DNA of 64,000 nucleotides. Source: Nocardioides humi (lineage in GTDB: Bacteria > Actinomycetota > Actinomycetes > Propionibacteriales > Nocardioidaceae). Each line of letters starts with the position of its first letter. Positions within the stretch are counted from its first letter, which is position 1. The position numbers and the translations under genes were made by a program. A model generated the notes under the pieces. That model was not told where the DNA came from, did no database searches, and saw only the letters and a list, made by a program, of their open reading frames with translations. This document shows positions 1 to 64,000 of the stretch, piece by piece. The DNA lies in the NCBI RefSeq assembly GCF_006494775.1, contig NZ_CP041146.1, positions 4,464,001 to 4,528,000 on the forward strand, written 5' to 3'.

Positions 1-1978
1 GTGTTGCCGCCCAGCATGAGGGAGGCGAAGGTGCCGGCGAGGATCACGCCCGCCGCGGCGATCGTCGGGCCGGCGTGCTTGATCGCCTCGGCGGCGGCCG
101 CCCGCGGCTCGCGTCCCTCGCGGGCCTCCTCGCGCAGCCGCGCGATCATCAGGATGTTGTAGTCGGTGCCGAGCGCCGTCACGAACAGGTAGATGTAGAT
201 CGGCAGCATGAAGATCAGGCCGGGCTCGCCCTGGATGTGCTGGAACACGATCACCGTCGCGCCGAGGGTGGCGCCGAAGCCCAGGCCCACCGCGGCCATG
301 AGATACCACGGGGCCACCAGGCTGCGCAGCAGCAGCGCCAGGATCAGCATGATGATCAGGGCCGCCACCGGGAAGACCACGGAGTAGTCGCGGGCCATCG
401 CCTTCTGCAGGTCGGCGAAGACCGACGGGGTGCCGCCGACATAGGCCTCGGTGCCGTCGGGGGCGTTCTGGTGGGCAGCGTCGCGGATCGGTCCCTTGAC
501 GTCCTCCAGCGCCTGGTCGGAGACCGGGTCGCTGTCGAGGATCAGGGAGAACTGGTAGGCGCTCCCGTCCTCGGACGCCACCCCGGGTAGGCCTCGTCCA
601 CGCCGTGGGCGTCGGCCAGTGCCGACCGGAAGGACTCCAGCTGCGCGTCGTCGAGCGTCGTACCCTCCTCGACCGAGAGCAGGACCGGGACCGGCTCGCT
701 CGCGCCGGCGGCGAAGTGCTCCTGGAAGGTGGTCAGGCCCTCCGTGGACTCGACGTCCTTGGGCAGGCTGGAGTTGAAGTCGAAGGACGCGTTGAAGCCG
801 AGCGCGAAGACGGCGAGCGCCGCGAGCACCGCGCCGGACGCGCCGACGAAGGCGACCGGACGGCGGCCGACGGCGTCGCCGATCCGGCCGAACCGGGAGC
901 CGGTGGGCTCCTCGCGCCACTTGCGCGACGGCCAGAACAGCGCCTTGCCGAGCAGGGTGACCACGGCCGGCACGAGGGTGAGCGCGGCGAGGAGGGTCAC
1001 GGCGACCGCGATCGCGAGCGCCGGGCCGATCGCGCGGAAGATGCTCAGCGAGCTCAGCACGAGGGCCATGAAGGCCACGATCACGGCGCCTCCGGCGGAG
1101 GCGATCGCCTCGCCGGCCCGCTCGAGGGCGTGTGTGACGGCGGCTCGGGTCTCCGCGCCCTGCCGCATCCGCTCGCGGTAGCGGAACAGGAAGAACAGGA
1201 TGTAGTCGGTGCCGATGCCGTAGAGGACGACGATCAGGATCACCTGGATCGAGGAGTCGGCCTTGAGGTCGAACATGTCGTTGGCCCAGGCGATCAGGCC
1301 GGTGGCGACCATCGACACGATGGTGACCACGACGATCGGCATCAGGCAGATGATGACGCTGCGGAAGATGATCGCGAGCAGCACGATGATGAGCACGATC
1401 GTGGCGCCGCCGACGATGGCCATCGTCTGCTCGGTGGACTCCTGGGAGTCCAGGCCCTGGAGCACCGAGCCCGTCGACTGGACCTTCAGGTCGGTCCCGT
1501 CGACGAGCGGCTTCAGGTCCTCGCGGAGGTCCTTGCCGTCGTCGATGGCCTGGGTGTCGAAGCCGGTCGCGCCCTCGGCGAGGCCGACGATCGCGATCTG
1601 GACCAGGCCGTCGCCCGAGACATTGGGCTGGCCCGTGGCGTCGGTGGTGAAGATCGTCGGCACGAAGGTCTCGGTGCCGAGCTTCGGCCCGAGCTCGGTC
1701 GTGATCTCGCCGACCGCGGCCTGGTCGTCGGCGGTGAGCTCCTTGCCGTCCTTGCGCTCGAACACGAGGATCGCCGCCGGGGTCACGGCGCCGGGGAACT
1801 CGTCGGCCTGCAGGGTCGCGGCCTTGATGGACTCGTAGTGGTCGGGCAGGAACTCCGACTGGTCGCTGGTGGATTGCAGCGCCGGAGCGGTCGTGATGAC
1901 GACGACGGCGAGCACCACCCACACGCCGATGACGTACCAGGGATGACGGGACACGAGGCGGCCGAGGGCACCGAACAT
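1..1978 (-). CDS. MMPL/RND-family transporter, 3' end outside window, frameshifted
   Basis: Inner-membrane RND-type transporter of the MMPL family, which in actinobacteria exports lipids or drugs; the substrate cannot be read from sequence. The ATG at 1978 begins MFGALGRLVSRHPWYVIG, the usual cytoplasmic start before TM1. An in-frame ATG at 2017 only adds an unconserved stretch. The first half has the large extracytoplasmic loop, then a block of TM helices with GTDYILFFLFRYRE, the MMPL signature. At about 580-587 the frame breaks. The second half continues in another minus-strand frame down to base 1 and repeats the signature as ALGTDYNILMIARLREE. One extra G (minus strand) in the CCCCGGG run at 581-587 joins the halves as ...AYPGVASEDG.... 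The C-terminus lies beyond the window. It diverges from groES. A second MMPL gene lies at 46445-48606. Confidence 0.88.
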
Positions 1979-2066
1979 GGAACAGAACGCTAGTCGCCGG
2001 GACCGACAGGGAGTCAACCGACTTTGGTAGGGAGCGGCGTCCTCGGCAGATCGGAACCGGACCGCT

Positions 2067-2093
2067 CTGGCACTCCCGTGCGGAGAGTGCTAG
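2067..2093 (+). promoter_or_regulatory. CIRCE operator 1 (HrcA site) upstream of groES
   Basis: CTGGCACTC, nine bases, then GAGTGCTAG: a near-perfect match to the CIRCE consensus TTAGCACTC-N9-GAGTGCTAA bound by the heat-shock repressor HrcA. It lies about 80 bases before the groES start. HrcA itself is not encoded in the window. Confidence 0.9.
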
Positions 2094-2101
2094 TTTCGTC
2101 A

Positions 2102-2128
2102 TTGGCACTCTCACCGCGAGTGTGCCAA
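2102..2128 (+). promoter_or_regulatory. CIRCE operator 2 (HrcA site) upstream of groES
   Basis: TTGGCACTC, nine bases, then GTGTGCCAA. The arms pair at 8 of 9 positions and the spacing is that of CIRCE. It begins 8 bases after the first operator ends, so the groESL promoter carries a tandem pair. Confidence 0.82.
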
Positions 2129-2170
2129 TGCAGGACACACTGACAGTCTTAGAAAGTGGAGGTCGACATC

Positions 2171-2464
2171 GTGTCGGTCAACATCAAGCCGCTCGAGGAC
2201 CGGATCGTCGTCAAGCCTCTCGAGGCCGAGCAGACCACCGCCTCTGGTCTGGTCATCCCCGACACGGCCAAGGAGAAGCCGCAGGAGGGCGAGGTCCTCG
2301 CCATCGGTCCCGGCCGCATCGACGACAACGGCAACCGGGTCCCGCTCGACGTCGCCGTGGGTGACAAGGTCATCTACAGCAAGTACGGCGGGACCGAGGT
2401 CAAGTACTCGGGCGAGGAGTACCTCATCCTGTCCGCCCGCGACGTGCTGGCGATCGTCGGCTGA
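2171..2464 (+). CDS. groES: Co-chaperonin GroES (10 kDa)
   Basis: Forms the heptameric lid that closes the GroEL folding chamber in the cytoplasm. The product is 97 residues, normal for the family. It opens [14 protein letters not shown] and contains the mobile-loop segment [19 protein letters not shown], followed by the conserved [15 protein letters not shown] core. I chose GTG 2171 because a GGAGG-like Shine-Dalgarno (AGTGGAGG, 2155-2162) sits 8 bases upstream and the encoded start matches GroES proteins. The alternative ATG at 2156 would overlap that site and add five unconserved residues. It is first in the operon with groEL, under two CIRCE operators. Confidence 0.97.
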
Positions 2465-2487
2465 CCATCCGGCTGACAGCCCACTGA

Positions 2488-4173
<1,686 letters not shown>

Positions 4174-4187
4174 CCCGGCGTAAGCTG

Positions 4188-4265
4188 ACCCCGAAAACGC
4201 GTCGACCCGGCGCATCCTTACCTTGCGAGAGGTAAGGATGCGCCGGGTCGGCGTCATTTCGGGGT
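4188..4265. terminator. Very long inverted repeat downstream of groEL
   Basis: Arms 4188-4222 and 4231-4265 are 35 bases each with an 8-base loop. The inner 20 bases pair perfectly (CGACCCGGCGCATCCTTACC with its complement), as do the outer 9 (ACCCCGAAA/TTTCGGGGT). Only a 6-base middle segment is mismatched. The arm sequence GAGGATGCGCCGGGT recurs once more, outside the hairpin, at about 4265-4280. It begins 14 bases after the groEL stop, so transcription termination or 3'-end protection is the simplest role. Its length is well beyond a normal terminator and there is no clean T-run. Confidence 0.7.
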
Positions 4266-4333
4266 GAGGATGCGCCGGGTGGGTGTCCAGCCGAAACATC
4301 GGTGATCGCGCGGCGTGACCTGCGTCCGGCATA

Positions 4334-5203
4334 GTGGGGCCCATGCTGTGGCGCGTGCGAGCCGGACTGCCCGACCGCCCCGGGGCGCTGGCCGAGCTGG
4401 CCGCGGCCTGCGGCCGGGCGGGGGTCAACATCCAGACCGTGCAGGTCTTCCCCGAGGGGACGTCGGTGACCGACGAGCTGGTGCTCCAGGTCCCGCAGGA
4501 CTGGACCCGCGACCGGGTGCACGACCTGCTCGCCCAGGCGGGCGGCCAGGCGGTCGCGGCGACGCCGGTCACGACGGCCGCGCTCGAGGACCAGCCCACG
4601 CGGTACGTCCAGGCGGTGCGGGCGATCGTCGCCCAGCCGGCGAGCTTCCCGGACGTCGTCGCCCATCTCTTCGACGCCGACGTGACGCCGAGCGACGGGG
4701 CGGAGGACGTGCTGGAGATGACGGTCGGCGGCTCCGCCACCATCCAGGTACGACGCGACACGCCCTTCACCTCGATCGAGCGCGCCCGCGCCTCGGCCCT
4801 CGCCGAGCTCGTCGGCCAGGTGCTGGACGCGCAGGCGCCGCCGGCCCCGCACCAGCCGGGCGCCGGCGACCCGGAGTTCGTGACCTCGGGCGCGGTCGTC
4901 TCGGCGCTGGCGGGCGGCAAGGTGGCCGGCCGGGCCGAGTTCACCCCGGCCGAGGGCGAGGAGCCCTGGCCGGTCGACCTGTGGGTCGACCCGGCCTGGC
5001 ACCGCCGCGGCGTCGGGACCCGGCTGCTCGCCGACGTCGCCCGTGCCGCGCGCTCGGCGGGCGCGGAGGAGATCGTGCTGACCGCGCCGTCGGACACCCA
5101 GGCGGTGCTCCCGATGGTGCTCGCCGCCGGGATGCGCGGCCGGATCCGGATGGCGGGGGAGTCGCTGACCGTGCGGATCGCGCTCTCCGACCTCCGTCGC
5201 TGA
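4334..5203 (+). CDS. ACT domain-GNAT acetyltransferase fusion protein
   Basis: A 289-residue cytoplasmic protein with two modules. Residues about 4-75 are an ACT-like regulatory domain (WRVRAGLPDRPGALAELAAA...GVNIQTVQV), a fold that typically binds amino acids. The C-terminal ~100 residues are a GNAT acyltransferase with the acetyl-CoA pyrophosphate-binding motif WHRRGVGTRLLADVAR. The middle shows no clear motif. A plausible but unproven reading is an amino-acid-sensing N-acetyltransferase; the acceptor is unknown. The start is GTG 4334 or ATG 4343, without a decisive Shine-Dalgarno. It stands alone between groEL and cydA and ends about 50 bases before the Rex operator. Confidence 0.82.
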   Translation: MGPMLWRVRAGLPDRPGALAELAAACGRAGVNIQTVQVFPEGTSVTDELVLQVPQDWTRDRVHDLLAQAGGQAVAATPVTTAALEDQPTRYVQAVRAIVAQPASFPDVVAHLFDADVTPSDGAEDVLEMTVGGSATIQVRRDTPFTSIERARASALAELVGQVLDAQAPPAPHQPGAGDPEFVTSGAVVSALAGGKVAGRAEFTPAEGEEPWPVDLWVDPAWHRRGVGTRLLADVARAARSAGAEEIVLTAPSDTQAVLPMVLAAGMRGRIRMAGESLTVRIALSDLRR

Positions 5204-5253
5204 GCCCCCGGCCGTCGTACGGCGGTGTGGCGGAGCCGACACCCGCCACGACT

Positions 5254-5271
5254 TTGTGAACGCATTCACAA
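5254..5271. promoter_or_regulatory. Rex (redox repressor) operator before cydA
   Basis: TTGTGAACGCATTCACAA is a perfect 18-bp palindrome matching the Rex consensus TTGTGAANNNNTTCACAA. In Streptomyces, Rex senses NADH/NAD+ and represses the cydABCD genes through such sites. Here it ends 16 bases before the proposed cydA start, where it would block RNA polymerase. The rex gene is not in the window. Confidence 0.93.
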
Positions 5272-5287
5272 GCGTTACGGTCGAGGG

Positions 5288-6694
5288 GTGCTGACCGCCG
5301 ACGTCGTCACCGCCCTCACCCGTCTCGCGACCGAGGCCGAGCCCGCCGGGCTGCTGCCGGCCCGGGAGCAGATGGCCCTGTCCCTCGGCTGGCACATCGT
5401 GCTCGCCTGCTTCGGGGTGGCGTTCCCCGCGATGATCTTCGTGATGCACCTGCGCGGCATCCGCCGCGACGACCCGGTCGCCCTCGGCCTCGCCAAGCGC
5501 TGGGCCAAGGTGTCGGCGGTGCTCTTCGCCATCGGCGCGGTCTCCGGGACCGTCCTCAGCTTCGAGATGGGCCTGCTCTGGCCCGGCCTGATGGGGACGT
5601 ACGGCGACGTGCTCGGCCTGCCGTTCGCCTTCGAGGGCCTCGCCTTCTTCCTGGAGGCGATCTTCCTCGGCATCTACCTCTACGGCTGGGGCCGGATGCC
5701 CCCGAAGCGGCACGTGCTGATGGTGCTGCCGATGGCGATCACCGGGATCGTCGGCGCCTACTGCGTGCTCGCCGTCAACGCGTGGATGAACGTGCCGACC
5801 GGCTTCCGGGTCGTCGACGGCGAGGTGACCGACGTCCAGCCGTGGGCGGTGCTCTTCAACCAGCACGCCTTCCTCCAGTTCGCCCACATGTGGGTCGGCG
5901 CCTACATGCTCGTCGGCTTCTCCATCGCCGGCGTGTACGCCGTCGGCATGCTCCGCGGCCGCCGCGACGCCCACCACCGGCTGGGCTTCATGGTCCCGTT
6001 CGTCTTCGCCTCGGTCGCCGCGGTCACCCAGCCCTTCGTCGGGCACGTGCTCGGCCTCGGCCTCGACGAGCGCCAGCCCGCCAAGCTCGCCGCCTTCGAG
6101 CTCGCCGAGACCACGGAGAGCCCCTCGCCGCTGCGGCTCGGGGGAGTGCTGGTCGACGGCGAGGTGAGGTGGTCGATCGACATCCCGCGGCTGGGCTCGC
6201 TGATCGCCATGAACTCGCCGGACAGGCCGGTCCCCGGCCTCGACACGATCCCCGAGGAGGACCACCCGCCGGTCAACCTGACCCACCTGGCCTTCCAGAC
6301 CATGGTCGGCATCGGGACGCTGCTGGCGGCCGCCGTCGTCCTCTTCTGGTACCAGCGCCGCCGCGGGCGCGACCTGCTGGACAGGCGGTGGTTCCTCCGC
6401 TTCGCCGCGGCCGCCGGCCCGCTCGCCGTGATCGCGCTGGAGGCCGGCTGGGTCGCCACGGAGGTGGGCCGCCAGCCCTGGATCGTGTACGACGTCATGC
6501 GCACCACCGACGCCGTGGGTGACTACACCGCCAGCCTCTGGTGGCTGCTCGGCATCAGCACCGTCGTCTACACGGCGATGACGGTCGGCGCGGTCGTCGT
6601 ACTCCGCTCCATGGCCCGTCGCTGGCGCGCCGGCGACGCCGACCTCCCCAGCCCGTACGCGCCCGAGGTCCACGCCCCGGAGGCCTCCTCATGA
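5288..6694 (+). CDS. cydA: Cytochrome bd quinol oxidase subunit I
   Basis: Membrane subunit of cytochrome bd, which oxidises quinol and reduces O2 to water with high affinity. From GTG 5288 it is 468 residues. Family features include SLGWHIVLACFG near the N-terminus (heme b595 axial-His region), a second heme-ligand region QFAHMWVGAYMLVGF, and the hallmark GRQPW. About nine hydrophobic helices are visible and the Q-loop is short. The reading frame is open back to 5225, but those codons overlap the Rex operator and encode a basic unconserved stretch, so I prefer 5288. The first codons lack a clear Shine-Dalgarno. It overlaps cydB by ATGA. Rex control fits induction under low oxygen. No cydCD follows. 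Confidence 0.95.
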   Translation: MLTADVVTALTRLATEAEPAGLLPAREQMALSLGWHIVLACFGVAFPAMIFVMHLRGIRRDDPVALGLAKRWAKVSAVLFAIGAVSGTVLSFEMGLLWPGLMGTYGDVLGLPFAFEGLAFFLEAIFLGIYLYGWGRMPPKRHVLMVLPMAITGIVGAYCVLAVNAWMNVPTGFRVVDGEVTDVQPWAVLFNQHAFLQFAHMWVGAYMLVGFSIAGVYAVGMLRGRRDAHHRLGFMVPFVFASVAAVTQPFVGHVLGLGLDERQPAKLAAFELAETTESPSPLRLGGVLVDGEVRWSIDIPRLGSLIAMNSPDRPVPGLDTIPEEDHPPVNLTHLAFQTMVGIGTLLAAAVVLFWYQRRRGRDLLDRRWFLRFAAAAGPLAVIALEAGWVATEVGRQPWIVYDVMRTTDAVGDYTASLWWLLGISTVVYTAMTVGAVVVLRSMARRWRAGDADLPSPYAPEVHAPEASS

Positions 6695-7698
6695 GCCTCG
6701 AGCTCGCGGTGGCCGCCGCGCTCTTCGTCGGCGTCATCGCGTACGCCGTCCTCGGCGGCGCCGACTTCGGCTCCGGCTTCTTCGACCTCACCGCCGGCAG
6801 CAGCCGCCGCGGAGCCGAGCTGCGCACCCTCGTCGACCACAGCATCGGCCCGGTCTGGGAGGCCAACCACGTCTGGCTGATCTACGTCCTCGTCATCTGG
6901 TGGACCGGCTTCCCGGAGTCCTTCGCCGCCGCCATGTCGACCCTGGTCCTGCCGCTGCTCCTGGCCCTGCTCGGCATCGTGCTGCGCGGCGCCAGCTTCG
7001 CCTTCCGCAAGTACGCCGCCACACTGGCCCAGGCGCGCCTGTTCGGCGTCGTCTTCGCCACGTCCTCCATCATCACGCCGTTCTTCCTCGGCACCGTCGC
7101 CGGCGGCATCGCCTCCGGCCGCGTCCCGATCGACGGCACCGGCGACCGCTGGTCGTCCTGGCTCAACCCCACCTCGCTGTTCGGCGGGGTGATCGCCGTC
7201 GGCACCTGCGCCTTCCTCGCCGGCGTCTTCCTGGTCGCCGACGCCCGGCGCAGCGGGCAGGAGCGGCTGGCCGAGGAGCTCCGCGTCCGCGCCCTCGCCG
7301 TCGGCGCCGCGACCGGCGTCCTCGTGTTCGCGGCCCTGGTGCCGATCGACCACGACGCCCCCACCCTGGCTGCCGGCCTGGAAGGCCGCGCGGCGCCGTT
7401 GGTCGTGCTCGCCGGCCTCGCCGGCCTCGCGACGATGGTCCTGCTCTGGCGGAGGAGGTACGCCGTCGCCCGGATCACCGCCGTCCTGGCCGTCGCCGCG
7501 GTGGTGTCCGGGTGGGGCGTGGGGCAGTACCCCTGGCTGCTGGTCGACGAGGTGACCATCGCCGACGCGGCCGGCGCCACCGCGACCCTGCAGGGGCTGC
7601 TGGTCGCGGTGGGCCTGGCGGTCGTGGTCGTCGTGCCCCCGCTGGCGTACCTGTTCCGGCTCACCCAGTCCGAGGCGTGGTCCCGCTCGGACCACTAG
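6691..7698 (+). CDS. cydB: Cytochrome bd quinol oxidase subunit II
   Basis: Structural partner of CydA, 335 residues, all helical membrane segments. The start [33 protein letters not shown] carries the subunit II signature GGADFG, and [13 protein letters not shown] follows. The ATG at 6691 overlaps the cydA stop (ATGA), which signals translational coupling. The frame is open further upstream but that part is only the cydA shadow. The 3' end overlaps the convergent zwf by 38 bases. Unlike Streptomyces-type cydABCD operons, the ABC exporter genes cydCD are missing here and must be elsewhere if present. Confidence 0.95.
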
Positions 7699-9166
7699 AT
7701 CCTGCGTGGGTCTGGCGCAGCTCCCGGTCCGGCGGGTGGTTGCCCAGCCGCCACCCGCCGAGCGGCAGCTCGAGCGCCGGCGCAGGCCCCCAGGAGCCGA
7801 CCGCGTAGGTCTCGACGGGAGGCCGGCGGTCGAGCACCGGCTGGAAGATCTCCCACAGCCGGTCGACCTCCTCGGAGCTGATGAACAGCGTCCGGTCGCC
7901 GCGCATCACGTCGAGCAGCAGCCGCTCGTAGGCCTCCAGCGGGTCGGCGCCGGGCACGTCGCCGACGAGGTCGAGCCGGAACACGCCCTCGACGAGCGCC
8001 ATGTCCGGTCCGGGTCGCTTCGCGCGGACGTCGATCGCGATCCGCGGCTGGTCGGCCAGCTCGATGACGAGCTCGTTGGGCTCCGGGGTCCCGCCGCCCT
8101 CGGGCTTGAGCCAGCGGTGCCGGGGGTCGCGGAACCGGACCGTGATGGTGCGGCGCCCGTCGGCCAGGGCCTTGCCGGTGCGCAGGTAGAACGGGACGTC
8201 GCGCCACCGGTCGTTGTCGATCCAGACCTCCGCGGCCACGAACGTCTCGACCTGCGAGTCGGGCGCGACGTCCGGCTCGTCGCGGTAGCCGTCGTACTGG
8301 CCGAACACGACGCGCTCGGGGTCGATCGGGCGGACCGCCGAGAAGGTGGCGGCCTTCGCGGCGCGGATCGCCGAGGCGCGGAAGGCGTGCGGGTCCTCCA
8401 GGGCCACGAAGCCCAGCAGCTGGGCCAGGTGGGTGGTCACCATGTCGCGCAGGCAGCCGGTGCCCTCGTAGAAGCTGCCGCGGCCCTCGACCGTCAGCTT
8501 CTCGGGTACGTCGATCTGCACCGACTCGATGGTGTGGCGGTTCCAGGCCGGCTCGAACAGGCCGTTGGCGAAGCGCAGCGCGAGGATGTTCTGCACCGCC
8601 TCCTTGCCGAGGAAGTGGTCGATCCGGAACACCTGGTCCTCGGTGAACGCCGTCGCCAGCACGTCGTGCAGCTCGCGGGCGGTGGCCAGGTCGGTGCCGA
8701 ACGGCTTCTCGGTCACCAGCCGCGAGCGCGCGACGAGGTCCTCGCGGTCGAGCATCCCCACCATGCCCTTGACCGCGCCGGGCGGGACCGAGAGGTACAG
8801 GAGGCGGCGTACGTCGCCCAGCAGGCAGCCGCACGTCGCGAGGACCCGGTCCTCGGCCTCCGCCACCGCCGCGGCCAGCTCGCTGCCGTCGTCCGCGGAC
8901 GACGTGACGAACCGGGTCCGCTCCAGCAGCGGGCCGGCCACCGCCTCGTCGACGTCGCCGACGAACTCGGCCAGCGCCTCGCGCACCTGCTGTCGGAAGT
9001 CGTCGTCGCTGCCGGGGGAGTGGCGGCCGCTGCCGATCACCTCGAAGTGCTCGGGGAGGCGCCCCGCGGCCGCGAGGCGGTAGAGCCCCGGGAACAGCTT
9101 GCGGGCGGCGAGGTCGCCGGTCGCGCCGAACAGGACGAGGACGTGCGGGGCAAGGTCCGAGCTCAC
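7661..9166 (-). CDS. zwf: Glucose-6-phosphate 1-dehydrogenase
   Basis: Catalyses the first oxidative step of the pentose phosphate pathway, making NADPH (or F420H2-independent reducing power) from glucose 6-phosphate in the cytoplasm. It is 501 residues. The Rossmann motif [13 protein letters not shown] is at residues 12-24 and the substrate-site signature [13 protein letters not shown] is near residue 175. The last ~35 residues (after [12 protein letters not shown]) are poorly conserved and overlap the end of cydB tail-to-tail. It is not next to opcA, tkt or tal, so it may be a second, stand-alone copy. It diverges from the HtaA-like gene across a 150-base region holding a 16-bp palindrome and an iron box. 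Confidence 0.95.
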
Positions 9167-9211
9167 CCTGTCAGCCTCCCGGATGCGTCAAGGGGCGCCG
9201 AGGTGAGGCGG

Positions 9212-9227
9212 ATCTTGTCGACAAGAT
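9212..9227. promoter_or_regulatory. 16-bp perfect palindrome between zwf and the HtaA-like gene
   Basis: ATCTTGTCGACAAGAT is a perfect dyad 46 bases upstream of zwf and 15 bases from the iron box. It has the size of a dimeric repressor site (LacI, GntR or TetR type). No cognate regulator is encoded nearby. It might control zwf, the other gene, or both. Confidence 0.5.
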
Positions 9228-9241
9228 GTCTGGAAAAGGGT

Positions 9242-9260
9242 TAAGGTGAGCCTTGCCTAA
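9242..9260. promoter_or_regulatory. DtxR/IdeR iron box upstream of the HtaA-like gene
   Basis: TAAGGTGAGCCTTGCCTAA matches the 19-bp DtxR/IdeR consensus TTAGGTTAGSCTAACCTAA at 15 positions and keeps both outer half-site cores (AGGT and CCTAA). It lies 57 bases before the GTG start of a heme-binding protein gene. That fits iron-repressed transcription. Confidence 0.82.
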
Positions 9261-9316
9261 TTCGCGAGCGGTCTCGGGTCCTGCTCGCTCCTCCGCCCGT
9301 CCCGAAAGGACCTCCG

Positions 9317-12300
9317 GTGACCTCGTCGTCGTCCGGGTGGGGTGCTCTGGCGCGCCCACCCCTCGTGCTGCTGACCATGCTCTCCCTGCTGATCCCGCCC
9401 CTGCTGCTCACCGCGCCGCCGGCCCGGGCTGCCGAGGGTGACGACACGGCCGTCGCCATCACCGACGGCACGGTGGTGTGGGGCGTGCGCGCCTCCTTCC
9501 GCAACTACATCGGCGCGGACGGGGTGACCGTCTCCGACGGCCTCACCCAGAACGACGACGGCGAGTTCGTCTTCGACGTCGCCGAGGGCAGCTACGACCC
9601 CGACAGCCACGCGCTGCACCTCGACCTCTCCGGCACGGTCGGCTTCAACGCCCACGGGGGTGCGCTGGACATGACGTTCAGCAACCTTGAGGTGGACATC
9701 GACGGCGACGTCCAGGCGATCACCGCCGAGGTCGTGTCGAAGACCCTGGCCGGCGAGGTCGTGGACTACGGCCGCGTTCCGCTCGCCGATCTGGACATCG
9801 CCCCGACCACGCCGACGGTCGGTGCCGAGCGCACCACCTGGACCGACCTGGCGGCGACGCTGACGGAGGACGCGGCGCCGGCCTTCGCAGGCTTCTACGC
9901 GACGGGCGCCGCCCTCGACCCCGTGACCATCGACTACGACGGACCAGGCGGGAAGCCGGTCGTCACCGCCGAGCAGGTCGTGTCGTCGGGCGCGCCCCAG
10001 TACGAGCGCGCCGGCGAGATCGACGGCCTCGCGCAGGTGACGAACGTCGTCGCCGACGCGCAGCGCGGCGTGCTGCACGTGCAGCACCTGCCCGCAGGAG
10101 GCTCCGTGCCCGTGCTGCAGGCCTACGACCACGAGACGCTCGCCCCGCTCGAGACCGCCACGATCGAGGCCGCGAACGGCGGCTATCCCGGCATGGTCCT
10201 CGACTCGGAGACCGGTGCCGTGCTGATGGCCGCGAGCCAGGACGTCGTCGTCTACGCCTACGACCCCGACGCCGGCTACACGAGCTCCGTGGTCGCCCCG
10301 GGCATCGGGACGGTTCATGAGATCTCCTTCGACAGCCGCTACGACCGGGTGATCGTCCTCGGCTCCGACGGGCTCGCGCTCCTGACCGCGTCCGCCGGTC
10401 AGCCCGGGTACGTCGCGCAGACCTACACCGGTCTCCGGTTCGAGGGCCGCGAGTCGGTGGCCGCGCGCACCCGGACCAGCCTGGTGACGACCTCCGCGGG
10501 GGCTCCGCCGACCTTCGGCAACGGCGCACGACTGATCACCCTCGCCACCGCCACCCTGACCATGACCGCCGTCGCCCTGGACGGTCTCGCCGACCCGAGG
10601 TCGATGCAGCCGGGAGTGTTCGACCAGCCCACCATGGCCTTCCGGGACAGCCGTGGCGTGTGGCTCTCGGCGTACAACGGCGACAAGGTGAGGCTCGTGT
10701 CGGTCGACGGTCAGTGGACGGGCGGGGGTTGGTTCGGGGCACCAGGTGGGGCGTTCCTCGCCGAGCGCACCGAGACGTCGAGCGACTCGGTGCTCATGCT
10801 CGACTACTCCGCCCGCAAGTTCCGCGTCTGGAACGGTGACGGCTGGACCGACGTCAGCGTCCCGGGGCTGGGCTCGAACTCCTTCTCCAACTATCTGGGT
10901 GCCGACATCGGCACCGACCAGACCGTCTTCGTCGCCAGCACCACCGGCGACGATCGCGTGCTGAAGTACCGGATGACCGGCCTGGCGCCGGTGGCGTCGA
11001 CGTCGCCGACCGGTCAGGTGATCCGCCTCGGCGAGGACGACGTCACGCAGGACGTCACGTTCACGACGGCGTTCACCGGTGCCGACGCGATCCGCTGGCA
11101 GACCCGCGGCAGCGCCTCGGCGAAGTGGGCCGACGTCCCTGACGCGACCGGCGAGACGCTGACCTGGTCCGCGACGAGCGAGGACAACGGTCGGCAGTTC
11201 CGGGTGCTCGCCACCAACGGCCAGGCGACCAGCGCCTCGGCCGTGGCCGACCTCACCGTCGAGTTCTTCCCCCGAGTGGCGGCGCAGCCCGACAGCGTCA
11301 CGGTCGCCGAGGGCGAGGACGCGCTGTTCAAGGTGATGCCCTCCGGCTTCCCCTACCCCACGATCACCTGGCAGCGCCGGGTGGCCGGCTTCTGGGAGAG
11401 CATCAGCGGCGACGACGAGAACGTGGAGATCGACGGCGGGTTCCTCACGGTGCTCGACACCGATGTCGAGCAGACCGGCACACGGTTCCGTGCCCGCCTG
11501 TCCAATGCGGTCGGGACCACCTACACCCGCCCTGTCGAGCTGACTGTCGCCGAGCCGTCGAGGGTGCGCCGCGAGATCAGCGGCGGCACGGTGACCTGGG
11601 GTGTCAAGAAGTCCTTCCGCGACTACCTCGCCGGACCGATCGCCCACGGCACCACCACCGTCTCCGACGAGGTGACCCAGAACCCGGACGGCACCTTCGC
11701 CTTCCCGGTCACCGGCGGGTGGAGCGACCCGGCGAACGGCACGGCCGAGGTGCGGCTGGGCGGCAGCGTCCGGTTCGCCGGCCACGACGGCCCGCCGACC
11801 TGCGCCGCCGAGGACTCGCCCTGCCTGGAGCTGACCATCGCCAACCCGGTGCTGCGGCTGGACGGCGGGACCGGCGTCCTCGTCGCCGACGTGACGTCCA
11901 AGGACGAGACGACCCACGAAGTGGTCGCGTACCCCGCGGTCGAGCTGGCCGACGTGGACGCCGCCGGTGCCTGGCGCGTCGCCGGCGACCGGATCACGGC
12001 CCGGCAGCTGCCGGCCGCGCTGACCGGATCCGGTGCGGCGGCGTTCGCTGGCTTCTACGAGGCGGGCGCGGCGCTCGACCCGATCTACCTCGACGGCGTT
12101 CTCGGCGCCGAGATCACCGACCCGGTCGTCACGCCGCCACCCACCGTGACCGCGGCCGCGGTCGAGCTCGACTGGCGGTTCAAGAAGGCCAAGGTACGCG
12201 CGGGCAAGCGGGCCGTGATCCGGCTGGACGCCCGGCTCGTCGGCGCCGCGGGACACCCGACCGGCCAGGTCGTGGTACGCGAGGGCGGGAAGGTGGTCGC

Positions 12301-12460
12301 CACTGCTCACCTGGCCCGGGCCGAGAACGGCAGGCTGAAGATCAAGCTGCCCCGCCTGGCCAAGGGCCGGCACTTCCTGCGTCTGGAGCTGGCGGGGAAC
12401 GCCACGCAGGAGCCCGCCCAGACGGCGTACCAGAAGCTGGTCGTGCGCAAGCGCCGCTAG
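9317..12460 (+). CDS. Secreted protein with two HtaA heme-binding domains and Ig-like domains
   Basis: A 1047-residue exported protein. A signal peptide covers about residues 1-38 (hydrophobic core LVLLTMLSLLIPPLLL, cleavage near ARA-A). The first HtaA domain starts at about residue 50 (VVWGVRASFRNYI; Tyr64, then NAHGG). The second starts at about residue 755 (VTWGVKKSFRDYL, then FAGHDG). Tyr and His at these places are the heme ligands in corynebacterial HtaA. Between them is a ~300-residue region of regular beta repeats that may form a propeller, then one or two Ig-like modules around 570-745. An Ig-like basic domain closes the protein. There is no C-terminal anchor or LPXTG. With the iron box upstream, a role in capturing heme for iron supply is likely. 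No hmuTUV transporter is adjacent. The start is GTG 9317 after GAAAGGA. Confidence 0.88.
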   Translation: MTSSSSGWGALARPPLVLLTMLSLLIPPLLLTAPPARAAEGDDTAVAITDGTVVWGVRASFRNYIGADGVTVSDGLTQNDDGEFVFDVAEGSYDPDSHALHLDLSGTVGFNAHGGALDMTFSNLEVDIDGDVQAITAEVVSKTLAGEVVDYGRVPLADLDIAPTTPTVGAERTTWTDLAATLTEDAAPAFAGFYATGAALDPVTIDYDGPGGKPVVTAEQVVSSGAPQYERAGEIDGLAQVTNVVADAQRGVLHVQHLPAGGSVPVLQAYDHETLAPLETATIEAANGGYPGMVLDSETGAVLMAASQDVVVYAYDPDAGYTSSVVAPGIGTVHEISFDSRYDRVIVLGSDGLALLTASAGQPGYVAQTYTGLRFEGRESVAARTRTSLVTTSAGAPPTFGNGARLITLATATLTMTAVALDGLADPRSMQPGVFDQPTMAFRDSRGVWLSAYNGDKVRLVSVDGQWTGGGWFGAPGGAFLAERTETSSDSVLMLDYSARKFRVWNGDGWTDVSVPGLGSNSFSNYLGADIGTDQTVFVASTTGDDRVLKYRMTGLAPVASTSPTGQVIRLGEDDVTQDVTFTTAFTGADAIRWQTRGSASAKWADVPDATGETLTWSATSEDNGRQFRVLATNGQATSASAVADLTVEFFPRVAAQPDSVTVAEGEDALFKVMPSGFPYPTITWQRRVAGFWESISGDDENVEIDGGFLTVLDTDVEQTGTRFRARLSNAVGTTYTRPVELTVAEPSRVRREISGGTVTWGVKKSFRDYLAGPIAHGTTTVSDEVTQNPDGTFAFPVTGGWSDPANGTAEVRLGGSVRFAGHDGPPTCAAEDSPCLELTIANPVLRLDGGTGVLVADVTSKDETTHEVVAYPAVELADVDAAGAWRVAGDRITARQLPAALTGSGAAAFAGFYEAGAALDPIYLDGVLGAEITDPVVTPPPTVTAAAVELDWRFKKAKVRAGKRAVIRLDARLVGAAGHPTGQVVVREGGKVVATAHLARAENGRLKIKLPRLAKGRHFLRLELAGNATQEPAQTAYQKLVVRKRR

Positions 12461-12470
12461 CGCGAGCCGC

Positions 12471-12506
12471 GCTCACGGCCTGCCTGGGACCGGGCAGGCC
12501 GTGAGC
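12471..12506 (+). terminator. Hairpin terminator after the HtaA-like gene
   Basis: GCTCACGGCCTGCC (12471-12484) pairs perfectly with GGCAGGCCGTGAGC (12493-12506) around an 8-base loop. No T-run follows, as is common in actinobacteria. It separates the HtaA-like gene from guaB. Confidence 0.75.
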
Positions 12507-12521
12507 GCCGTCACGGCCTAG

Positions 12522-14030
<1,509 letters not shown>

Positions 14031-14122
14031 CGACGCCTGTGGAGGACGCGCACGCGCGCTGACGAAACCCGGTTCACTTCCTGATGACCTGCTCTCGGGT
14101 CCATCATGGAAGGAGAACCGAT

Positions 14123-14692
14123 GTGTCCGTCGCACTCGCTGGAGACCACGTGGAGACCCTGCAACGCATCCCGATGTCGTACGAGGAGTACCAGGCTCTG
14201 CCCGAGCACCCTCGGGCGGAATGGGTCGACGGGATCGTGGTCTTCATGAGCCCGCTCGGTGCCCGGCCGGAACACCAACAGGCCGCCCGGCGGCTCGCGA
14301 ACCTGATCGAGGACGCACTGGCTGGTCTCGAGGTCATCGAGTCCGTGGGGATCGCGCTGCCGCGAAACCGTGAGCGACTGCCGGACGTGGCGGCGTTCGG
14401 CGCGCCGGTGCGCACCGAGCTGCCCGTCGTCGAGACGCCGATCCTCGTGGCCGAGGTGCTCTCGCCCTCGACGCGACGCGAGGACCTGATCCGCAAGGGA
14501 CCGGAGTACGCCGAGGCCGGGATCGCCCAGTACTGGGTGGTCGACCTCGATGCTCGCACCATCGAGGTCCAGGAGAACGTCGACGGCCGCTGGGAGCTCC
14601 TGGCGACGATCGATGACGGGAATCCGACCGCCGACGTGCAGGTCGGTGAGCACGGCACCGTGACCGTCGACCTGGCCGCCGTCCTGCGCTGA
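14123..14692 (+). CDS. Uma2/DUF820-family putative restriction-like endonuclease
   Basis: A protein of about 189 residues of the Uma2 (DUF820) family, which has a PD-(D/E)XK nuclease-like fold and unknown biological role. Visible signatures are MSYEEYQALPEHPRAEWVDG near the start, then LPDVAAFG and VAEVLSPSTRREDLIRKGPEY, and finally QYWVVDLDARTIEV. The acidic residues in PDV and AEVLSP correspond to the putative active site. I place the start at GTG 14123, 7 bases after AAGGAG (14110-14115). An earlier GTG/ATG in frame lacks such a site. It sits between guaB and guaB3, where it looks like an insertion into a conserved purine gene pair. Confidence 0.85.
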   Translation: MSVALAGDHVETLQRIPMSYEEYQALPEHPRAEWVDGIVVFMSPLGARPEHQQAARRLANLIEDALAGLEVIESVGIALPRNRERLPDVAAFGAPVRTELPVVETPILVAEVLSPSTRREDLIRKGPEYAEAGIAQYWVVDLDARTIEVQENVDGRWELLATIDDGNPTADVQVGEHGTVTVDLAAVLR

Positions 14693-14730
14693 GCGCGGGT
14701 TCCGCGGCGGCGCCCGATATCCTCCTCGGC

Positions 14731-15837
14731 GTGAGCGACATCGAGATCGGCCGCGCCAAGCGGGCCCGGACGGCGTACTCCTTCGACGACATCGCGATCG
14801 TGCCGTCCCGGCGCACGCGCGACCCCGAGGAGGTCAGCGTCGACTGGCAGATCGACGCCTACCGGTTCTCGCTGCCGATCCTCGCGGCCCCGATGGACTC
14901 GGTGATGTCGCCGCGGACGGCCATCGACTTCGGCCGGTACGGCGGCCTGGGGGTGCTCAACCTCGAGGGCCTGTGGACCCGGTACGACGACCCCGAGCCG
15001 CTGCTCGAGGAGGTGGCCGGGCTGCAGGGCGAGGAGGCGACCCGCCGCCTGCAGGAGATCTACACCGAGCCGATCAAGGCCGACCTGATCACCGAGCGGC
15101 TGCGCGAGGTGCGCGAGGCCGGGGTGACCGTCGCGGGCTCGCTGTCGCCGCAGCGCACCAAGGAGTTCGCCAAGACGGTGACCGACGCGGGCGTCGACCT
15201 GTTCGTCATCCGCGGCACCACGGTCTCGGCCGAGCATGTCTCGAGCCAGGCGGAGCCGCTCAACCTCAAGGAGTTCATCTACGAGCTCGACGTCCCCGTC
15301 ATCGTCGGCGGCTGCGCGACCCACCAGGCCGCGCTGCACCTCATGCGCACCGGCGCGGCCGGCGTCCTCGTCGGGTTCGGCGGCGGCGCGGCCCACACGA
15401 CGCGCACGGTGCTCGGCGTCGCCGTCCCCATGGCGAGCGCCGTGGCCGACGTCGCCGCCGCCCGCCGCGACTACCTCGACGAGTCCGGCGGCCGCTACGT
15501 CCACGTCATCGCCGACGGCTCGATCGGTACGTCGGGCGACCTGGCCAAGGCGATCGCCTGCGGCGCCGACGCCGTCATGGTGGGCTCGCCGTTCGCCCGC
15601 GCCACCGACGCCCCCGGCCGCGGCTTCCACTGGGGCGCCGAGGCCCACCACGCCGACCTGCCGCGCGGTCAGCGGGTGCGGTTCGACCAGGTCGGCACGA
15701 TCGAGGAGATCCTGTTCGGCCCCTCCCGTGTCGCCGACGGCACCATGAACCTCGTCGGCGCCCTCAAGCGCTCGATGGCCACCACCGGCTACACCGAGCT
15801 CAAGGAGTTCCAGCGCGTCGAGGTCGTCGCGCACTGA
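14731..15837 (+). CDS. guaB3: GuaB3-family IMP dehydrogenase-related protein
   Basis: A 368-residue TIM-barrel protein of the GuaB3 family. It keeps the IMPDH start (YSFDDIAIVPSRR, LPILAAPMDSVMSP) and the phosphate-site segments VIADGSIGTSGDLAKAIA and DAVMVGSPFA. It lacks the CBS domains. Where IMPDH has the catalytic Cys loop GPGSICTTR it reads GFGGGAAHTTRTVLG, with no cysteine. It is therefore unlikely to use the normal covalent XMP* mechanism. Its role in actinobacteria is unsettled. The guaB-guaB3 linkage is conserved in this phylum. The GTG start at 14731 is in-frame with the family start. The stop overlaps the next gene. Confidence 0.93.
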   Translation: MSDIEIGRAKRARTAYSFDDIAIVPSRRTRDPEEVSVDWQIDAYRFSLPILAAPMDSVMSPRTAIDFGRYGGLGVLNLEGLWTRYDDPEPLLEEVAGLQGEEATRRLQEIYTEPIKADLITERLREVREAGVTVAGSLSPQRTKEFAKTVTDAGVDLFVIRGTTVSAEHVSSQAEPLNLKEFIYELDVPVIVGGCATHQAALHLMRTGAAGVLVGFGGGAAHTTRTVLGVAVPMASAVADVAAARRDYLDESGGRYVHVIADGSIGTSGDLAKAIACGADAVMVGSPFARATDAPGRGFHWGAEAHHADLPRGQRVRFDQVGTIEEILFGPSRVADGTMNLVGALKRSMATTGYTELKEFQRVEVVAH

Positions 15838-16553
15838 GCGGCCTGGTCGTCGCCGCCGCGCAGGCCGAGGCCCGCGCCGGCGACCTCGCGCACAACGTCG
15901 CGACCGCGGCCCGGCTGGTCCGCGAGGCCGGTGCGCGCGGCGCCCGGCTGGTCGTGCTGCCGGAGGCCTTCCTCACGGGGTACGACGCCGGCGTGTTCGC
16001 CGCGCCGCTGCCGACCCTCGACGTGCTGGCCGGCGCGGCGCTCGACCCGCTGCGGGACGCCGCCGGGGCCGCCGGGGCGACGGTCGTCGCCTCGGCCGCC
16101 CTCCAGCGCGACCACGCCCGCACCCTGAGCACCGTCGTCGTCGACCGCGACGGCACCCTCGCGGCGCCGTACGACAAGCAGCACCTCGACGGCGACGAGC
16201 CCACCTGGTTCGTCCCGGGCGACCACCCCGCGACGATCACCGTCGACGGCGTCGTGCTGGCCCTCTCGATCTGTCGCGACGGCAGCGTCCCCGAGCACGC
16301 CGCGCTCGCCGCGGCGGCCGGCGCGTCGGCGTACCTCGCCTCGGTCGCGTACTTCCCCGGCGGTGCCCGCCGCCTCGACGTCACCTACGCCGCCCGCGCC
16401 CTCGACCACGGCCTGCACGTCGTCGTCGCGGGCCTGACCGGCCGCTGCGGAGCGCACACCTTCATCGGCTGCTCCGCGATCTACGGCCCGGATGCCGAGC
16501 CGCTCGCCCGGCTCGGCGACGAGGAGGGGCTGGCCGTCGCGGAGATCGGCTAG
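15834..16553 (+). CDS. Carbon-nitrogen hydrolase (nitrilase superfamily) with unusual start
   Basis: A 239-residue amidase/nitrilase-fold enzyme of unknown substrate. The Glu-Lys-Cys triad is visible in LVVLPEAFLTGY (Glu), YDKQHL (Lys) and LSICRDG (Cys). The family N-terminus (GLVVAAAQAEARAGDLAHN) lies directly after the guaB3 stop, but this frame has no ATG, GTG or TTG anywhere between the guaB3 stop region and that segment. The only reasonable initiator is the CTG at 15834, overlapping the guaB3 stop as CTGA. This would be a rare CTG start relying on translational coupling. The next GTG is inside the domain and would remove the first beta strand. The stop shares the CTAG at 16550-16553 with the convergent TetR gene. 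Confidence 0.82.
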   Translation: MSGLVVAAAQAEARAGDLAHNVATAARLVREAGARGARLVVLPEAFLTGYDAGVFAAPLPTLDVLAGAALDPLRDAAGAAGATVVASAALQRDHARTLSTVVVDRDGTLAAPYDKQHLDGDEPTWFVPGDHPATITVDGVVLALSICRDGSVPEHAALAAAAGASAYLASVAYFPGGARRLDVTYAARALDHGLHVVVAGLTGRCGAHTFIGCSAIYGPDAEPLARLGDEEGLAVAEIG

Positions 16554-17125
16554 GGCCGCAGGCTGCGCGCGAGCGTGACGGTGAGCCGCTCGACCCACGC
16601 GTCGTCCAGCCGGCCGGGGGTCAGCAGCACGCCGGAGAGCACGGCGCCGATCACGAGGCGGAGCAGGTCGTCCGCGCGGGTGTCGGGGTGCGCCTCGCCG
16701 GCGTGGACGGCGACCCGGATGCGCTCGTCGAGCGCGCGGAAGACGCCGGTGAAGCGCTCCAGCATGGCGGCGTGCAGGTCCGGCCACGTGGTGACCTCGG
16801 CGAGGAGACCGGGGAGGGCGGCCGCGGCGACGGGGGCGCAGAGGGCGTCGCGGGTGCCGCGGACGACGCCGGCGAGGTCGGTGACGAGATCGGCGCCGAG
16901 GTGCAGGTCGAGGGCCAGCTCGCCGGGGAACGCGGCCTCGTGGACGAGGTGGGGGAGCGCGGGCCAGCGGCGGTAGAGGGCGGCCTTGGTCGTCCCCGCC
17001 CGGGCGGCGACGGCGGCGACCGTGACGGCGGCGTACCCGCCCTCGGTCAGCAACGAGCGCACCGCCTCCAGCGCGGCCCGCTCGATCCGCGGGTCCCGCG
17101 GACGGCCGGCGGATCTCGCCCCCAT
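16550..17125 (-). CDS. TetR/AcrR-family transcriptional regulator
   Basis: A 191-residue repressor-type protein. The N-terminal helix-turn-helix is clear: RIERAALEAVRSLLTEGGYAAVTVAAVAARAGTTKAALYRRWPAL, at residues about 15-58. A ligand-binding all-helical C-terminal domain follows with no recognisable specificity. It begins at ATG 17125 (MGARSAGRPRDPR). It diverges from the phosphotransferase operon, with the palindrome TAGAACACGTTCTA in the 96-base gap. The natural inference is that it represses that operon and itself. Its stop codon and that of the nitrilase gene are the two strands of one CTAG. Confidence 0.93.
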   Translation of the reverse strand: MGARSAGRPRDPRIERAALEAVRSLLTEGGYAAVTVAAVAARAGTTKAALYRRWPALPHLVHEAAFPGELALDLHLGADLVTDLAGVVRGTRDALCAPVAAAALPGLLAEVTTWPDLHAAMLERFTGVFRALDERIRVAVHAGEAHPDTRADDLLRLVIGAVLSGVLLTPGRLDDAWVERLTVTLARSLRP

Positions 17126-17170
17126 GGACCTCTTCCCCTCTTTCGATACCGAGGGTACCGTAATCGCCCG

Positions 17171-17192
17171 TTGACAAGTAGAACACGTTCTA
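17171..17192 (+). promoter_or_regulatory. Promoter -35 box with KstR-like palindrome
   Basis: TTGACA (17171-17176) is a consensus -35 box. The dyad TAGAACACGTTCTA (17179-17192) begins 2 bases later, in the spacer. The dyad fits the KstR motif TnnAACnnGTTnnA known from steroid-catabolism genes of mycobacteria and rhodococci. Its position would let a TetR-type repressor block the promoter of the phosphotransferase operon. The adjacent TetR gene is the simplest cognate. Confidence 0.72.
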
Positions 17193-17221
17193 ACAGGCTG
17201 GTGCCACCCCAGGAGGAGCCC

Positions 17222-18382
17222 GTGACCGACCCCGTGACGCCGTCGCCCCCACCCGCCGACATGACCCTGCAGCGGTCGAGTCGCGATGCCGACGACCTTC
17301 GTGCGCGGCTCACCGGGTGGCTCGCCGGGGTGCTGCCGGAGGGCAGCGCGCCCACGGTCACGGTGCACGACGGGATCCAGACCAACGGCATGTCGAGCGA
17401 GACGGTGCTGCTCGGGGTCACCAGCACCGAGGACGGCGCCCGGATCACCCGCGAGTACGTCGCCCGCGTGGCCCCGGCCGCCGGTGACCTGCCCGTCTTC
17501 GCGGAGTATCGGCTCACCGACCAGTACGACGCGATGCGTCTCGCGGGCGAGCTCGCCGGCGTCCCGGTCCCGCCCGTGGGCCTCAACGAGCCGACCGGCG
17601 ACGTGCTCGGCACCCCGTTCTTCCTGATGGAGCGGCTCGACGGCGCGGTGCCGCCCGACGTGCTGCCCTACCCGTTCGGCGACAACTGGCTCTTCGACGC
17701 CTCGCCCGAGCAGCAGGAGCGCCTGCAGCGCACCTCGATCGCCGTGCTCGCCCGGCTGCACGCCGTCCCCGACGCCGCCACCACCTTCGGCTTCCTCGAT
17801 CCCGCGGTCACCGGCCATGAGGGCGCGACCCCACTGGCCCGCAATCTCGCGAAGACGCGCGCCTGGTACGAGTACGCCATCACGACCGACGAGGCGAGCC
17901 CGCGCTCTCCGCTGATCGAGCGCGGCCTGGCCTGGCTCGAGGCCAACCTGCCCGCCGAGGAGGGCGACCCCGTGCTGGTCTGGGGCGACTCCCGGATCGG
18001 CAACATGATGTACCGCGACTTCGAGCCGGTCGCCGTCCTCGACTGGGAGATGGCCACGCTCGGCCCCCGCGAGATGGATCTCGCCTGGCTGGTGTTCGCC
18101 CACCAGGTCTTCCAGGAGATCGCGACCATGCTGGGGCTCCCCGGGATGCCGGACTTCCTCGCCGCGGACGACGTCGTGGCGACGTACCGGGAGCTCAGCG
18201 GCGTCGAGCCGGGCGACCTCACCTGGTACCTCGTCCACGCGGCGGTCAACTGGGGCTGCGTCTTCCTGCGCACCAGTGCCCGGCAGATCCACTTCGGCGA
18301 GATCGAGCGTCCCGAGGACCCCGAGTCGGTCTTCCATCACCGTCCCCTCTTCGAGCGGCTCCTCGAGGAGGTCGGCGCATGA
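17222..18382 (+). CDS. Phosphotransferase family protein (APH/ACAD10-like kinase fold)
   Basis: A 386-residue protein with the aminoglycoside phosphotransferase/choline kinase fold, of the branch often found with acyl-CoA dehydrogenases. The Brenner-type catalytic motif is in VLVWGDSRIGNMMYR (HxD replaced by GDSR-type as usual in this branch), and the metal-binding Asp is in AVLDWEMATLGPREMDLAW. The likely substrate is a hydroxyacyl or other alcohol-bearing metabolite; this is inference from relatives. The start GTG 17222 follows AGGAGG (17211-17216). Its stop overlaps the next gene (ATGA). It is first in a three-gene operon under a KstR-like operator. Confidence 0.87.
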   Translation: MTDPVTPSPPPADMTLQRSSRDADDLRARLTGWLAGVLPEGSAPTVTVHDGIQTNGMSSETVLLGVTSTEDGARITREYVARVAPAAGDLPVFAEYRLTDQYDAMRLAGELAGVPVPPVGLNEPTGDVLGTPFFLMERLDGAVPPDVLPYPFGDNWLFDASPEQQERLQRTSIAVLARLHAVPDAATTFGFLDPAVTGHEGATPLARNLAKTRAWYEYAITTDEASPRSPLIERGLAWLEANLPAEEGDPVLVWGDSRIGNMMYRDFEPVAVLDWEMATLGPREMDLAWLVFAHQVFQEIATMLGLPGMPDFLAADDVVATYRELSGVEPGDLTWYLVHAAVNWGCVFLRTSARQIHFGEIERPEDPESVFHHRPLFERLLEEVGA

Positions 18383-19557
18383 ACCACGACCACGGCCTGC
18401 ACGACGAGTACGTCGGCCTCGGCCCGCTCGACGAGTACCCCATCCACCAGCTCCCGCGCCCGGTCGCGTGGGCCGGCAGCAGCGACCGCAACTTCTACGA
18501 CCGCTGCTATCTCAACGCCCACGACCGCACCGGCGACCTGTTCCTCATCACCGGCCTCGGCTTCTACCCGAACCTCGGCACCAAGGACGCCTTCGTCCTG
18601 CTGCGCCGCGGCGACGAGCAGACCGCCGTCCACCTCGGCGACGCCGCCGACCCCCGCGGCGCGGACCGGATGGCCCAGCAGGTCGGCGGCTACCGGGTCG
18701 AGGTCATCGAGCCGCTGCACCGGCTGCGCCTCGTGCTGGAGGAGACCGAGGGCATCGCCATGGACCTGACCTGGGAGGGCTCCTTCCCGGTCGTCCAGGA
18801 GCTGCCCCACGTCATGCGCCAGGGCAGCGGTACGACGCTCGACGCCCAGCGCTTCGCCCAGCTCGGCACCTGGGAGGGCGTGATCAGCGTCGACGGCACC
18901 GACATCGCGGTGACGCCGGACCGCTGGCTCGGCTCCCGCGACCGGTCCTGGGGCATCCGCCCGGTCGGCGAGGCGGCGCCCGCGGGCAAGCCGGCCGACC
19001 CGGCGTTCGAGGGCATGTGGTGGCTCTACGTGCCGCTGCGCTTCGACGAGTTCTGCGTCGTCATCATCATCCAGGAGACGCCGGACGGCTTCCGCACGCT
19101 CAACGACTGCACCCGGGTCTGGCGCGACGGCCGGGTCGAGCAGCTCGGCTGGCCCCGGGTGTCGGTCCGCTACGCACCCGGCACCCGGGTCCCCGCCGGC
19201 GCCACCATCGTCTGCACCACCCCGCGCGGCGAGGAGCTGGTGCTCGAGGTCGCCTCGAAGCTGCCGGTCCCGATCCACGTCGGCGGCGGGTACGGCGGCG
19301 ACTCGGACTGGACCCACGGCATGTGGAAGGGCCCTGCGTTCACCGAGCGGCTGACGTACGACATGTTCGACCCCGCCGTCGCGGGCCGCGTGATGTTCGG
19401 CGTGATCGACCACGTCGGGCAGGCCACCGTGCATGGTCCCGGCGCCGGCGTACCCGACGGCTCCGAGGGGTGGGGCCTGTTCGAGCACGGCGCCCTCGGC
19501 CGGCACGACCCCTCGGGATTCAGCGACTGGTTCGACCTGGCGAAGGAGACTCCATGA
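18379..19557 (+). CDS. Conserved hypothetical protein, possibly lipocalin-like (CrtC/AttH type)
   Basis: A soluble 392-residue protein with no signal peptide or TM segment. I recognise it only as a conserved actinobacterial family found beside phosphotransferases and dehydrogenases in lipid/steroid loci. The repeated beta-rich patterns (WLGSRDRSWGIRPVG, MWWLYVPLRFDEFCVVIIIQE, VFGV-like strands) suggest a double-barrel lipocalin fold like CrtC/AttH hydratases. No catalytic motif is certain. The ATG 18379 overlaps the previous stop and its own stop overlaps the aldehyde dehydrogenase start, so all three genes are coupled. Confidence 0.75.
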   Translation: MNHDHGLHDEYVGLGPLDEYPIHQLPRPVAWAGSSDRNFYDRCYLNAHDRTGDLFLITGLGFYPNLGTKDAFVLLRRGDEQTAVHLGDAADPRGADRMAQQVGGYRVEVIEPLHRLRLVLEETEGIAMDLTWEGSFPVVQELPHVMRQGSGTTLDAQRFAQLGTWEGVISVDGTDIAVTPDRWLGSRDRSWGIRPVGEAAPAGKPADPAFEGMWWLYVPLRFDEFCVVIIIQETPDGFRTLNDCTRVWRDGRVEQLGWPRVSVRYAPGTRVPAGATIVCTTPRGEELVLEVASKLPVPIHVGGGYGGDSDWTHGMWKGPAFTERLTYDMFDPAVAGRVMFGVIDHVGQATVHGPGAGVPDGSEGWGLFEHGALGRHDPSGFSDWFDLAKETP

Positions 19558-21008
19558 CCCTCGACCGCGACGCCCTCTTCATCGGCGGCAGCTGGGCGAA
19601 GCCCGCCACCGACGCCGTGCTGGAGGTGGTCTCGCCGCACTCCGAGGAGGTGGTCGCCCGCGTCCCCGAGGGCTCGGCGGCCGACATCGACGCCGCCGTC
19701 GCGGCCGCCCGCACGGCCTTCGACGAGGGCCCGTGGCCACGGATGAGCCCGGCCGAGCGGATCGACGTCGTGCAGGCCCTCTCCGGCCTGTACGCCGCCC
19801 GGCTCGAGGAGATGGCGACCGTGATCTCCACCGAGATGGGCTCGCCGATCTCGTTCAGCAACCTGGCCCAGGCGCCCGCGCCGTGGATGCAGATCGAGGC
19901 CTTCCTCGCCATCGCCCGGGAGTTCCCCTGGGAGGCGACCCGGCCGGGCGCGCTGGGCGCGGACGTCGTCGTCCGCCACGAGCCGGTGGGGGTCGTCGCG
20001 GCCATCCCGCCGTGGAACGTCCCGCAGTTCACGATCCTCTCGAAGGTGATCCCGGCGCTGCTCACCGGCTGCACCGTCGTGGTGAAGCCGGCGCCGGAGA
20101 CCCCGCTCGACGCGTACCTCCTCGCCGAGCTGCTCGTCGAGGCCGGCGTCCCCGAGGGCGTCGTCTCGATCGTGGCCGGCGGCCGCGAGGTCGGCGAGCA
20201 CCTGGTCCGCCACCCCGGCGTCGACAAGGTCGCCTTCACCGGCTCCACTGCGGCGGGCCGCAGGATCGGCGCGATCTGCGGCGAGCAGCTCAAGCGGGTC
20301 TCGCTCGAGCTCGGCGGCAAGTCGGCGGCGATCATCCTCGACGACGCCGACGAGACCACCGCGATCGAGGGCCTGAAGTTCCTCGGCGTGATGAACTCCG
20401 GCCAGGCCTGCGTCGCGCAGACCCGGGTCCTGGTCTCGCGGGAGCGGCACGACGCCTTCGCCGCGTCCCTGGCCTCGGCCATCGGCGCGATGAAGGTCGG
20501 CGACCCGCTCGACCCGGCGACCGAGATCGGGCCGATGGTCGCGCAGCGCCAGCAGGAGCGGGTGGCGTCGTACATCCGGATCGGGCAGGACGAGGGCGCC
20601 CGGCTGCTCACCGGGGGCGAGGGCAGGCCCGAGGGCCTGGACCACGGCTGGTACGTCCGGCCGACCGTCTTCGCCGGCGTCGACAACGGGATGCGGATCG
20701 CGCAGGAGGAGATCTTCGGCCCGGTCCTCTCCGTCATCCCGTACGACGACGTGGCCGATGCCGTGCGGATCGCGAACGCGTCGGAGTACGGCCTCGCCGG
20801 CACCGTCTGGACCGCCGACCAGGAGGCCGGCCTGGAGGTCGCGCGCGGCGTGCGGACCGGCACCTACGGCGTCAACACCTACACGATGGACTTCGCGGCG
20901 CCCTTCGGCGGCTTCAAGGCCTCCGGGCTGGGGCGGGAGTTCGGGCCCGAGGGGCTGGGGCAGTACACCGAGCTGAAGTCGGTGTACCTCTCGGCGCCGC
21001 CGATGTAG
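19554..21008 (+). CDS. NAD(P)+-dependent aldehyde dehydrogenase
   Basis: A 484-residue cytoplasmic dehydrogenase oxidising an aldehyde to its carboxylate. The cofactor loop FTGSTAAGRRIG, the general-base segment LELGGKSA (Glu) and the nucleophile segment NSGQACVAQTR (Cys) are all intact. PWNVP replaces the usual PWNFP. The substrate is unknown. The close co-transcription with a phosphotransferase and a lipocalin-like protein behind a KstR-like site suggests lipid or terpenoid/steroid side-chain metabolism. The ATG at 19554 overlaps the upstream stop (ATGA). Confidence 0.93.
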   Translation: MTLDRDALFIGGSWAKPATDAVLEVVSPHSEEVVARVPEGSAADIDAAVAAARTAFDEGPWPRMSPAERIDVVQALSGLYAARLEEMATVISTEMGSPISFSNLAQAPAPWMQIEAFLAIAREFPWEATRPGALGADVVVRHEPVGVVAAIPPWNVPQFTILSKVIPALLTGCTVVVKPAPETPLDAYLLAELLVEAGVPEGVVSIVAGGREVGEHLVRHPGVDKVAFTGSTAAGRRIGAICGEQLKRVSLELGGKSAAIILDDADETTAIEGLKFLGVMNSGQACVAQTRVLVSRERHDAFAASLASAIGAMKVGDPLDPATEIGPMVAQRQQERVASYIRIGQDEGARLLTGGEGRPEGLDHGWYVRPTVFAGVDNGMRIAQEEIFGPVLSVIPYDDVADAVRIANASEYGLAGTVWTADQEAGLEVARGVRTGTYGVNTYTMDFAAPFGGFKASGLGREFGPEGLGQYTELKSVYLSAPPM

Positions 21009-21097
21009 CGCGGGGGTGGACCGCGCTGCAATCCGGCTGCAAGGCTGGGCGCCCAGGCTCGGGCCTGACCGACCAGTCCCGAGCCCAGGAGACCGCG

Positions 21098-22111
21098 ATG
21101 TCCGAGCAGCCGGAGGTCCTCGACTCCGTCGACGCGCTGCTCGCCGGCGCGACCGACCGCGAGGTGATGGAGGCGCCCGGCAAGTCCGGCGCGGTGCTCG
21201 AGCGGGTGACGATCGACGGCACCCGGTACGTCGTGAAGTACCTCGACCACGACCGCGACTGGTCGCTGCGCGCGGCCGGAGTACCCGGCAGCCCGACCGT
21301 CGAGCTGTGGCGGCGCGGGATCCTGCGCGACCTCCCCGACGAGATCGCCCAGCCGATCGTCGCGGTCGCCCACGACGGGGACCGCCCCGCGCTGTCGGCG
21401 CTGCTGATGCGCGACGTCGGCGAGTGGCTGGTGCCGGCCGTCGACGACCCGATCACCGAGGAGCAGAACGCCCGCTTCCTCGACCACCTCGCCGCCCTCC
21501 ACGCCGCCTTCCTCGGCACCGAGCGGGACATCGACGTGGTCGCGCCGGCCGACCGCTACCTGGAGCTCTCGCCGCGGATGGCCGCGGCGGAGGCGGCGCT
21601 CGGGCAGGACCACCTGGTGCCGCGGCTGGTGGCCCAGGGCTGGCCGCTGCTGGAGTCGGTGGCGCCGCGGGCGGCCGCGGTCGTCGTACCTCTCGTCCAG
21701 GATCCGGCGCCCCTGCTGGCCGCCCTCGACAGCACCCCGCAGACCTTCGTGCACGGCAACTGGAAGCTCGACAACCTCGGCACCGACCCCACCGACCCCA
21801 CCGACGGAGCCGACCGCACCATCCTGCTCGACTGGGAGACGCCGGGCCGGGGCGCGGGCACGGCGGACCTGGCGTGGTACCTCGCCATCAACTGTCGCCG
21901 CCTGCCCGTCGGCAAGGAGCAGGCGATCGAGCTCTACCGCGCGGCCCTGGAGCGCCGCGGCGTCGACACCGGGCCGTGGTGGGACCGTCAGCTGGCGCTG
22001 GGGCTGCTCGGCGCGCTGGTGCAGTTCGGCTGGGAGAAGGCCCTCGGCGGGTACGACGACGAGCTGGCGTGGTGGGAGGAGCGGGCCGTCGCTGCGGCGG
22101 CCCTCCTGTAG
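21098..22111 (+). CDS. Phosphotransferase family protein (aminoglycoside-phosphotransferase fold)
   Basis: A 337-residue cytoplasmic kinase-fold protein. The catalytic loop is FVHGNWKLDNLG (HGNxxxxN) and the metal-binding segment is ILLDWETPGRGAGTADLAW. The N-terminal Lys of the ATP site is in TRYVVKYLDHDRDW. The substrate is unknown. ATG 21098 follows AGGAGA at 21087-21092. It is only distantly similar to the phosphotransferase at 17222. The stop TAG overlaps the GTG of the methyltransferase (TAGTG), so the two genes form a pair. An 89-base gap separates it from the aldehyde dehydrogenase. Confidence 0.85.
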   Translation: MSEQPEVLDSVDALLAGATDREVMEAPGKSGAVLERVTIDGTRYVVKYLDHDRDWSLRAAGVPGSPTVELWRRGILRDLPDEIAQPIVAVAHDGDRPALSALLMRDVGEWLVPAVDDPITEEQNARFLDHLAALHAAFLGTERDIDVVAPADRYLELSPRMAAAEAALGQDHLVPRLVAQGWPLLESVAPRAAAVVVPLVQDPAPLLAALDSTPQTFVHGNWKLDNLGTDPTDPTDGADRTILLDWETPGRGAGTADLAWYLAINCRRLPVGKEQAIELYRAALERRGVDTGPWWDRQLALGLLGALVQFGWEKALGGYDDELAWWEERAVAAAALL

Positions 22112-22872
22112 TGACCGACGCGATCCGGGACGCCTACGACCGGTCGGCCGCCGCGTGGCGGGCCGGGCCGGTGGCGGTCTACGCGCGGCTGGCCGAGGCC
22201 CTGCTCGGGCACGCGCCGGTCCCACTGGCCGGCGCGGTGGTGCTGGACGCGGGGGCCGGGACGGGGGTCGTGGGAGCGGCGGCCCGGCGCAGGGGAGCGG
22301 TCCGGGCGGTGGGCGTCGACCTCGCGCCGGCCATGCTCGGCGGGGCGGTCGAGGCGGTCGCCGCGGACCTGGCCCGGCTGCCCTTCCGGGACCACGCCTT
22401 CGACCTCGCGGTGGCCGGGCTCAGCCTCGGCCACCTGCCCGATCCCGGGCCCGCGCTGGCTGAGGTGCGCCGGGTCGTGCCGGTCCTGCTGGCGTCGGCG
22501 TTCGCGGAGGGCTGGACCCATCCGGCGAAGACGGTCGTCGAGGAGGTGCTCGCCGGGTGTGGCTACACGGCGCCCGCCTGGTACGGCCGTTTCAAGGACG
22601 GCACCGAGCGCCGGGTCGGCGACCCTGGCCGGCTGGCCGCGCTCGGTCGCGCGGCCGGCTTCGCGACGGTCGCCGTCCGTCGGGTCGTGGTCGCGACCGG
22701 TGTCCACCGCCCGGGCGACCTCGTCGCGTGGCGGCTCGGCATGGCCCACCATGCGCCCTTCGTCGCGGGACTGCCCACCGAGGAGCAGGACGCCGTGCGG
22801 CAGGAGGCGGAGCGCCTGCTGGCCGGTGCCCCCGAGGTCGTGGTGCCGATGCTGGTGCTCACCGCGCGCTGA
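22111..22872 (+). CDS. SAM-dependent methyltransferase (class I)
   Basis: A 253-residue Rossmann-fold methyltransferase. Motif I is VVLDAGAGTGVVGAAARRRG (residues about 43-62), and the SAM acidic loop and motif II follow as VGVDLAPAML and LPFRDHAFDLAVAGLSLGHLPD. This layout is that of the UbiE/COQ5-like methyltransferases. The C-terminal half has no recognised domain and may select the substrate, which is unknown. It starts with the GTG overlapping the upstream phosphotransferase stop. Its 3' end overlaps the convergent SARP gene by 14 bases. Confidence 0.85.
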   Translation: MTDAIRDAYDRSAAAWRAGPVAVYARLAEALLGHAPVPLAGAVVLDAGAGTGVVGAAARRRGAVRAVGVDLAPAMLGGAVEAVAADLARLPFRDHAFDLAVAGLSLGHLPDPGPALAEVRRVVPVLLASAFAEGWTHPAKTVVEEVLAGCGYTAPAWYGRFKDGTERRVGDPGRLAALGRAAGFATVAVRRVVVATGVHRPGDLVAWRLGMAHHAPFVAGLPTEEQDAVRQEAERLLAGAPEVVVPMLVLTAR

Positions 22873-25800
22873 CGACCGTCGCCTGCCACCGGTCCAGCTG
22901 CCGCCCGGCCGCGTCCCTCAACACATCGGCATGCCGGCCGGCCGCGTCGGCGAGCCCGGCCACCAGCTCCGCCGACCGGCCCAGCCACCGCTCGTCCCCG
23001 AGGGCGGCGCCGGTGCTGCCGGCCCACCACCACGCCTCGATGCCCACCGCACGCTCCACCCGGCCGAGGTCGCGCCACGCCGCTGCGGGGTCGACGGGCT
23101 CGCCGAGCGCGTGCCGGGCGCGGTGGGCGAGCAGGCTCGCGCAGGCGTCGTACCGGGGGACGCCCCCGCGCGCCGCGGCGGCCGCCAGCGCCAGCGCGAC
23201 CGACAGCGCGGCCTCGGGCTCCTCGCGCAGCAGGTGGACCTGCGCGAGCAGCAGCTGCCGCTTCATCGCCAGCCGCCAGCCGAACACCAGGTCGCCGACC
23301 AGCGCGCCGGACGCCTTCTCGAGGAGAGCGGCCGCCTCGTCGGCGTCGCCCGCCCGGATCCGCGCCTCCGCGAGGTCCTCGAGCCCGGCGACCAGCACCT
23401 CCGGGATCACCACTCCGTCGACCGCGGCCGCGACCGCCTCCTCGTGCGCGTCGACCCCGGCGGGCACCGCGCCGAGGTTGCGCAGCACCCAGCCGCCGAA
23501 GTTCACGCCGCGGCCGGCGAAGCGCGGTACGTCGCGGCGCGCGACCTCCGCGGTGTAGCCGTCGAAGCAGGCCAGCGCCTCGGCCGCCCGGCCTGCGACG
23601 GCGAGGGTGTGCCCGGTGAACAGCTGCGCGTGCAAGGACGCCGGGGTGTGCACCACGCCGACGCCGGGCCGGGTCGCCGGCCGCAGCAGCGCCAGCGCCG
23701 CGTCCACCTCGCTGCGGTGCGCGTGCAGCACGCCCCGCCAGGCCGCGGCCTCGAGCCGGTCCGCGCCGGTCGCGTCGGCCAGCGCCGCGTCCAACCGCTC
23801 CCCGGCGACGCCGAGCTCGCCGCGGGCGTGCAGGATCCGTCCCGACGCGACGAGGCAGCGGGTGCGGGACGCGGCGTCCTCGGCGGCGAGCGCCCCGTCG
23901 TCGGCGTACGACGCGGCGTCGTCGAAGCGCCGGTCGAAGTACGCCGCCCAGGCGGCCGTCTCCCAGCGCATCGGGCCGGCGTCGGCGGCGGCCAGCGCGT
24001 CCGCCTCCGCGTCGCGGTAGCGGCGCCGCCGGATCCGCACCCGGGCGCGGGCGAGCAGGCTGGCGTCGTCGGGTGCGAGCGCCAGCGACTGGTCGAGCAG
24101 CTCCTCGGCCGTCGCGTGGTCGAAGCGCTCCGCGGCCCGCTCGGCCGCGGTCCGCAGCCAGCGGGCCGCGAGGTCCCGGTCGCCGCCCAGCCGGGCGTGC
24201 TCGGCGACCGCCGCCGGGTCCGCGTCCGGGCGCCGGGCGAGCGCCCGCCCGGCCTCGCGGTGCAGCAGCGCGGTGCGGCCCGCCGTCGTACCGGAGACGA
24301 GGGCGGTGCGGACCAGGTCGTGCCGGAACCGCAGCCGGCCCGACGCCTCGACCAGCAGCCCGCCGCGCACCGCGCGCTCGGCGTCGGTGAGCACGTCGAG
24401 GGTGCTCCGGCCGAGCACGCCGGCCAGCAGGTCGATGTCGAGGTCGCCGCCGAGCACGGCGGCGGTGCGGACCAGCTCGCCGGCCGAGCCGAGCTGGTCG
24501 CAGCGCGCGGTCACCGCGGCGACCAGGGTCTCCGGCAGCTCGCCGGAGGGCACGGTCGCCAGCTCCGCGAGGAAGAGCGGGTGGCCGCCGGAGCGGGCGT
24601 GCAGCTCGTCGGCCCGCCGCTCGCCGACGAGCGCGGCGACGTGGGCGCGGTCGAGCGGGCCGAGGCCGACGTGGTCGGTCGCCGGCAGGGGAGTGCCCTC
24701 GTCCGGCCGTGCACCGAGCACCACGACCACCGGCAGCGGCCGCCGCGCGAGGTAGGCGAGCCAGTCGGCGAGGGTCGGCCCGGCCAGGTGCGCGTCGTCG
24801 ACCACCAGCACGACCGGACGGCCCGCGTCCTCGGCGATCCGCGCCAGCGCCCGGGTGACGGCGGCGTAGAGCACCGACGGGCCGAGGGCGGGATCGACCG
24901 AGCGGGTCGCGTGGTCGGTGATGCCGAGCAGCGGCTCGCGGTCCGCGTCCCGCAGGTGCGCGGCCAGCGCCGACAGGACGACGTCGAGCGGGGCCGCGCG
25001 GTCCAGCGGCCCGCAGGTCCCGAGCAGCACCCGGTCGCCGGCGGTACGACGCGCCGCCGCCCAGCTGGTCAGCAGCGTCGTCTTCCCGATCCCGGCCTCG
25101 CCGGCGACCAGGGCCACCCGGGGCGTGCCCTCGGCCCCGGCCCGGCCGACCAGCGAGTCCAGGTGCGCGACCTGGCTGTCGCGCCCGACCAGCGCCGGCA
25201 CCCGCGGCGCGGGCCGGACCACGGGCAGGTCGCCGCGCAGGATCGCGGTGTGCAGCTCGGCCGTCTCGGCGGCGGGGTCGGTGCCGAGCTCGTCGGCGAG
25301 CGTGGCCCGCAGGTCGGCGTACACGGTGAGGGCCTGGGCCGGGCGGCCCGCCGCGGCGTGGGCCCGCATCGCCGTCCGCGCGGCCGCCTCGTCGAGCGGG
25401 TCGGCGACCAGGTCCGCGCTCGCGAGCTCCAGCGCGTCGCGCCACTCGCCGGCCGCGAGCAGGCCGGCCGCCGCCACCCGCCGGGCGCGCTGCACCAAGC
25501 GGGTCGCGGCCGCGTGCTCCGCGCTCGCCCACGCCGCCTCGGCCCGCACCGCCGGCACCGGGCCGCGCAGCAGCGCGAGCGCCGCCCGGGCCGCCGCGGC
25601 CGCGCCGCCCGTCTCCCCGTCGCCGTGGCGGCGCTCGGCCTCGTGGACCACCGCGTCCAGCTCGGTCAGGTCCGTCCAGTCGGCGCGCAGCCGGTAGCCG
25701 CCGTCGGTGCGCTCCACGCGGTCGCGGCCGAGCAGGCGTCGTACCCGGCTCGCGAGGACGGCCACCTGGTCGCCCGGCCGGCTCGGCGGGGAGTCCCCCC

Positions 25801-25957
25801 ACAGCGCATCCACGGCCGCGTCGACCGGCACCGGCCGGCCGCCGGCCAGCGCGAGGAGCAGGAGCAGGCCGCGGGCCTTCCTGTCCAGCGCTGCGATGTC
25901 GAAGCCGTCGACCGTGAGTTCCCCGAGCACACGCACGGCGAGTGCGCTCACCCGCAC
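22859..25957 (-). CDS. SARP/AfsR-family transcriptional regulator with BTAD and ATPase domains
   Basis: A 1032-residue regulator. Residues about 1-95 are an OmpR-type winged helix (VRVLGELTVDG ... YRLRAD). About 100-245 is the bacterial transcriptional activator domain ending ADELGTDPAAETAELHTAIL. An AAA/STAND ATPase follows, with Walker A GEAGIGKTTLL (Lys292) and Walker B VVLVVDDAHLAG. The last 450 residues are TPR-like helical repeats. There is no C-terminal LuxR domain. Such large SARPs activate secondary metabolism or nutrient-responsive genes. The target here is unknown and no biosynthetic cluster adjoins. It is probably co-transcribed with the cupin gene 21 bases upstream. Confidence 0.92.
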   Translation of the reverse strand: MRVSALAVRVLGELTVDGFDIAALDRKARGLLLLLALAGGRPVPVDAAVDALWGDSPPSRPGDQVAVLASRVRRLLGRDRVERTDGGYRLRADWTDLTELDAVVHEAERRHGDGETGGAAAAARAALALLRGPVPAVRAEAAWASAEHAAATRLVQRARRVAAAGLLAAGEWRDALELASADLVADPLDEAAARTAMRAHAAAGRPAQALTVYADLRATLADELGTDPAAETAELHTAILRGDLPVVRPAPRVPALVGRDSQVAHLDSLVGRAGAEGTPRVALVAGEAGIGKTTLLTSWAAARRTAGDRVLLGTCGPLDRAAPLDVVLSALAAHLRDADREPLLGITDHATRSVDPALGPSVLYAAVTRALARIAEDAGRPVVLVVDDAHLAGPTLADWLAYLARRPLPVVVVLGARPDEGTPLPATDHVGLGPLDRAHVAALVGERRADELHARSGGHPLFLAELATVPSGELPETLVAAVTARCDQLGSAGELVRTAAVLGGDLDIDLLAGVLGRSTLDVLTDAERAVRGGLLVEASGRLRFRHDLVRTALVSGTTAGRTALLHREAGRALARRPDADPAAVAEHARLGGDRDLAARWLRTAAERAAERFDHATAEELLDQSLALAPDDASLLARARVRIRRRRYRDAEADALAAADAGPMRWETAAWAAYFDRRFDDAASYADDGALAAEDAASRTRCLVASGRILHARGELGVAGERLDAALADATGADRLEAAAWRGVLHAHRSEVDAALALLRPATRPGVGVVHTPASLHAQLFTGHTLAVAGRAAEALACFDGYTAEVARRDVPRFAGRGVNFGGWVLRNLGAVPAGVDAHEEAVAAAVDGVVIPEVLVAGLEDLAEARIRAGDADEAAALLEKASGALVGDLVFGWRLAMKRQLLLAQVHLLREEPEAALSVALALAAAAARGGVPRYDACASLLAHRARHALGEPVDPAAAWRDLGRVERAVGIEAWWWAGSTGAALGDERWLGRSAELVAGLADAAGRHADVLRDAAGRQLDRWQATVVSAR

Positions 25958-25978
25958 GATGCTACGCCGGGGAGCGAC

Positions 25979-26344
25979 TCACGGCCGGGCGTACTCCGAC
26001 GCGCCCCACCAGTCGACGACCACGACCGGCTCGTCGCCGATCACCCACGCGTCGTGCCCCTCGGGCAGCGAGGTCACGTCGCCGGGCCGGGCGACCAGCT
26101 CGGTGCCGTCGGCCATCAGGATCCCGAGCTCGCCGCTGACGTGGTACTGGAAGTGCGGCGCCTCGCACAGGTGGGTGCCGGCGATCGGCTTCACGTGCTC
26201 GGACCAGCGCCAGCCGGGCTGGAGGGTGAGCCGGCCGATCGGGGTGCCGGCGACGGTGACGATCTCGGCGACGCCGCGCTCGAAGGAGCGGGTCTCGTCG
26301 GGAGCGCTGAAGGTCTTCTGCTCGGTGCTCTGGGTCAGGGTCAT
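25979..26344 (-). CDS. Cupin-domain protein
   Basis: A 121-residue single-domain cupin. The beta-barrel metal site is recognisable in GWRWSEHVKP...CEAPHFQYHVSGEL and in the second motif RPGDVTSLPEGHDAWVIGDEP. Metal-ligand His residues are present in the second motif (GHDAW) and around HFQYH. There is no fused helix-turn-helix. It could be a small-molecule-binding sensor or a dioxygenase-like enzyme. ATG 26344 follows a GGGAGA site. The frame stays open to 26458, but that extension is basic and unconserved. It precedes the SARP gene on the same strand. Confidence 0.85.
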   Translation of the reverse strand: MTLTQSTEQKTFSAPDETRSFERGVAEIVTVAGTPIGRLTLQPGWRWSEHVKPIAGTHLCEAPHFQYHVSGELGILMADGTELVARPGDVTSLPEGHDAWVIGDEPVVVVDWWGASEYARP

Positions 26345-26477
26345 GGTGATCTCCCGGGTGGGGTCGCGGCGCCGTTCGCCGCGCTCCCGAGGAGCCTGCG
26401 CCGCGTCGGTTGCAGCCGGCTTGCAGCCCGTTCCCGGCGCTTGACACGAGAAAGACATGTGTAAAGCCGCACATCTC

Positions 26478-26491
26478 CTACTGATCGGTAG
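26478..26491. promoter_or_regulatory. Imperfect 14-bp palindrome before the gabD2-like gene
   Basis: CTACTGATCGGTAG pairs at 6 of 7 positions about a central GATC. It lies 33 bases before the ATG of the dehydrogenase, in the 179-base divergent gap with the cupin gene. This is a candidate repressor site only. No cognate regulator is adjacent. Confidence 0.35.
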
Positions 26492-26523
26492 CGTCGGTGA
26501 CCTCGCTCACCTACCCTCGTCAC

Positions 26524-28164
26524 ATGAGCGAAGCGATCTCCGGTTCCGGCGCGTCCTCCGAGGGTCGGGGCGGCCCCTCGATCGAGGGGCCGCACGACCC
26601 CGAGCACGACCCGCGGGCGTCGTACGCCCTGGAGCCGGAGCATGTCGCCCGGCTGACCGACCGGATCCTGGCGACCACGGGCGCGACCACTCAGGTGCAC
26701 TCGCCGATCAACGGCGCGCCGGTGGCCAACATCCCGCAGTCGAGCACCGAGGACGTCGCCGAGGCGTTCCGCCGGGCGCGGGTCGCGCAGGCGGCGTGGG
26801 CGCGGGTGTCGATCGACGAGCGGGCCCGGATCCTGCACCGGCTGCACGACATCGTGCTCGACCGGCAGGCCGAGATCATGGACCTGATCCAGCTCGAGTC
26901 CGGCAAGGCGCGCAAGCACGCCTTCGACGAGCCGCTCCACATCGCGCTCACCGCGCGCTACTACGCCCGCACCGCCCACAAGCACCTCGACACGAAGCGC
27001 GTCCCCGGCGTCGTACCCGGTCTCACGAAGGTCGAGCTCAACCGGGTCCCCAAGGGCGTCGTCGGCATCATCTCGCCGTGGAACTACCCGTTCACGATGG
27101 CGCTGTGCGACGGCCTCCCCGCCCTGCTCGCCGGCAACGCCGTGGTCGCCAAGCCGGACGCGCAGACCATGCTCTCGGCACTGCTCGGGGCGCAGCTGCT
27201 GGAGGAGGCGGGGTTCCCGCGCGACCTGTGGCAGGTCGTCGCCGGCCCGGGCCGTGAGCTCGGTACGCCGATCATCGAGCGCGCCGACTACATCTGCTTC
27301 ACCGGCTCGACCGCGACCGGCCGGCTGATCGCCAGGCAGGCGGCCGAGCGGCTGATCGGCTGCTCGCTGGAGCTCGGCGGCAAGAACCCGATCCTCGTCC
27401 TCCGCGACGCCGACATCGAGCGCGCGGCCGAGGGCGCGGTGCGGGCCAGCTTCTCCAACGCCGGCCAGCTGTGCGTCTCGACCGAGCGGATGTTCGTCGC
27501 CGACCAGGTCTACGACCGCTTCGTCGAGCGCTTCGTGGCGCGCACCAAGGCGATGAGCCTCGGCGCCACGCTCGACTGGGACGCCGACATGGGCACGCTC
27601 ATCTCCGCCGACCAGCTCGAGACCGTCACCGCCCACGTCGACGACGCCGTCGCCAAGGGGGCGCGGGTGCTGGCCGGCGGCCGGGCGCGGCCCGACCTGG
27701 CGCCGTACTACTACGAGCCGACCATCCTCGAGGGCGTCACCCCGGAGATGACCTGCTTCGGCAACGAGACCTTCGGCCCGGTCGTCTCGATCTACCGCTT
27801 CCACGACGAGGCCGACGCCATCGCCCGCGCCAACGACGGCGAGTACGGCCTCAACGGGTCGGTCTACACCCGCGACACCGCCCGCGGCCGCGCCATCGCC
27901 CGGCAGGTCAAGTGCGGCACGGTCAACGTCAACGAGGCCTTCGGCGCCACCTTCGCCAGCATCGACGCCCCCATGGGCGGCATGCGCGAGTCCGGCATGG
28001 GCCGGCGCCAGGGGGCCGAGGGGATCCACCGCTACACCGAGACCCAGTCGGTCGCCACGCAGCGGCTGATCCGGTTCGGCCCGATGCTCGGCATGTCCGA
28101 CGAGGGCTATGCGAGGTTCATGACCGCCTCGCTGCGGCTGATGGACAAGCTGGGGCGCGCATGA
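26524..28164 (+). CDS. gabD2: Succinate-semialdehyde dehydrogenase (NADP+), GabD2-type
   Basis: A 546-residue aldehyde dehydrogenase. The SSADH-like signatures are PKGVVGIISPWNYPFTMA, CFTGSTATGRLIA, LELGGKNPILVL (base Glu) and NAGQLCVSTER (nucleophile Cys). The long C-terminal tail (RFGPMLGMSDEGYARFMTASL) is typical of the mycobacterial GabD2 group. The role would be oxidation of succinate semialdehyde to succinate. GabD2 proteins in M. tuberculosis were reported to have narrow SSADH activity, so substrate is uncertain. ATG 26524 gives MSEAISG; an earlier in-frame start at 26497 adds nine residues. It overlaps or nearly abuts the downstream oxidase reading frame. Confidence 0.88.
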   Translation: MSEAISGSGASSEGRGGPSIEGPHDPEHDPRASYALEPEHVARLTDRILATTGATTQVHSPINGAPVANIPQSSTEDVAEAFRRARVAQAAWARVSIDERARILHRLHDIVLDRQAEIMDLIQLESGKARKHAFDEPLHIALTARYYARTAHKHLDTKRVPGVVPGLTKVELNRVPKGVVGIISPWNYPFTMALCDGLPALLAGNAVVAKPDAQTMLSALLGAQLLEEAGFPRDLWQVVAGPGRELGTPIIERADYICFTGSTATGRLIARQAAERLIGCSLELGGKNPILVLRDADIERAAEGAVRASFSNAGQLCVSTERMFVADQVYDRFVERFVARTKAMSLGATLDWDADMGTLISADQLETVTAHVDDAVAKGARVLAGGRARPDLAPYYYEPTILEGVTPEMTCFGNETFGPVVSIYRFHDEADAIARANDGEYGLNGSVYTRDTARGRAIARQVKCGTVNVNEAFGATFASIDAPMGGMRESGMGRRQGAEGIHRYTETQSVATQRLIRFGPMLGMSDEGYARFMTASLRLMDKLGRA

Positions 28165-28186
28165 GCGAGCGAAGCGAGCGAGTCAT
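28162..28186 (+). repeat. GAGCGA-rich REP-like sequence
   Basis: TGAGCGAGCGAAGCGAGCGA followed by GTCAT sits exactly between the gabD2-like stop and the oxidase gene. It is built of GAGCGA/AGCGAG units. A short relative (GAGCGAAGCGAC) occurs in the repeat region after pcrA at 63011. It reads through as MSERSERVI in the oxidase frame, which looks like repeat translation and not a real N-terminus. Confidence 0.45.
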
Positions 28187-28217
28187 TCCAGCATCAGGAG
28201 CACCGCGAGGCAAGCGC

Positions 28218-29933
28218 ATGAGCGGGTTCGACTACGACGTCCTCGTCATCGGCTCCGGCTTCGGCGGCTCGGTCACCGCGCTGCGGCTGACCGAGAAGGG
28301 CTATCGCGTCGGCGTCCTGGAGGCCGGTGCCCGGTTCACCGACGCCGACTTCGCGGACAACTCCTGGGACCTCAAGAAGTACCTCTACGCCCCGTCGGCC
28401 GGTTGCTACGGCATCCAGCGCATCGACATGGTCAAGGACTGCCTGATCCTCGCCGGGGCCGGCGTGGGCGGCGGCTCGCTGGTCTACGCCAACACGCTCT
28501 ACGAGCCGCTCGAGCCGTTCTACACCGACCCCTCCTGGGCGCACATCACCGACTGGAAGGCCGAGCTCGCGCCCTACTACGACCAGGCCAAGCGGATGCT
28601 GGGCGTGGTCGAGTACCCGCGGATGACCCCGTCCGACGAGGTGATGAGGAAGGTCGCCGAGCAGATGGGCGTCGGCGACTCCTTCCATCCCACGCCGGTC
28701 GGCGTCTTCTTCGGCGGCCCCGACCAGGACGCCGGTACGACCGTCGCCGACCCCTACTTCGGCGGCGTCGGCCCGCGCCGCACCACCTGCCGCAACTGCG
28801 GTGAGTGCATGACCGGCTGCCGCCACAACGCCAAGAACACCCTGGTCAAGAACTACCTCTACCTCGCCGAGCAGAACGGCGCCGAGGTCCACCCCCTCAC
28901 CACCGTGACCCGGGTCCGGCCGCTGGCCGGGGGCGGGTACCGCGTCGACACCCGCTGGACGAAGGCGAAGCTGTCGCGTCGTACCGCCACCAAGACGTTC
29001 ACGGCCGAGCAGGTCGTCTTCTCGGCCGCGGCGCTCGGCACGCAGAAGCTGCTGCACCGGCTCAAGGCCGAGGGCGACCTGCCCGGGATCTCCGACCGGC
29101 TCGGGCACCTGACCCGCACCAACTCCGAGTCGATCCTGGGCGCGATCGCGCCGCAGGGCGCCGACGTCGACTACACCGAGGGCGTCGCGATCACCTCGTC
29201 GTGGCACCCCGACGCGCACACCCACATCGAGCCGGTGCGCTACGGCAAGGGCAGCAACGCGATGTCGCTGATGCAGACCGTGCTCACCGACGGCGACGGC
29301 CCGGAGCCGCGCTGGCGGGTGTGGCTCAAGGAGCTGTGGAAGGAGCGCCGGCGGGTCCGCGACCTCTACGACGTCAGGCACTGGTCCGAGCGCGTCGTGA
29401 TCGCCCTGGTGATGCAGTCGGTCGACAACTCCATCACCACCTTCCCGCGCCGGGTCGCGGGCAAGTGGATCCTGTCGTCGAAGCAGGGCCACGGCGAGCC
29501 GAACCCGACCTGGATCCCCGCGGCCAACGACGCCGTACGCCGGATGGCGGACGTCATGGGCGGCGGCACCGCCGGCGGCACCATCGGCGAGCCGTTCAAC
29601 CGGCCGCTCACCGCCCACTTCATCGGCGGCTGCACCATCGGCGACAGCCCCGCGACCGGCGTCGTCGACGGCTACCAGCGGGCCTACGGCCACCCGGGCC
29701 TCCACATCGTCGACGGCTCGACGATCTCGGCCAACCTGGGCGTGAACCCGTCGCTGACCATCACCGCGCAGGCGGAGCGGGCGATGGCGTACTGGCCCAA
29801 CAAGGGGGAGCCCGACTCCCGCCCGGCGCTGGGCTCGGCGTACCGGCAGATCGATCCCGTGGCGCCGAAGGCGCCCGTCGTCCCCGCGGACGCCCCCGCC
29901 GCGCTGCGGCTCCCGATCGTGGGTGTGAGCTGA
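28218..29933 (+). CDS. GMC-family FAD oxidoreductase (ChoD-like, putative sterol oxidase)
   Basis: A 571-residue flavoprotein. The FAD motif VIGSGFGGSVTALRLTEKGY begins about residue 9, and LAGAGVGGGSLVYANTLYEP is the second GMC signature. The C-terminal HFIGGCTIGDSP and HIVDGSTISANLGVNPSLT carry the usual catalytic His region. It also has the Cys-rich segment CRNCGECMTGCRHNAKNT. The closest match I recognise is mycobacterial ChoD (Rv3409c), annotated as cholesterol oxidase but of debated function. In M. tuberculosis choD is next to guaB3, as in this neighbourhood. I prefer ATG 28218 (after AGGAGCACCG), because the 19 residues from ATG 28161 come from a repeat. Confidence 0.88.
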   Translation: MSGFDYDVLVIGSGFGGSVTALRLTEKGYRVGVLEAGARFTDADFADNSWDLKKYLYAPSAGCYGIQRIDMVKDCLILAGAGVGGGSLVYANTLYEPLEPFYTDPSWAHITDWKAELAPYYDQAKRMLGVVEYPRMTPSDEVMRKVAEQMGVGDSFHPTPVGVFFGGPDQDAGTTVADPYFGGVGPRRTTCRNCGECMTGCRHNAKNTLVKNYLYLAEQNGAEVHPLTTVTRVRPLAGGGYRVDTRWTKAKLSRRTATKTFTAEQVVFSAAALGTQKLLHRLKAEGDLPGISDRLGHLTRTNSESILGAIAPQGADVDYTEGVAITSSWHPDAHTHIEPVRYGKGSNAMSLMQTVLTDGDGPEPRWRVWLKELWKERRRVRDLYDVRHWSERVVIALVMQSVDNSITTFPRRVAGKWILSSKQGHGEPNPTWIPAANDAVRRMADVMGGGTAGGTIGEPFNRPLTAHFIGGCTIGDSPATGVVDGYQRAYGHPGLHIVDGSTISANLGVNPSLTITAQAERAMAYWPNKGEPDSRPALGSAYRQIDPVAPKAPVVPADAPAALRLPIVGVS

Positions 29934-30058
29934 CGCGAGATCAGAGGGGCTGATGTGACTGCTGGGGCGGTTCCGGGGCTTCGGGACCGCTCCAGAAGTT
30001 TTGGCCGAACTTGTCGGGAGTCGGCGTAACCCGCCCCTGGTGGGGTCGTTGAACGAAG

Positions 30059-30099
30059 CGAGCCCGGGAATTCACGCTCCCTCCCGAAGCCCGGGCTCG
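30059..30099 (+). terminator. Hairpin in the gap after the ChoD-like gene
   Basis: CGAGCCCGGG (30059-30068) pairs with CCCGGGCTCG (30090-30099) around a 21-base loop. It is the first of two hairpins in a 490-base gene-free gap between the oxidase and guaA. Nothing between 29934 and 30058 looks coding. Confidence 0.55.
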
Positions 30100-30132
30100 G
30101 TCCAGGCACTGTCCATCAGCTGCGTGGACAAT

Positions 30133-30178
30133 CAGGGCCCGGCCACCCTCCCTCCCCGGCCGGGCCCTGGTGCGTTTT
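30133..30178 (+). terminator. Intrinsic terminator with T-run
   Basis: CAGGGCCCGGCC (30133-30144) pairs perfectly with GGCCGGGCCCTG (30158-30169), and TGCGTTTT follows. This is the best rho-independent terminator in the window. It ends transcription well after the ChoD-like gene and before guaA. The distance (about 200 bases from the stop) leaves room for a 3' UTR or an unannotated small RNA. Confidence 0.8.
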
Positions 30179-30250
30179 CACCGGCCCGCGAGGCTCCGAG
30201 GAACGAGGAGACTCGCGGACCAGCCGGGGAGATCGACTAGCGCCGCGACC

Positions 30251-30365
30251 GAGGGACGAGGTCGCGACGCGCGTATCGAGATCATCGGGCGGGCGTCTCG
30301 ATACGGCCCTCGCCCAGGGGCTCGGGCCACTTGACGAGCTCGGCGTCCCAGGGGCTCGGGCCACT
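30251..30365. repeat. Intergenic repeat unit before guaA (GTATCGAG family)
   Basis: An inverted repeat CGTATCGAGA (30272-30281)/TCTCGATACG (30296-30305) is followed by a 19-bp direct repeat CCCAGGGGCTCGGGCCACT at 30313-30331 and 30347-30365. The segment 30251-30280 matches 63050-63079 at 25 of 30 positions, so this is a dispersed family. It lies 60-170 bases before guaA. Confidence 0.75.
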
Positions 30366-30423
30366 CGGCGAGCGGAGCGACGCGGGTGCGGGACCACTGA
30401 CGCCCCGCCGATACGATTCCGTC

Positions 30424-32011
<1,588 letters not shown>

Positions 32012-32024
32012 CGAGCGGGCTGAG

Positions 32025-32687
32025 CTACCGCCGGGCGGCCGCAGCGAGCGTGTCGAGCACCCAGCCGACGCCGACCTCGAAGTCCCGGCGCTGGAGGGCC
32101 GCGACGTCCTGGCCGGCCGAGGAGGCGAGCCACCTCCCGAACGCGGAGTCCGGATCGACGGGCACCTCCGGGTCCACCAGCCGGTCGACGTCGCGGTGGG
32201 CGTCCTCGGCGGTCGACGCCTCGAGCACGGCCGACCCGACGGCGAACGACGTGAGCAGCGAGCTGGCGTGGGAGAGGGCGTCGCCGCGCAGCCCGGCCGC
32301 CTCCATCGCCGCGAAGGCGCGCCGGCTGACCTCGAGTGCGTGGGCGCCCATCAGGGCGGGCGATCCGCCCACGCTGACGACCCAGGGATGGGCGAGCACC
32401 ATCGCCCGCAGGCTGTGCAGGTAGCCGCGGATGACCTCGCGCCAGTCGTCGACCGGATCCGCGACCTCGACCTCCGCGCTGACCGCGTCGCGGCAGGCCT
32501 GCACCAGCTGCTCGCGGCCGCCGACGTGCCAGTAGAGGTTCGTCACCGGTACGCCGAGCTCCCGGGCCAGGCCGCGCATGGTGAAGCTGTCGAGCCCGTG
32601 CTCGTCGAGCATCCCGATCGCGGCCGCCAGCACGCTCGCGCGGCTCAGTCGCGGCTGCCGCGGTCCGTCGGAGGTCACCGGCCCCAT
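32025..32687 (-). CDS. TetR-family transcriptional regulator with TetR-C-like domain
   Basis: A 220-residue regulator. The helix-turn-helix is at residues about 14-55: [47 protein letters not shown]. The 'VTNLYWHV' wording and the long C-terminal domain place it in the TetR_C-type branch, whose members often sense small hydrophobic molecules. It begins at ATG 32687 and ends 16 bases after guaA. It diverges from the orphan nuoH, with a 37-bp palindrome between them. The economical model is autoregulation plus repression of nuoH. Confidence 0.9.
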
Positions 32688-32733
32688 CCTAGAGCGGCGA
32701 CAGTTCGTGCCGCGGTCGCGCCGCAGCACCGGA

Positions 32734-32770
32734 CTCGTACACTGTTCGAGAAACTCGAACGATGTACGAG
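32734..32770. promoter_or_regulatory. 37-bp palindrome in the tetR-nuoH divergent region
   Basis: From outside in: CTCGTACA/TGTACGAG (8-bp arms, perfect), a 2-base mismatch (CT/GA), GTTCGAG/CTCGAAC (7-bp arms, perfect), and a 3-base AAA centre. It reads as a strong nested operator, large enough for two TetR dimers. Its right end overlaps the nuoH Shine-Dalgarno region (GAGAGGAG, 32768-32775). Confidence 0.75.
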
Positions 32771-32781
32771 AGGAGCGCGCT

Positions 32782-34089
32782 GTGGACGCGTTCGGACACG
32801 ACCCGTGGTGGATCGTCGGCCTCAAGGCGCTGTTGATCTTCGTCCTGCTCCTGCTGCTGACGCTGTTCAACATCTGGGCCGAGCGCCGGGTGGTGGCCCG
32901 GATGCAGCACCGGATCGGGCCCAACGTCAACGGCCCGTTCGGGCTGCTGCAGTCGCTGGCCGACGGCGCCAAGCTGCTGCTGAAGGAGGACCTGACCCCG
33001 AAGGCCGCCGATCGGGTCGTCTTCATGCTCGCTCCGGTGATCGCGGCGGTGCCGGCGTTCGTGACGTTCTCGGTGATCCCGTTCGGGCCGGAGGTGAGCT
33101 TCTTCGGCCACCAGACGCCGCTGCAGCTGACGGACATGCCGGTGGCGGTGCTGTTCGTGATGGCGATCGCCTCGATCGGGATCTACGGCATCGTGTTGGG
33201 CGGCTGGTCCAGCGGGTCGACGTACTCCCTGCTGGGCGGGCTGCGCTCGAGCGCGCAGATGATCTCCTACGAGGTCGCGATGGGCCTGGCCCTGGTCGCG
33301 GTGTTCATGTACGCCGGGTCGATGTCGACCAGTGAGATCGTGGCGGCGCAGGACGATCTGTGGTTCGGGTTGATCCTGTTGCCGTCGTTCGTGATCTATG
33401 CGATCGCCATGGTGGGGGAGACCAACCGGGCGCCGTTCGACCTTCCCGAGGCCGAGGGTGAGCTGGTGGGCGGCTTCCACACGGAGTACTCGTCGGCCAA
33501 GTTCATGATGTTCTTCCTCGCCGAGTACATCAACATGGCCACGGTCTCGGCGCTCGCGACGACCCTGTTCCTGGGCGGCTGGCATGCGCCGTTGTGGATC
33601 GACGAGGTGTGGGCGGGCGCCAACTCCGGCTATTGGCCGGTGCTGTGGTTCTTCGGGAAGGTGTTCTTCTTCATCTTCGTGTTCATCTGGCTGCGTGGGT
33701 CGTTGCCGCGGCTGCGCTATGACCAGTTCATGGCGTTCGGGTGGAAGCGGTTGATCCCGATCTCGTTGGTGTGGATCGTCGCGGTCGCGACGATGCGGGC
33801 CGCGCGCAACGAGGGGGTGTTCGATGAGGGGTTCGGCAGCAATCCGCAGTTCTGGATGATCGTGGTCGGTGTCGTCCTGGTCGTGCTGCTGCTGACCTTC
33901 CTCGTGCCCGAGGCCGAGGACGACGAGGCCGACCTCGACATCGCCACGCCGCGTGCCGGGGGCTTCCCGGTCCCGCCGATGCCGGCCGGGGGCGCGGTCC
34001 GCGGCGCCGCCCGCCCGCTCCCCGCCGCGCCCGGCTCGGGGTCGGGTCAGGGACGATCCCGATATACCGAGCCGCCCGCGGCTGGCTAG
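32782..34089 (+). CDS. nuoH: NADH-quinone oxidoreductase subunit H, stand-alone copy
   Basis: The 435-residue NuoH subunit normally anchors the quinone site and couples it to the proton-pumping arm of complex I. It has about eight TM helices. Conserved segments are [21 protein letters not shown] (quinone channel), [20 protein letters not shown] and [16 protein letters not shown] 50-residue Gly/Pro-rich tail follows. GTG 32782 sits 6 bases after GAGAGGAG. The neighbours are a TetR gene and an MDR oxidoreductase; no other nuo gene is present. It therefore looks like a duplicate separated from the nuoA-N operon, with its own regulation. Whether it can replace the operon copy is unknown. Confidence 0.93.
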
Positions 34090-34137
34090 CGTCCGAGCAA
34101 CGGCCGGGACCGCCGGCCCTCCCACCGAGGAGCGCAC

Positions 34138-35127
34138 ATGCTCGCGCTGGTGCAGGATGTCTACGGCACGTCCGACGTGCTCCGGCTCGAGGACGTCGAC
34201 CGTCCGGAGCCGGCGGCGGACCAGGTGCTCGTGCGGATCGCGGCCGCCTCGGTCAACGCGGCCGACTGGCACATCATGCGGGGCGAGCCCCGGATCGCGC
34301 GGCTGATGGACCGCGGCGTCTTCGGCCGCAGGGGGCCGCGCGAGCGGATCCGGGGCCGCGACCTCGCCGGCACCGTCGAGGCGGTCGGGGCGGAGGTCAC
34401 CGGCTGGCAGGTCGGCGACGAGGTGCTGGGGGAGGACGAGGCGACGCTGGCGGAGTACGCCGTCGTGCCCGCGGCCTGTCTGGTCCGCAGGCCCGCGGGC
34501 CTGTCCGTCGAGCAGGCCGCCGCCCTGCCGCTGGCCGCGATCACCGCCGACCTCTGGCTGACCGCGGGCGAGGTCCGCGCCGGGAGCCGGGTCCTGGTCG
34601 TGGGCGCCTCGGGCGGCGTGGGCACCTTCGCCGTCCAGCTCGCCGTCGCGCGCGGCGCCGCCGTCACCGGCGTGTGCAGCACCCGCAACCTCGACCTCGT
34701 CACCTCGCTCGGCGCCGCGGAGGTCGTCGACTACACCCGCGACGACGTCGCCCGCGCCGGCGCGTCGTACGACGCCGTCCTCGACCTGGTCGGCAACCGG
34801 ACGCTGCGCGACCTGCGCCGCGTCGTCGCGCCGGGCGGGACCCTGGTGCTGTCCGGCGGCGGCAACCCGGGCGAGGGCAGGTACCTCGGCCCGATCGGGC
34901 TGATGGCCAAGGGCGGACTCTTCGGGCGGCTGCTCGGCCTGCGGGTGCGGATCCCGCGCGCCGAGCCGGACGCGGAGCGGCTCACCGAGCTCGCCGCGAT
35001 GGCCGAGCGCCGGGAGCTGCGCGCGGTGATCGAGCGGACCTACCCGCTCGCCGACGCGACAGCGGCGATGCGTCACCTCGAGGTGGACCACGCGCGCGGC
35101 AAGATCGTCGTCACGGTCGGATCCTGA
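34138..35127 (+). CDS. MDR-superfamily NAD(P)-dependent alcohol dehydrogenase/quinone reductase
   Basis: A 329-residue medium-chain reductase. The N-terminal GroES-like domain covers about residues 25-110 (VNAADWHIMRGEP, LAGTVEAVGAEVTGWQVGDEV). The Rossmann nucleotide motif VLVVGASGGVGTFAVQLA is at about residues 155-172. The structural-zinc Cys cluster of true zinc alcohol dehydrogenases is absent, so a quinone/enoyl reductase activity is more likely. ATG 34138 follows GAGGAGCGC. It lies 48 bases after nuoH and may be in the same transcript. If so, the TetR gene could regulate both. Confidence 0.85.
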   Translation: MLALVQDVYGTSDVLRLEDVDRPEPAADQVLVRIAAASVNAADWHIMRGEPRIARLMDRGVFGRRGPRERIRGRDLAGTVEAVGAEVTGWQVGDEVLGEDEATLAEYAVVPAACLVRRPAGLSVEQAAALPLAAITADLWLTAGEVRAGSRVLVVGASGGVGTFAVQLAVARGAAVTGVCSTRNLDLVTSLGAAEVVDYTRDDVARAGASYDAVLDLVGNRTLRDLRRVVAPGGTLVLSGGGNPGEGRYLGPIGLMAKGGLFGRLLGLRVRIPRAEPDAERLTELAAMAERRELRAVIERTYPLADATAAMRHLEVDHARGKIVVTVGS

Positions 35128-35156
35128 CCCCGGCCTTCCTGCGTCCGCCGGAGAAG

Positions 35157-35170
35157 TAGAACACGTTCCT
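35157..35170 (+). promoter_or_regulatory. KstR-like half-conserved palindrome before the DUF1295 gene
   Basis: TAGAACACGTTCCT shares its first 12 bases exactly with the palindrome at 17179-17192. It keeps the AACnnGTT core but loses the last outer base pairs. It lies 13 bases before the GTG start of a steroid-reductase-fold protein. This could be a weaker site of the same regulator. Confidence 0.5.
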
Positions 35171-35183
35171 GTATCGTCGCCCC

Positions 35184-36077
35184 GTGAGCAAGGCTGCCTC
35201 GCTGGCCCGGGTCGGCATCGCCTATGTCGTCGCGTTCGGGGTCGCCACGGCCTGGCTGCTGTGGGGGCCGGACACCCGCTGGCTGTGGCTGGACGGCCTC
35301 GTCGCGGACCTCCTCGCCACCGGCGTGGTGTTCGCGGCCAGCCGGATCCACCGCAACTCCAGCTTCTACGACGCGTACTGGAGCGTGCTGCCGCCGTACC
35401 TCGCCCTCTACTGGTGGCTCGCGGCGGACGTCGCGCTCGACGACGCCCGCGCCTGGCTGGTGCTCGGCGTGATCGCGCTGTGGGCGGTGCGGCTGACGGC
35501 CAACTGGGTGCGCACCTTCCCCGGGCTGCACCACGAGGACTGGCGCTACCCGATGGTCCGCGAGCGGGCCGGGCGGTTCGAGCTTCTCGCCGACCTCGTC
35601 GGGATCCACCTGGTGCCGACGCTCCAGGTCTTCCTCGGGATGGTCCCGGCGTACGTCGTCCTCACCCGGCCCGGCCCGGGGCTCGGCTGGCTCGACGGGA
35701 TCGCGCTCGTCGTCGGGGTCGGCGCGGTCCTCCTCGAGCTGGTCGCCGACGCGCAGATGCACCGGTTCGTGCGGGAGCGGGCGCCCGGGCAGGTGATGGA
35801 CCGCGGCCTGTGGGGCTGGTCGCGGCACCCGAACTACTTCGGCGAGATCAGCTTCTGGTGGAGCCTGGCGCTGTTCGGCATCGCCGCGTCGCCCGGGGAC
35901 TGGTGGTGGCTGCCGGTCGGCGGCGTCGCGATGGTGGCGATGTTCCTGGGCGCCAGCATCCCGATGATGGAGCAGCGCAGCCTGGAGCGGCGGCCGTCGT
36001 ACCAGGAGGTGGTGGACCGGGTGCCGGTGCTCGTGCCGCGCCCGCCCCGGAAGAGGCGAGAGGCACGGTCCGCGTGA
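35184..36077 (+). CDS. DUF1295 membrane protein (steroid 5-alpha-reductase-like)
   Basis: A 297-residue integral membrane protein with about seven hydrophobic segments. The C-terminal signature DRGLWGWSRHPNYFGEISFWW is the conserved motif of DUF1295 and of the steroid 5-alpha-reductase/ICMT-like superfamily. The NADPH-binding Arg-His-Pro-Asn-Tyr block is complete. The exact substrate (sterol, fatty acid or isoprenoid) cannot be inferred. The start is GTG 35184. Its stop overlaps the next gene as GTGA. The KstR-like site just upstream would suit a steroid- or lipid-related function. Confidence 0.87.
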   Translation: MSKAASLARVGIAYVVAFGVATAWLLWGPDTRWLWLDGLVADLLATGVVFAASRIHRNSSFYDAYWSVLPPYLALYWWLAADVALDDARAWLVLGVIALWAVRLTANWVRTFPGLHHEDWRYPMVRERAGRFELLADLVGIHLVPTLQVFLGMVPAYVVLTRPGPGLGWLDGIALVVGVGAVLLELVADAQMHRFVRERAPGQVMDRGLWGWSRHPNYFGEISFWWSLALFGIAASPGDWWWLPVGGVAMVAMFLGASIPMMEQRSLERRPSYQEVVDRVPVLVPRPPRKRREARSA

Positions 36078-37180
36078 CCCGGCCGCGCGTCGTCGTCGCC
36101 GGGCTGGGCGACAGCGGCCTGCTGACCGCGATCCACCTGGCCCGCGCGGACGTCGACGTCGTGGGCGTGTCCAGCAAGCCCGGCCTGGTGAGCGGGCAGG
36201 AGCTCGGCCTGCGGCTGGCCCGCCCCGCCGACTGGGCGCGCGACTACCGGATCGGCTTCGACCGGTTCCGCCGGCTCGACCGCGCCGAGATCGTGCACGG
36301 CGAGCTCACCGGCCTCGATCCCGCGGCCCGCACCGTCGCGGTGCGCGACCGGGAGATCCGGTACGACGTCCTGGTGGTCGCCACGGGCGTGAGCAACGGC
36401 TTCTGGCGGCGTCCCGGCTTCCAGACCGACGCCGACGTCACCGCCGCGCTCGGCTCCGCCCATGACCGGCTCGCGGGCTCGGCCTCCGTGCTCGTCGTCG
36501 GCGGCGGGGCGGCGGCGGTGACCACGGCGCTCCAGGTCGCCTGCCGCTGGCCGGAGAAGCGGGTCACCCTGGCCTTCCCCGGGAGACGCGCGCTGCCGCA
36601 GCACCATCCGCGGGTCTGGGACGTCGCCCGCCGGCGCCTGGCGGACGCGGGGGTCGTGCTGCTGCCGGAGCGCCGCGCCGACGTACCGGACGACTTCGCG
36701 GCCGACGAGATCACCGCCGGCCCCGTCGCGTGGACGACCGGCGGTCCGGCGACCGCGGCGGACGCCGTGGTGTGGGCGATCGGCCGGGTGCGGCCCAACA
36801 CCGGGTGGCTGCCGGCCGGCCTGCTCGACGAGCACGGCTTCGTCCGGGTCGAGCCGACACTGCGGGTGCCGGGCGCGCCGGGTGTCTTCGCGATCGGCGA
36901 CGTCGCCGCGACCGACGTCCTGCGCTCGTCGGCACGCAACCGGGCGGACCGGCTGCTGGCCCGCAACATCATGGCCCACCTCGTCGATCGGCCGCTGCGG
37001 GAGTTCGCCGCCCCGCGACGGCGGTGGGGCTCGGTCCTCGGTCCCGAGCGGGACGGCCTGCGGGTTTTCAGCCCCGCAGGCCGTCCGTTCCGCTTCCCCG
37101 CGTGGACGCTCGACCGCGTGCTGCAGCCGTGGATCGTCCGACGCGGCATCTACGGCGGCGTCCGGCCCGGGATCAGGTGA
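36074..37180 (+). CDS. FAD-dependent pyridine nucleotide oxidoreductase (NDH-2/AIF-like)
   Basis: A 368-residue flavoprotein. The N-terminal strand RVVVAGLGDSGLLTAIHLAR resembles an FAD Rossmann motif, and the second, NAD(P)-binding motif is VLVVGGGAAAVTTALQVA near residue 138. VFAIGDVAATD is the conserved FAD-phosphate segment. It has no redox-active CxxxxC disulfide, so it is closer to type II NADH dehydrogenase/AIF-like reductases than to glutathione reductase. The GTG start at 36074 overlaps the DUF1295 stop, so the two are coupled and may form a reductase-electron donor pair. Its end overlaps the convergent microprotein by 8 bases. Confidence 0.83.
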   Translation: MTRPRVVVAGLGDSGLLTAIHLARADVDVVGVSSKPGLVSGQELGLRLARPADWARDYRIGFDRFRRLDRAEIVHGELTGLDPAARTVAVRDREIRYDVLVVATGVSNGFWRRPGFQTDADVTAALGSAHDRLAGSASVLVVGGGAAAVTTALQVACRWPEKRVTLAFPGRRALPQHHPRVWDVARRRLADAGVVLLPERRADVPDDFAADEITAGPVAWTTGGPATAADAVVWAIGRVRPNTGWLPAGLLDEHGFVRVEPTLRVPGAPGVFAIGDVAATDVLRSSARNRADRLLARNIMAHLVDRPLREFAAPRRRWGSVLGPERDGLRVFSPAGRPFRFPAWTLDRVLQPWIVRRGIYGGVRPGIR

Positions 37181-37316
37181 AGATGCTGACCCCGCCGGGG
37201 CCCACCAGCAGGCCGACGACGATCAGCACGATCCCCCAGAGCAGCTCGCCCCGGAAGAGGCTGAAGATGCCGGAGACGACCAGGATCACGGCCAGGATCC
37301 ACAAGATGAGTGCCAC
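37173..37316 (-). CDS. GPGG-motif small membrane protein (47 residues)
   Basis: A very short open frame on the minus strand. The product has two hydrophobic segments (ALILWILAVILVVSGIFSL and LLWGIVLIVVGLLV) linked by FRGE, and ends GPGGVSIFT. The GPGG-VSIF ending is a recurrent motif of tiny actinobacterial membrane proteins of unknown function. GTG 37316 follows a perfect AGGAGGG Shine-Dalgarno (37322-37328 on the plus strand) with 5-base spacing. Codon use is typical for the genome. Confidence 0.88.
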   Translation of the reverse strand: MALILWILAVILVVSGIFSLFRGELLWGIVLIVVGLLVGPGGVSIFT

Positions 37317-37391
37317 GGTTTCCCTCCTGTCATGACGGGCCCGGCGGGCCCGGACCTCTGGTACCCCGCGGCCGGTGGGACAGACCTCGTC

Positions 37392-37844
37392 TCACTCGAC
37401 CTCGTCGTCCGGTACGACGTGCATCGCGGCCTCCTCCGCGCTCGCCGCCGCGCCGTCGATGCCGACGTCCTCGGCGACCAGGTCCTTCTCGAGGTCGTCC
37501 CCGAAGCCCTCGTCCGGGTCGACCAGCCGGCCCGCGCGCCGGTCGCCGACCTCGGTGCCCGGCTCGTCGGCCTCGTGGGCGACGCCGTCGTCCTCGTCGT
37601 CCCCGTCGCCGACGGGGTCCGACTCCGGCTCCTCCTCGGCGAGGCGGTCGTCGAGCGGCCGGTCGTGCGCCTGCTCCCAAGGGGTGTTGCCGTAGCGCTG
37701 GGCGGCGGAGTACTTCTCCGGCGGCGAGTACCCGCGGTCCAGCTCGTCCGCCACGTCGCCGTCGGACAGGGTGTCCTCGGGCTGGAGCTGGGTCTCGTCG
37801 TCGACGCTGTAGCCCTCGTACTGTTCCGGGTCGTTGGTGCTCAT
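37392..37844 (-). CDS. DUF5709 domain-containing protein
   Basis: A 150-residue, very acidic, soluble protein with no signal or TM segment. The central part has the DUF5709 pattern: DELDRGYSPPEKYSAAQRYG, then TPWEQAHDRPLDDRLAEEEP. Tail residues are mostly Asp, Glu, Gly and Ala, which suggests disorder. The family is common in actinobacteria, sometimes stress-linked, and without known function. It starts at ATG 37844. A 75-base gap separates it from the GPGG microprotein on the same strand. Confidence 0.85.
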   Translation of the reverse strand: MSTNDPEQYEGYSVDDETQLQPEDTLSDGDVADELDRGYSPPEKYSAAQRYGNTPWEQAHDRPLDDRLAEEEPESDPVGDGDDEDDGVAHEADEPGTEVGDRRAGRLVDPDEGFGDDLEKDLVAEDVGIDGAAASAEEAAMHVVPDDEVE

Positions 37845-37881
37845 GCGCCTGCGGTACCCCGCCGGCCGCGGCGCCAACGGC

Positions 37882-37913
37882 TCAGTCCACCAGCAGCTCA
37901 GTCCACCAGCAGC
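37882..37913. repeat. 16-bp tandem duplication across the ROK stop codon
   Basis: TCAGTCCACCAGCAGC occurs twice back-to-back (37882-37897, 37898-37913). The unit holds the stop codon and last codons of the ROK gene, so the terminal ELLVD-stop is encoded twice, with the upstream stop used. A similar 16-bp tandem duplication spans the permease stop at the other end of this gene block. Confidence 0.9.
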
Positions 37914-39063
37914 TCGGTGCGCTCCGCGGCGAGGAGGACGGCCCCGAGCAGGGAGGCGCGCTCGCCCAGCCGGCTCGACACGACCGGGGTGAGGGCGAGC
38001 GTGTCGAGGGCGTGGCGGCGCAGCCCGATCCGGACCGACTCGAGCAGCAGCTCGCCGGCCCGGGCCATGTCGCCGCCGATGACGACGACGGAGGGGTTCA
38101 TCAGGTTGACGACGGCGGCCAGCCCCCAGCCGAGATGGAGGCCGGCGTCCTCGAGCGCGCGGCGGGCGGAGACGTCGCCGGTCTCGGCGGTCGCGATGAT
38201 CTCGTCGAGGCTGGCGCCGGGGAGCTGGCTGGCGAGGAGGCCCTGCACCGCCTGGACCGAGGTGTAGGTCTCCAGGCAGCCGCGGCTGCCGCACCGGCAC
38301 AGCGGGCCCTGCTCGTCGAAGGTCAGGTGGCCGATCTCGCCGGCGCTCCCGGCGGTGCCCTGGAACAGCTCGTTGCGCAGGATGATGCCGGCGCCGACAC
38401 CGGAGGAGATCTTCACGAACACCGAGCTGTCGGCGCCGCGGCCGACGCCGATGCGGTGCTCGGCGAGCGCGCCGAGGTTGGCGTCGTTCTCGACGTCGAC
38501 GGGGGAGCCGAACGCCTCGGCGCCGACGCTGCGGGCGTCGACGCTGCGCCAGCCGGGGAAGATCGCCGCGCTCTGGACGACGCCGTCGGTGACGGGCGCG
38601 GGCAGGCCGAGGCCGACATGGCGCAGGGTGGAGCCGGCGGGCCGGAGCCGGGTGGTCATGGCGACGGCGAGGGCGAGCGCCTCCTCGTGGGCGAGCTCGG
38701 GCGGGATGGCGCGGCGCTCCTCCGCGAGCACCCGGCCGGTGAGGTCGCCGATCGCGACGGCGAGGTGGCTGTGGCCGAAGTCGACGCCGGCGACGACGCC
38801 CGCCCCGGGGACAGGCGTACGGCGGAGCCGCGGCGCCCGCTGCCCGCCTCGGTCTCCACCAGCCCGGCCTGCCCGAGGTCGCGCACGATGTTGGAGACGG
38901 TGGCCCGGGCCAGCCCGGTCACCCGGGCGAGCTCGGCCTGGGTGAAGACCGTCGCCGCATCGCCGTCGGTGCTGGCGCGCAGCGCGTCGAGCACCCGCCG
39001 CTGGTTGGCCGCGCGCAGGGAGGCGGTCGACCCGGGGGCCAGCTCGCTGCGCTCCGACGTCAT
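37898..39063 (-). CDS. ROK-family transcriptional repressor, frameshifted in this sequence
   Basis: Sugar-responsive repressor with an N-terminal winged helix (QRRVLDALRAS ... FTQAELARVTGLARATVSNIVRDLGQAGLVE) and a ROK kinase-fold domain. The ROK zinc/signature segment CRCGSRGCLETY and GEIGHLTFDEQGPLC are intact. The frame changes at the CCCCGGGG run 38803-38810. One extra G (minus strand) gives RLSPGAGVVAGVDFGHSHLAVAIGD, restoring a 388-residue protein and the ATP-site motif DFGHSHLAVAIGD. The start is ATG 39063. It diverges from the sugar importer and should be its repressor, releasing DNA on sugar binding. Confidence 0.9.
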
Positions 39064-39094
39064 GGCGACACTGTGCCCGCCGCGGACGCTAATG

Positions 39095-39159
39095 GTCAAG
39101 AAGTGTTCATAAAGCGCGATCGAATAACGAAATCGGCAACTTTGTGTTCAAGTCTTGAC
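39095..39159. promoter_or_regulatory. Inverted repeats in the ROK-importer divergent region
   Basis: GTCAAGA (39095-39101) and TCTTGAC (39153-39159) are inverted across 51 bases. Each is next to a GTGTTCA sequence (39103-39109 and 39144-39150). The region is AT-rich for this genome and is the only place for the two promoters. The arrangement could be the ROK operator pair. Confidence 0.4.
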
Positions 39160-39217
39160 GTCTACGGTGTGACCCACAACACTCGAACCACCGCTCAACG
39201 CCCGACCGAGGAGAGCC

Positions 39218-40306
39218 ATGTCCACATCAGCACGTCGAGTCGCCGCCGCCGGTGCGGCCCTGTTCCTCGGCGCCGCCGCGCTCAGCGCGTGCGGCGCCAA
39301 TGACGCCGAGAAGGGCGGCGACGGTGGCGACGGGGGCACCATCGCGCTGCTCCTGCCGGAGTCGAAGACCACCCGCTACGAGGCGCACGACCGCCCGATC
39401 TTCGAGGCGAAGGTCAAGGACCTCTGCGGCGACTGCAAGGTCCTCTACTACAACGCCGACCAGGACGAGGCCAAGCAGGCCCAGCAGATGACGACCGCGC
39501 TCGACCAGGGCGCCGACGTCGTCGTGCTCGACCCGGTCAACGGCGAGGGCGCCACCGGCATGGTCGACGAGGCGCAGGGTCAGGACGTCCCGGTCATCGC
39601 CTACGACCGCTTCATCGAGAACGCCGACTACTACATGTCCTTCGACAACGAGACCGTCGGCAAGATGCAGGCCGAGGCGCTCGTCGAGGCGATGGGCGAC
39701 AAGGGCGACATCCTGATGCTCAACGGCGCCCCGAGCGACCCCAACGCGGCCCAGTTCAAGGCCGGCGCCCACAGCGTCCTCGACAGCAGCGGCGTGAAGA
39801 TCCTCGAGGAGTACGACAACCCCGACTGGAGCCCGGAGAACGCCCAGCAGTGGACCTCCGACCAGCTCAACAAGTACGACCCCGCGTCGATCGGGGGCGT
39901 GTACGCCGCCAACGACGGCCAGGCCGGCGGCGTGGTCGCCGCACTGACCGACCACATCTCCGCCGACCAGCTGCCGCCGATCACCGGCCAGGACGCCGAG
40001 GTCGCCGCCATCCAGCGGATCCTCGCCGGCGAGCAGACGATGACGATCTACAAGCCGATCAAGATCGAGGCGGAGACCGCCGCCGAGCTCGCCGTCCTGC
40101 TCGCGCAGGGCGAGGACGGTCCCGACACCACCGACACCGGCGTCGACAAGTCCGACTTCGAGGGCGTGCCGTCGTACATCTTCGACCCGATCGTCGTCAC
40201 CAAGGACAAGGTCGCGGACACGGTGATCGCGGACGGCTTCTACGACGCCTCCGAGATCTGCACCGGCGAGTACGCGCAGGCGTGCACGGAGGCCGGCGTC
40301 TCCTGA
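39218..40306 (+). CDS. Sugar ABC transporter substrate-binding lipoprotein (XylF/RbsB-like)
   Basis: Periplasm-facing binding protein of 362 residues. It has a lipoprotein signal with lipobox LSAC (Cys25), then a low-complexity GGDGGDGG linker. The type I periplasmic binding fold follows, with IALLLPESKTTRYEAHDRP, DVVVLDPVNGEGATGMVDEA and GVYAANDGQAGGVV. It resembles D-xylose-binding proteins more than ribose-binding ones. The ATG 39218 follows GAGGAGAGCC. The last base of its stop is the first base of the ATPase ATG. The ROK repressor diverges from it. Confidence 0.92.
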   Translation: MSTSARRVAAAGAALFLGAAALSACGANDAEKGGDGGDGGTIALLLPESKTTRYEAHDRPIFEAKVKDLCGDCKVLYYNADQDEAKQAQQMTTALDQGADVVVLDPVNGEGATGMVDEAQGQDVPVIAYDRFIENADYYMSFDNETVGKMQAEALVEAMGDKGDILMLNGAPSDPNAAQFKAGAHSVLDSSGVKILEEYDNPDWSPENAQQWTSDQLNKYDPASIGGVYAANDGQAGGVVAALTDHISADQLPPITGQDAEVAAIQRILAGEQTMTIYKPIKIEAETAAELAVLLAQGEDGPDTTDTGVDKSDFEGVPSYIFDPIVVTKDKVADTVIADGFYDASEICTGEYAQACTEAGVS

Positions 40307-41126
40307 TGTCGGTCATCGAGAACGAGGTCCCGGTCAGGGGCACGGGCGAGGTCGTCCTGTCCCTGACCGGGATCAACAAGCGGTTCGGCGCCGTCCAGGC
40401 GCTCACCGACGTCGACCTCACCGTCCGTGCGGGCGAGGTGGTGGCGCTGGTGGGCGACAACGGCGCGGGGAAGTCGACGCTGGTCAAGACCATCGCCGGC
40501 GTCTACCAGCCGGACGCCGGCCTGATCGAGTTCGACGGCGTGCCGGTGACCGTCGCCGGTCCCGCCGGCGCCCAGCACCTCGGCATCGCCACCGTCTTCC
40601 AGGACCTGGCCCTGTGCGACAACCTCGACGTCGTCGCCAACCTGTTCCTCGGCAAGGAGCACCACCTCGGCCCGGTGATGAACGAGGTCTCCATGGAGCG
40701 GGAGGCCTGGCGGCTGCTGCGCAGCCTGTCGGCGAAGATCCCGTCCGTCCGGATCCCCGTCGCCGGCCTCTCCGGCGGCCAGCGGCAGACCGTCGCCATC
40801 GCCCGCTCGCTGGTGGGCGACCCGAAGGTGGTCATGCTCGACGAGCCCACCGCCGCGCTCGGCGTCGCCCAGACCGCGGAGGTGCTCAACCTCGTCGAGC
40901 GGCTGCGCGAGCAGGGCCTGGCCGTGATCATGGTCAGCCACAACATGGCCGACGTGCAGGCCGTGTCCGACCGGATCGTCGTCCTCCGTCTCGGGCGCAA
41001 CGCCGCGGAGTTCCGCACCGAGGAGGCGAGCACCGACCAGCTGGTCGCCGCCATCACCGGCGCGTCCGACAACGTCGTCGCCCAGCGTGCCGCCCGGCGC
41101 GCCGGACACCCGGAGGGGAGCAGTGA
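40306..41126 (+). CDS. Sugar ABC transporter ATP-binding protein, frameshifted near its 3' end
   Basis: Single-domain ATPase of a carbohydrate importer. Walker A is VGDNGAGKSTLVK (about residues 49-61), the signature motif is LSGGQRQTVAIAR, and Walker B is VVMLDEPTAAL, with the switch His in VSHNMAD. In the sequence given, the frame has no stop where one is expected and reads out of frame through the permease to 42459. Adding one G to GGGG 41115-41118 yields HPEGEQ and a TGA at 41124-41126 that overlaps the permease GTG as GTGA. That gives a normal ~273-residue protein. I annotate to that point. Confidence 0.88.
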
Positions 41127-42382
41127 CCCAGGAGACCCAGCAGCCCCAGCAGCCCATCGCCGCGGTCGACGCCGCCGACGAGCGTCTGGTCCGGGTCGTC
41201 TCGCCCGCCGACTACCTGCGCCAGCTCGGCGGCCGCCTGCGCGGCGGCGACCTCGGCATGCTGCCGGTCATCTTCGGCCTGATCGCCATCTGCGCGTTCT
41301 TCTACAGCCGCGAGCCGACCTTCCTGTCCTCGCGCAGCCTGGTCACGATGACGCTGTACGCCGCCCCGCTCGGCATCATCGCGCTCGGCATCGTGCTCGT
41401 GCTGCTGCTCGGCGAGATCGACCTCAGTGTCGGCACCGTCTCCGGCTTCACCTCGGCCACGACGGCCGTGATGTTCGTCAGCCACGGCCAGTCCCTGGCG
41501 CTGTCGATCCTCGTCGCGATCGCCCTCGGCGCCGCCATCGGCGGCGGGTACGCCGTCCTCTACGTCTGGATCGGGGTCCCGAGCTTCGTGTTCACCCTGG
41601 CCGGGCTGCTCGCCTTCGAGGGCGCCCTCTACTGGGTGCTCGGCGACCAGGGCACGATCAACCTGCCCCGCGGCTCCGGCCTGCCGGTCTTCACCCGGCA
41701 GAAGTTCCTCACCGACGGGCAGGGCTACGCGCTGGTCGCCGTCGTCGTGCTCGTGTACGTCGGCTCCCGGCTGTGGACGGTGCGCCAGCGCCGCGCCGCC
41801 GGCCTGACGCCGCCCAACGTGCTCGGCATCGCCATCAAGGGCGGTGCGCTGGCCGTCGGCCTGGGCTGGCTGACCTACTACCTCGGCATCGACCGCGGCT
41901 GGGGCTACCTCCCGGTGCTCTTCGCGGGCCTGGTGGTGCTGATGGACCTGCTGCTGCGCCGTACCCGCTGGGGACGGTACGTCTACGCCGTCGGCGGCAA
42001 CGAGGAGGCCGCCCGCCGGGCCGGCATCCGGGTGGGACTGATCTACGGCTCGGTGTTCGTGCTCTGCTCGACCTTCGCGGCGCTCGGCGGCGTGCTGGTC
42101 GCCGGTCAGCTCACCACCGTCTCGCAGTCCAGTGGCACGACGGACACCAACCTCACCGCCATCGCGGCGGCCGTCATCGGCGGCACCAGCCTGTTCGGCG
42201 GCCGGGGGTCGGCGTACTCCGCACTGCTGGGCATCCTCGTGCTCCAGGCGATCCGCACCGGCCTGAACCTGATGAACGTCGACTCCGATGTCCGGCTGAT
42301 CGTGACCGGCGCCGTCCTGCTGCTCGCGGTCGCCATCGACTCGGTCGCCCGGCGGGCACGGTCGAGCTCGGGCAGAGGCTAG
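41123..42382 (+). CDS. Sugar ABC transporter permease (XylH-like)
   Basis: A 419-residue membrane permease of the BPD_transp_2 family with about ten helices. Family motifs include LGIVLVLLLGEIDLSVGTVSG, GVPSFVFTLAGLLAFEG and the EAA-like region AVGGNEEAARRAGIRV. It forms the translocation path for the sugar bound by the lipoprotein, most likely xylose or a related pentose. GTG 41123 follows GGAGGGGAG and overlaps the restored ATPase stop. An earlier in-frame ATG at 41087 lacks this context. The stop lies inside a 16-bp tandem duplication. Confidence 0.92.
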   Translation: MTQETQQPQQPIAAVDAADERLVRVVSPADYLRQLGGRLRGGDLGMLPVIFGLIAICAFFYSREPTFLSSRSLVTMTLYAAPLGIIALGIVLVLLLGEIDLSVGTVSGFTSATTAVMFVSHGQSLALSILVAIALGAAIGGGYAVLYVWIGVPSFVFTLAGLLAFEGALYWVLGDQGTINLPRGSGLPVFTRQKFLTDGQGYALVAVVVLVYVGSRLWTVRQRRAAGLTPPNVLGIAIKGGALAVGLGWLTYYLGIDRGWGYLPVLFAGLVVLMDLLLRRTRWGRYVYAVGGNEEAARRAGIRVGLIYGSVFVLCSTFAALGGVLVAGQLTTVSQSSGTTDTNLTAIAAAVIGGTSLFGGRGSAYSALLGILVLQAIRTGLNLMNVDSDVRLIVTGAVLLLAVAIDSVARRARSSSGRG

Positions 42383-42396
42383 CTCGGGCAGAGGCT
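42365..42396. repeat. 16-bp tandem duplication across the permease stop codon
   Basis: AGCTCGGGCAGAGGCT occurs at 42365-42380 and again immediately at 42381-42396. The TAG stop is at the junction. Sequence is unrelated to the duplication at 37882-37913, but the unit length and the position over a stop codon are the same. Confidence 0.9.
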
Positions 42397-42403
42397 AGCC
42401 GGG

Positions 42404-44994
42404 CTACCGGACGGGCGGCTCGCCGTAGAGGGTGGTGCGCTCGCGGACGGGTCGGTTGATGGCGTTGCCGATGTCGGTGAGCTCGGCGACGGTCTTGGCG
42501 GAGCCGTGTTCGGAGCCGGCCATGCGGGAGATGGTCTCCTCCATGAGGGTGCCGCCGAGGTCGTTGGCGCCGGCCTGCAGCATGGCGCGGGTGCCGTCGA
42601 CGCCGAGTTTGACCCAGCTGGTCTGGATGTTGTCGATGCGGCCGTGGAGCAGGATCCGGGCGAGGGCGTGGACGGCGAGGTTGTCGCGGTGGGTGGGGCC
42701 GGGGCGGGCGACGCCGGCGAGGTAGATGGGTGCGGAGGTGTGCACGAACGGCAGCGGCACGAACTCGGTGAACCCGCCGGAGCCGTTCTCGCGTGCGGTG
42801 TCCTGGACGTGTTTGAGGACGCCCAGGTGTGCGACCCAGTGGCGGGGGTTGTCGACGTGGCCGTACATCATCGTGGACGTGGTGGGGATGCCGAGGCGGT
42901 GGGCGGTGGTGATGATCTCGATCCAGGTGCGGGCGGGGAGCTTGCCTTTGGTGAGGACCCAGCGGACTTCGTCGTCGAGGATCTCCGCGGCGGTGCCGGG
43001 CAGGGATCCGAGCCCGGCTTCGCGGGCTTTGATGAGGAAGTCCTCGATCGACAGGCCGGTGCGGGCGGTGCCGTTGACGATCTCCATGGGGGAGAAGGCG
43101 TGGACGTGGATGTCGGGGACGCGTTGTTTGACGGCGGCGGTGATGTCGAAGTACGCGGTCGCGGGGAGTTCGGGGTCGATGCCGCCTTGCATGCAGACCT
43201 CGGTGGCGCCCAGCTCCCAGGCCTCGTGGGCGCGGTCGGCGACCTCGGTGTAGGACAGGGTGTAGGCATCCGCATCGGTCTTGCGTTGCGCGAACGCGCA
43301 GAAGCGGCAGCCGACGTAGCAGACGTTGGTGAAGTTGATGTTGCGGTTGACGACGTAGGTGACCTGGTCGCCGACGGTCTCGCGGCGCAGGTCGTCGGCC
43401 AGGCGGACCACTTGGCGGAGTAGGTCGCCGTCGGCGGTCATCAACCTCAGCGCGTGCTCGTCGGAGAGGTTCCCGGGGTCGTGCTCGGCCGCCCGGAGCG
43501 CGTCGCGGCCCTCGGCGTGCAGCACCGCCGGAGCGCCCGTGACGGCAGCCGCCTCGCCGACGGCCGCCCAGTCGCCGTACACGGAGCCGAAGTCGCTGCG
43601 GCGGTCCTCGGTGCGTCCCCCGCCTGGTCCCTCGTCGTCGACCGCGGTGTGCAGGTCGGTCCGACCCCAGCTGTGACCGGACTCGAAGCCGCCGTCCGGT
43701 TCCTGCCAGGGCAGCCCGGTGGGCCGGACCTCGGGGATGGCGAGCCCGGCCATCGGTCCGTCCAGCCCGGCCAGTGCACGGACGTGGGCGTGCAGGCGGG
43801 GGTCGATCCAGGCCTCGCCGCGTTGGAGCGATCCGAGGACGTACTCGGGGTGCACGGTCAGCCGGGCGCGCAGCTCGAACCCGCATTGTTCGCTGATGGA
43901 GCGGAGCCGGTCGAGTGAGGGCCAGGGGCGTTCGGGGTTGACGTGGTCCGGGGTCAGCGGGGAGACGCCGCCCCAGTCGTCGACGCCGGCGTCGAGCAGG
44001 GCCCGGCATTCGGCTGCGCCCTCGGAGTGGTCCACGAGGTTGGGGGTGCCTGGATCCGGGCCTTGGGGCCGAGGACGAGGCGGGTGACCGCGATCGCGGC
44101 CCGATACTGCGCGAGGTCCAGGTCGTCGACGTGGCGCATGGCGGTGTCGGGCTTGGCGCGGAAGTTCTGCACGATCACCTCTTGGACCGACCCGTAGGCC
44201 CGCGAGACCTTCCGGAGCGCGAAGATGGTCTCCGCGCGCTCGGTGAGGCTCTCGCCGATCCCGACCAGCAGCCCGGTGGTGAACGGGATGGAGTGCCGGC
44301 CGGCGTCCTCCAGGGTCCGCAGCCGCACCGCGGGGTCCTTGTCCGGGGACCCGTAGTGCGCCAGGCCCTTCGTCTCCCAGAGCCGGGTGGAGGTGGTCTC
44401 CAGCATCATCCCCATCGAGGCCGAGACCGGTTTGAGCCGGTTCAGCTCCTCCCACGACATCACCCCGGGGTTGAGGTGGGGCAGCAGCCCGGTCTCCTCC
44501 AGCACCCGGATCGCCATCGCGCGGACATAGGCCAGGGTGGAGTCGTAGCCCTGCTCGTCCAGCCACGCCCGCGCCTGCGGCCAGCGGTCCTCGGGCCGGT
44601 CGCCCAACGTGAACAAGGCCTCCAGACAGCCCAGCTCGGCGCCCTGGCGGGCGATGTCGAGGATCTCGTCCGGCGACAGGTACGGCGCCCGCCCCTCGCG
44701 TGCGGCCTGGGTAGGGGTTTCCACGAACGTGCAGTAATGACACCGGTCCCGACACAACCGGGTGATGGGGATGAACACCTTCGGCGAATAGGTCACCACA
44801 CCCCGGCCATCCACCACCCGCCCGGCCGCGACCAGGCCCGCGTCACGCACCCGCGCCGCGGCCGCACACAACCGGTCCAACGACTCACCCGACGCGGCCA
44901 GCAACGCCGTCGCCTCGGCCACGTCCAACACCGCACCCCGCTCGGCGCGCGCAAGCGCCCGGCGAACCTGCTGAGGCGTGGGACCATCCGTCAT
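42404..44994 (-). CDS. fbiC: F420 biosynthesis FO synthase FbiC (CofG-CofH fusion), frameshifted in this sequence
   Basis: Radical-SAM enzyme that makes the deazaflavin FO, the chromophore of cofactor F420, from tyrosine and a flavin precursor. The CofG half has its 4Fe-4S motif at Cys81, Cys85 and Cys88 (CRDRCHYC), and the CofH half has CYVGCRFC. After KARIQAPP the frame changes at GGGGG 44042-44046. One extra C on the coding strand gives [12 protein letters not shown] and a continuous protein of about 863 residues, close to mycobacterial FbiC. The start is ATG 44994. The window also has npdG and a luciferase-like oxidoreductase that use F420. Confidence 0.95.
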
Positions 44995-45042
44995 GACGCA
45001 CTCAGGCTACCGGGCGGGCCCGCTGGCTCCGTGGTGCAGGTC

Positions 45043-46359
45043 TCAGTTCGGGATCTTCGCGGACAGGTTCCCGACCCGCGCGACGAAGTTGCCGCGGTAG
45101 GAGCCGGGGAAGCTCCAGGTCACCACGCTGCCGCGCCCGCCCGGCACAGCCGCGACGGTGTTGGTGCAGCTGCCGCTGACGGACAGGCAGTTGCCGCCGT
45201 TGCTGGTGAAGGTCGCGGTCACCGAGGCGAAGTCGCGGAACCCGGCGTAGTGCAGCCGGAAGGCGTAGCAGCCCGGCTCGACGGTGCAGCTGGACTGGCG
45301 CTTCCACCAGATCCGCTTGGGCTTGGCCTTGCCGCAGAACTGCTGCTCGGACTCCGCCGTCGAGCCCCACGGGTACGTCGTCACGGCCTGCGCCTGCACG
45401 CAGGCCTCGGCGCCGCCCTCCTCGGTCTCGACCTTGGTCGACGTCCCGCTGAGCGGCGTCCAGTTCCCCGGCCCGCCGGTGCTGATGACCACGTCGCCGC
45501 CATCGGGGGCCGCGAAGGCGAACTTCACCGCGCGGTACGCCGGCCGTGCCGTCGCCTGCGGAGCGGGCGGGGCCTGCAGGTAGCAGTCGTCGAGGGCCTC
45601 GACGGCCCGCTTCCGGTCCTCCTCGGCCGCCTCCTCGCCGTCGCCGAGGGTGAGCGTGTCCTGGGCGAACCAGGCGCTCATGGTGGAGACGCCGATGTCG
45701 TCGAGGCAGCCGGTGTCGTCGAGGTCCCACTCGGCGCCGACCTGCTCGGCCCAGTCGCCGGTGCAGTCGAGCAGGCTCGTGTAGTAGGCCGTGGCGTCGT
45801 CGGAGCGCCATTCGCCCGAGTAGGTCCAGTCGTCGCCGCTGCGCTCGACGAGCCCCCGCTCCTCCAGCCCGCCGGAGCGGTGCTCGTGCACCAGCTCGTC
45901 GACCGCGCACTCGACGTCGGCCTTGCCGGCCCACGCCGGCCTCTCGACGCCGTCGACGATCGCCCGGGCCGCGTCCTTGTCGGCCGCGCTGAGCGGGCCG
46001 ATCCCGAACCGGCCGGTGGCGTAGAGCCAGCCGGTGACCCCGAGCCCGATCACCAGGACGAGCGCGAGCACTCCCGCGATCACCAGGCCGATGCGGCTCC
46101 GGCGGGGCGGCGTCGGGCCGAAGCCGCCGTACCCGGGGTAGGGCCCGTACGGCGGCGGCGCCTGCGGCGGGCCCTGCGGCGGCTGGGGAGGCGGCGCGGC
46201 CGCCCACTGCGGCGGTCCGCCGGGCGGCGGGGTCCACTGGGGCGGCAGCGCGGTGGGCGCCTGGGCCGGCGGGACCGACGTGGGTGGCCCGACCGGACGC
46301 TCGGCGCGCGGGTTGGTCGGCTCCTCCGGCGGCCAGCCCGGTCTCGTCTCGTCACCCAT
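45043..46359 (-). CDS. Proline-rich single-pass membrane protein, unknown function
   Basis: A 438-residue protein in three parts. Residues 1-85 are a cytoplasmic Pro/Gly/Gln-rich tail (PPPGGPPQWAAAPPPQPPQG). One TM helix follows at about 88-112 (IGLVIAGVLALVLVIGLGVTGWLYA). The rest is an extracellular domain with many Cys residues, probably forming disulfides, and a C-terminal beta-rich segment (CTVEPGCYAFRLHYAGF). No enzyme motif is visible. The domain layout resembles actinobacterial membrane proteins fused to DUF4190-like proline tails. It is downstream of, and not clearly co-transcribed with, MMPL-2. Confidence 0.75.
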   Translation of the reverse strand: MGDETRPGWPPEEPTNPRAERPVGPPTSVPPAQAPTALPPQWTPPPGGPPQWAAAPPPQPPQGPPQAPPPYGPYPGYGGFGPTPPRRSRIGLVIAGVLALVLVIGLGVTGWLYATGRFGIGPLSAADKDAARAIVDGVERPAWAGKADVECAVDELVHEHRSGGLEERGLVERSGDDWTYSGEWRSDDATAYYTSLLDCTGDWAEQVGAEWDLDDTGCLDDIGVSTMSAWFAQDTLTLGDGEEAAEEDRKRAVEALDDCYLQAPPAPQATARPAYRAVKFAFAAPDGGDVVISTGGPGNWTPLSGTSTKVETEEGGAEACVQAQAVTTYPWGSTAESEQQFCGKAKPKRIWWKRQSSCTVEPGCYAFRLHYAGFRDFASVTATFTSNGGNCLSVSGSCTNTVAAVPGGRGSVVTWSFPGSYRGNFVARVGNLSAKIPN

Positions 46360-46444
46360 GGGGAAGACCCTCCGTCGCGCGGACCGCCCGTTCGGCCCGG
46401 TGGGAGCATCGTAGGGAATCGGCTCCGCCGGCGCTCGGAACCTC

Positions 46445-48606
46445 TCAGACGCTCGTGGTCAGCCGGTCCGGCTCGCCCGCCGGCGGCTGCACGGCGGACG
46501 CACCGCGATCGAGCCTGCTCGGCCACCAGATCCTGCTGCCGAGGTCGAGGTTCAGCGCGGTGACCAGGACCGACCGGACGATCATGGTGTCGAGCAGGAC
46601 CCCAGCGCGACGGCGACGCCGATCTCGGCCAGGAAGACCAGGGGCAGCGAGCCCAGCACCAGGAAGGTGGCGGCCAGCACCAGTCCGGCGGAGGTGATCA
46701 CCCCGCCGGTCGAGGACAGCGCGACCAGCGACCCGGCCCGGGTGCCCCGGGTAGCCGTCTCCTCCCGCACCCGGGTCATCAGGAAGATGTTGTAGTCGAT
46801 GCCCAGGGCGACGAGGAACACGAACGCGAAGAGCGGGAAGCTCGGATCGGTGCCGGCGAAGCCGAAGACGTACTCGAACAGCAGCGCCGAGATGCCCAGC
46901 GCGGCGCCGAACGAGAGGACGACGGTCGCGATCAGCAGCACCGGCGCGAGCACGGCCCGCAGCAGCGCCAGCAGGATCAGGAAGACCACGAGCAGCACCA
47001 GCGGGATGATCACGACGTTGTCGCGGTTGGACGCGATCTTGGTGTCCAGGTAGAACGCCGACCCGCCGCCGACCAGGGCGTCGGCGCCGTCGACGTCGTG
47101 GACGGCGGTGCGGCTCGCCTCGACGATGTCGGCCGCCCGCTGCGAGGAGATGTCGGCCCCGATCGTGGCCTCGAAGTAGGACCGGCCGTCGGCGATCGGC
47201 ACCGGGTCGTCGGCCGCGCCGAGCCCGTCGATGCCGGCGAGGGCGTCGACCACGGCATCGATCTGATCGGTGTCGGCCACCACCTGGATGGTGTTGGAGG
47301 CGTCCTGCAGGCCGTGCTCCTCGAGGATCCTCTGGCCTTTGACGGAGTCGAACTCCTTCGTGTAGGTCTCCTCGGTCGACAGGCCGCCGGTGTCCAGCTT
47401 GAACAGCCCGAGGCAGGCCACCAGCAGCAGGCCGGTGGTGACCACCCACACCGCCCGGGGGCGCGGCTTGATCGCGTTGCCGACCCGTGCCCACAGGCCG
47501 GAGCTGGTGGGCTCCGGCGAGCCGAACGCGGGCCGCTTCGGCCAGAACACCCAGCGGCCGCAGATCACCAGCAGGGCGGGGAGCAGGGTCACCATCACCA
47601 GGAAGGTGACGGCGATGCCGATGGCGAGCACCGGGCCCAGCCCGGCGGTGGAGTTGAGCTCGGCGACGACCAGGCAGAGCATGCCGACGCAGACCGTGGC
47701 CGAGCTGGCGAGGATGGCCGGCGCCGCGCGGTGCAGCGCGAAGGCCATCGCCTCGTGGCGGTCCTCGTGCCGACGCAGCTCCTCCCGGTAGCGGGCCACC
47801 AGCAGCAGTGCGTAGTCGGTGCCGGCGCCGATGACCAGGATGCTCAAGATGGCCTGGCTCTGACCGTTGACGGTCAGGTCGGCGTACCTCGCCAGCAGGT
47901 AGACGATGCCGGTGGCGATGAGGTTCGCGACGACCGCGCACAGCACGGGGAGGAGCCACAGCACCGGGCTCCGGTAGGTGAACAGCAGGATCACGATCAC
48001 CACGCCGAGCGCGGCCAGGATGAGCGTGGTGTCGAGCCCCTCGAACGCCTCGGCGGCGTCGGCGGCCTGGCCGCCGTACCCGGCCAGGTGCACGCTCACG
48101 CCGTCGAGCTCGGCGATGTCGCGGATCGCGTCGGCGGCGTCCGGGACGGCGTTCCAGCCCTCGTCGCCGAAGTTGAGCACCAGGTAGAGGTAGGCGGCCT
48201 CCCCGTCGTCGGAGACCAGCTGCTGGGGGAGCTGCAGCTGCTCGGCGACCCGGGGCGAGAGCACGTCGGGCGTGCCGTCGCCGTCGGAGTCGGCGACGCC
48301 GTCGACCTCCGCGGCGATCTCGGCCGCCTGCTGGTCCATGGCGGCGAAGTCGGCGTCGGTGAGCCCGCCGGAGCGGTGGTAGACCACGAGGGTCGGGATG
48401 TCGTTGGGGTCGACCGACTCGGAGAGCTCCTCGAGGACCTTGGTCGACTCGGCGGAGCCGGGCAGCCAGGAGGAGGCCTCGTTGTTCTGGACGTCGATCA
48501 GCTTGGCGCTCAGCGGCGCCAGGGCGAGGGCGGCCACGATGACGCCCGCGGCCACCAGCCACTTGGTCACGGGGCCGGTCAGCCTGCCGGCGATCTGACG
48601 GTGCAT
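46445..48606 (-). CDS. MMPL/RND-family transporter, frameshifted near its 3' end
   Basis: Inner-membrane exporter of about 720 residues. The ATG 48606 begins MHRQIAGRLTGPVTKW. The two TM blocks each contain the MMPL signature (GAGTDYALLLVARYREEL and ALGIDYNIFLMTRVREE), and the two extracytoplasmic loops are complete. The frame breaks at CCCC 46600-46603. One extra G on the coding strand gives VAVALGVLLDTMIVRSVLV, the normal last TM helix, and then the C-terminus to 46445. The closest relatives I recognise are MmpL-like proteins of Streptomyces and Nocardioides with unknown cargo. It is separate from MMPL-1 at the window start. Confidence 0.9.
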
Positions 48607-48740
48607 GGGGCTCACCCTTCCACTGGGTTCCGACAAGGGCATCAGGGATGTCTCCGGGGCCGACCCTGAGATCGTCCCGGATTCATCGCGGGGCGGGAGC
48701 TCGTCGCCGACACCGGAAGTCTGCGCCGTCCACCAGACAC

Positions 48741-48777
48741 ACGACGACCCCGAAATGTGACATTCCGGGGTCGTCGT
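48741..48777 (-). terminator. Long hairpin downstream of the acyl-CoA dehydrogenase gene
   Basis: Arms 48741-48757 and 48761-48777 pair at 16 of 17 positions around a 3-base loop (ACGACGACCCCGAAATG against its complement). It lies 18 bases past the stop of the minus-strand acyl-CoA dehydrogenase gene and before the MMPL-2 start, so it should end the upstream operon. Confidence 0.82.
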
Positions 48778-48794
48778 ACGCCGTGCAGCGGGGG

Positions 48795-49943
48795 TCAGAG
48801 GCCGAGGAACCGGCCGATGATCTCCTTCTGGATCTCGGTCGTGCCGCCGTAGATCGTCTGGATCCGGGTGTCGGCGTACGCCTTGGCGATGGGGTACTCC
48901 AGCATGTAGCCGTAGCCGCCGTGCATCTGCAGGCCCTGGTCGACGATCTTCTTCTGCAGCTCGGTGGTCCACCACTTGGCCATGGACGCCAGCGCCGTGT
49001 CGACCTTGCCCTCGTTGAGCAGCTCGACGCAGTGGTTCACGAAGGTGCGGGCGACATACGCCTCGGTCGCCATCTCGGCCAGCACGAAGCGGGTGTTCTG
49101 GAACGTGCCGATCGGCTTGCCGAACGCCTCGCGGCTCTTGACGTAGTCGAGGGTGAGGTCGAGGACGTGCTCGATCGCCGCGATCGCGATGGTGGCGATC
49201 GAGACCCGCTCCTGGGGGAGGTTCTGCATCAGGTAGACGAAGCCCTGGCCCTCCTCGCCGAGCAGGTTCGCCTTCGGCACCTCGACGTCGTCGAAGCTGA
49301 GCTCGGCGGTGTCCTGCGCCTTGAGCCCGAGCTTGTCGAGGTTGCGGCCGCGGGTGAAGCCGGCCATGCCCTCCTCGACGACGAGCAGGCTGATGCCGTG
49401 GGCGCCGGCGTCGGGATCGGTCCGGGCGACGACGATCACCAGGTCGGAGTGGATGCCGTTGGTGATGAAGGTCTTCGAGCCGTTGAGGACGTAGTGATCG
49501 CCCTTGTCGACGGCCGTGGTGCGGATGCCCTGCAGGTCGGAGCCCGCGCCCGGCTCGGTCATCGCGATGGCGGTGACGATGTCGCCCGACACGGTGCCGG
49601 GCAGCCAGCGCGCCTTCTGCTCGTCGTCGGCCAGCGCCACCAGGTAGGGGACGGTGATGTCGTTGTGGAGCGCGAAGCCGAGGCCGGTCGCGGCGACCCG
49701 GGCGATCTCCTCGGTCAGCACCATGTGGTAGCGGAAGTCCCGGATCCCCGGGCCGTCGTACTCCTCGGGGACCTCGAAGCCGAGCAGGCCCGCCCGGCCG
49801 GCCTTGCGCCAGACGTCGCGGTCGATGAGCCCGTCCTTCTCCCACTGCTCGTGGTGCGGGACGACCTCGCGCTCGAGGAAGGTGCGCGCGGTCCTGCGGA
49901 AGTCCTCGTGCTCGGTCTCGTAGATGCTGGGACGCTCGGGCAT
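48795..49943 (-). CDS. Acyl-CoA dehydrogenase (LCAD-like)
   Basis: A 382-residue flavoenzyme that desaturates an acyl-CoA at C2-C3. FAD and substrate motifs are AMTEPGAGSDLQGIRT and GSKTFITNG, and near the end QMHGGYGYMLEYPIAKAYAD. In place of the MCAD catalytic segment YEGT it reads YGGTTEIQKEIIGR, as in the LCAD branch, where the base is a Glu on another helix. The start is ATG 49943 (MPERPSIYETEHEDFRR), overlapping the stop of the LLM gene. The frame is open upstream but that is only shadow sequence. It is second in a two-gene operon. Confidence 0.92.
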   Translation of the reverse strand: MPERPSIYETEHEDFRRTARTFLEREVVPHHEQWEKDGLIDRDVWRKAGRAGLLGFEVPEEYDGPGIRDFRYHMVLTEEIARVAATGLGFALHNDITVPYLVALADDEQKARWLPGTVSGDIVTAIAMTEPGAGSDLQGIRTTAVDKGDHYVLNGSKTFITNGIHSDLVIVVARTDPDAGAHGISLLVVEEGMAGFTRGRNLDKLGLKAQDTAELSFDDVEVPKANLLGEEGQGFVYLMQNLPQERVSIATIAIAAIEHVLDLTLDYVKSREAFGKPIGTFQNTRFVLAEMATEAYVARTFVNHCVELLNEGKVDTALASMAKWWTTELQKKIVDQGLQMHGGYGYMLEYPIAKAYADTRIQTIYGGTTEIQKEIIGRFLGL

Positions 49944-50980
49944 CAGCTCACCCACTCCTTGATCTGTGCGATGGTGCCGGCCGGGTCGTCGCTGGCCGGT
50001 GAGACGGAGAGGTTGGTCACGCCGGACTCCCGGAAGGCGGCGATCCGCTCCCGGACGTACGACGCCGGGCCGACCAGGTTGCCGGCCTCCAGCCACTCGA
50101 GCGGGACCAGCGCCTCGGCCTCCTTCTTCTTGCCCGACAGGTAGAGGTCCTGGATCTCCTTGGCCTCCTTCTCGAAGCCGTACTCGCAGGCCAGCTGGTT
50201 GTAGAAGTTCTTGTCGCGCGCGCCCATCCCGCCGACGTACAGGGCGTAGAGGGGGCGCATGAAGTCGAGCAGCGCCTTGGTCTCGGGGCCCTCGCCGATC
50301 GCGACCATGCCGCCGGCGGAGATCTCGAGCGGGCGCAGGTCGGCGGAGCGCCGGGCGGCGCCCCGGGCGAGGGGCTCGCCCCAGACCTCCTTCGCCTTCT
50401 CGGGGTAGTAGAGGAAGGGCAGCCAGCCGTCGGCGACCTCGGCGGTCATCGCGACGTTCTTGTCGCCCAGCGCCGCGACCCAGATCGGCAGGTCGGCCCG
50501 CTCGGGGCGGTTGAGGAGCTTGAGCGGCTTGCCGAGTCCGAGACCCTGGCCCTCGGGGAGGGGGACCTGGACGGTCTTGCCCTGGTAGTCGAGGCGCTCG
50601 CCGCGCAGGCCCATCCGGAGCACCTCGATCACCTCGCGGGTGCGGGTCAGCGGGCGGTCGTACGGCAGGCCGTGGAAGCCCTCGATGACCTGGGGGCCGG
50701 ACGCGCCGAGGCCGAGGACGCCGCGGCCGCCGGAGACGTTGTCGAGGCCGGCGGCGGTCTGCAGCAGCGCGCCCGGCGTACGCGAGAAGACGTTGAGGAT
50801 GCCGGCGCCGATCTCGACCGTGTCGGTCTTGGCGGCGAGGTAGCCCATCAGGGTCGGCGCGTCGAAGCCGTACGGCTCGGCGACCCAGATGGTGTCGAGT
50901 CCGGCCTTCTCCAGCGCGACGACCTGGTCGGCCGATTCGCGCGGGTTGCCGGCGTAGACGAGGGGCATCGAGAGTCTCAT
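49943..50980 (-). CDS. LLM-class F420-dependent oxidoreductase
   Basis: A 345-residue luciferase-like TIM-barrel protein. The start MRLSMPLVYAGNPRESADQV, the F420-site segments DTIWVAEPYGFDAPTLMGYLA and GGRGVLGLGASGPQVIEGFHG and the C-terminal GPASYVRERIAAFRESGV are typical of F420-dependent LLM enzymes of mycobacteria and Nocardioides. The reaction is unknown. It starts at ATG 50980, ten bases from a strong palindrome. Its stop overlaps the acyl-CoA dehydrogenase ATG. fbiC and npdG in this window supply and reduce the cofactor. Confidence 0.92.
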   Translation of the reverse strand: MRLSMPLVYAGNPRESADQVVALEKAGLDTIWVAEPYGFDAPTLMGYLAAKTDTVEIGAGILNVFSRTPGALLQTAAGLDNVSGGRGVLGLGASGPQVIEGFHGLPYDRPLTRTREVIEVLRMGLRGERLDYQGKTVQVPLPEGQGLGLGKPLKLLNRPERADLPIWVAALGDKNVAMTAEVADGWLPFLYYPEKAKEVWGEPLARGAARRSADLRPLEISAGGMVAIGEGPETKALLDFMRPLYALYVGGMGARDKNFYNQLACEYGFEKEAKEIQDLYLSGKKKEAEALVPLEWLEAGNLVGPASYVRERIAAFRESGVTNLSVSPASDDPAGTIAQIKEWVS

Positions 50981-50989
50981 GGGCACAAC

Positions 50990-51010
50990 TGTGACAGTAA
51001 TACTGTCACA
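50990..51010. promoter_or_regulatory. 21-bp perfect palindrome before the LLM gene
   Basis: TGTGACAGTA, a central A, and TACTGTCACA form a perfect dyad. It begins 10 bases upstream of the LLM start codon and lies 67 bases before npdG on the other strand. It has the form of a TetR/FadR-type operator. No regulator gene adjoins, so the cognate protein is unknown. It may control the LLM-acyl-CoA dehydrogenase operon, npdG, or both. Confidence 0.78.
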
Positions 51011-51076
51011 ATGTCCATGGGGTGCCGGGCGTGAGACCGGTCTCCGCGGGCGGGTGCCGCCGTGATAGGAGGAAGC

Positions 51077-51784
51077 GTGACTTCTGAGACCTCCTCCCCC
51101 CGCTACACCGTCGCCGTCATCGGCGGCACCGGACCGCAGGGCAAGGGCCTGGGCTACCGCTTCGCGCGCCACGGCCACGACATCGTCCTCGGCTCCCGCG
51201 CCGCCGAGAAGGCCGAGACCGTCGCCGCCGAGGTGACCGAGCGCCTCGCCGGCGTCGACGGCGCCGGCACGGCGCGCGGCGCCGCCAACGCCGACGCGAT
51301 CGCGGCCGCCGACGTCGTCCTCCTCGCCGTCCCGTACGACGGCCACGACGAGCTCGTCGCCGCGCTGGCCTCGGGCGGGGCCCTGGACGGCAAGACCGTG
51401 ATCTCCTGCGTGAACCCCCTCGCGTTCGACAAGCGCGGCGCCCACGGCCGGGTGATCAACGGCGGCGAGGGCTCGGCCGCCGAGTCCGCCGCCGAGATCG
51501 CCCCCGAGGCGACCGTCGTCGGCGCCTTCCACAATGTCGCCGCCCCCGCGCTGTGGGGCGAGGACGAGTTCCTGGACGAGGACGTCATCGTCGTCGGCGA
51601 CTCCGCCGACGGCAAGCAGGTCGCCATCGACCTCGCCGCCTCCGTCACCGGCCGCCCCGGCGTGGACGGCGGCAAGCTCCGTCTCGCCCGGGTGCTCGAG
51701 CCCTTCACCGCGGTGCTGATCTCGATCAACCGCAAGTACAAGACCCACTCGGGCATCCGGGTCACCGGCCTCGGCGAGCACTGA
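51077..51784 (+). CDS. npdG: NADPH-dependent F420 reductase
   Basis: Reduces F420 with NADPH, supplying F420H2 to enzymes such as the neighbouring LLM oxidoreductase. The 235-residue protein has the N-terminal Rossmann motif VAVIGGTGPQGKGLGYRFARHGH with the NADP-binding SRAAEKA segment. The C-terminal half includes VVLLAVPYDGHDELVA and VNPLAFDKRG. GTG 51077 has an AGGAGG site (51067-51072) with 4-base spacing; the upstream GTG 51062 would place that site inside the gene. It diverges from the LLM-acyl-CoA dehydrogenase operon. Confidence 0.92.
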   Translation: MTSETSSPRYTVAVIGGTGPQGKGLGYRFARHGHDIVLGSRAAEKAETVAAEVTERLAGVDGAGTARGAANADAIAAADVVLLAVPYDGHDELVAALASGGALDGKTVISCVNPLAFDKRGAHGRVINGGEGSAAESAAEIAPEATVVGAFHNVAAPALWGEDEFLDEDVIVVGDSADGKQVAIDLAASVTGRPGVDGGKLRLARVLEPFTAVLISINRKYKTHSGIRVTGLGEH

Positions 51785-51811
51785 GCCCGCCGCGCGTCGG
51801 TCGGGGAGGCG

Positions 51812-52813
51812 TCAGCCCGCCTCCCCGACCAGCCGCTCGATGAGGGCGCGCGCCTCGGGGCCCGGCCGCCACACGCTGTTGGTGGCGTCGTCGACCGAGA
51901 ACCACCCGTTGCCGCAGTCCGAGCGCACCTCGACCCGGTCCGCCCAGGCCGTCAGGCCGACGAACCGGGGGAACGGCGGCGGCGCGCCGCAGTCGACGTA
52001 CCCGGCGTTCCGGCGGGTGTTGGCGTCCAGGTCGTCGAGCAGCAGGTCGAGCTCGGCGGCCGAGATCGGTGCCGGCGGCCCGTCCGCGACGCAGAGCACC
52101 GCCACGGCGAGGTCCTGCGGCCGGCCGAGCGTCGGCGAGGCCGGGTCCCTCGCGCAGTCGATCGCGGCGGCGTCCGGCGCCGCCGGGGGAGCGAGCCGCT
52201 CCCGCTGGTCCCGCAGCAGGTCGATGAAGCGCTGCCACGGCAGGTCCGCACCCAACCGCTCCACACCGTCGACGACCACCTCCCGGCAGCCGTAGAGGGC
52301 GCCGGACGCGACGACGGTGGACCCGTCGGCGTAGGCGAAGACCAGCTGGTAGCCGGGGCCGAGCTCCGCGGTGCAGTTGGTGTCGGGCGACTTGAGGTCC
52401 AGCCCGTTCACCGCCGCCGCGACCTCGTCGACGTCCGTCACCAACGCATCGGCCGGCACCTCGATCGGCCCGCCGTCGCCCTCGCACAGCCGCACCGAGG
52501 CGGCGCCGTCCGGGACGTGGTCGGGCCCGGTCCGCGTCCGGGCGTCCACCGGGTCGGGCGGGCACGCCCCTGCGTCGACCGGCGCGGTCGGGCTCCGGTC
52601 CGCCGCGTGGTCTGGGACCCGACCGCCGTCGCCCGGGGTGGCGATGATCGCGACGACGACCAGCACCGACGCGGCGACGCCACCCGCCGCCAGCAGCGTC
52701 GTACGACGAGCGCGCCGGGCCAGCGTGCGGGCGCCCGCCGCCCGGTCCGGGACCGCCGGCGCCTCCGGCACCGCGTCGGCCAGCCCCGCACGCAGCCACT
52801 CCTCGTCAGTCAT
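51812..52813 (-). CDS. Membrane protein encoded with an ECF sigma factor (putative anti-sigma-like)
   Basis: A 333-residue protein. Residues 1-36 are cytoplasmic (MTDEEWLRAGLADAVPEAPA), a single TM helix is at about 38-60 (TTLLAAGGVAASVLVVVAIIA), and the large extracellular remainder has several Cys residues but no recognised domain. The start overlaps the upstream sigma gene stop, so the two are translated together. The topology and linkage resemble anti-sigma factors, but the short N-terminal part lacks a zinc-binding anti-sigma motif. The regulatory role is inference only. Confidence 0.75.
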   Translation of the reverse strand: MTDEEWLRAGLADAVPEAPAVPDRAAGARTLARRARRTTLLAAGGVAASVLVVVAIIATPGDGGRVPDHAADRSPTAPVDAGACPPDPVDARTRTGPDHVPDGAASVRLCEGDGGPIEVPADALVTDVDEVAAAVNGLDLKSPDTNCTAELGPGYQLVFAYADGSTVVASGALYGCREVVVDGVERLGADLPWQRFIDLLRDQRERLAPPAAPDAAAIDCARDPASPTLGRPQDLAVAVLCVADGPPAPISAAELDLLLDDLDANTRRNAGYVDCGAPPPFPRFVGLTAWADRVEVRSDCGNGWFSVDDATNSVWRPGPEARALIERLVGEAG

Positions 52814-53348
52814 CGCCGGGCTCCTCTCGTCGCAGGTGGGGAGAGGAGCGCAGCGCCCCGATGGCGCGCGAGCACTGACTCTTCACGGTGCCGACGCCGA
52901 TCCCGAGGACGGCGGCCGTCTGCTGCTCGGTGAGGTCCTCGAAGTAGCGCAGCACGACGACCGCCCGCTGCCCGCGGGGCAGCCGGGCCAACGCGGCGAC
53001 CAGGTCGCTGCGGGCGTCGCGGTCCTCGGCGGCCGCGGCCCGCTCCGGCAGGTGCTCGGTCGGGCGCTCGCCCCGCCACCTGCGGCGCCACCAGGAGACG
53101 TACGTCGTGTACACGACCCGCCGGACGTAGGCCTCGAAGCCGTCGGCGCCGACCCGCTCCCAGGCCCGCCACGACTTCGCCAGCGCCGTCTGCACGAGGT
53201 CCTCGGCGAGCTGGTGGTCGCCGGTCAGCAGCCATGCGGAGCGCCACAGCGCGTCGCCGCGCGCCGCGACGAAGCCGTCGAAGCCGTCGAGCCCGTCGTC
53301 CTCGACGGCGTCGTGCGGCATCGTCCCGTCCACCACCGTTCGCTCCAT
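52806..53348 (-). CDS. SigE-family ECF RNA polymerase sigma factor
   Basis: A 180-residue ECF sigma factor with region 2 (FVAARGDALWRSAWLLTGDHQLAEDLVQTALAKSW, including the usual DLVQ) and region 4 (LPRGQRAVVVLRYFEDLTEQQTAAVLGIGVGTVKSQCSRAIGALR). The wording is that of the SigE-like subfamily common in actinobacteria. I start at ATG 53348 (MERTVVDG). Just upstream on the coding strand is CAACCT (53391-53396 complement), a sequence similar to promoters of this sigma family. That suggests possible autoregulation, though the rest of the promoter is unclear. Its stop overlaps the membrane-protein start. Confidence 0.92.
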   Translation of the reverse strand: MERTVVDGTMPHDAVEDDGLDGFDGFVAARGDALWRSAWLLTGDHQLAEDLVQTALAKSWRAWERVGADGFEAYVRRVVYTTYVSWWRRRWRGERPTEHLPERAAAAEDRDARSDLVAALARLPRGQRAVVVLRYFEDLTEQQTAAVLGIGVGTVKSQCSRAIGALRSSPHLRREEPGDD

Positions 53349-53396
53349 CGGCACCCCTCTCACCTGCAGGAAGCGGGTGGAGGTGCCGAAAGGTTG

Positions 53397-53939
53397 TCAG
53401 CCGGCGAGCCCCTCGACCACCTCGGCCCCCGGCGCCCGCGCGAACAGCTCGCCGGGCACGAGCAGCTTCGAACGGCGCAGGCCGGAGCCGATCACGGCGA
53501 GCTCCATCTCGGGGACGCGGGCGTCGACCAGCAGCCGCCAGTTCGCGGGCAGGCCGACCGGCGTGATGCCGCCGTACTCCATGCCCGACTCGGCGACCGC
53601 CCGCTCCAGCGGCAGGAACGACGGCTTGCGGACGTCGAGCAGCCGCTTCACCGTGTGGTTGACGTCGGCGCGGGTGTCGGCGCGCACCAGGCACGCGGCC
53701 ACCCGCTCCTCGCCCTCCCGCCTGCCGGCGACGAGGACGCAGTTGGCACCGGCCTCCATCGGGACGTCGTAGGCCGCGCTCATGGCGGCCGTGTCGGCCA
53801 GCTCGGGGTCGATCTCGACGACGGCGATCCGCTCGGCGCCGGGCCAGGCGCCGAGGGCGGTCGCGACGGACGGGGCGACCAGCTCGGGGTGCTCGAGCGC
53901 GACGAGCGAGGTCAGGCCGGTCAACTGGGGGAGGGTCAC
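53397..53939 (-). CDS. YbaK/aminoacyl-tRNA editing-domain protein
   Basis: A 180-residue single-domain protein of the YbaK/ProX type, which hydrolyses mischarged aminoacyl-tRNAs. Visible family segments are CVLVAGRREGEERVAACLVRADTRADVNHTVKRLL, the catalytic-Lys-like VRKPSFLPLERAVAESGMEYGGITPVGLP, and the end VEMELAVIGSGLRRSKLLV. The start is GTG 53939 (VTLPQLTGLTSLVALEHPE), which overlaps the upstream stop as GTGA. The frame is open further upstream but that is shadow sequence. It is last in an operon with the PspC protein and the small membrane protein. Confidence 0.87.
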   Translation of the reverse strand: MTLPQLTGLTSLVALEHPELVAPSVATALGAWPGAERIAVVEIDPELADTAAMSAAYDVPMEAGANCVLVAGRREGEERVAACLVRADTRADVNHTVKRLLDVRKPSFLPLERAVAESGMEYGGITPVGLPANWRLLVDARVPEMELAVIGSGLRRSKLLVPGELFARAPGAEVVEGLAG

Positions 53940-54247
53940 TGCCAGCCCCGCATCCGGTGGTCGTCCCACTGGTCCCCGGCCTGGTCGTCGTGGCGGCGGC
54001 TGCGGAACACCGACGCCAGCAGTCCCGCGGCGCCGGCGACCAGCCAGGGCAGCCCGAGGATCCAGCCGGCGTTCTCCAGCTTCACGGTGTCGCTGGTGAG
54101 CAGCGCCCACACGATCACCAGCCCGGCGAACGCGACGCCCATGACCAGGTGGCCGGTGTTGACCGGGTGCCGTCCGGTACGGCGGTCGCGGCCGGCGCCG
54201 TCCGCGGGTCGCTCCTCGCGGGGCAGCTCGGTGGTGGGGTCGCTCAT
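53936..54247 (-). CDS. Small two-TM membrane protein
   Basis: A 103-residue protein with an acidic/basic N-terminal stretch (PREERPADGAGRDRRTGRH) and two hydrophobic segments (GHLVMGVAFAGLVIVWALL and GWILGLPWLVAGAAGLLASVF) closed by a charged tail. I recognise no family function. ATG 54247 overlaps the stop of the PspC protein gene, and its own stop overlaps the YbaK-type gene. It probably accompanies the PspC protein in the membrane. Confidence 0.8.
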   Translation of the reverse strand: MSDPTTELPREERPADGAGRDRRTGRHPVNTGHLVMGVAFAGLVIVWALLTSDTVKLENAGWILGLPWLVAGAAGLLASVFRSRRHDDQAGDQWDDHRMRGWQ

Positions 54248-55401
54248 GACGCGCTCCTGAACTCGATCTGGCCGAGGTCGAGGTCGGCCTCGACCGTCAG
54301 CGTGGGGTCGTCGGCGTCGGTGCCGTAGCTGCCCTTGCCGTCGTCGCTGGTCTTCTTGCCGAACATGACCACCTCGCCCGCGTCGATGGTGCCGGACGCC
54401 TCCACGTTGAGGCCCTCCCCGGGGACGATCACCACGATGTGGCCGACCGCGAGCTCGAGGTCGAGGGTCTGGCCGTCCAGCGCCTCCAGGTCGTCGATGT
54501 CGCGCAGGTCGATGAGGATCTCGCCGATGCCGAGCTCGTAGGAGGGGTCCAGGTCGGCCGCCTGGTGCAGCGCGGGCTTGACCTGGCCGAGCTCGAGGTT
54601 GCCGGCGAGCGAGGTGACGGCGGTGGCCGCCGCGGCCACCAGGCCGACGAAGATCAGGCCGCCGGCCCGGCCGTAGAACGCGCCGACGAGCAGCATCAGG
54701 CCGCAGGCGCCCAGCACCGTCGCGGGGTACGCCGAGGGCGTGATGTCGACGCCCGCCAGCTGGAGCGTGCCGAGGACGCCGACGCCGAGGGCGGCGAGCC
54801 CGACGGTGAAGGGGAAGAGCAGCGGGCCGCGGCGGCGCGGGTCGCGGGGACGCCGCGGGGACGGCGGCGGGCCGGGCCGGTAGCCCGGGTAGGCGGCTCC
54901 GGGCTCGCCCACGGGCGAGCCCGGCGGGGGACCGCCGCGCAGCCACGGGTGGGTCGGGCCGCCCGGCTTGATCGCCTGCTTGCCGCCGAGGACCAGGATC
55001 AGCACCAGCCCCGCCACGAGCAGCGGCCACGGGAAGTCCGGGCCGCCCACGGTGTCCCCGATGACGGAGGCGACGGTGACGACGCCGGCGATGATGAGGG
55101 CCGCCGTACGGATGCCCTCGTCGACGCGGATCACCGACTCCTCGGTGCCCTCCTCGGGGACCAGGAGCCAGCACACGGCGTACAGGATCAGGCCGCCGCC
55201 ACCGAAGAACGTGAGCACCACGAACGCCACCCGGACGAGCAGCGGGTCGATGTCGAGGTGGCGGGCGATCCCCGCCGCGACGCCGGCGACCTTGCGGTCG
55301 TCGCGGCTGCGCCGGATCCGGGCCAGGTCGCGGACCTCGTCGCGGGTCACGCGCGGGCCCGAGCCCGGGGGCTCGTTCTCGGTGTCGGTCGGTGCGTTCA
55401 T
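54244..55401 (-). CDS. PspC-domain membrane protein with C-terminal toast_rack/DUF4097-like beta domain
   Basis: A 385-residue envelope protein. The PspC domain is at residues about 28-85 (RSRDDRKVAGVAAGIARHLDIDPLLVRVAFVVLTFFGGGGLILYAVCWLLVPEE in part: DPLLVRVAFVVLTFFGGGG). Four further TM segments follow, with a Pro-rich loop. The C-terminal ~130 residues form a repetitive beta domain (ELGIGEILIDLRDIDDLEA ... LAVGHIVVIVPGEGLNVEA), the toast_rack type. Such proteins sense envelope stress with the cognate kinase. It diverges from a PspC-histidine kinase gene, a pairing typical in actinobacteria. Confidence 0.88.
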   Translation of the reverse strand: MNAPTDTENEPPGSGPRVTRDEVRDLARIRRSRDDRKVAGVAAGIARHLDIDPLLVRVAFVVLTFFGGGGLILYAVCWLLVPEEGTEESVIRVDEGIRTAALIIAGVVTVASVIGDTVGGPDFPWPLLVAGLVLILVLGGKQAIKPGGPTHPWLRGGPPPGSPVGEPGAAYPGYRPGPPPSPRRPRDPRRRGPLLFPFTVGLAALGVGVLGTLQLAGVDITPSAYPATVLGACGLMLLVGAFYGRAGGLIFVGLVAAAATAVTSLAGNLELGQVKPALHQAADLDPSYELGIGEILIDLRDIDDLEALDGQTLDLELAVGHIVVIVPGEGLNVEASGTIDAGEVVMFGKKTSDDGKGSYGTDADDPTLTVEADLDLGQIEFRSAS

Positions 55402-55612
55402 TCCGGGGTCCCTGCGAAGTTGTTCGGAGGAGCGAAGCGGGGGAGAAGAACTTCGTGGGGTGGTTTCATGTCATCCAGCCTGCGGGGTCGACGGCCTGCG
55501 GACCATCGGGGACAGCCCTGATCCTGCCGCATCCCCCGGGGTGGGCATCAGGGTCGGCTCAGGGTGCTTCCCGCTGCTGGCGCGGGGCCCGCTGTGTGAC
55601 GATGGAGGCATC

Positions 55613-56923
55613 ATGAGCACCGCTGCGACCACCCCTGCGCCGCCGGCCGCCGCACCCGGCGCACCGGCCGGCCAGGACGTCCGCGACGTCCGGCGCGCCT
55701 GGCGCGATCTGCGCGACCCGATGATCGGCGGGGTCGCCGCCGGGCTCGCCGCGCACCTCGGCGTCTCGGTCCGCATGGTGCGGGTGGCGTTCGTCATCAC
55801 CACGGTCATCGGCGGCTTCGGCGTGCTGACGTACGCCGCCCTGTGGGCGCTGCTGCCCGCCGGGCCCCCGCCCGAGCTGGTCGCCCCGGGCCTGGCGAGT
55901 GCCGCGCGGGACGGGCGCCGCCCCGGCCGCGGGCGCCGCCTCTCCGACATCGGGCCGGTCGTCACCCTCGCCGTCCTCGGCGTGGGCGCGGTGTTCGCGA
56001 CCGAGGCGCTGCTCGGCACCGGCTGGTGGATCTGGCCGCTCGGCATCGCCGTCGTCGGCGTCGCCCTGCTGTGGCGCCAGGCCGACGAGGCGCAGCGCGA
56101 GCGCTGGCTCGACGCGACCGATCGGATCGACCCGGTGCGGATGTTCCTCGGTGGCGGCGGCTGGGCCGCCTGGGCCCGGATCGCCGCCGGCGTCGGCCTC
56201 GTCGTCGTCGCGCTCGTCCTCTTCACCCTCCGCGACGGCTCGCTGTCGGTGGCCCGCGACGCGGTGATCGCCGTGCTGCTGGCGATCGGCGGCCTGGTGA
56301 TCGTGCTCGGACCGCTGGTCTACCGGCTGCTCGCCGAGCTCAGCGACGAGCGGGCCGAGCGGGTCCGCACGCAGGAGCGCGCCGACGTCGCCGCCCACCT
56401 GCACGACTCCGTCCTGCAGACCCTCGCGCTGATCCAGAAGAACCCCGCCGACGCCGCCCGCCTGGCCCGCGCCCAGGAGCGGGACCTGCGCGCCTGGCTC
56501 TACGCCGGCGAGTCGATGGACGAGGCCACCGTCGCCAGCGCCCTGCGGGCCGCCGCGGCCGAGATCGAGGACGCGTACGGCGTGACCGTCGACGTGGTCG
56601 CCGTCGGCGACCGCGACTACGACGAGTCCGCCCGCCCGATCGTCCAGGCCGCCCGCGAGGCCACGACCAACGCGGCCAAGCACGCCGGCGTGCCGCGCGT
56701 CGACGTGTATGCCGAGATCACCGAGGCCGGCATCGACGTGTTCGTCCGCGACCGTGGCGCCGGCTTCGACCCGGACGCCACCCCGGAGGACCGGCTCGGC
56801 GTCCGACGCAGCATCATCGACCGCATGGAGCGGCACGGCGGCCGGGCCGAGATCCGGTCCGCGCCCGGCGAGGGCACCGAGATCCGGCTGCGGCTCGAGG
56901 TTCAGAATGGGTCAGGGGAGTGA
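55613..56923 (+). CDS. PspC-domain sensor histidine kinase (NarL-type)
   Basis: A 436-residue membrane kinase. An N-terminal PspC domain (RDPMIGGVAAGLAAHLGVSVRMVRVAFVITTVIGGFG, about residues 33-70) is followed by about four more TM helices. The dimerisation/phosphorylation helix contains VAAHLHDSVLQTLALIQ (His264), and the ATP-binding domain has AREATTNAAKHAG and RDRGAGFDPDATPEDRLGVRRSI. ATG 55613 follows TGGAGG. The response regulator gene follows 7 bases after its stop. The kinase likely responds to membrane stress sensed together with the divergent PspC protein. Confidence 0.92.
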   Translation: MSTAATTPAPPAAAPGAPAGQDVRDVRRAWRDLRDPMIGGVAAGLAAHLGVSVRMVRVAFVITTVIGGFGVLTYAALWALLPAGPPPELVAPGLASAARDGRRPGRGRRLSDIGPVVTLAVLGVGAVFATEALLGTGWWIWPLGIAVVGVALLWRQADEAQRERWLDATDRIDPVRMFLGGGGWAAWARIAAGVGLVVVALVLFTLRDGSLSVARDAVIAVLLAIGGLVIVLGPLVYRLLAELSDERAERVRTQERADVAAHLHDSVLQTLALIQKNPADAARLARAQERDLRAWLYAGESMDEATVASALRAAAAEIEDAYGVTVDVVAVGDRDYDESARPIVQAAREATTNAAKHAGVPRVDVYAEITEAGIDVFVRDRGAGFDPDATPEDRLGVRRSIIDRMERHGGRAEIRSAPGEGTEIRLRLEVQNGSGE

Positions 56924-56929
56924 GAGACG

Positions 56930-57601
56930 TTGTCGAAGAACCTTGAGGGGCCGGTGCGCGTGGTGGTCGTCGACGACCACGCCATGTTCCGTCGCGGCGT
57001 CAGCGCCGAGCTGGGTGCCACGGGCGCCGGCCGGGTCGAGGTCGTGGCCGAGGCCGCCGATGTCGACGAGGCCGTCGCGGCCGTCCAGCAGCACCGGCCG
57101 GACGTCGTACTGCTGGACGTGCACCTGCCCGGCGGAGGCGGCGTCGAGGTGATCCGGCGGGTCAAGGACGGCGACGTGCGCTTCCTCGCGCTGTCGGTGT
57201 CCGACGCGGCGGAGGACGTCATCGGCACCGTCCGCGGCGGCGCCCGCGGGTACGTCACCAAGACGATCACCGGGCCCGAGCTGGTCGACGCGATCGCCCG
57301 GGTCGCCGACGGGGACGCCGTCTTCTCGCCGCGGCTGGCCGGCTTCGTGCTCGATGCCTTCGCCGGCGCCGGGCTCTCCGCCGACCTCGCGAGCGTGGAC
57401 GAGGACCTCGACCGGCTCACCGAGCGGGAGCGGGAGGTGATGCGGCTGATCGCGCGCGGGTACTCCTACAAGGAGGTCGCCAAGGAGCTGTTCATCTCGA
57501 TCAAGACGGTCGAGACCCACATGTCGTCGGTGCTGCGCAAGCTGCAGCTGTCCTCGCGGCACGAGCTGACCCGGTGGGCCTCGGACCGGCGGCTGCTGTG
57601 A
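56930..57601 (+). CDS. LuxR-family two-component response regulator
   Basis: A 223-residue regulator with a receiver domain (VVVVDDHAMFRRGV, phosphoacceptor Asp63 in VVLLDVHLPGGGG, Lys of KTITG) and a C-terminal LuxR-type DNA-binding domain (LTEREREVMRLIARGYSYKEVAKELFISIKTVETHMSSVLRKL, about residues 160-205). The start is a TTG at 56930, with GGGGAG about 9 bases upstream. It is the partner of the PspC-type kinase just upstream. Its stop overlaps the next gene (GTGA), linking a cell-wall peptidase to the envelope response. Confidence 0.93.
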   Translation: MSKNLEGPVRVVVVDDHAMFRRGVSAELGATGAGRVEVVAEAADVDEAVAAVQQHRPDVVLLDVHLPGGGGVEVIRRVKDGDVRFLALSVSDAAEDVIGTVRGGARGYVTKTITGPELVDAIARVADGDAVFSPRLAGFVLDAFAGAGLSADLASVDEDLDRLTEREREVMRLIARGYSYKEVAKELFISIKTVETHMSSVLRKLQLSSRHELTRWASDRRLL

Positions 57602-58455
57602 TCCGCGGCGCGGGGCTGCTCCTCGTCGCCGCGCTGCTCGCCGGATGCTCCGGTGGTACGACGAGCGAGCCGCCGGCCGCGTCGCCCACGCCGTCGCCGA
57701 TCTCGCCGGCTCCGTCGCCGACCGCCCCGCCGAGCGACCCCGGCCCGGCGTACTCCGACTGGGAGCTCGGCGTCCACGTCCTGCCGCGCACGCCGGACGG
57801 GTACGGCGAGATCCGGCCGACGCCGAAGCCGCTGCGGGTGCGCCGGTTCCCGACGAAGGACCTGCTGCCACCGCCCGCGGACGGGGAGTTCCATGCGAGC
57901 GTCGGGCCGGTCACCGACGCGATCCGCCAGCGGATGGGGGAGACCTGGTCGCCCGCCTGCCCGGTGGCGCTGGCGGACCTGGCGTACGTGAACGTCTCCT
58001 TCCGGGGCTTCGACGGCAAGGCGCACACCGGCGAGCTGGTGCTCGCCGCCAAGGTGGCCGACGACGTGGTGTCGGTGTTCCGCGCGCTCTTCGCGGCCGG
58101 GTACCCGATCGAGGAGATGCGGCTGCCGACCACCGCCGACCTCGACGCACCGCCCACCGGCGACGGCAACGACACCGCCGCGCTGGTCTGCCGCGCGGCC
58201 CGCGGCCAGACCTCGTGGTCGGCCCACGCGTACGGTCTCGCGATCGACGTCAACCCGTTCCTCAACCCGTACCACAAGGGCGACGTGGTGCTGCCGGAGC
58301 GGGCGTCGGCGTACCTCGACCGGAGTCGCACCCAGCCCGGCATCATCCACGCCGGCGACCTGGTCGTGCGCGAGTTCGCCCGGATCGGCTGGACCTGGGG
58401 CGGCTCGTGGAGCTCGCTGAAGGACTACCAGCACTTCTCCGCGACCGGTCGCTGA
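57598..58455 (+). CDS. M15-family peptidoglycan peptidase lipoprotein (VanY/endolysin-like)
   Basis: A 285-residue exported lipoprotein. The start GTG 57598 overlaps the response-regulator stop and gives IRGAGLLLVAALLAGCSGG, with lipobox LAGC. A Pro/Ser-rich linker follows to about residue 55. The M15 metallopeptidase domain keeps the zinc ligands His210 and Asp217 in SAHAYGLAIDVNP and His279 in DYQHF. This is the M15C pattern of L-Ala-D-Glu or D,D-peptidases that cut peptidoglycan. The coupling to the two-component system suggests wall remodelling on envelope stress. A GTG frame further upstream (57574) is only shadow. Confidence 0.9.
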   Translation: MIRGAGLLLVAALLAGCSGGTTSEPPAASPTPSPISPAPSPTAPPSDPGPAYSDWELGVHVLPRTPDGYGEIRPTPKPLRVRRFPTKDLLPPPADGEFHASVGPVTDAIRQRMGETWSPACPVALADLAYVNVSFRGFDGKAHTGELVLAAKVADDVVSVFRALFAAGYPIEEMRLPTTADLDAPPTGDGNDTAALVCRAARGQTSWSAHAYGLAIDVNPFLNPYHKGDVVLPERASAYLDRSRTQPGIIHAGDLVVREFARIGWTWGGSWSSLKDYQHFSATGR

Positions 58456-58486
58456 TCCGGGGTCCGCCACCGCATACAGTTCGGGC

Positions 58487-58843
58487 ATGGAGACCGTGCG
58501 CCTGATCCTGCTCATCCTCCACATCCTGGGCTTCTCGGCCCTGATCGGCGGGCTGCTGGCGCAGGCCGGATCGGCCGACAAGAAGGTGACCGGCGTGATG
58601 CGCGACGGCGTCGGCACGGCGTTCCTCGCCGGCCTGCTCCTCGTCGGCGTCCTCGAGGGCGGCGACGACCCGGTCAACCACGCCAAGGTGGGCGTCAAGC
58701 TCGCCATCGGCCTGGTCCTCCTGGTGCTCGTGATGGCCAACCTGCGCAAGGCCAAGATCCCCGACGGCCTCTGGGCCGGCCTGCTCGTCCTCTCCGTCGC
58801 CGAGGTCTGCATCGCCGTGCTCTGGTCGCCCGTCCACAGCTGA
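58487..58843 (+). CDS. Small four-TM membrane protein
   Basis: A 118-residue protein of four predicted TM helices (METVRLILLILHILGFSALIG, GVGTAFLAGLLLVGVLEGG, VGVKLAIGLVLLVLVMANL and LWAGLLVLSVAEVCIAVLW). Loops contain few charged residues except KKVTGV and NLRKAKIPDG. It is a conserved actinobacterial membrane protein of unknown function. ATG 58487 is 31 bases after the M15 gene. The region after its stop (58844-59119) is gene-free and holds the left repeat cluster. Confidence 0.82.
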   Translation: METVRLILLILHILGFSALIGGLLAQAGSADKKVTGVMRDGVGTAFLAGLLLVGVLEGGDDPVNHAKVGVKLAIGLVLLVLVMANLRKAKIPDGLWAGLLVLSVAEVCIAVLWSPVHS

Positions 58844-58878
58844 TCCGGCCGGGCTCCCTGTCGCGGAGCCGTGCACCG

Positions 58879-59030
58879 CTGTAACACGCAGTTCGCCCCT
58901 CTGGCAGCCAGGTCTCTGCTGTAACACGTAGTCCTCAGACCTAGCAGCCGCATGCCTGTGGTTGCAGCCCGCCACAGGGCCCGAAAAACGAAGTGTTCGG
59001 GCGGGTAGAGCAGCGAACAACGTGTTACAG
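58879..59030. repeat. Left palindromic repeat cluster beside the AbiEi-DUF559 gene
   Basis: Two plus-orientation copies (TGTAACACGCAGTTCGC at 58880-58896 and the shorter CTGTAACACGTAG at 58919-58931) face one inverted copy, GCGAACAACGTGTTACAG (59013-59030). The outer pair matches at 15 of 17 positions, so the whole ~150-base block is a palindromic unit like a MITE or large REP element. Its right 23 bases (59008-59030) are identical to 60417-60439 in the other cluster. Confidence 0.82.
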
Positions 59031-59119
59031 CACGACATCAGGGCGGCGCGTCCCGGTTCGTGCGACGGCGCACGAGACCAGAACGAGCCCGATGGAGAGC
59101 CTGGCGGAAGGTCCGACGG

Positions 59120-60184
59120 TCAGGCTGCCCAGCGCTCCCAGCCCATGATCCGGTAGGTGGGCGGGCGCAGCTGCGGCCGTGGTCGGGGACCACGGGGTCG
59201 GTACGCCGCGAGGTCGGCGATGTCCGTGCCGTAGCGCTCGCAGGTGGCGAGGTACTCGCGCAGCATCCGGCTCCTGCCCAGGTTCGCGCCCGGGCCCCAG
59301 ACGTCGCCCCACGTCACCCGGCACACGCCGAGCTTGAATCCCGCGATGAAGTCCTGACGCCCCTTCTCGGCCCAGAGGACGTCCGTGGCCGGCCGGTCGG
59401 CGTACCCGCCGTCGACGGGGGCGAGGATCTTCACCTTGCCGTCGAACTCGTAGATCTGTCGGCCGAGGCGGACATCGCACCAGACCGTACGTCCGTCGGC
59501 GGTGAGGCCGAACTGGACCTCGGGCGTCCCGAACCCCAGGCTCTCCACCGAGTCGCGCAGGAGCGTCTCGCCGATCGAGTCCGTATGCGGGGTGGCTGAG
59601 GCGATCACGTCGCGGATCACGGTGGAGTGCGGCCAGCAGTACATCTGCCGCGCCACCTCCAGCAGGTCCCTGCGAGTGACGCCCAGCCTCATCGCGGAAT
59701 CGACCGCGACCAGACCCGCCAGGTAGCCATGCTCGCGGACGATGTCGAGCGCGGTCCGCGCCAGTCCGAGCATCGACATGCCGCCGACGATGCAGACCTG
59801 CTCCGGCGGGTACGGCGCGAGATGCTGTGCGATTCCGTCGCGCCGGTGCGTGCCGACGATACCGGGTCGGGTCAGATGAGAGGTCGGATCCGGTTCCCGC
59901 AGGACGGGTAGCCGGAGCGCGTAGGCCGCCGAGTGGTGACTCATCACGTGGGGATGACGCATACGCAGACTCGCCGCGCGATCCGCCAGCATCCGCTGCT
60001 CGGCGTGGCTGGTGAGCGTGTCGACGTACCGCGTCTCGGCGTAGACACCGCGCCGTACGGCGGTCCAGCGCCCGGAGTTGACGAGACGGTCGATCTGTTG
60101 GGCGGACATGCCGGCCGCAATGGCCTGTGGTCGGGTGATCAGGCCCCATTGCGTACTCATCACGGCGATGACTCGACTGTTCAT
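59120..60184 (-). CDS. AbiEi-type antitoxin-domain protein with DUF559-like nuclease domain
   Basis: A 354-residue protein. Residues about 5-50 are a winged-helix AbiEi N-terminal domain (MSTQWGLITRPQAIAAGMSA, then WTAVRRGVYA), as in antitoxins of the type IV AbiE system. The C-terminal part looks like a Vsr/DUF559 PD-(D/E)XK fold: DSIGETLLRDSVESLGFG with Glu205, CDVRLGRQIYEFDGKVK with Asp237 and the E246-x-D-G-K250 motif. No toxin partner (AbiEii) is encoded next to it. It starts at ATG 60184, and both flanks are palindromic repeat clusters with no genes. Function is unknown; a mobile-element or defence role is speculation. Confidence 0.82.
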   Translation of the reverse strand: MNSRVIAVMSTQWGLITRPQAIAAGMSAQQIDRLVNSGRWTAVRRGVYAETRYVDTLTSHAEQRMLADRAASLRMRHPHVMSHHSAAYALRLPVLREPDPTSHLTRPGIVGTHRRDGIAQHLAPYPPEQVCIVGGMSMLGLARTALDIVREHGYLAGLVAVDSAMRLGVTRRDLLEVARQMYCWPHSTVIRDVIASATPHTDSIGETLLRDSVESLGFGTPEVQFGLTADGRTVWCDVRLGRQIYEFDGKVKILAPVDGGYADRPATDVLWAEKGRQDFIAGFKLGVCRVTWGDVWGPGANLGRSRMLREYLATCERYGTDIADLAAYRPRGPRPRPQLRPPTYRIMGWERWAA

Positions 60185-60328
60185 GAGCAGACCTTGCGCG
60201 ATGAGGCGGACGCCGGACGCGGCTCCGGTCGATGGCTGTGGACAACACGCCGAGCTGCGGGCCCTGTGGATGAGTCGCGGGCCGCGATGGAACGGATGCG
60301 ACGGGTGGGATCGGTCGGGTCGGTCGCA

Positions 60329-60479
60329 TGTAACACGTGGTTCGCAACTCTTCCAGCCCCGTCCCGGTGGTAGCAGCCGCGTACAGACCGGGTTTGGCGA
60401 AGTCATGCGGCTGCTTGAGCAGCGAACAACGTGTTACAGGTGCTGCGCGGCGCTCAGGCAGGCGAACCACGTGTTACAG
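60329..60479. repeat. Right palindromic repeat element with perfect terminal inverted repeats
   Basis: TGTAACACGTGGTTCGC at 60329-60345 is the exact complement of GCGAACCACGTGTTACA at 60462-60478, giving a ~150-bp unit with perfect 17-bp terminal repeats. An internal third copy, GCGAACAACGTGTTACAG, is at 60422-60439. The overall plan matches the left cluster. The remainder of the gap 60185-60547 shows no coding potential. pcrA begins 69 bases downstream. Confidence 0.85.
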
Positions 60480-60547
60480 CGCGTGCCGAGCCCCCCGCGC
60501 GACCAGCAGTCACGGGCGTCGGCGCGGCGCCGTAGGCTGGCGGGAGC

Positions 60548-63007
60548 ATGATCGACTCCGCGACGCCTCCGGCCCTCACCGCCCCTTCGCCCCTCACGGC
60601 ACAGTCCCTCCTCGAGGGGCTCAACGACCCCCAACGCGAGGCCGTACGACACGAGGGCGCGCCGCTGCTCGTCGTGGCCGGTGCCGGCTCGGGCAAGACC
60701 CGGGTGCTGACGCGCCGGATCGCGTGGACGATCGCCGTCCGCAAGGCCCATCCGGGCTCGATCCTCGCGATCACCTTCACCAACAAGGCCGCCGCGGAGA
60801 TGAAGGAGCGGGTGGCCGAGCTGGTCGGCAACCGCGCCCGGATCATGTGGGTGAGCACCTTCCACTCGGCGTGCGTGCGGATCCTGCGCAAGGAGGTCGA
60901 GCACCTCGGCTACGAGCGGCTGCGGTCGAACTTCTCGATCTACGACACCCAGGACCAGAAGCGCCTGATCCAGCTGGTCTGCAGCGACCTCGAGCTCGAC
61001 CCGCGGCGCTACCAGCCGGGGCCGGTGCTGCACTGGATCAGCAACCAGAAGAACGAGCTGCGCGAGCCCGACGAGGTCGCGGCGGAGGCCCGCAACACGA
61101 GCGACGAGACGTACGCCGCGGCGTACTCCGCCTATCAGCGGCGGTTGCGCGAGGCGAACGCGATGGACTTCGACGACCTGATCATGGAGACGGTCCGGCT
61201 GTTCCAGCTCAAGCCGGACGTGCGCGAGACCTACCGGCGGCGGTTCCGGCACATCCTGGTCGACGAGTACCAGGACACCAACCACGCCCAGTACGCCCTC
61301 ATCCACCAGCTCTGCGGGCAGGACCTCGAGGAGCACGACCCGACCACGCTCGACGGGCTGCCGGCCGACCGGGTGCCGCCGGCGGAGCTGATGGTCGTCG
61401 GCGACGCCGACCAGTCGATCTACGCCTTCCGCGGCGCCGACATCCGCAACATCCTCGACTTCGAGAAGGACTTCCCGGACGCGCGGACCATCCTGCTCGA
61501 GCAGAACTACCGCTCCACCCAGACCGTGCTGAGCGCCGCCAACGCCGTCATCGAGCGCAACGAGAGCCGTAAGCCGAAGCGGCTGTGGTCCGACGCCGGA
61601 GACGGCGAGAAGATCGTCGGGTACGTCGCCGACGACGAGCACGACGAGGCGCGGTTCGTCTCGGGGGAGATCGACAAGCTGGTCGACGCGGGCATGCGCG
61701 CGGCGGACGTGGCGGTGTTCTACCGGACCAACGCGCAGTCCCGCGTGTTCGAGGAGATCTTCGTCCGCACCGGCATGCCCTACAAGGTCGTCGGCGGCAC
61801 ACGGTTCTACGACCGCAGGGAGATCCGGGACGCGCTGGCGTACCTGCGGGTGCTGGTGAACCCCGACGACCAGGTGTCGCTGCGCCGGATCGTCAACACC
61901 CCCCGCCGCGGCATCGGGCAGCGCGCGGAGGCGGCGATCGGCGCCTTCGCCGAGCGGGAGCGGATCACGTACTGGGAGGCGCTGCAGCGCGCCGGCGAGG
62001 CCCCCGGCCTGGCCACCCGCAGCCAGACCGCGATCGAGGGCTTCGTCGCGCTGGTCCAGGAGCTGCAGCAGATGGTCGAGGCGCGCGAGCGGCCCGACGT
62101 GATCCTCGAGACCGTGCTCGACCGGTCGGGCTACCTCGTCAGCCTGGAGAACTCCGACGACCTGCAGGACGAGACCCGGCTGGAGTACCTCGCCGAGCTC
62201 GTCGCCGTGGCCCGGGAGTTCGCCGAGGACCCCGTCGCCGGCCCCTCGGCCGATCCCGCCGACGTCGACGCCGGCATCCTCGAGCCCGGCCTGGCCGACT
62301 TCCTCGAGCGGGTCGCGCTGGTGGCCGACGCCGACCAGATCCCCGACGCGCCCGAGGACGACCCGGATGCCCCCGAGGACCAGGGCGTCGTCACCCTGAT
62401 GACCCTGCACACCGCCAAGGGCCTGGAGTTCCCGGTCGTCTTCCTCACCGGCATGGAGGACGGCGTCTTCCCCCACTCCCGCGCCCTCGGCGACCGGCCC
62501 GAGCTGGAGGAGGAGCGGCGCCTGGCGTACGTCGGCATCACCCGCGCCCGCCAGCGCCTGTACGTCTCCCGCGCCATGGTCCGCTCCGCCTGGGGTGCCC
62601 CCTCGATGAACCCGGGCTCCCGCTTCCTCGGCGAGCTCCCCATCGACCTCGTCGACTGGCGCCGCACCGAGGCCGACCAGACCCGCTGGTCGCGACCGTC
62701 GTACGGCGGACCGGGCGGCCCCGGCGGCTCCGACGACTACGCCGGCAACCGCTTCGGCCAGCCCACCGCCGCCGGCCGCCGCAACTTCAGCTCCGCCGCC
62801 GCCCGTGCCGACGCCGCCGCCAAGTCCAAGACCTCGCGCCCCATCCCGGTCCTCGCCCCCGGCGACAAGGTCACCCACGACACCTTCGGGCTGGGCACCG
62901 TGGTGTCGGTCGAGGGTGCGGGGGACAAGTCCGTCGCGTCGATCGACTTCGGCTCCGACGGCGTCAAGCGGCTGCTGCTGCGGTACGCGCCGGTGGAGAA
63001 GCTCTGA
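60548..63007 (+). CDS. pcrA: ATP-dependent DNA helicase PcrA/UvrD
   Basis: A 819-residue superfamily 1A helicase for DNA repair and plasmid/replication restart. Walker A is VVAGAGSGKTRVLTRR (Lys50). Other motifs are AITFTNKAAAEMKERV (Ia), LVDEYQDTNHAQY (II), VVGDADQSIYAFRGAD (III), LEQNYRSTQTVLSAAN (IV), MTLHTAKGLEFPVVFLTGMEDG (V, in part) and YVGITRARQRLYVSRA (VI). The C-terminal tail ends in a Tudor-like PcrA segment (PGDKVTHDTFGLGTVVSVEG). It is a stand-alone gene starting at ATG 60548 after GCGGGAGC. Confidence 0.97.
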   Translation: MIDSATPPALTAPSPLTAQSLLEGLNDPQREAVRHEGAPLLVVAGAGSGKTRVLTRRIAWTIAVRKAHPGSILAITFTNKAAAEMKERVAELVGNRARIMWVSTFHSACVRILRKEVEHLGYERLRSNFSIYDTQDQKRLIQLVCSDLELDPRRYQPGPVLHWISNQKNELREPDEVAAEARNTSDETYAAAYSAYQRRLREANAMDFDDLIMETVRLFQLKPDVRETYRRRFRHILVDEYQDTNHAQYALIHQLCGQDLEEHDPTTLDGLPADRVPPAELMVVGDADQSIYAFRGADIRNILDFEKDFPDARTILLEQNYRSTQTVLSAANAVIERNESRKPKRLWSDAGDGEKIVGYVADDEHDEARFVSGEIDKLVDAGMRAADVAVFYRTNAQSRVFEEIFVRTGMPYKVVGGTRFYDRREIRDALAYLRVLVNPDDQVSLRRIVNTPRRGIGQRAEAAIGAFAERERITYWEALQRAGEAPGLATRSQTAIEGFVALVQELQQMVEARERPDVILETVLDRSGYLVSLENSDDLQDETRLEYLAELVAVAREFAEDPVAGPSADPADVDAGILEPGLADFLERVALVADADQIPDAPEDDPDAPEDQGVVTLMTLHTAKGLEFPVVFLTGMEDGVFPHSRALGDRPELEEERRLAYVGITRARQRLYVSRAMVRSAWGAPSMNPGSRFLGELPIDLVDWRRTEADQTRWSRPSYGGPGGPGGSDDYAGNRFGQPTAAGRRNFSSAAARADAAAKSKTSRPIPVLAPGDKVTHDTFGLGTVVSVEGAGDKSVASIDFGSDGVKRLLLRYAPVEKL

Positions 63008-63025
63008 CCGGAGCGAAGCGACATC

Positions 63026-63180
63026 GGTCATCGAGTAGCGATCGCGGGTGAGGGACGAACCCGCGAAGAGCGTATCGAGACACGGTGAGCCGATGCCGTG
63101 CCTGTGCTGCGCAACCGGCATGCGTCTCGATACGCCCGCCGCGGCTTCGTTCCTCAGTCGCGCCGTGCTACTCGACGACC
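63026..63180. repeat. 155-bp palindromic repeat element after pcrA
   Basis: Nested inverted repeats run from both ends to the middle: GGTCATCGAGTAGC (63026-63039) with GCTACTCGACGACC (63167-63180; 13 of 14), TGAGGGACGAAC-like with TTCGTTCCTCA-like segments, and CGTATCGAGAC (63071-63081) with GTCTCGATACG (63124-63134; perfect). A 30-base part matches the repeat before guaA (30251-30280). It is the only feature in the 223-base gap and could double as a bidirectional terminator between convergent pcrA and the M23 gene. Confidence 0.82.
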
Positions 63181-63230
63181 AATGTCACGCCGGATCGCGG
63201 TTCGCCCTCGCAAGCTCGGGCGATTCCGTG

Positions 63231-64000
63231 CTACGGCGTGACGCCGTGCTGCCGCAGCGCCGCGTCCGGGTCGACCGGGTCGCCGCCGCCGGGGCGGACC
63301 TCGAGGTGCAGGTGGGGGCCGGTGACGTGGCCGGTGCTGCCGACGTACCCGATGGTCTCGCCGGCGCGGACGGTGTCGCCGGGGGAGACGTTGAACGAGC
63401 TCTGGTGGCAGAACCAGAGCTCGGTGCCGTCGTCGAGGGTGATGACGGTCTTGTTGCCGTAGGCGCCGTCGAAGCCGGCGGAGGTGACCTTGCCGTTGGC
63501 GACGGCGCGGATGGGGGTGCCCGGAGGGGCGGCGAAGTCGAGGCCGGTGTGGTAGCTGGACCAGAGGCCGTACTGGCCGAACTTCGCGGTCAGCCGGTAG
63601 CTGGCGAGGGGGAGCACCCACTTGTTGAGGGCGATCTCGGCGGCTTCCCGCTCGGCGTCGCGGGCCAGGTTGCCGAGGGCGCTGGTGCGCTCGGCGGCGG
63701 AGCGCTCGGCCTCGGCGACGAGGTCGCTGCCGGCGGCCTGGGCGAGGGCGTCGCGGTCGGAGTCGCGGCTCACGGTCTCGGCGCGGGTGCCGACGACGGC
63801 GCTGCCGAACGAGCCGGTCAGCGCGTTGGGGGAGCTGAGGCGGTCGCCGGCGGCGGCCAGCTGCGGGTCGGCCGAGGTGACGACGCCGCCGACCGCGACC
63901 GCGATGGTGGCGACGCCGACGGCGACGGGCAGTGTGGGCAGGCCGCGGAACAGCGGCCCGCGGGCGCCGGCGTGCTTGACGGCACGGCGCTTGCCGGCCG
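63231..64000 (-). CDS. M23-family metallopeptidase, N-terminus outside window
   Basis: Peptidoglycan endopeptidase of the LytM/M23 family. The visible part (about 256 codons) has a basic N-terminal stretch (GKRRAVKHAGARGPLFRGLP), one TM helix (TLPVAVGVATIAVAVGGVV), a coiled-coil-like region (AEAERSAAERTSALGNLARDAEREA) and the M23 domain. Zinc-site motifs are HTGLDFAAPPGTPI (HxxxxD) and HLHLEV (HxH). A GTG at 63773 could start a shorter product, but the frame stays open with a TM helix upstream, so the true start is beyond 64000. Confidence 0.9.
   Translation of the reverse strand, partial: AGKRRAVKHAGARGPLFRGLPTLPVAVGVATIAVAVGGVVTSADPQLAAAGDRLSSPNALTGSFGSAVVGTRAETVSRDSDRDALAQAAGSDLVAEAERSAAERTSALGNLARDAEREAAEIALNKWVLPLASYRLTAKFGQYGLWSSYHTGLDFAAPPGTPIRAVANGKVTSAGFDGAYGNKTVITLDDGTELWFCHQSSFNVSPGDTVRAGETIGYVGSTGHVTGPHLHLEVRPGGGDPVDPDAALRQHGVTP

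Follow-up and report, generated by a model that had tools for sequence, protein, structure and literature searches.

What is a lone AbiEi-type gene doing between two palindromic repeats in Nocardioides humi? In the 64,000-nucleotide stretch of chromosome analysed here (the window), the gene lies between one for a small membrane protein and an ORF that we take, following the earlier sequence-only reading, to encode a pcrA/UvrD-type helicase. That reading offered two explanations for the arrangement: a mobile unit carrying a nuclease or regulator, or an operator array. Its interpretation as a whole is partly supported by the present analysis; the repeats reach beyond the locus, and their scope is larger than had been described.

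The bracketed gene and its predicted protein

The two ~150-bp palindromic units with common termini, from which the question arose, are both present (Table 1), as are the perfect 17-bp terminal inverted repeat of the right unit and, by direct reading, the 23-bp end that both units share (GAGCAGCGAACAACGTGTTACAG). The 17-mer TGTAACACGYNGTTCGC matches the window six times at <=3 mismatches, against 0.46 matches expected and with 0 of 100 shuffles reaching six, and all six matches fall inside the two units: +58880, +58920 and -59013 on the left, +60329, -60422 and -60462 on the right. The left core is formed by two inward-facing 17-mers spaced 93 nt start to start. The right bracket is an inverted copy of the left (58877-58957 versus 60401-60481, 72% complementary). 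A search of 58700-60700 for structured RNA returned no Rfam match at E<=1.

Table 1. Positions of the features discussed, numbered within the window except for the two paralogues, which are numbered in the genome.
Feature	Position	Strand	Remarks
Small membrane-protein gene, left neighbour	58487-58843	+	ORF reading; no Pfam match
Left flank copy, possible degenerate target duplication	58856-58872	.	CCCTGTCGCGGAGCCGT; 13/17 as in relative G014; suggestive
Left bracket, 150 bp	58880-59029	.	Core 58920-59029, and a further outer unit at 58880 (period 40 nt)
AbiEi-nuclease gene, 354 aa	59120-60184	minus	AbiEi-like residues 1-198; predicted PD-(D/E)XK nuclease residues 199-316
Right bracket, 150 bp	60329-60478	.	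Core 60329-60438, and a further outer unit that ends at 60478
Right flank copy, same possible target duplication	60517-60533	.	CGTCGGCGCGGCGCCGT; 16/17 as in relative G014; suggestive
pcrA/UvrD-type helicase gene, right neighbour of insertion site	60548-63007	+	Name from the sequence-only reading, not from a profile
L075, distant AbiEi-nuclease paralogue	G000:C1:4603081-4604312		Brackets are GTTGCAAC-centred palindromes
L076, second paralogue	G000:C1:5849754-5850978		Double-palindrome element, GCATGGATCCCCGGATGTCCGGGGATCCATGC + GCTTGTCAGG..CCTGACAAGC

The proposed AbiEi-type winged helix was confirmed by three routes. Pfam matches the protein to AbiEi_4 (E=4e-10), a family that all 22 aligned homologues also match; PADLOC AbiEi models match its N-terminal half (best E=6e-16); and in a predicted model (pLDDT 87.7) residues 1-198 match the fold of a solved AbiEi structure, placing this half with the winged helices of the AbiE type IV toxin-antitoxin systems. 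Close homologues are named 'type IV toxin-antitoxin system AbiEi family antitoxin domain-containing protein' in some sources. The second half had been assigned to DUF559 (PF04480), a label that was not confirmed: 0 of 22 homologues match that family at E<=1 in Pfam. The predicted model instead matches 3R3P, 3HRL and 1CW0, which are restriction-endonuclease-like, and this half is predicted to fold like the Vsr and I-Bth0305I nucleases. Together with structure prediction, the invariance of E206, D237, E246, G249 and K252 in 22/22 aligned homologues is our reason for assigning it as a nuclease half; fold, conserved acidic residues and lysine agree with the PD-(D/E)XK superfamily, nuclease activity itself being only predicted. 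Among the residues first put forward, Asp237, E246 and G249 stand, whereas Glu205 proved to be E206, and the conserved lysine is K252, not K250.

Pfam scans of the protein and its 22 homologues found no Y1/HUH or other transposase family, and reading the ORFs of 56000-64000 recognised no AbiEii-like toxin or transposase gene. The small membrane gene, the sole neighbour scanned against profiles with DUF1814/AbiEii in question, has no Pfam match. The gene had no match on phages and two weak matches on plasmids, both from Tsukamurella and 28-29% identical.

Empty sites in relatives

The predicted empty site was found in the relative G014. There the small membrane gene and pcrA lie 52 nt apart with nothing between them, their products being 93% (small membrane protein) and 92% (PcrA) identical to those of the window, and this supports the proposal of a mobile unit carrying a nuclease or regulator. 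At <=1 mismatch, G014 contains none of the 17-mers genome-wide; other homologues of the protein are present, with at most 38% identity. A pcrA gene occurs in the flank of 15 of 29 relatives' loci, the 14 others being uninformative, and at all 15 the distance to the small membrane gene is 46-412 nt and no AbiEi match lies between. Most likely, therefore, the two genes were directly adjacent in the ancestral state and the cassette is an insertion. In the alignment to G014, the window's flanks (55459-58872 and 60517-63003) overlap by 17 nt, both flank copies of Table 1 mapping to identical positions (L259 4154-4170), which may represent a degenerate target duplication at the cassette. L050, L051 and L052, the only three other elements covered by the G014 stretches compared, are absent at their aligned sites.

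Nocardioides albidus carries the gene in the same place, with a protein 81% identical, and about ten elements. Six are common to both genomes, namely four element positions and both brackets. When 20 elements of the N. humi genome were probed in N. albidus, nine proved cleanly absent (0-61 nt between flanks, versus 128-368 nt in N. humi), five had one flank only and three were without a usable match. At L031 and L039 we found no recognisable 17-mer, but other DNA between the flanks, and the L044 site (L130 1757-1856 in N. albidus) holds an element of another TGTAAC-type family, with TGTAACTCGGTGTTCG ends versus TGTAACACG in N. humi. The N. albidus element L110 sits at a rearranged place that allows no clean comparison, and the comparisons leave out the unshared L113-L116. 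Insertion ends are not sharp, the gained DNA exceeding the element by 2 to 197 nt depending on the site, and absence in N. albidus could partly be loss.

A dispersed family of elements

The genome holding the window (G000, a single contig of 6.22 Mb) contains 69 sites of the 17-mer at <=2 mismatches, compared with one for the reversed control. All except one stray group into 26 elements, in each of which the plus sites all precede the minus sites. In 24 elements the inner pair is spaced at 93 nt, in the other two at 73 nt; further copies follow outwards with a period of exactly 40 nt, giving elements of 90-230 bp with 40-nt end units. The outer unit is a near-copy of the next in L040 (38 and 36/40 positions) and L033 (36/40), and has diverged in others (24-33/40 positions alike). 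The elements end in TGT...ACA, with TGTAAC termini. Just outside L040, the right end of the element together with some adjoining flank, 23 nt in all (CTACGTGTTACAGCGCACCCGCC), recurs in tandem (L040 4080-4125). Flank direct repeats gave no sign of a fixed target duplication, averaging 7.06 versus 6.86 for permuted pairs (24 elements).

By heuristic gene calls, nearly all elements are intergenic, and 24 of the 31 element sides within 150 nt of a gene face its 3' end (binomial p=0.003); this 24:7 count was made by hand from the same calls, covers 31 of 48 sides and includes one side, at L046, that adjoins a doubtful ORF. Elements cluster near the gene in G036 (p=1.7e-5), the only genome of G000, G001 and G036 to do so; clustering is not significant in G000 (p=0.23), in G001 (p=0.18) or for the two paralogue families described below (p=0.32 and 0.22). 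The cluster in G036 lies around the gene's part of the chromosome (G036:C1 3.66-4.23 Mb), with 13 of 18 elements no farther away than a quarter of the maximum distance. Several G036 elements (L160-L163, L165-L168) are standard at one end only, the other end being degenerate or different (e.g. ACTTCC...CTGTGGACGCTTC); therefore, composite elements exist.

Conservation of the arms

Arm pairing was at or below that of shuffles in four families: G000 (z=-5.5; 24 of the 26 elements, leaving out the two of 90 bp), G036 (z=-1.9; 20 elements), G019 (z=0.1; 12) and G030 (z=-2.7; 8). With no excess pairing in any of them, we rejected selection for hairpins on TGTAAC elements. Each arm is conserved in these families without co-variation, a pattern that fits half-sites recognised by a protein in double-stranded DNA and differs from that of REP hairpins. 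For the element family of the second paralogue (L076), tested on 18 of 20 fetched copies plus the two brackets, four pairs have changed on both sides; total pairing is not above shuffles, 1341 and 279 of 2000 reaching it. According to the relevant passages of PMC7319586, AbiEi and Rv2827c autoregulate by binding to 23-bp inverted repeats in the promoters of their own genes, which makes it plausible, by analogy, that the AbiEi half reads the inverted 17-mers.

Such reading would also suit a protein that is an autoregulator or global regulator, with the dispersed elements as its binding sites for gene control or chromosome organisation: AbiEi and Rv2827c, as those passages describe them, are precedents, and the conserved, non-co-varying arms are what double-stranded protein sites should look like. 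We nevertheless consider this unlikely, and the operator array of the sequence-only reading has become the less likely of its two options, because in G000 most element sides near a gene face its 3' end and because relatives differ in which elements they carry, nine sites being cleanly empty in N. albidus. An element is present on both sides of the gene, and a regulator does not need the conserved nuclease half.

Homologues carry their own brackets

The expected co-occurrence of repeats and gene was found at 22 of 23 homologue loci, each with its own brackets: a repeat in direct or inverted order is shared across the gene with a score >19, the one exception (L070) lying at a contig edge. Applied to 30 loci of the small membrane gene next to it, this test gave 0. 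The 23 loci are this one, that of N. albidus, two paralogues and the 19 best-scoring loci of relatives from a longer list; the threshold of 19 is the 99th percentile of 1260 random intervals, taken within the window and within G000 stretches selected for their elements; some of these intervals span an element. The sequence-only reading had held that it would be refuted by repeats scattered genome-wide with no association to this protein family, together with homologues elsewhere that lack them. Half of this applies: the scatter is real, at 69 sites, but 22 of the 23 homologue loci have brackets. Among 21 other homologue loci (N. albidus excluded), none has pcrA, the small membrane gene or the 57574 gene in the flanks examined.

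Across the class, we sampled 30 AbiEi_4 loci from rough gene calls, 12 of which were unscored (seven with too short a flank, five in which the core was not found). Among the scorable genes, 9 of the 11 that have the motif E-x-[D/E/C]-G-x-x-K exceeded the threshold, against 0 of the 7 that lack it, a weak contrast in that at least one of the seven motif-less calls (28 aa) is clearly not a real gene. AbiEi_4 matches occur in 111 of 148 genomes sampled from the class, counting all AbiEi_4 proteins and not just two-domain ones.

Termini recur in the genome whose gene carries them. At <=1 mismatch, TGTAACACGTNGTTCGC has 57 sites in G000, 29 in G001, 37 in G011 and 39 in G015, and elsewhere among 58 genomes occurs only in G033 (2) and G009 (1). 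The terminus TGTAACACGCYGTCCACC has 14 sites in G033 and 17 in G034, otherwise occurring in G000 (2) and G014 (1). Exact TGTAACGCSGGGTTA has 12 sites in G010, 24 in G019, 18 in G030, 8 in G032 and 31 in G036, its pattern appearing at one or two sites in G007, G008, G012 and G022. Similarity between proteins correlates with similarity between termini (Spearman 0.35; 0 of 5000 permutations reach it) in a Mantel test on 18 of the 23 homologues, five having been dropped for a stop or for want of an alignable TGTAAC terminus; the correlation fits co-evolution or plain common descent. Two genomes speak against a strict link between gene and element: G018 has ten TGTAACGCGGGGTTA sites, six of which form three pairs spaced at 55 nt, and no homologue at E<=1e-3, while G017 has seven sites of the TGTAACGCSGGGTTA pattern and only a 31% identical homologue. 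G018, rated 100% complete, thus holds orphan elements.

G000 itself has two distant paralogues. Over the matched part they share 28% identity with the window's protein, and with each other 57%; each is bracketed by palindromes other than those of the window. One bracket of each was used as a query, and at E<=0.01, own brackets included and some matches being partial, that of L075 found 29 places in G000 and that of L076 found 38. The three element families have no place in common within 500 bp. Copies of the L076 element are mostly 86-97% identical, several being followed by a tail with repeated GTGAC-like motifs; this family may have been active recently. The presence of three such pairs is the clearest indication from within the genome that every protein has an element of its own.

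These pairs bear on a further explanation, in which MITE-like elements are moved by another transposase and the AbiEi-nuclease is a captured or accessory gene. The elements are short, gene-less, dispersed and equipped with terminal inverted repeats, as MITEs are, and their TGT...ACA ends resemble those of Mu/Tn7/IS21-type elements. We regard this explanation as somewhat less probable still than regulation: in G000 each of the three paralogues goes with an element family of its own, the association holds across the class sample, and a search covering the 1.6-kb cassette found no visible transposase gene. MITEs differ, too, in that here no parent transposase was identified, there is no clear target duplication and the partner gene is the AbiEi-nuclease. 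That the protein is an anti-phage or addiction nuclease whose elements mark or protect self DNA is the most doubtful explanation, the PADLOC AbiEi matches and the predicted resemblance to Vsr and homing nucleases being outweighed by a relative (G014) without cassette and elements, by element counts that vary widely among genomes and by the absence of an AbiEii-like toxin gene beside the gene on ORF reading.

A possible mechanism

We think it moderately probable that the gene and its two brackets form a mobile cassette whose AbiEi-nuclease spreads short elements in trans. The cassette most likely entered the space between the small membrane gene and pcrA in the ancestor of this strain and N. 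albidus. Its AbiEi-type domain would bind the TGTAACACG element ends, and the predicted Vsr/homing-type nuclease half would cut DNA there. By acting in trans on dispersed elements, the protein could give rise to gene-less copies elsewhere, perhaps through repair of the break, and outward gains of 40-nt units would fit cutting and resynthesis at the ends. To our knowledge, a nuclease alone has no joining activity, and the cassette has no known joining enzyme. Several observations go against such a mobile cassette: G018 has elements without a homologue and G017 has them beside a distant one; G014 lacks cassette and 17-mers yet has other homologues; and there is no consistent target duplication, insertion ends are unsharp and gene-proximal clustering is confined to G036.

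Comparison with known systems

The closest likeness is to REP-RAYT systems (REPtrons, TnpA-REP with REP/REPIN). According to PMC2817692 and PMC3733652, the gene in such a unit lies between two palindromic elements, further copies of which are scattered through intergenic regions close to gene 3' ends, and within one genome the partners are specific to their repeats. The same layout, repeat-specific partners included, is found here, and two dispersed inverted palindromes flank the gene at this locus. The differences are equally plain: there is no Y1/HUH domain (Transposase_17, PF01797), the protein combining an AbiEi half with a predicted PD-(D/E)XK half instead; the ends are TGTAAC and not a GTAG/GTRG (GTAG/CGTC) head; the palindromes are not kept by complementary changes, arms being without co-variation in the four families tested; and the elements in G000 are 90-230 bp long with 40-nt end units. 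The cassette works like a REPtron but is not one.

AbiE type IV toxin-antitoxin systems (AbiEi, PDB 6Y8Q; Rv2827c, 1ZEL) share the AbiEi_4 match and AbiEi fold of residues 1-198. They differ from this locus in the extra predicted nuclease half, the dispersed element family and the absence of an adjacent AbiEii-like toxin gene on ORF reading. We know of no EDxHD/Vsr-type nuclease (I-Bth0305I, Vsr), nor of a Tn7 TnsA, that is paired with dispersed palindromic elements. TnsA works with TnsB, and the cassette has no visible TnsB-like gene. Judged by title and the start of the abstract, none of the open-licence PMC papers among the matches listed pairs AbiEi or DUF559 proteins with dispersed palindromes.

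Conclusions

Whether AbiEi-nucleases are the engines of a previously undescribed, actinomycete-wide kind of mobile DNA is, in our judgement, evenly balanced. Such DNA would rely on a single winged-helix PD-(D/E)XK protein and no transposase, with several co-evolving protein-element pairs per genome, and would be REP-RAYT-like with a different chemistry. If so, this would be a new kind of mobile DNA, its element spread by a predicted nuclease protein, and two-domain AbiEi members would be partners of mobile elements, not lone antitoxins. DNA mobility by a nuclease without a known transposase would become testable, the three protein-element pairs in one genome offering a built-in test of specificity, and many intergenic repeats in actinomycete genomes would be explained.
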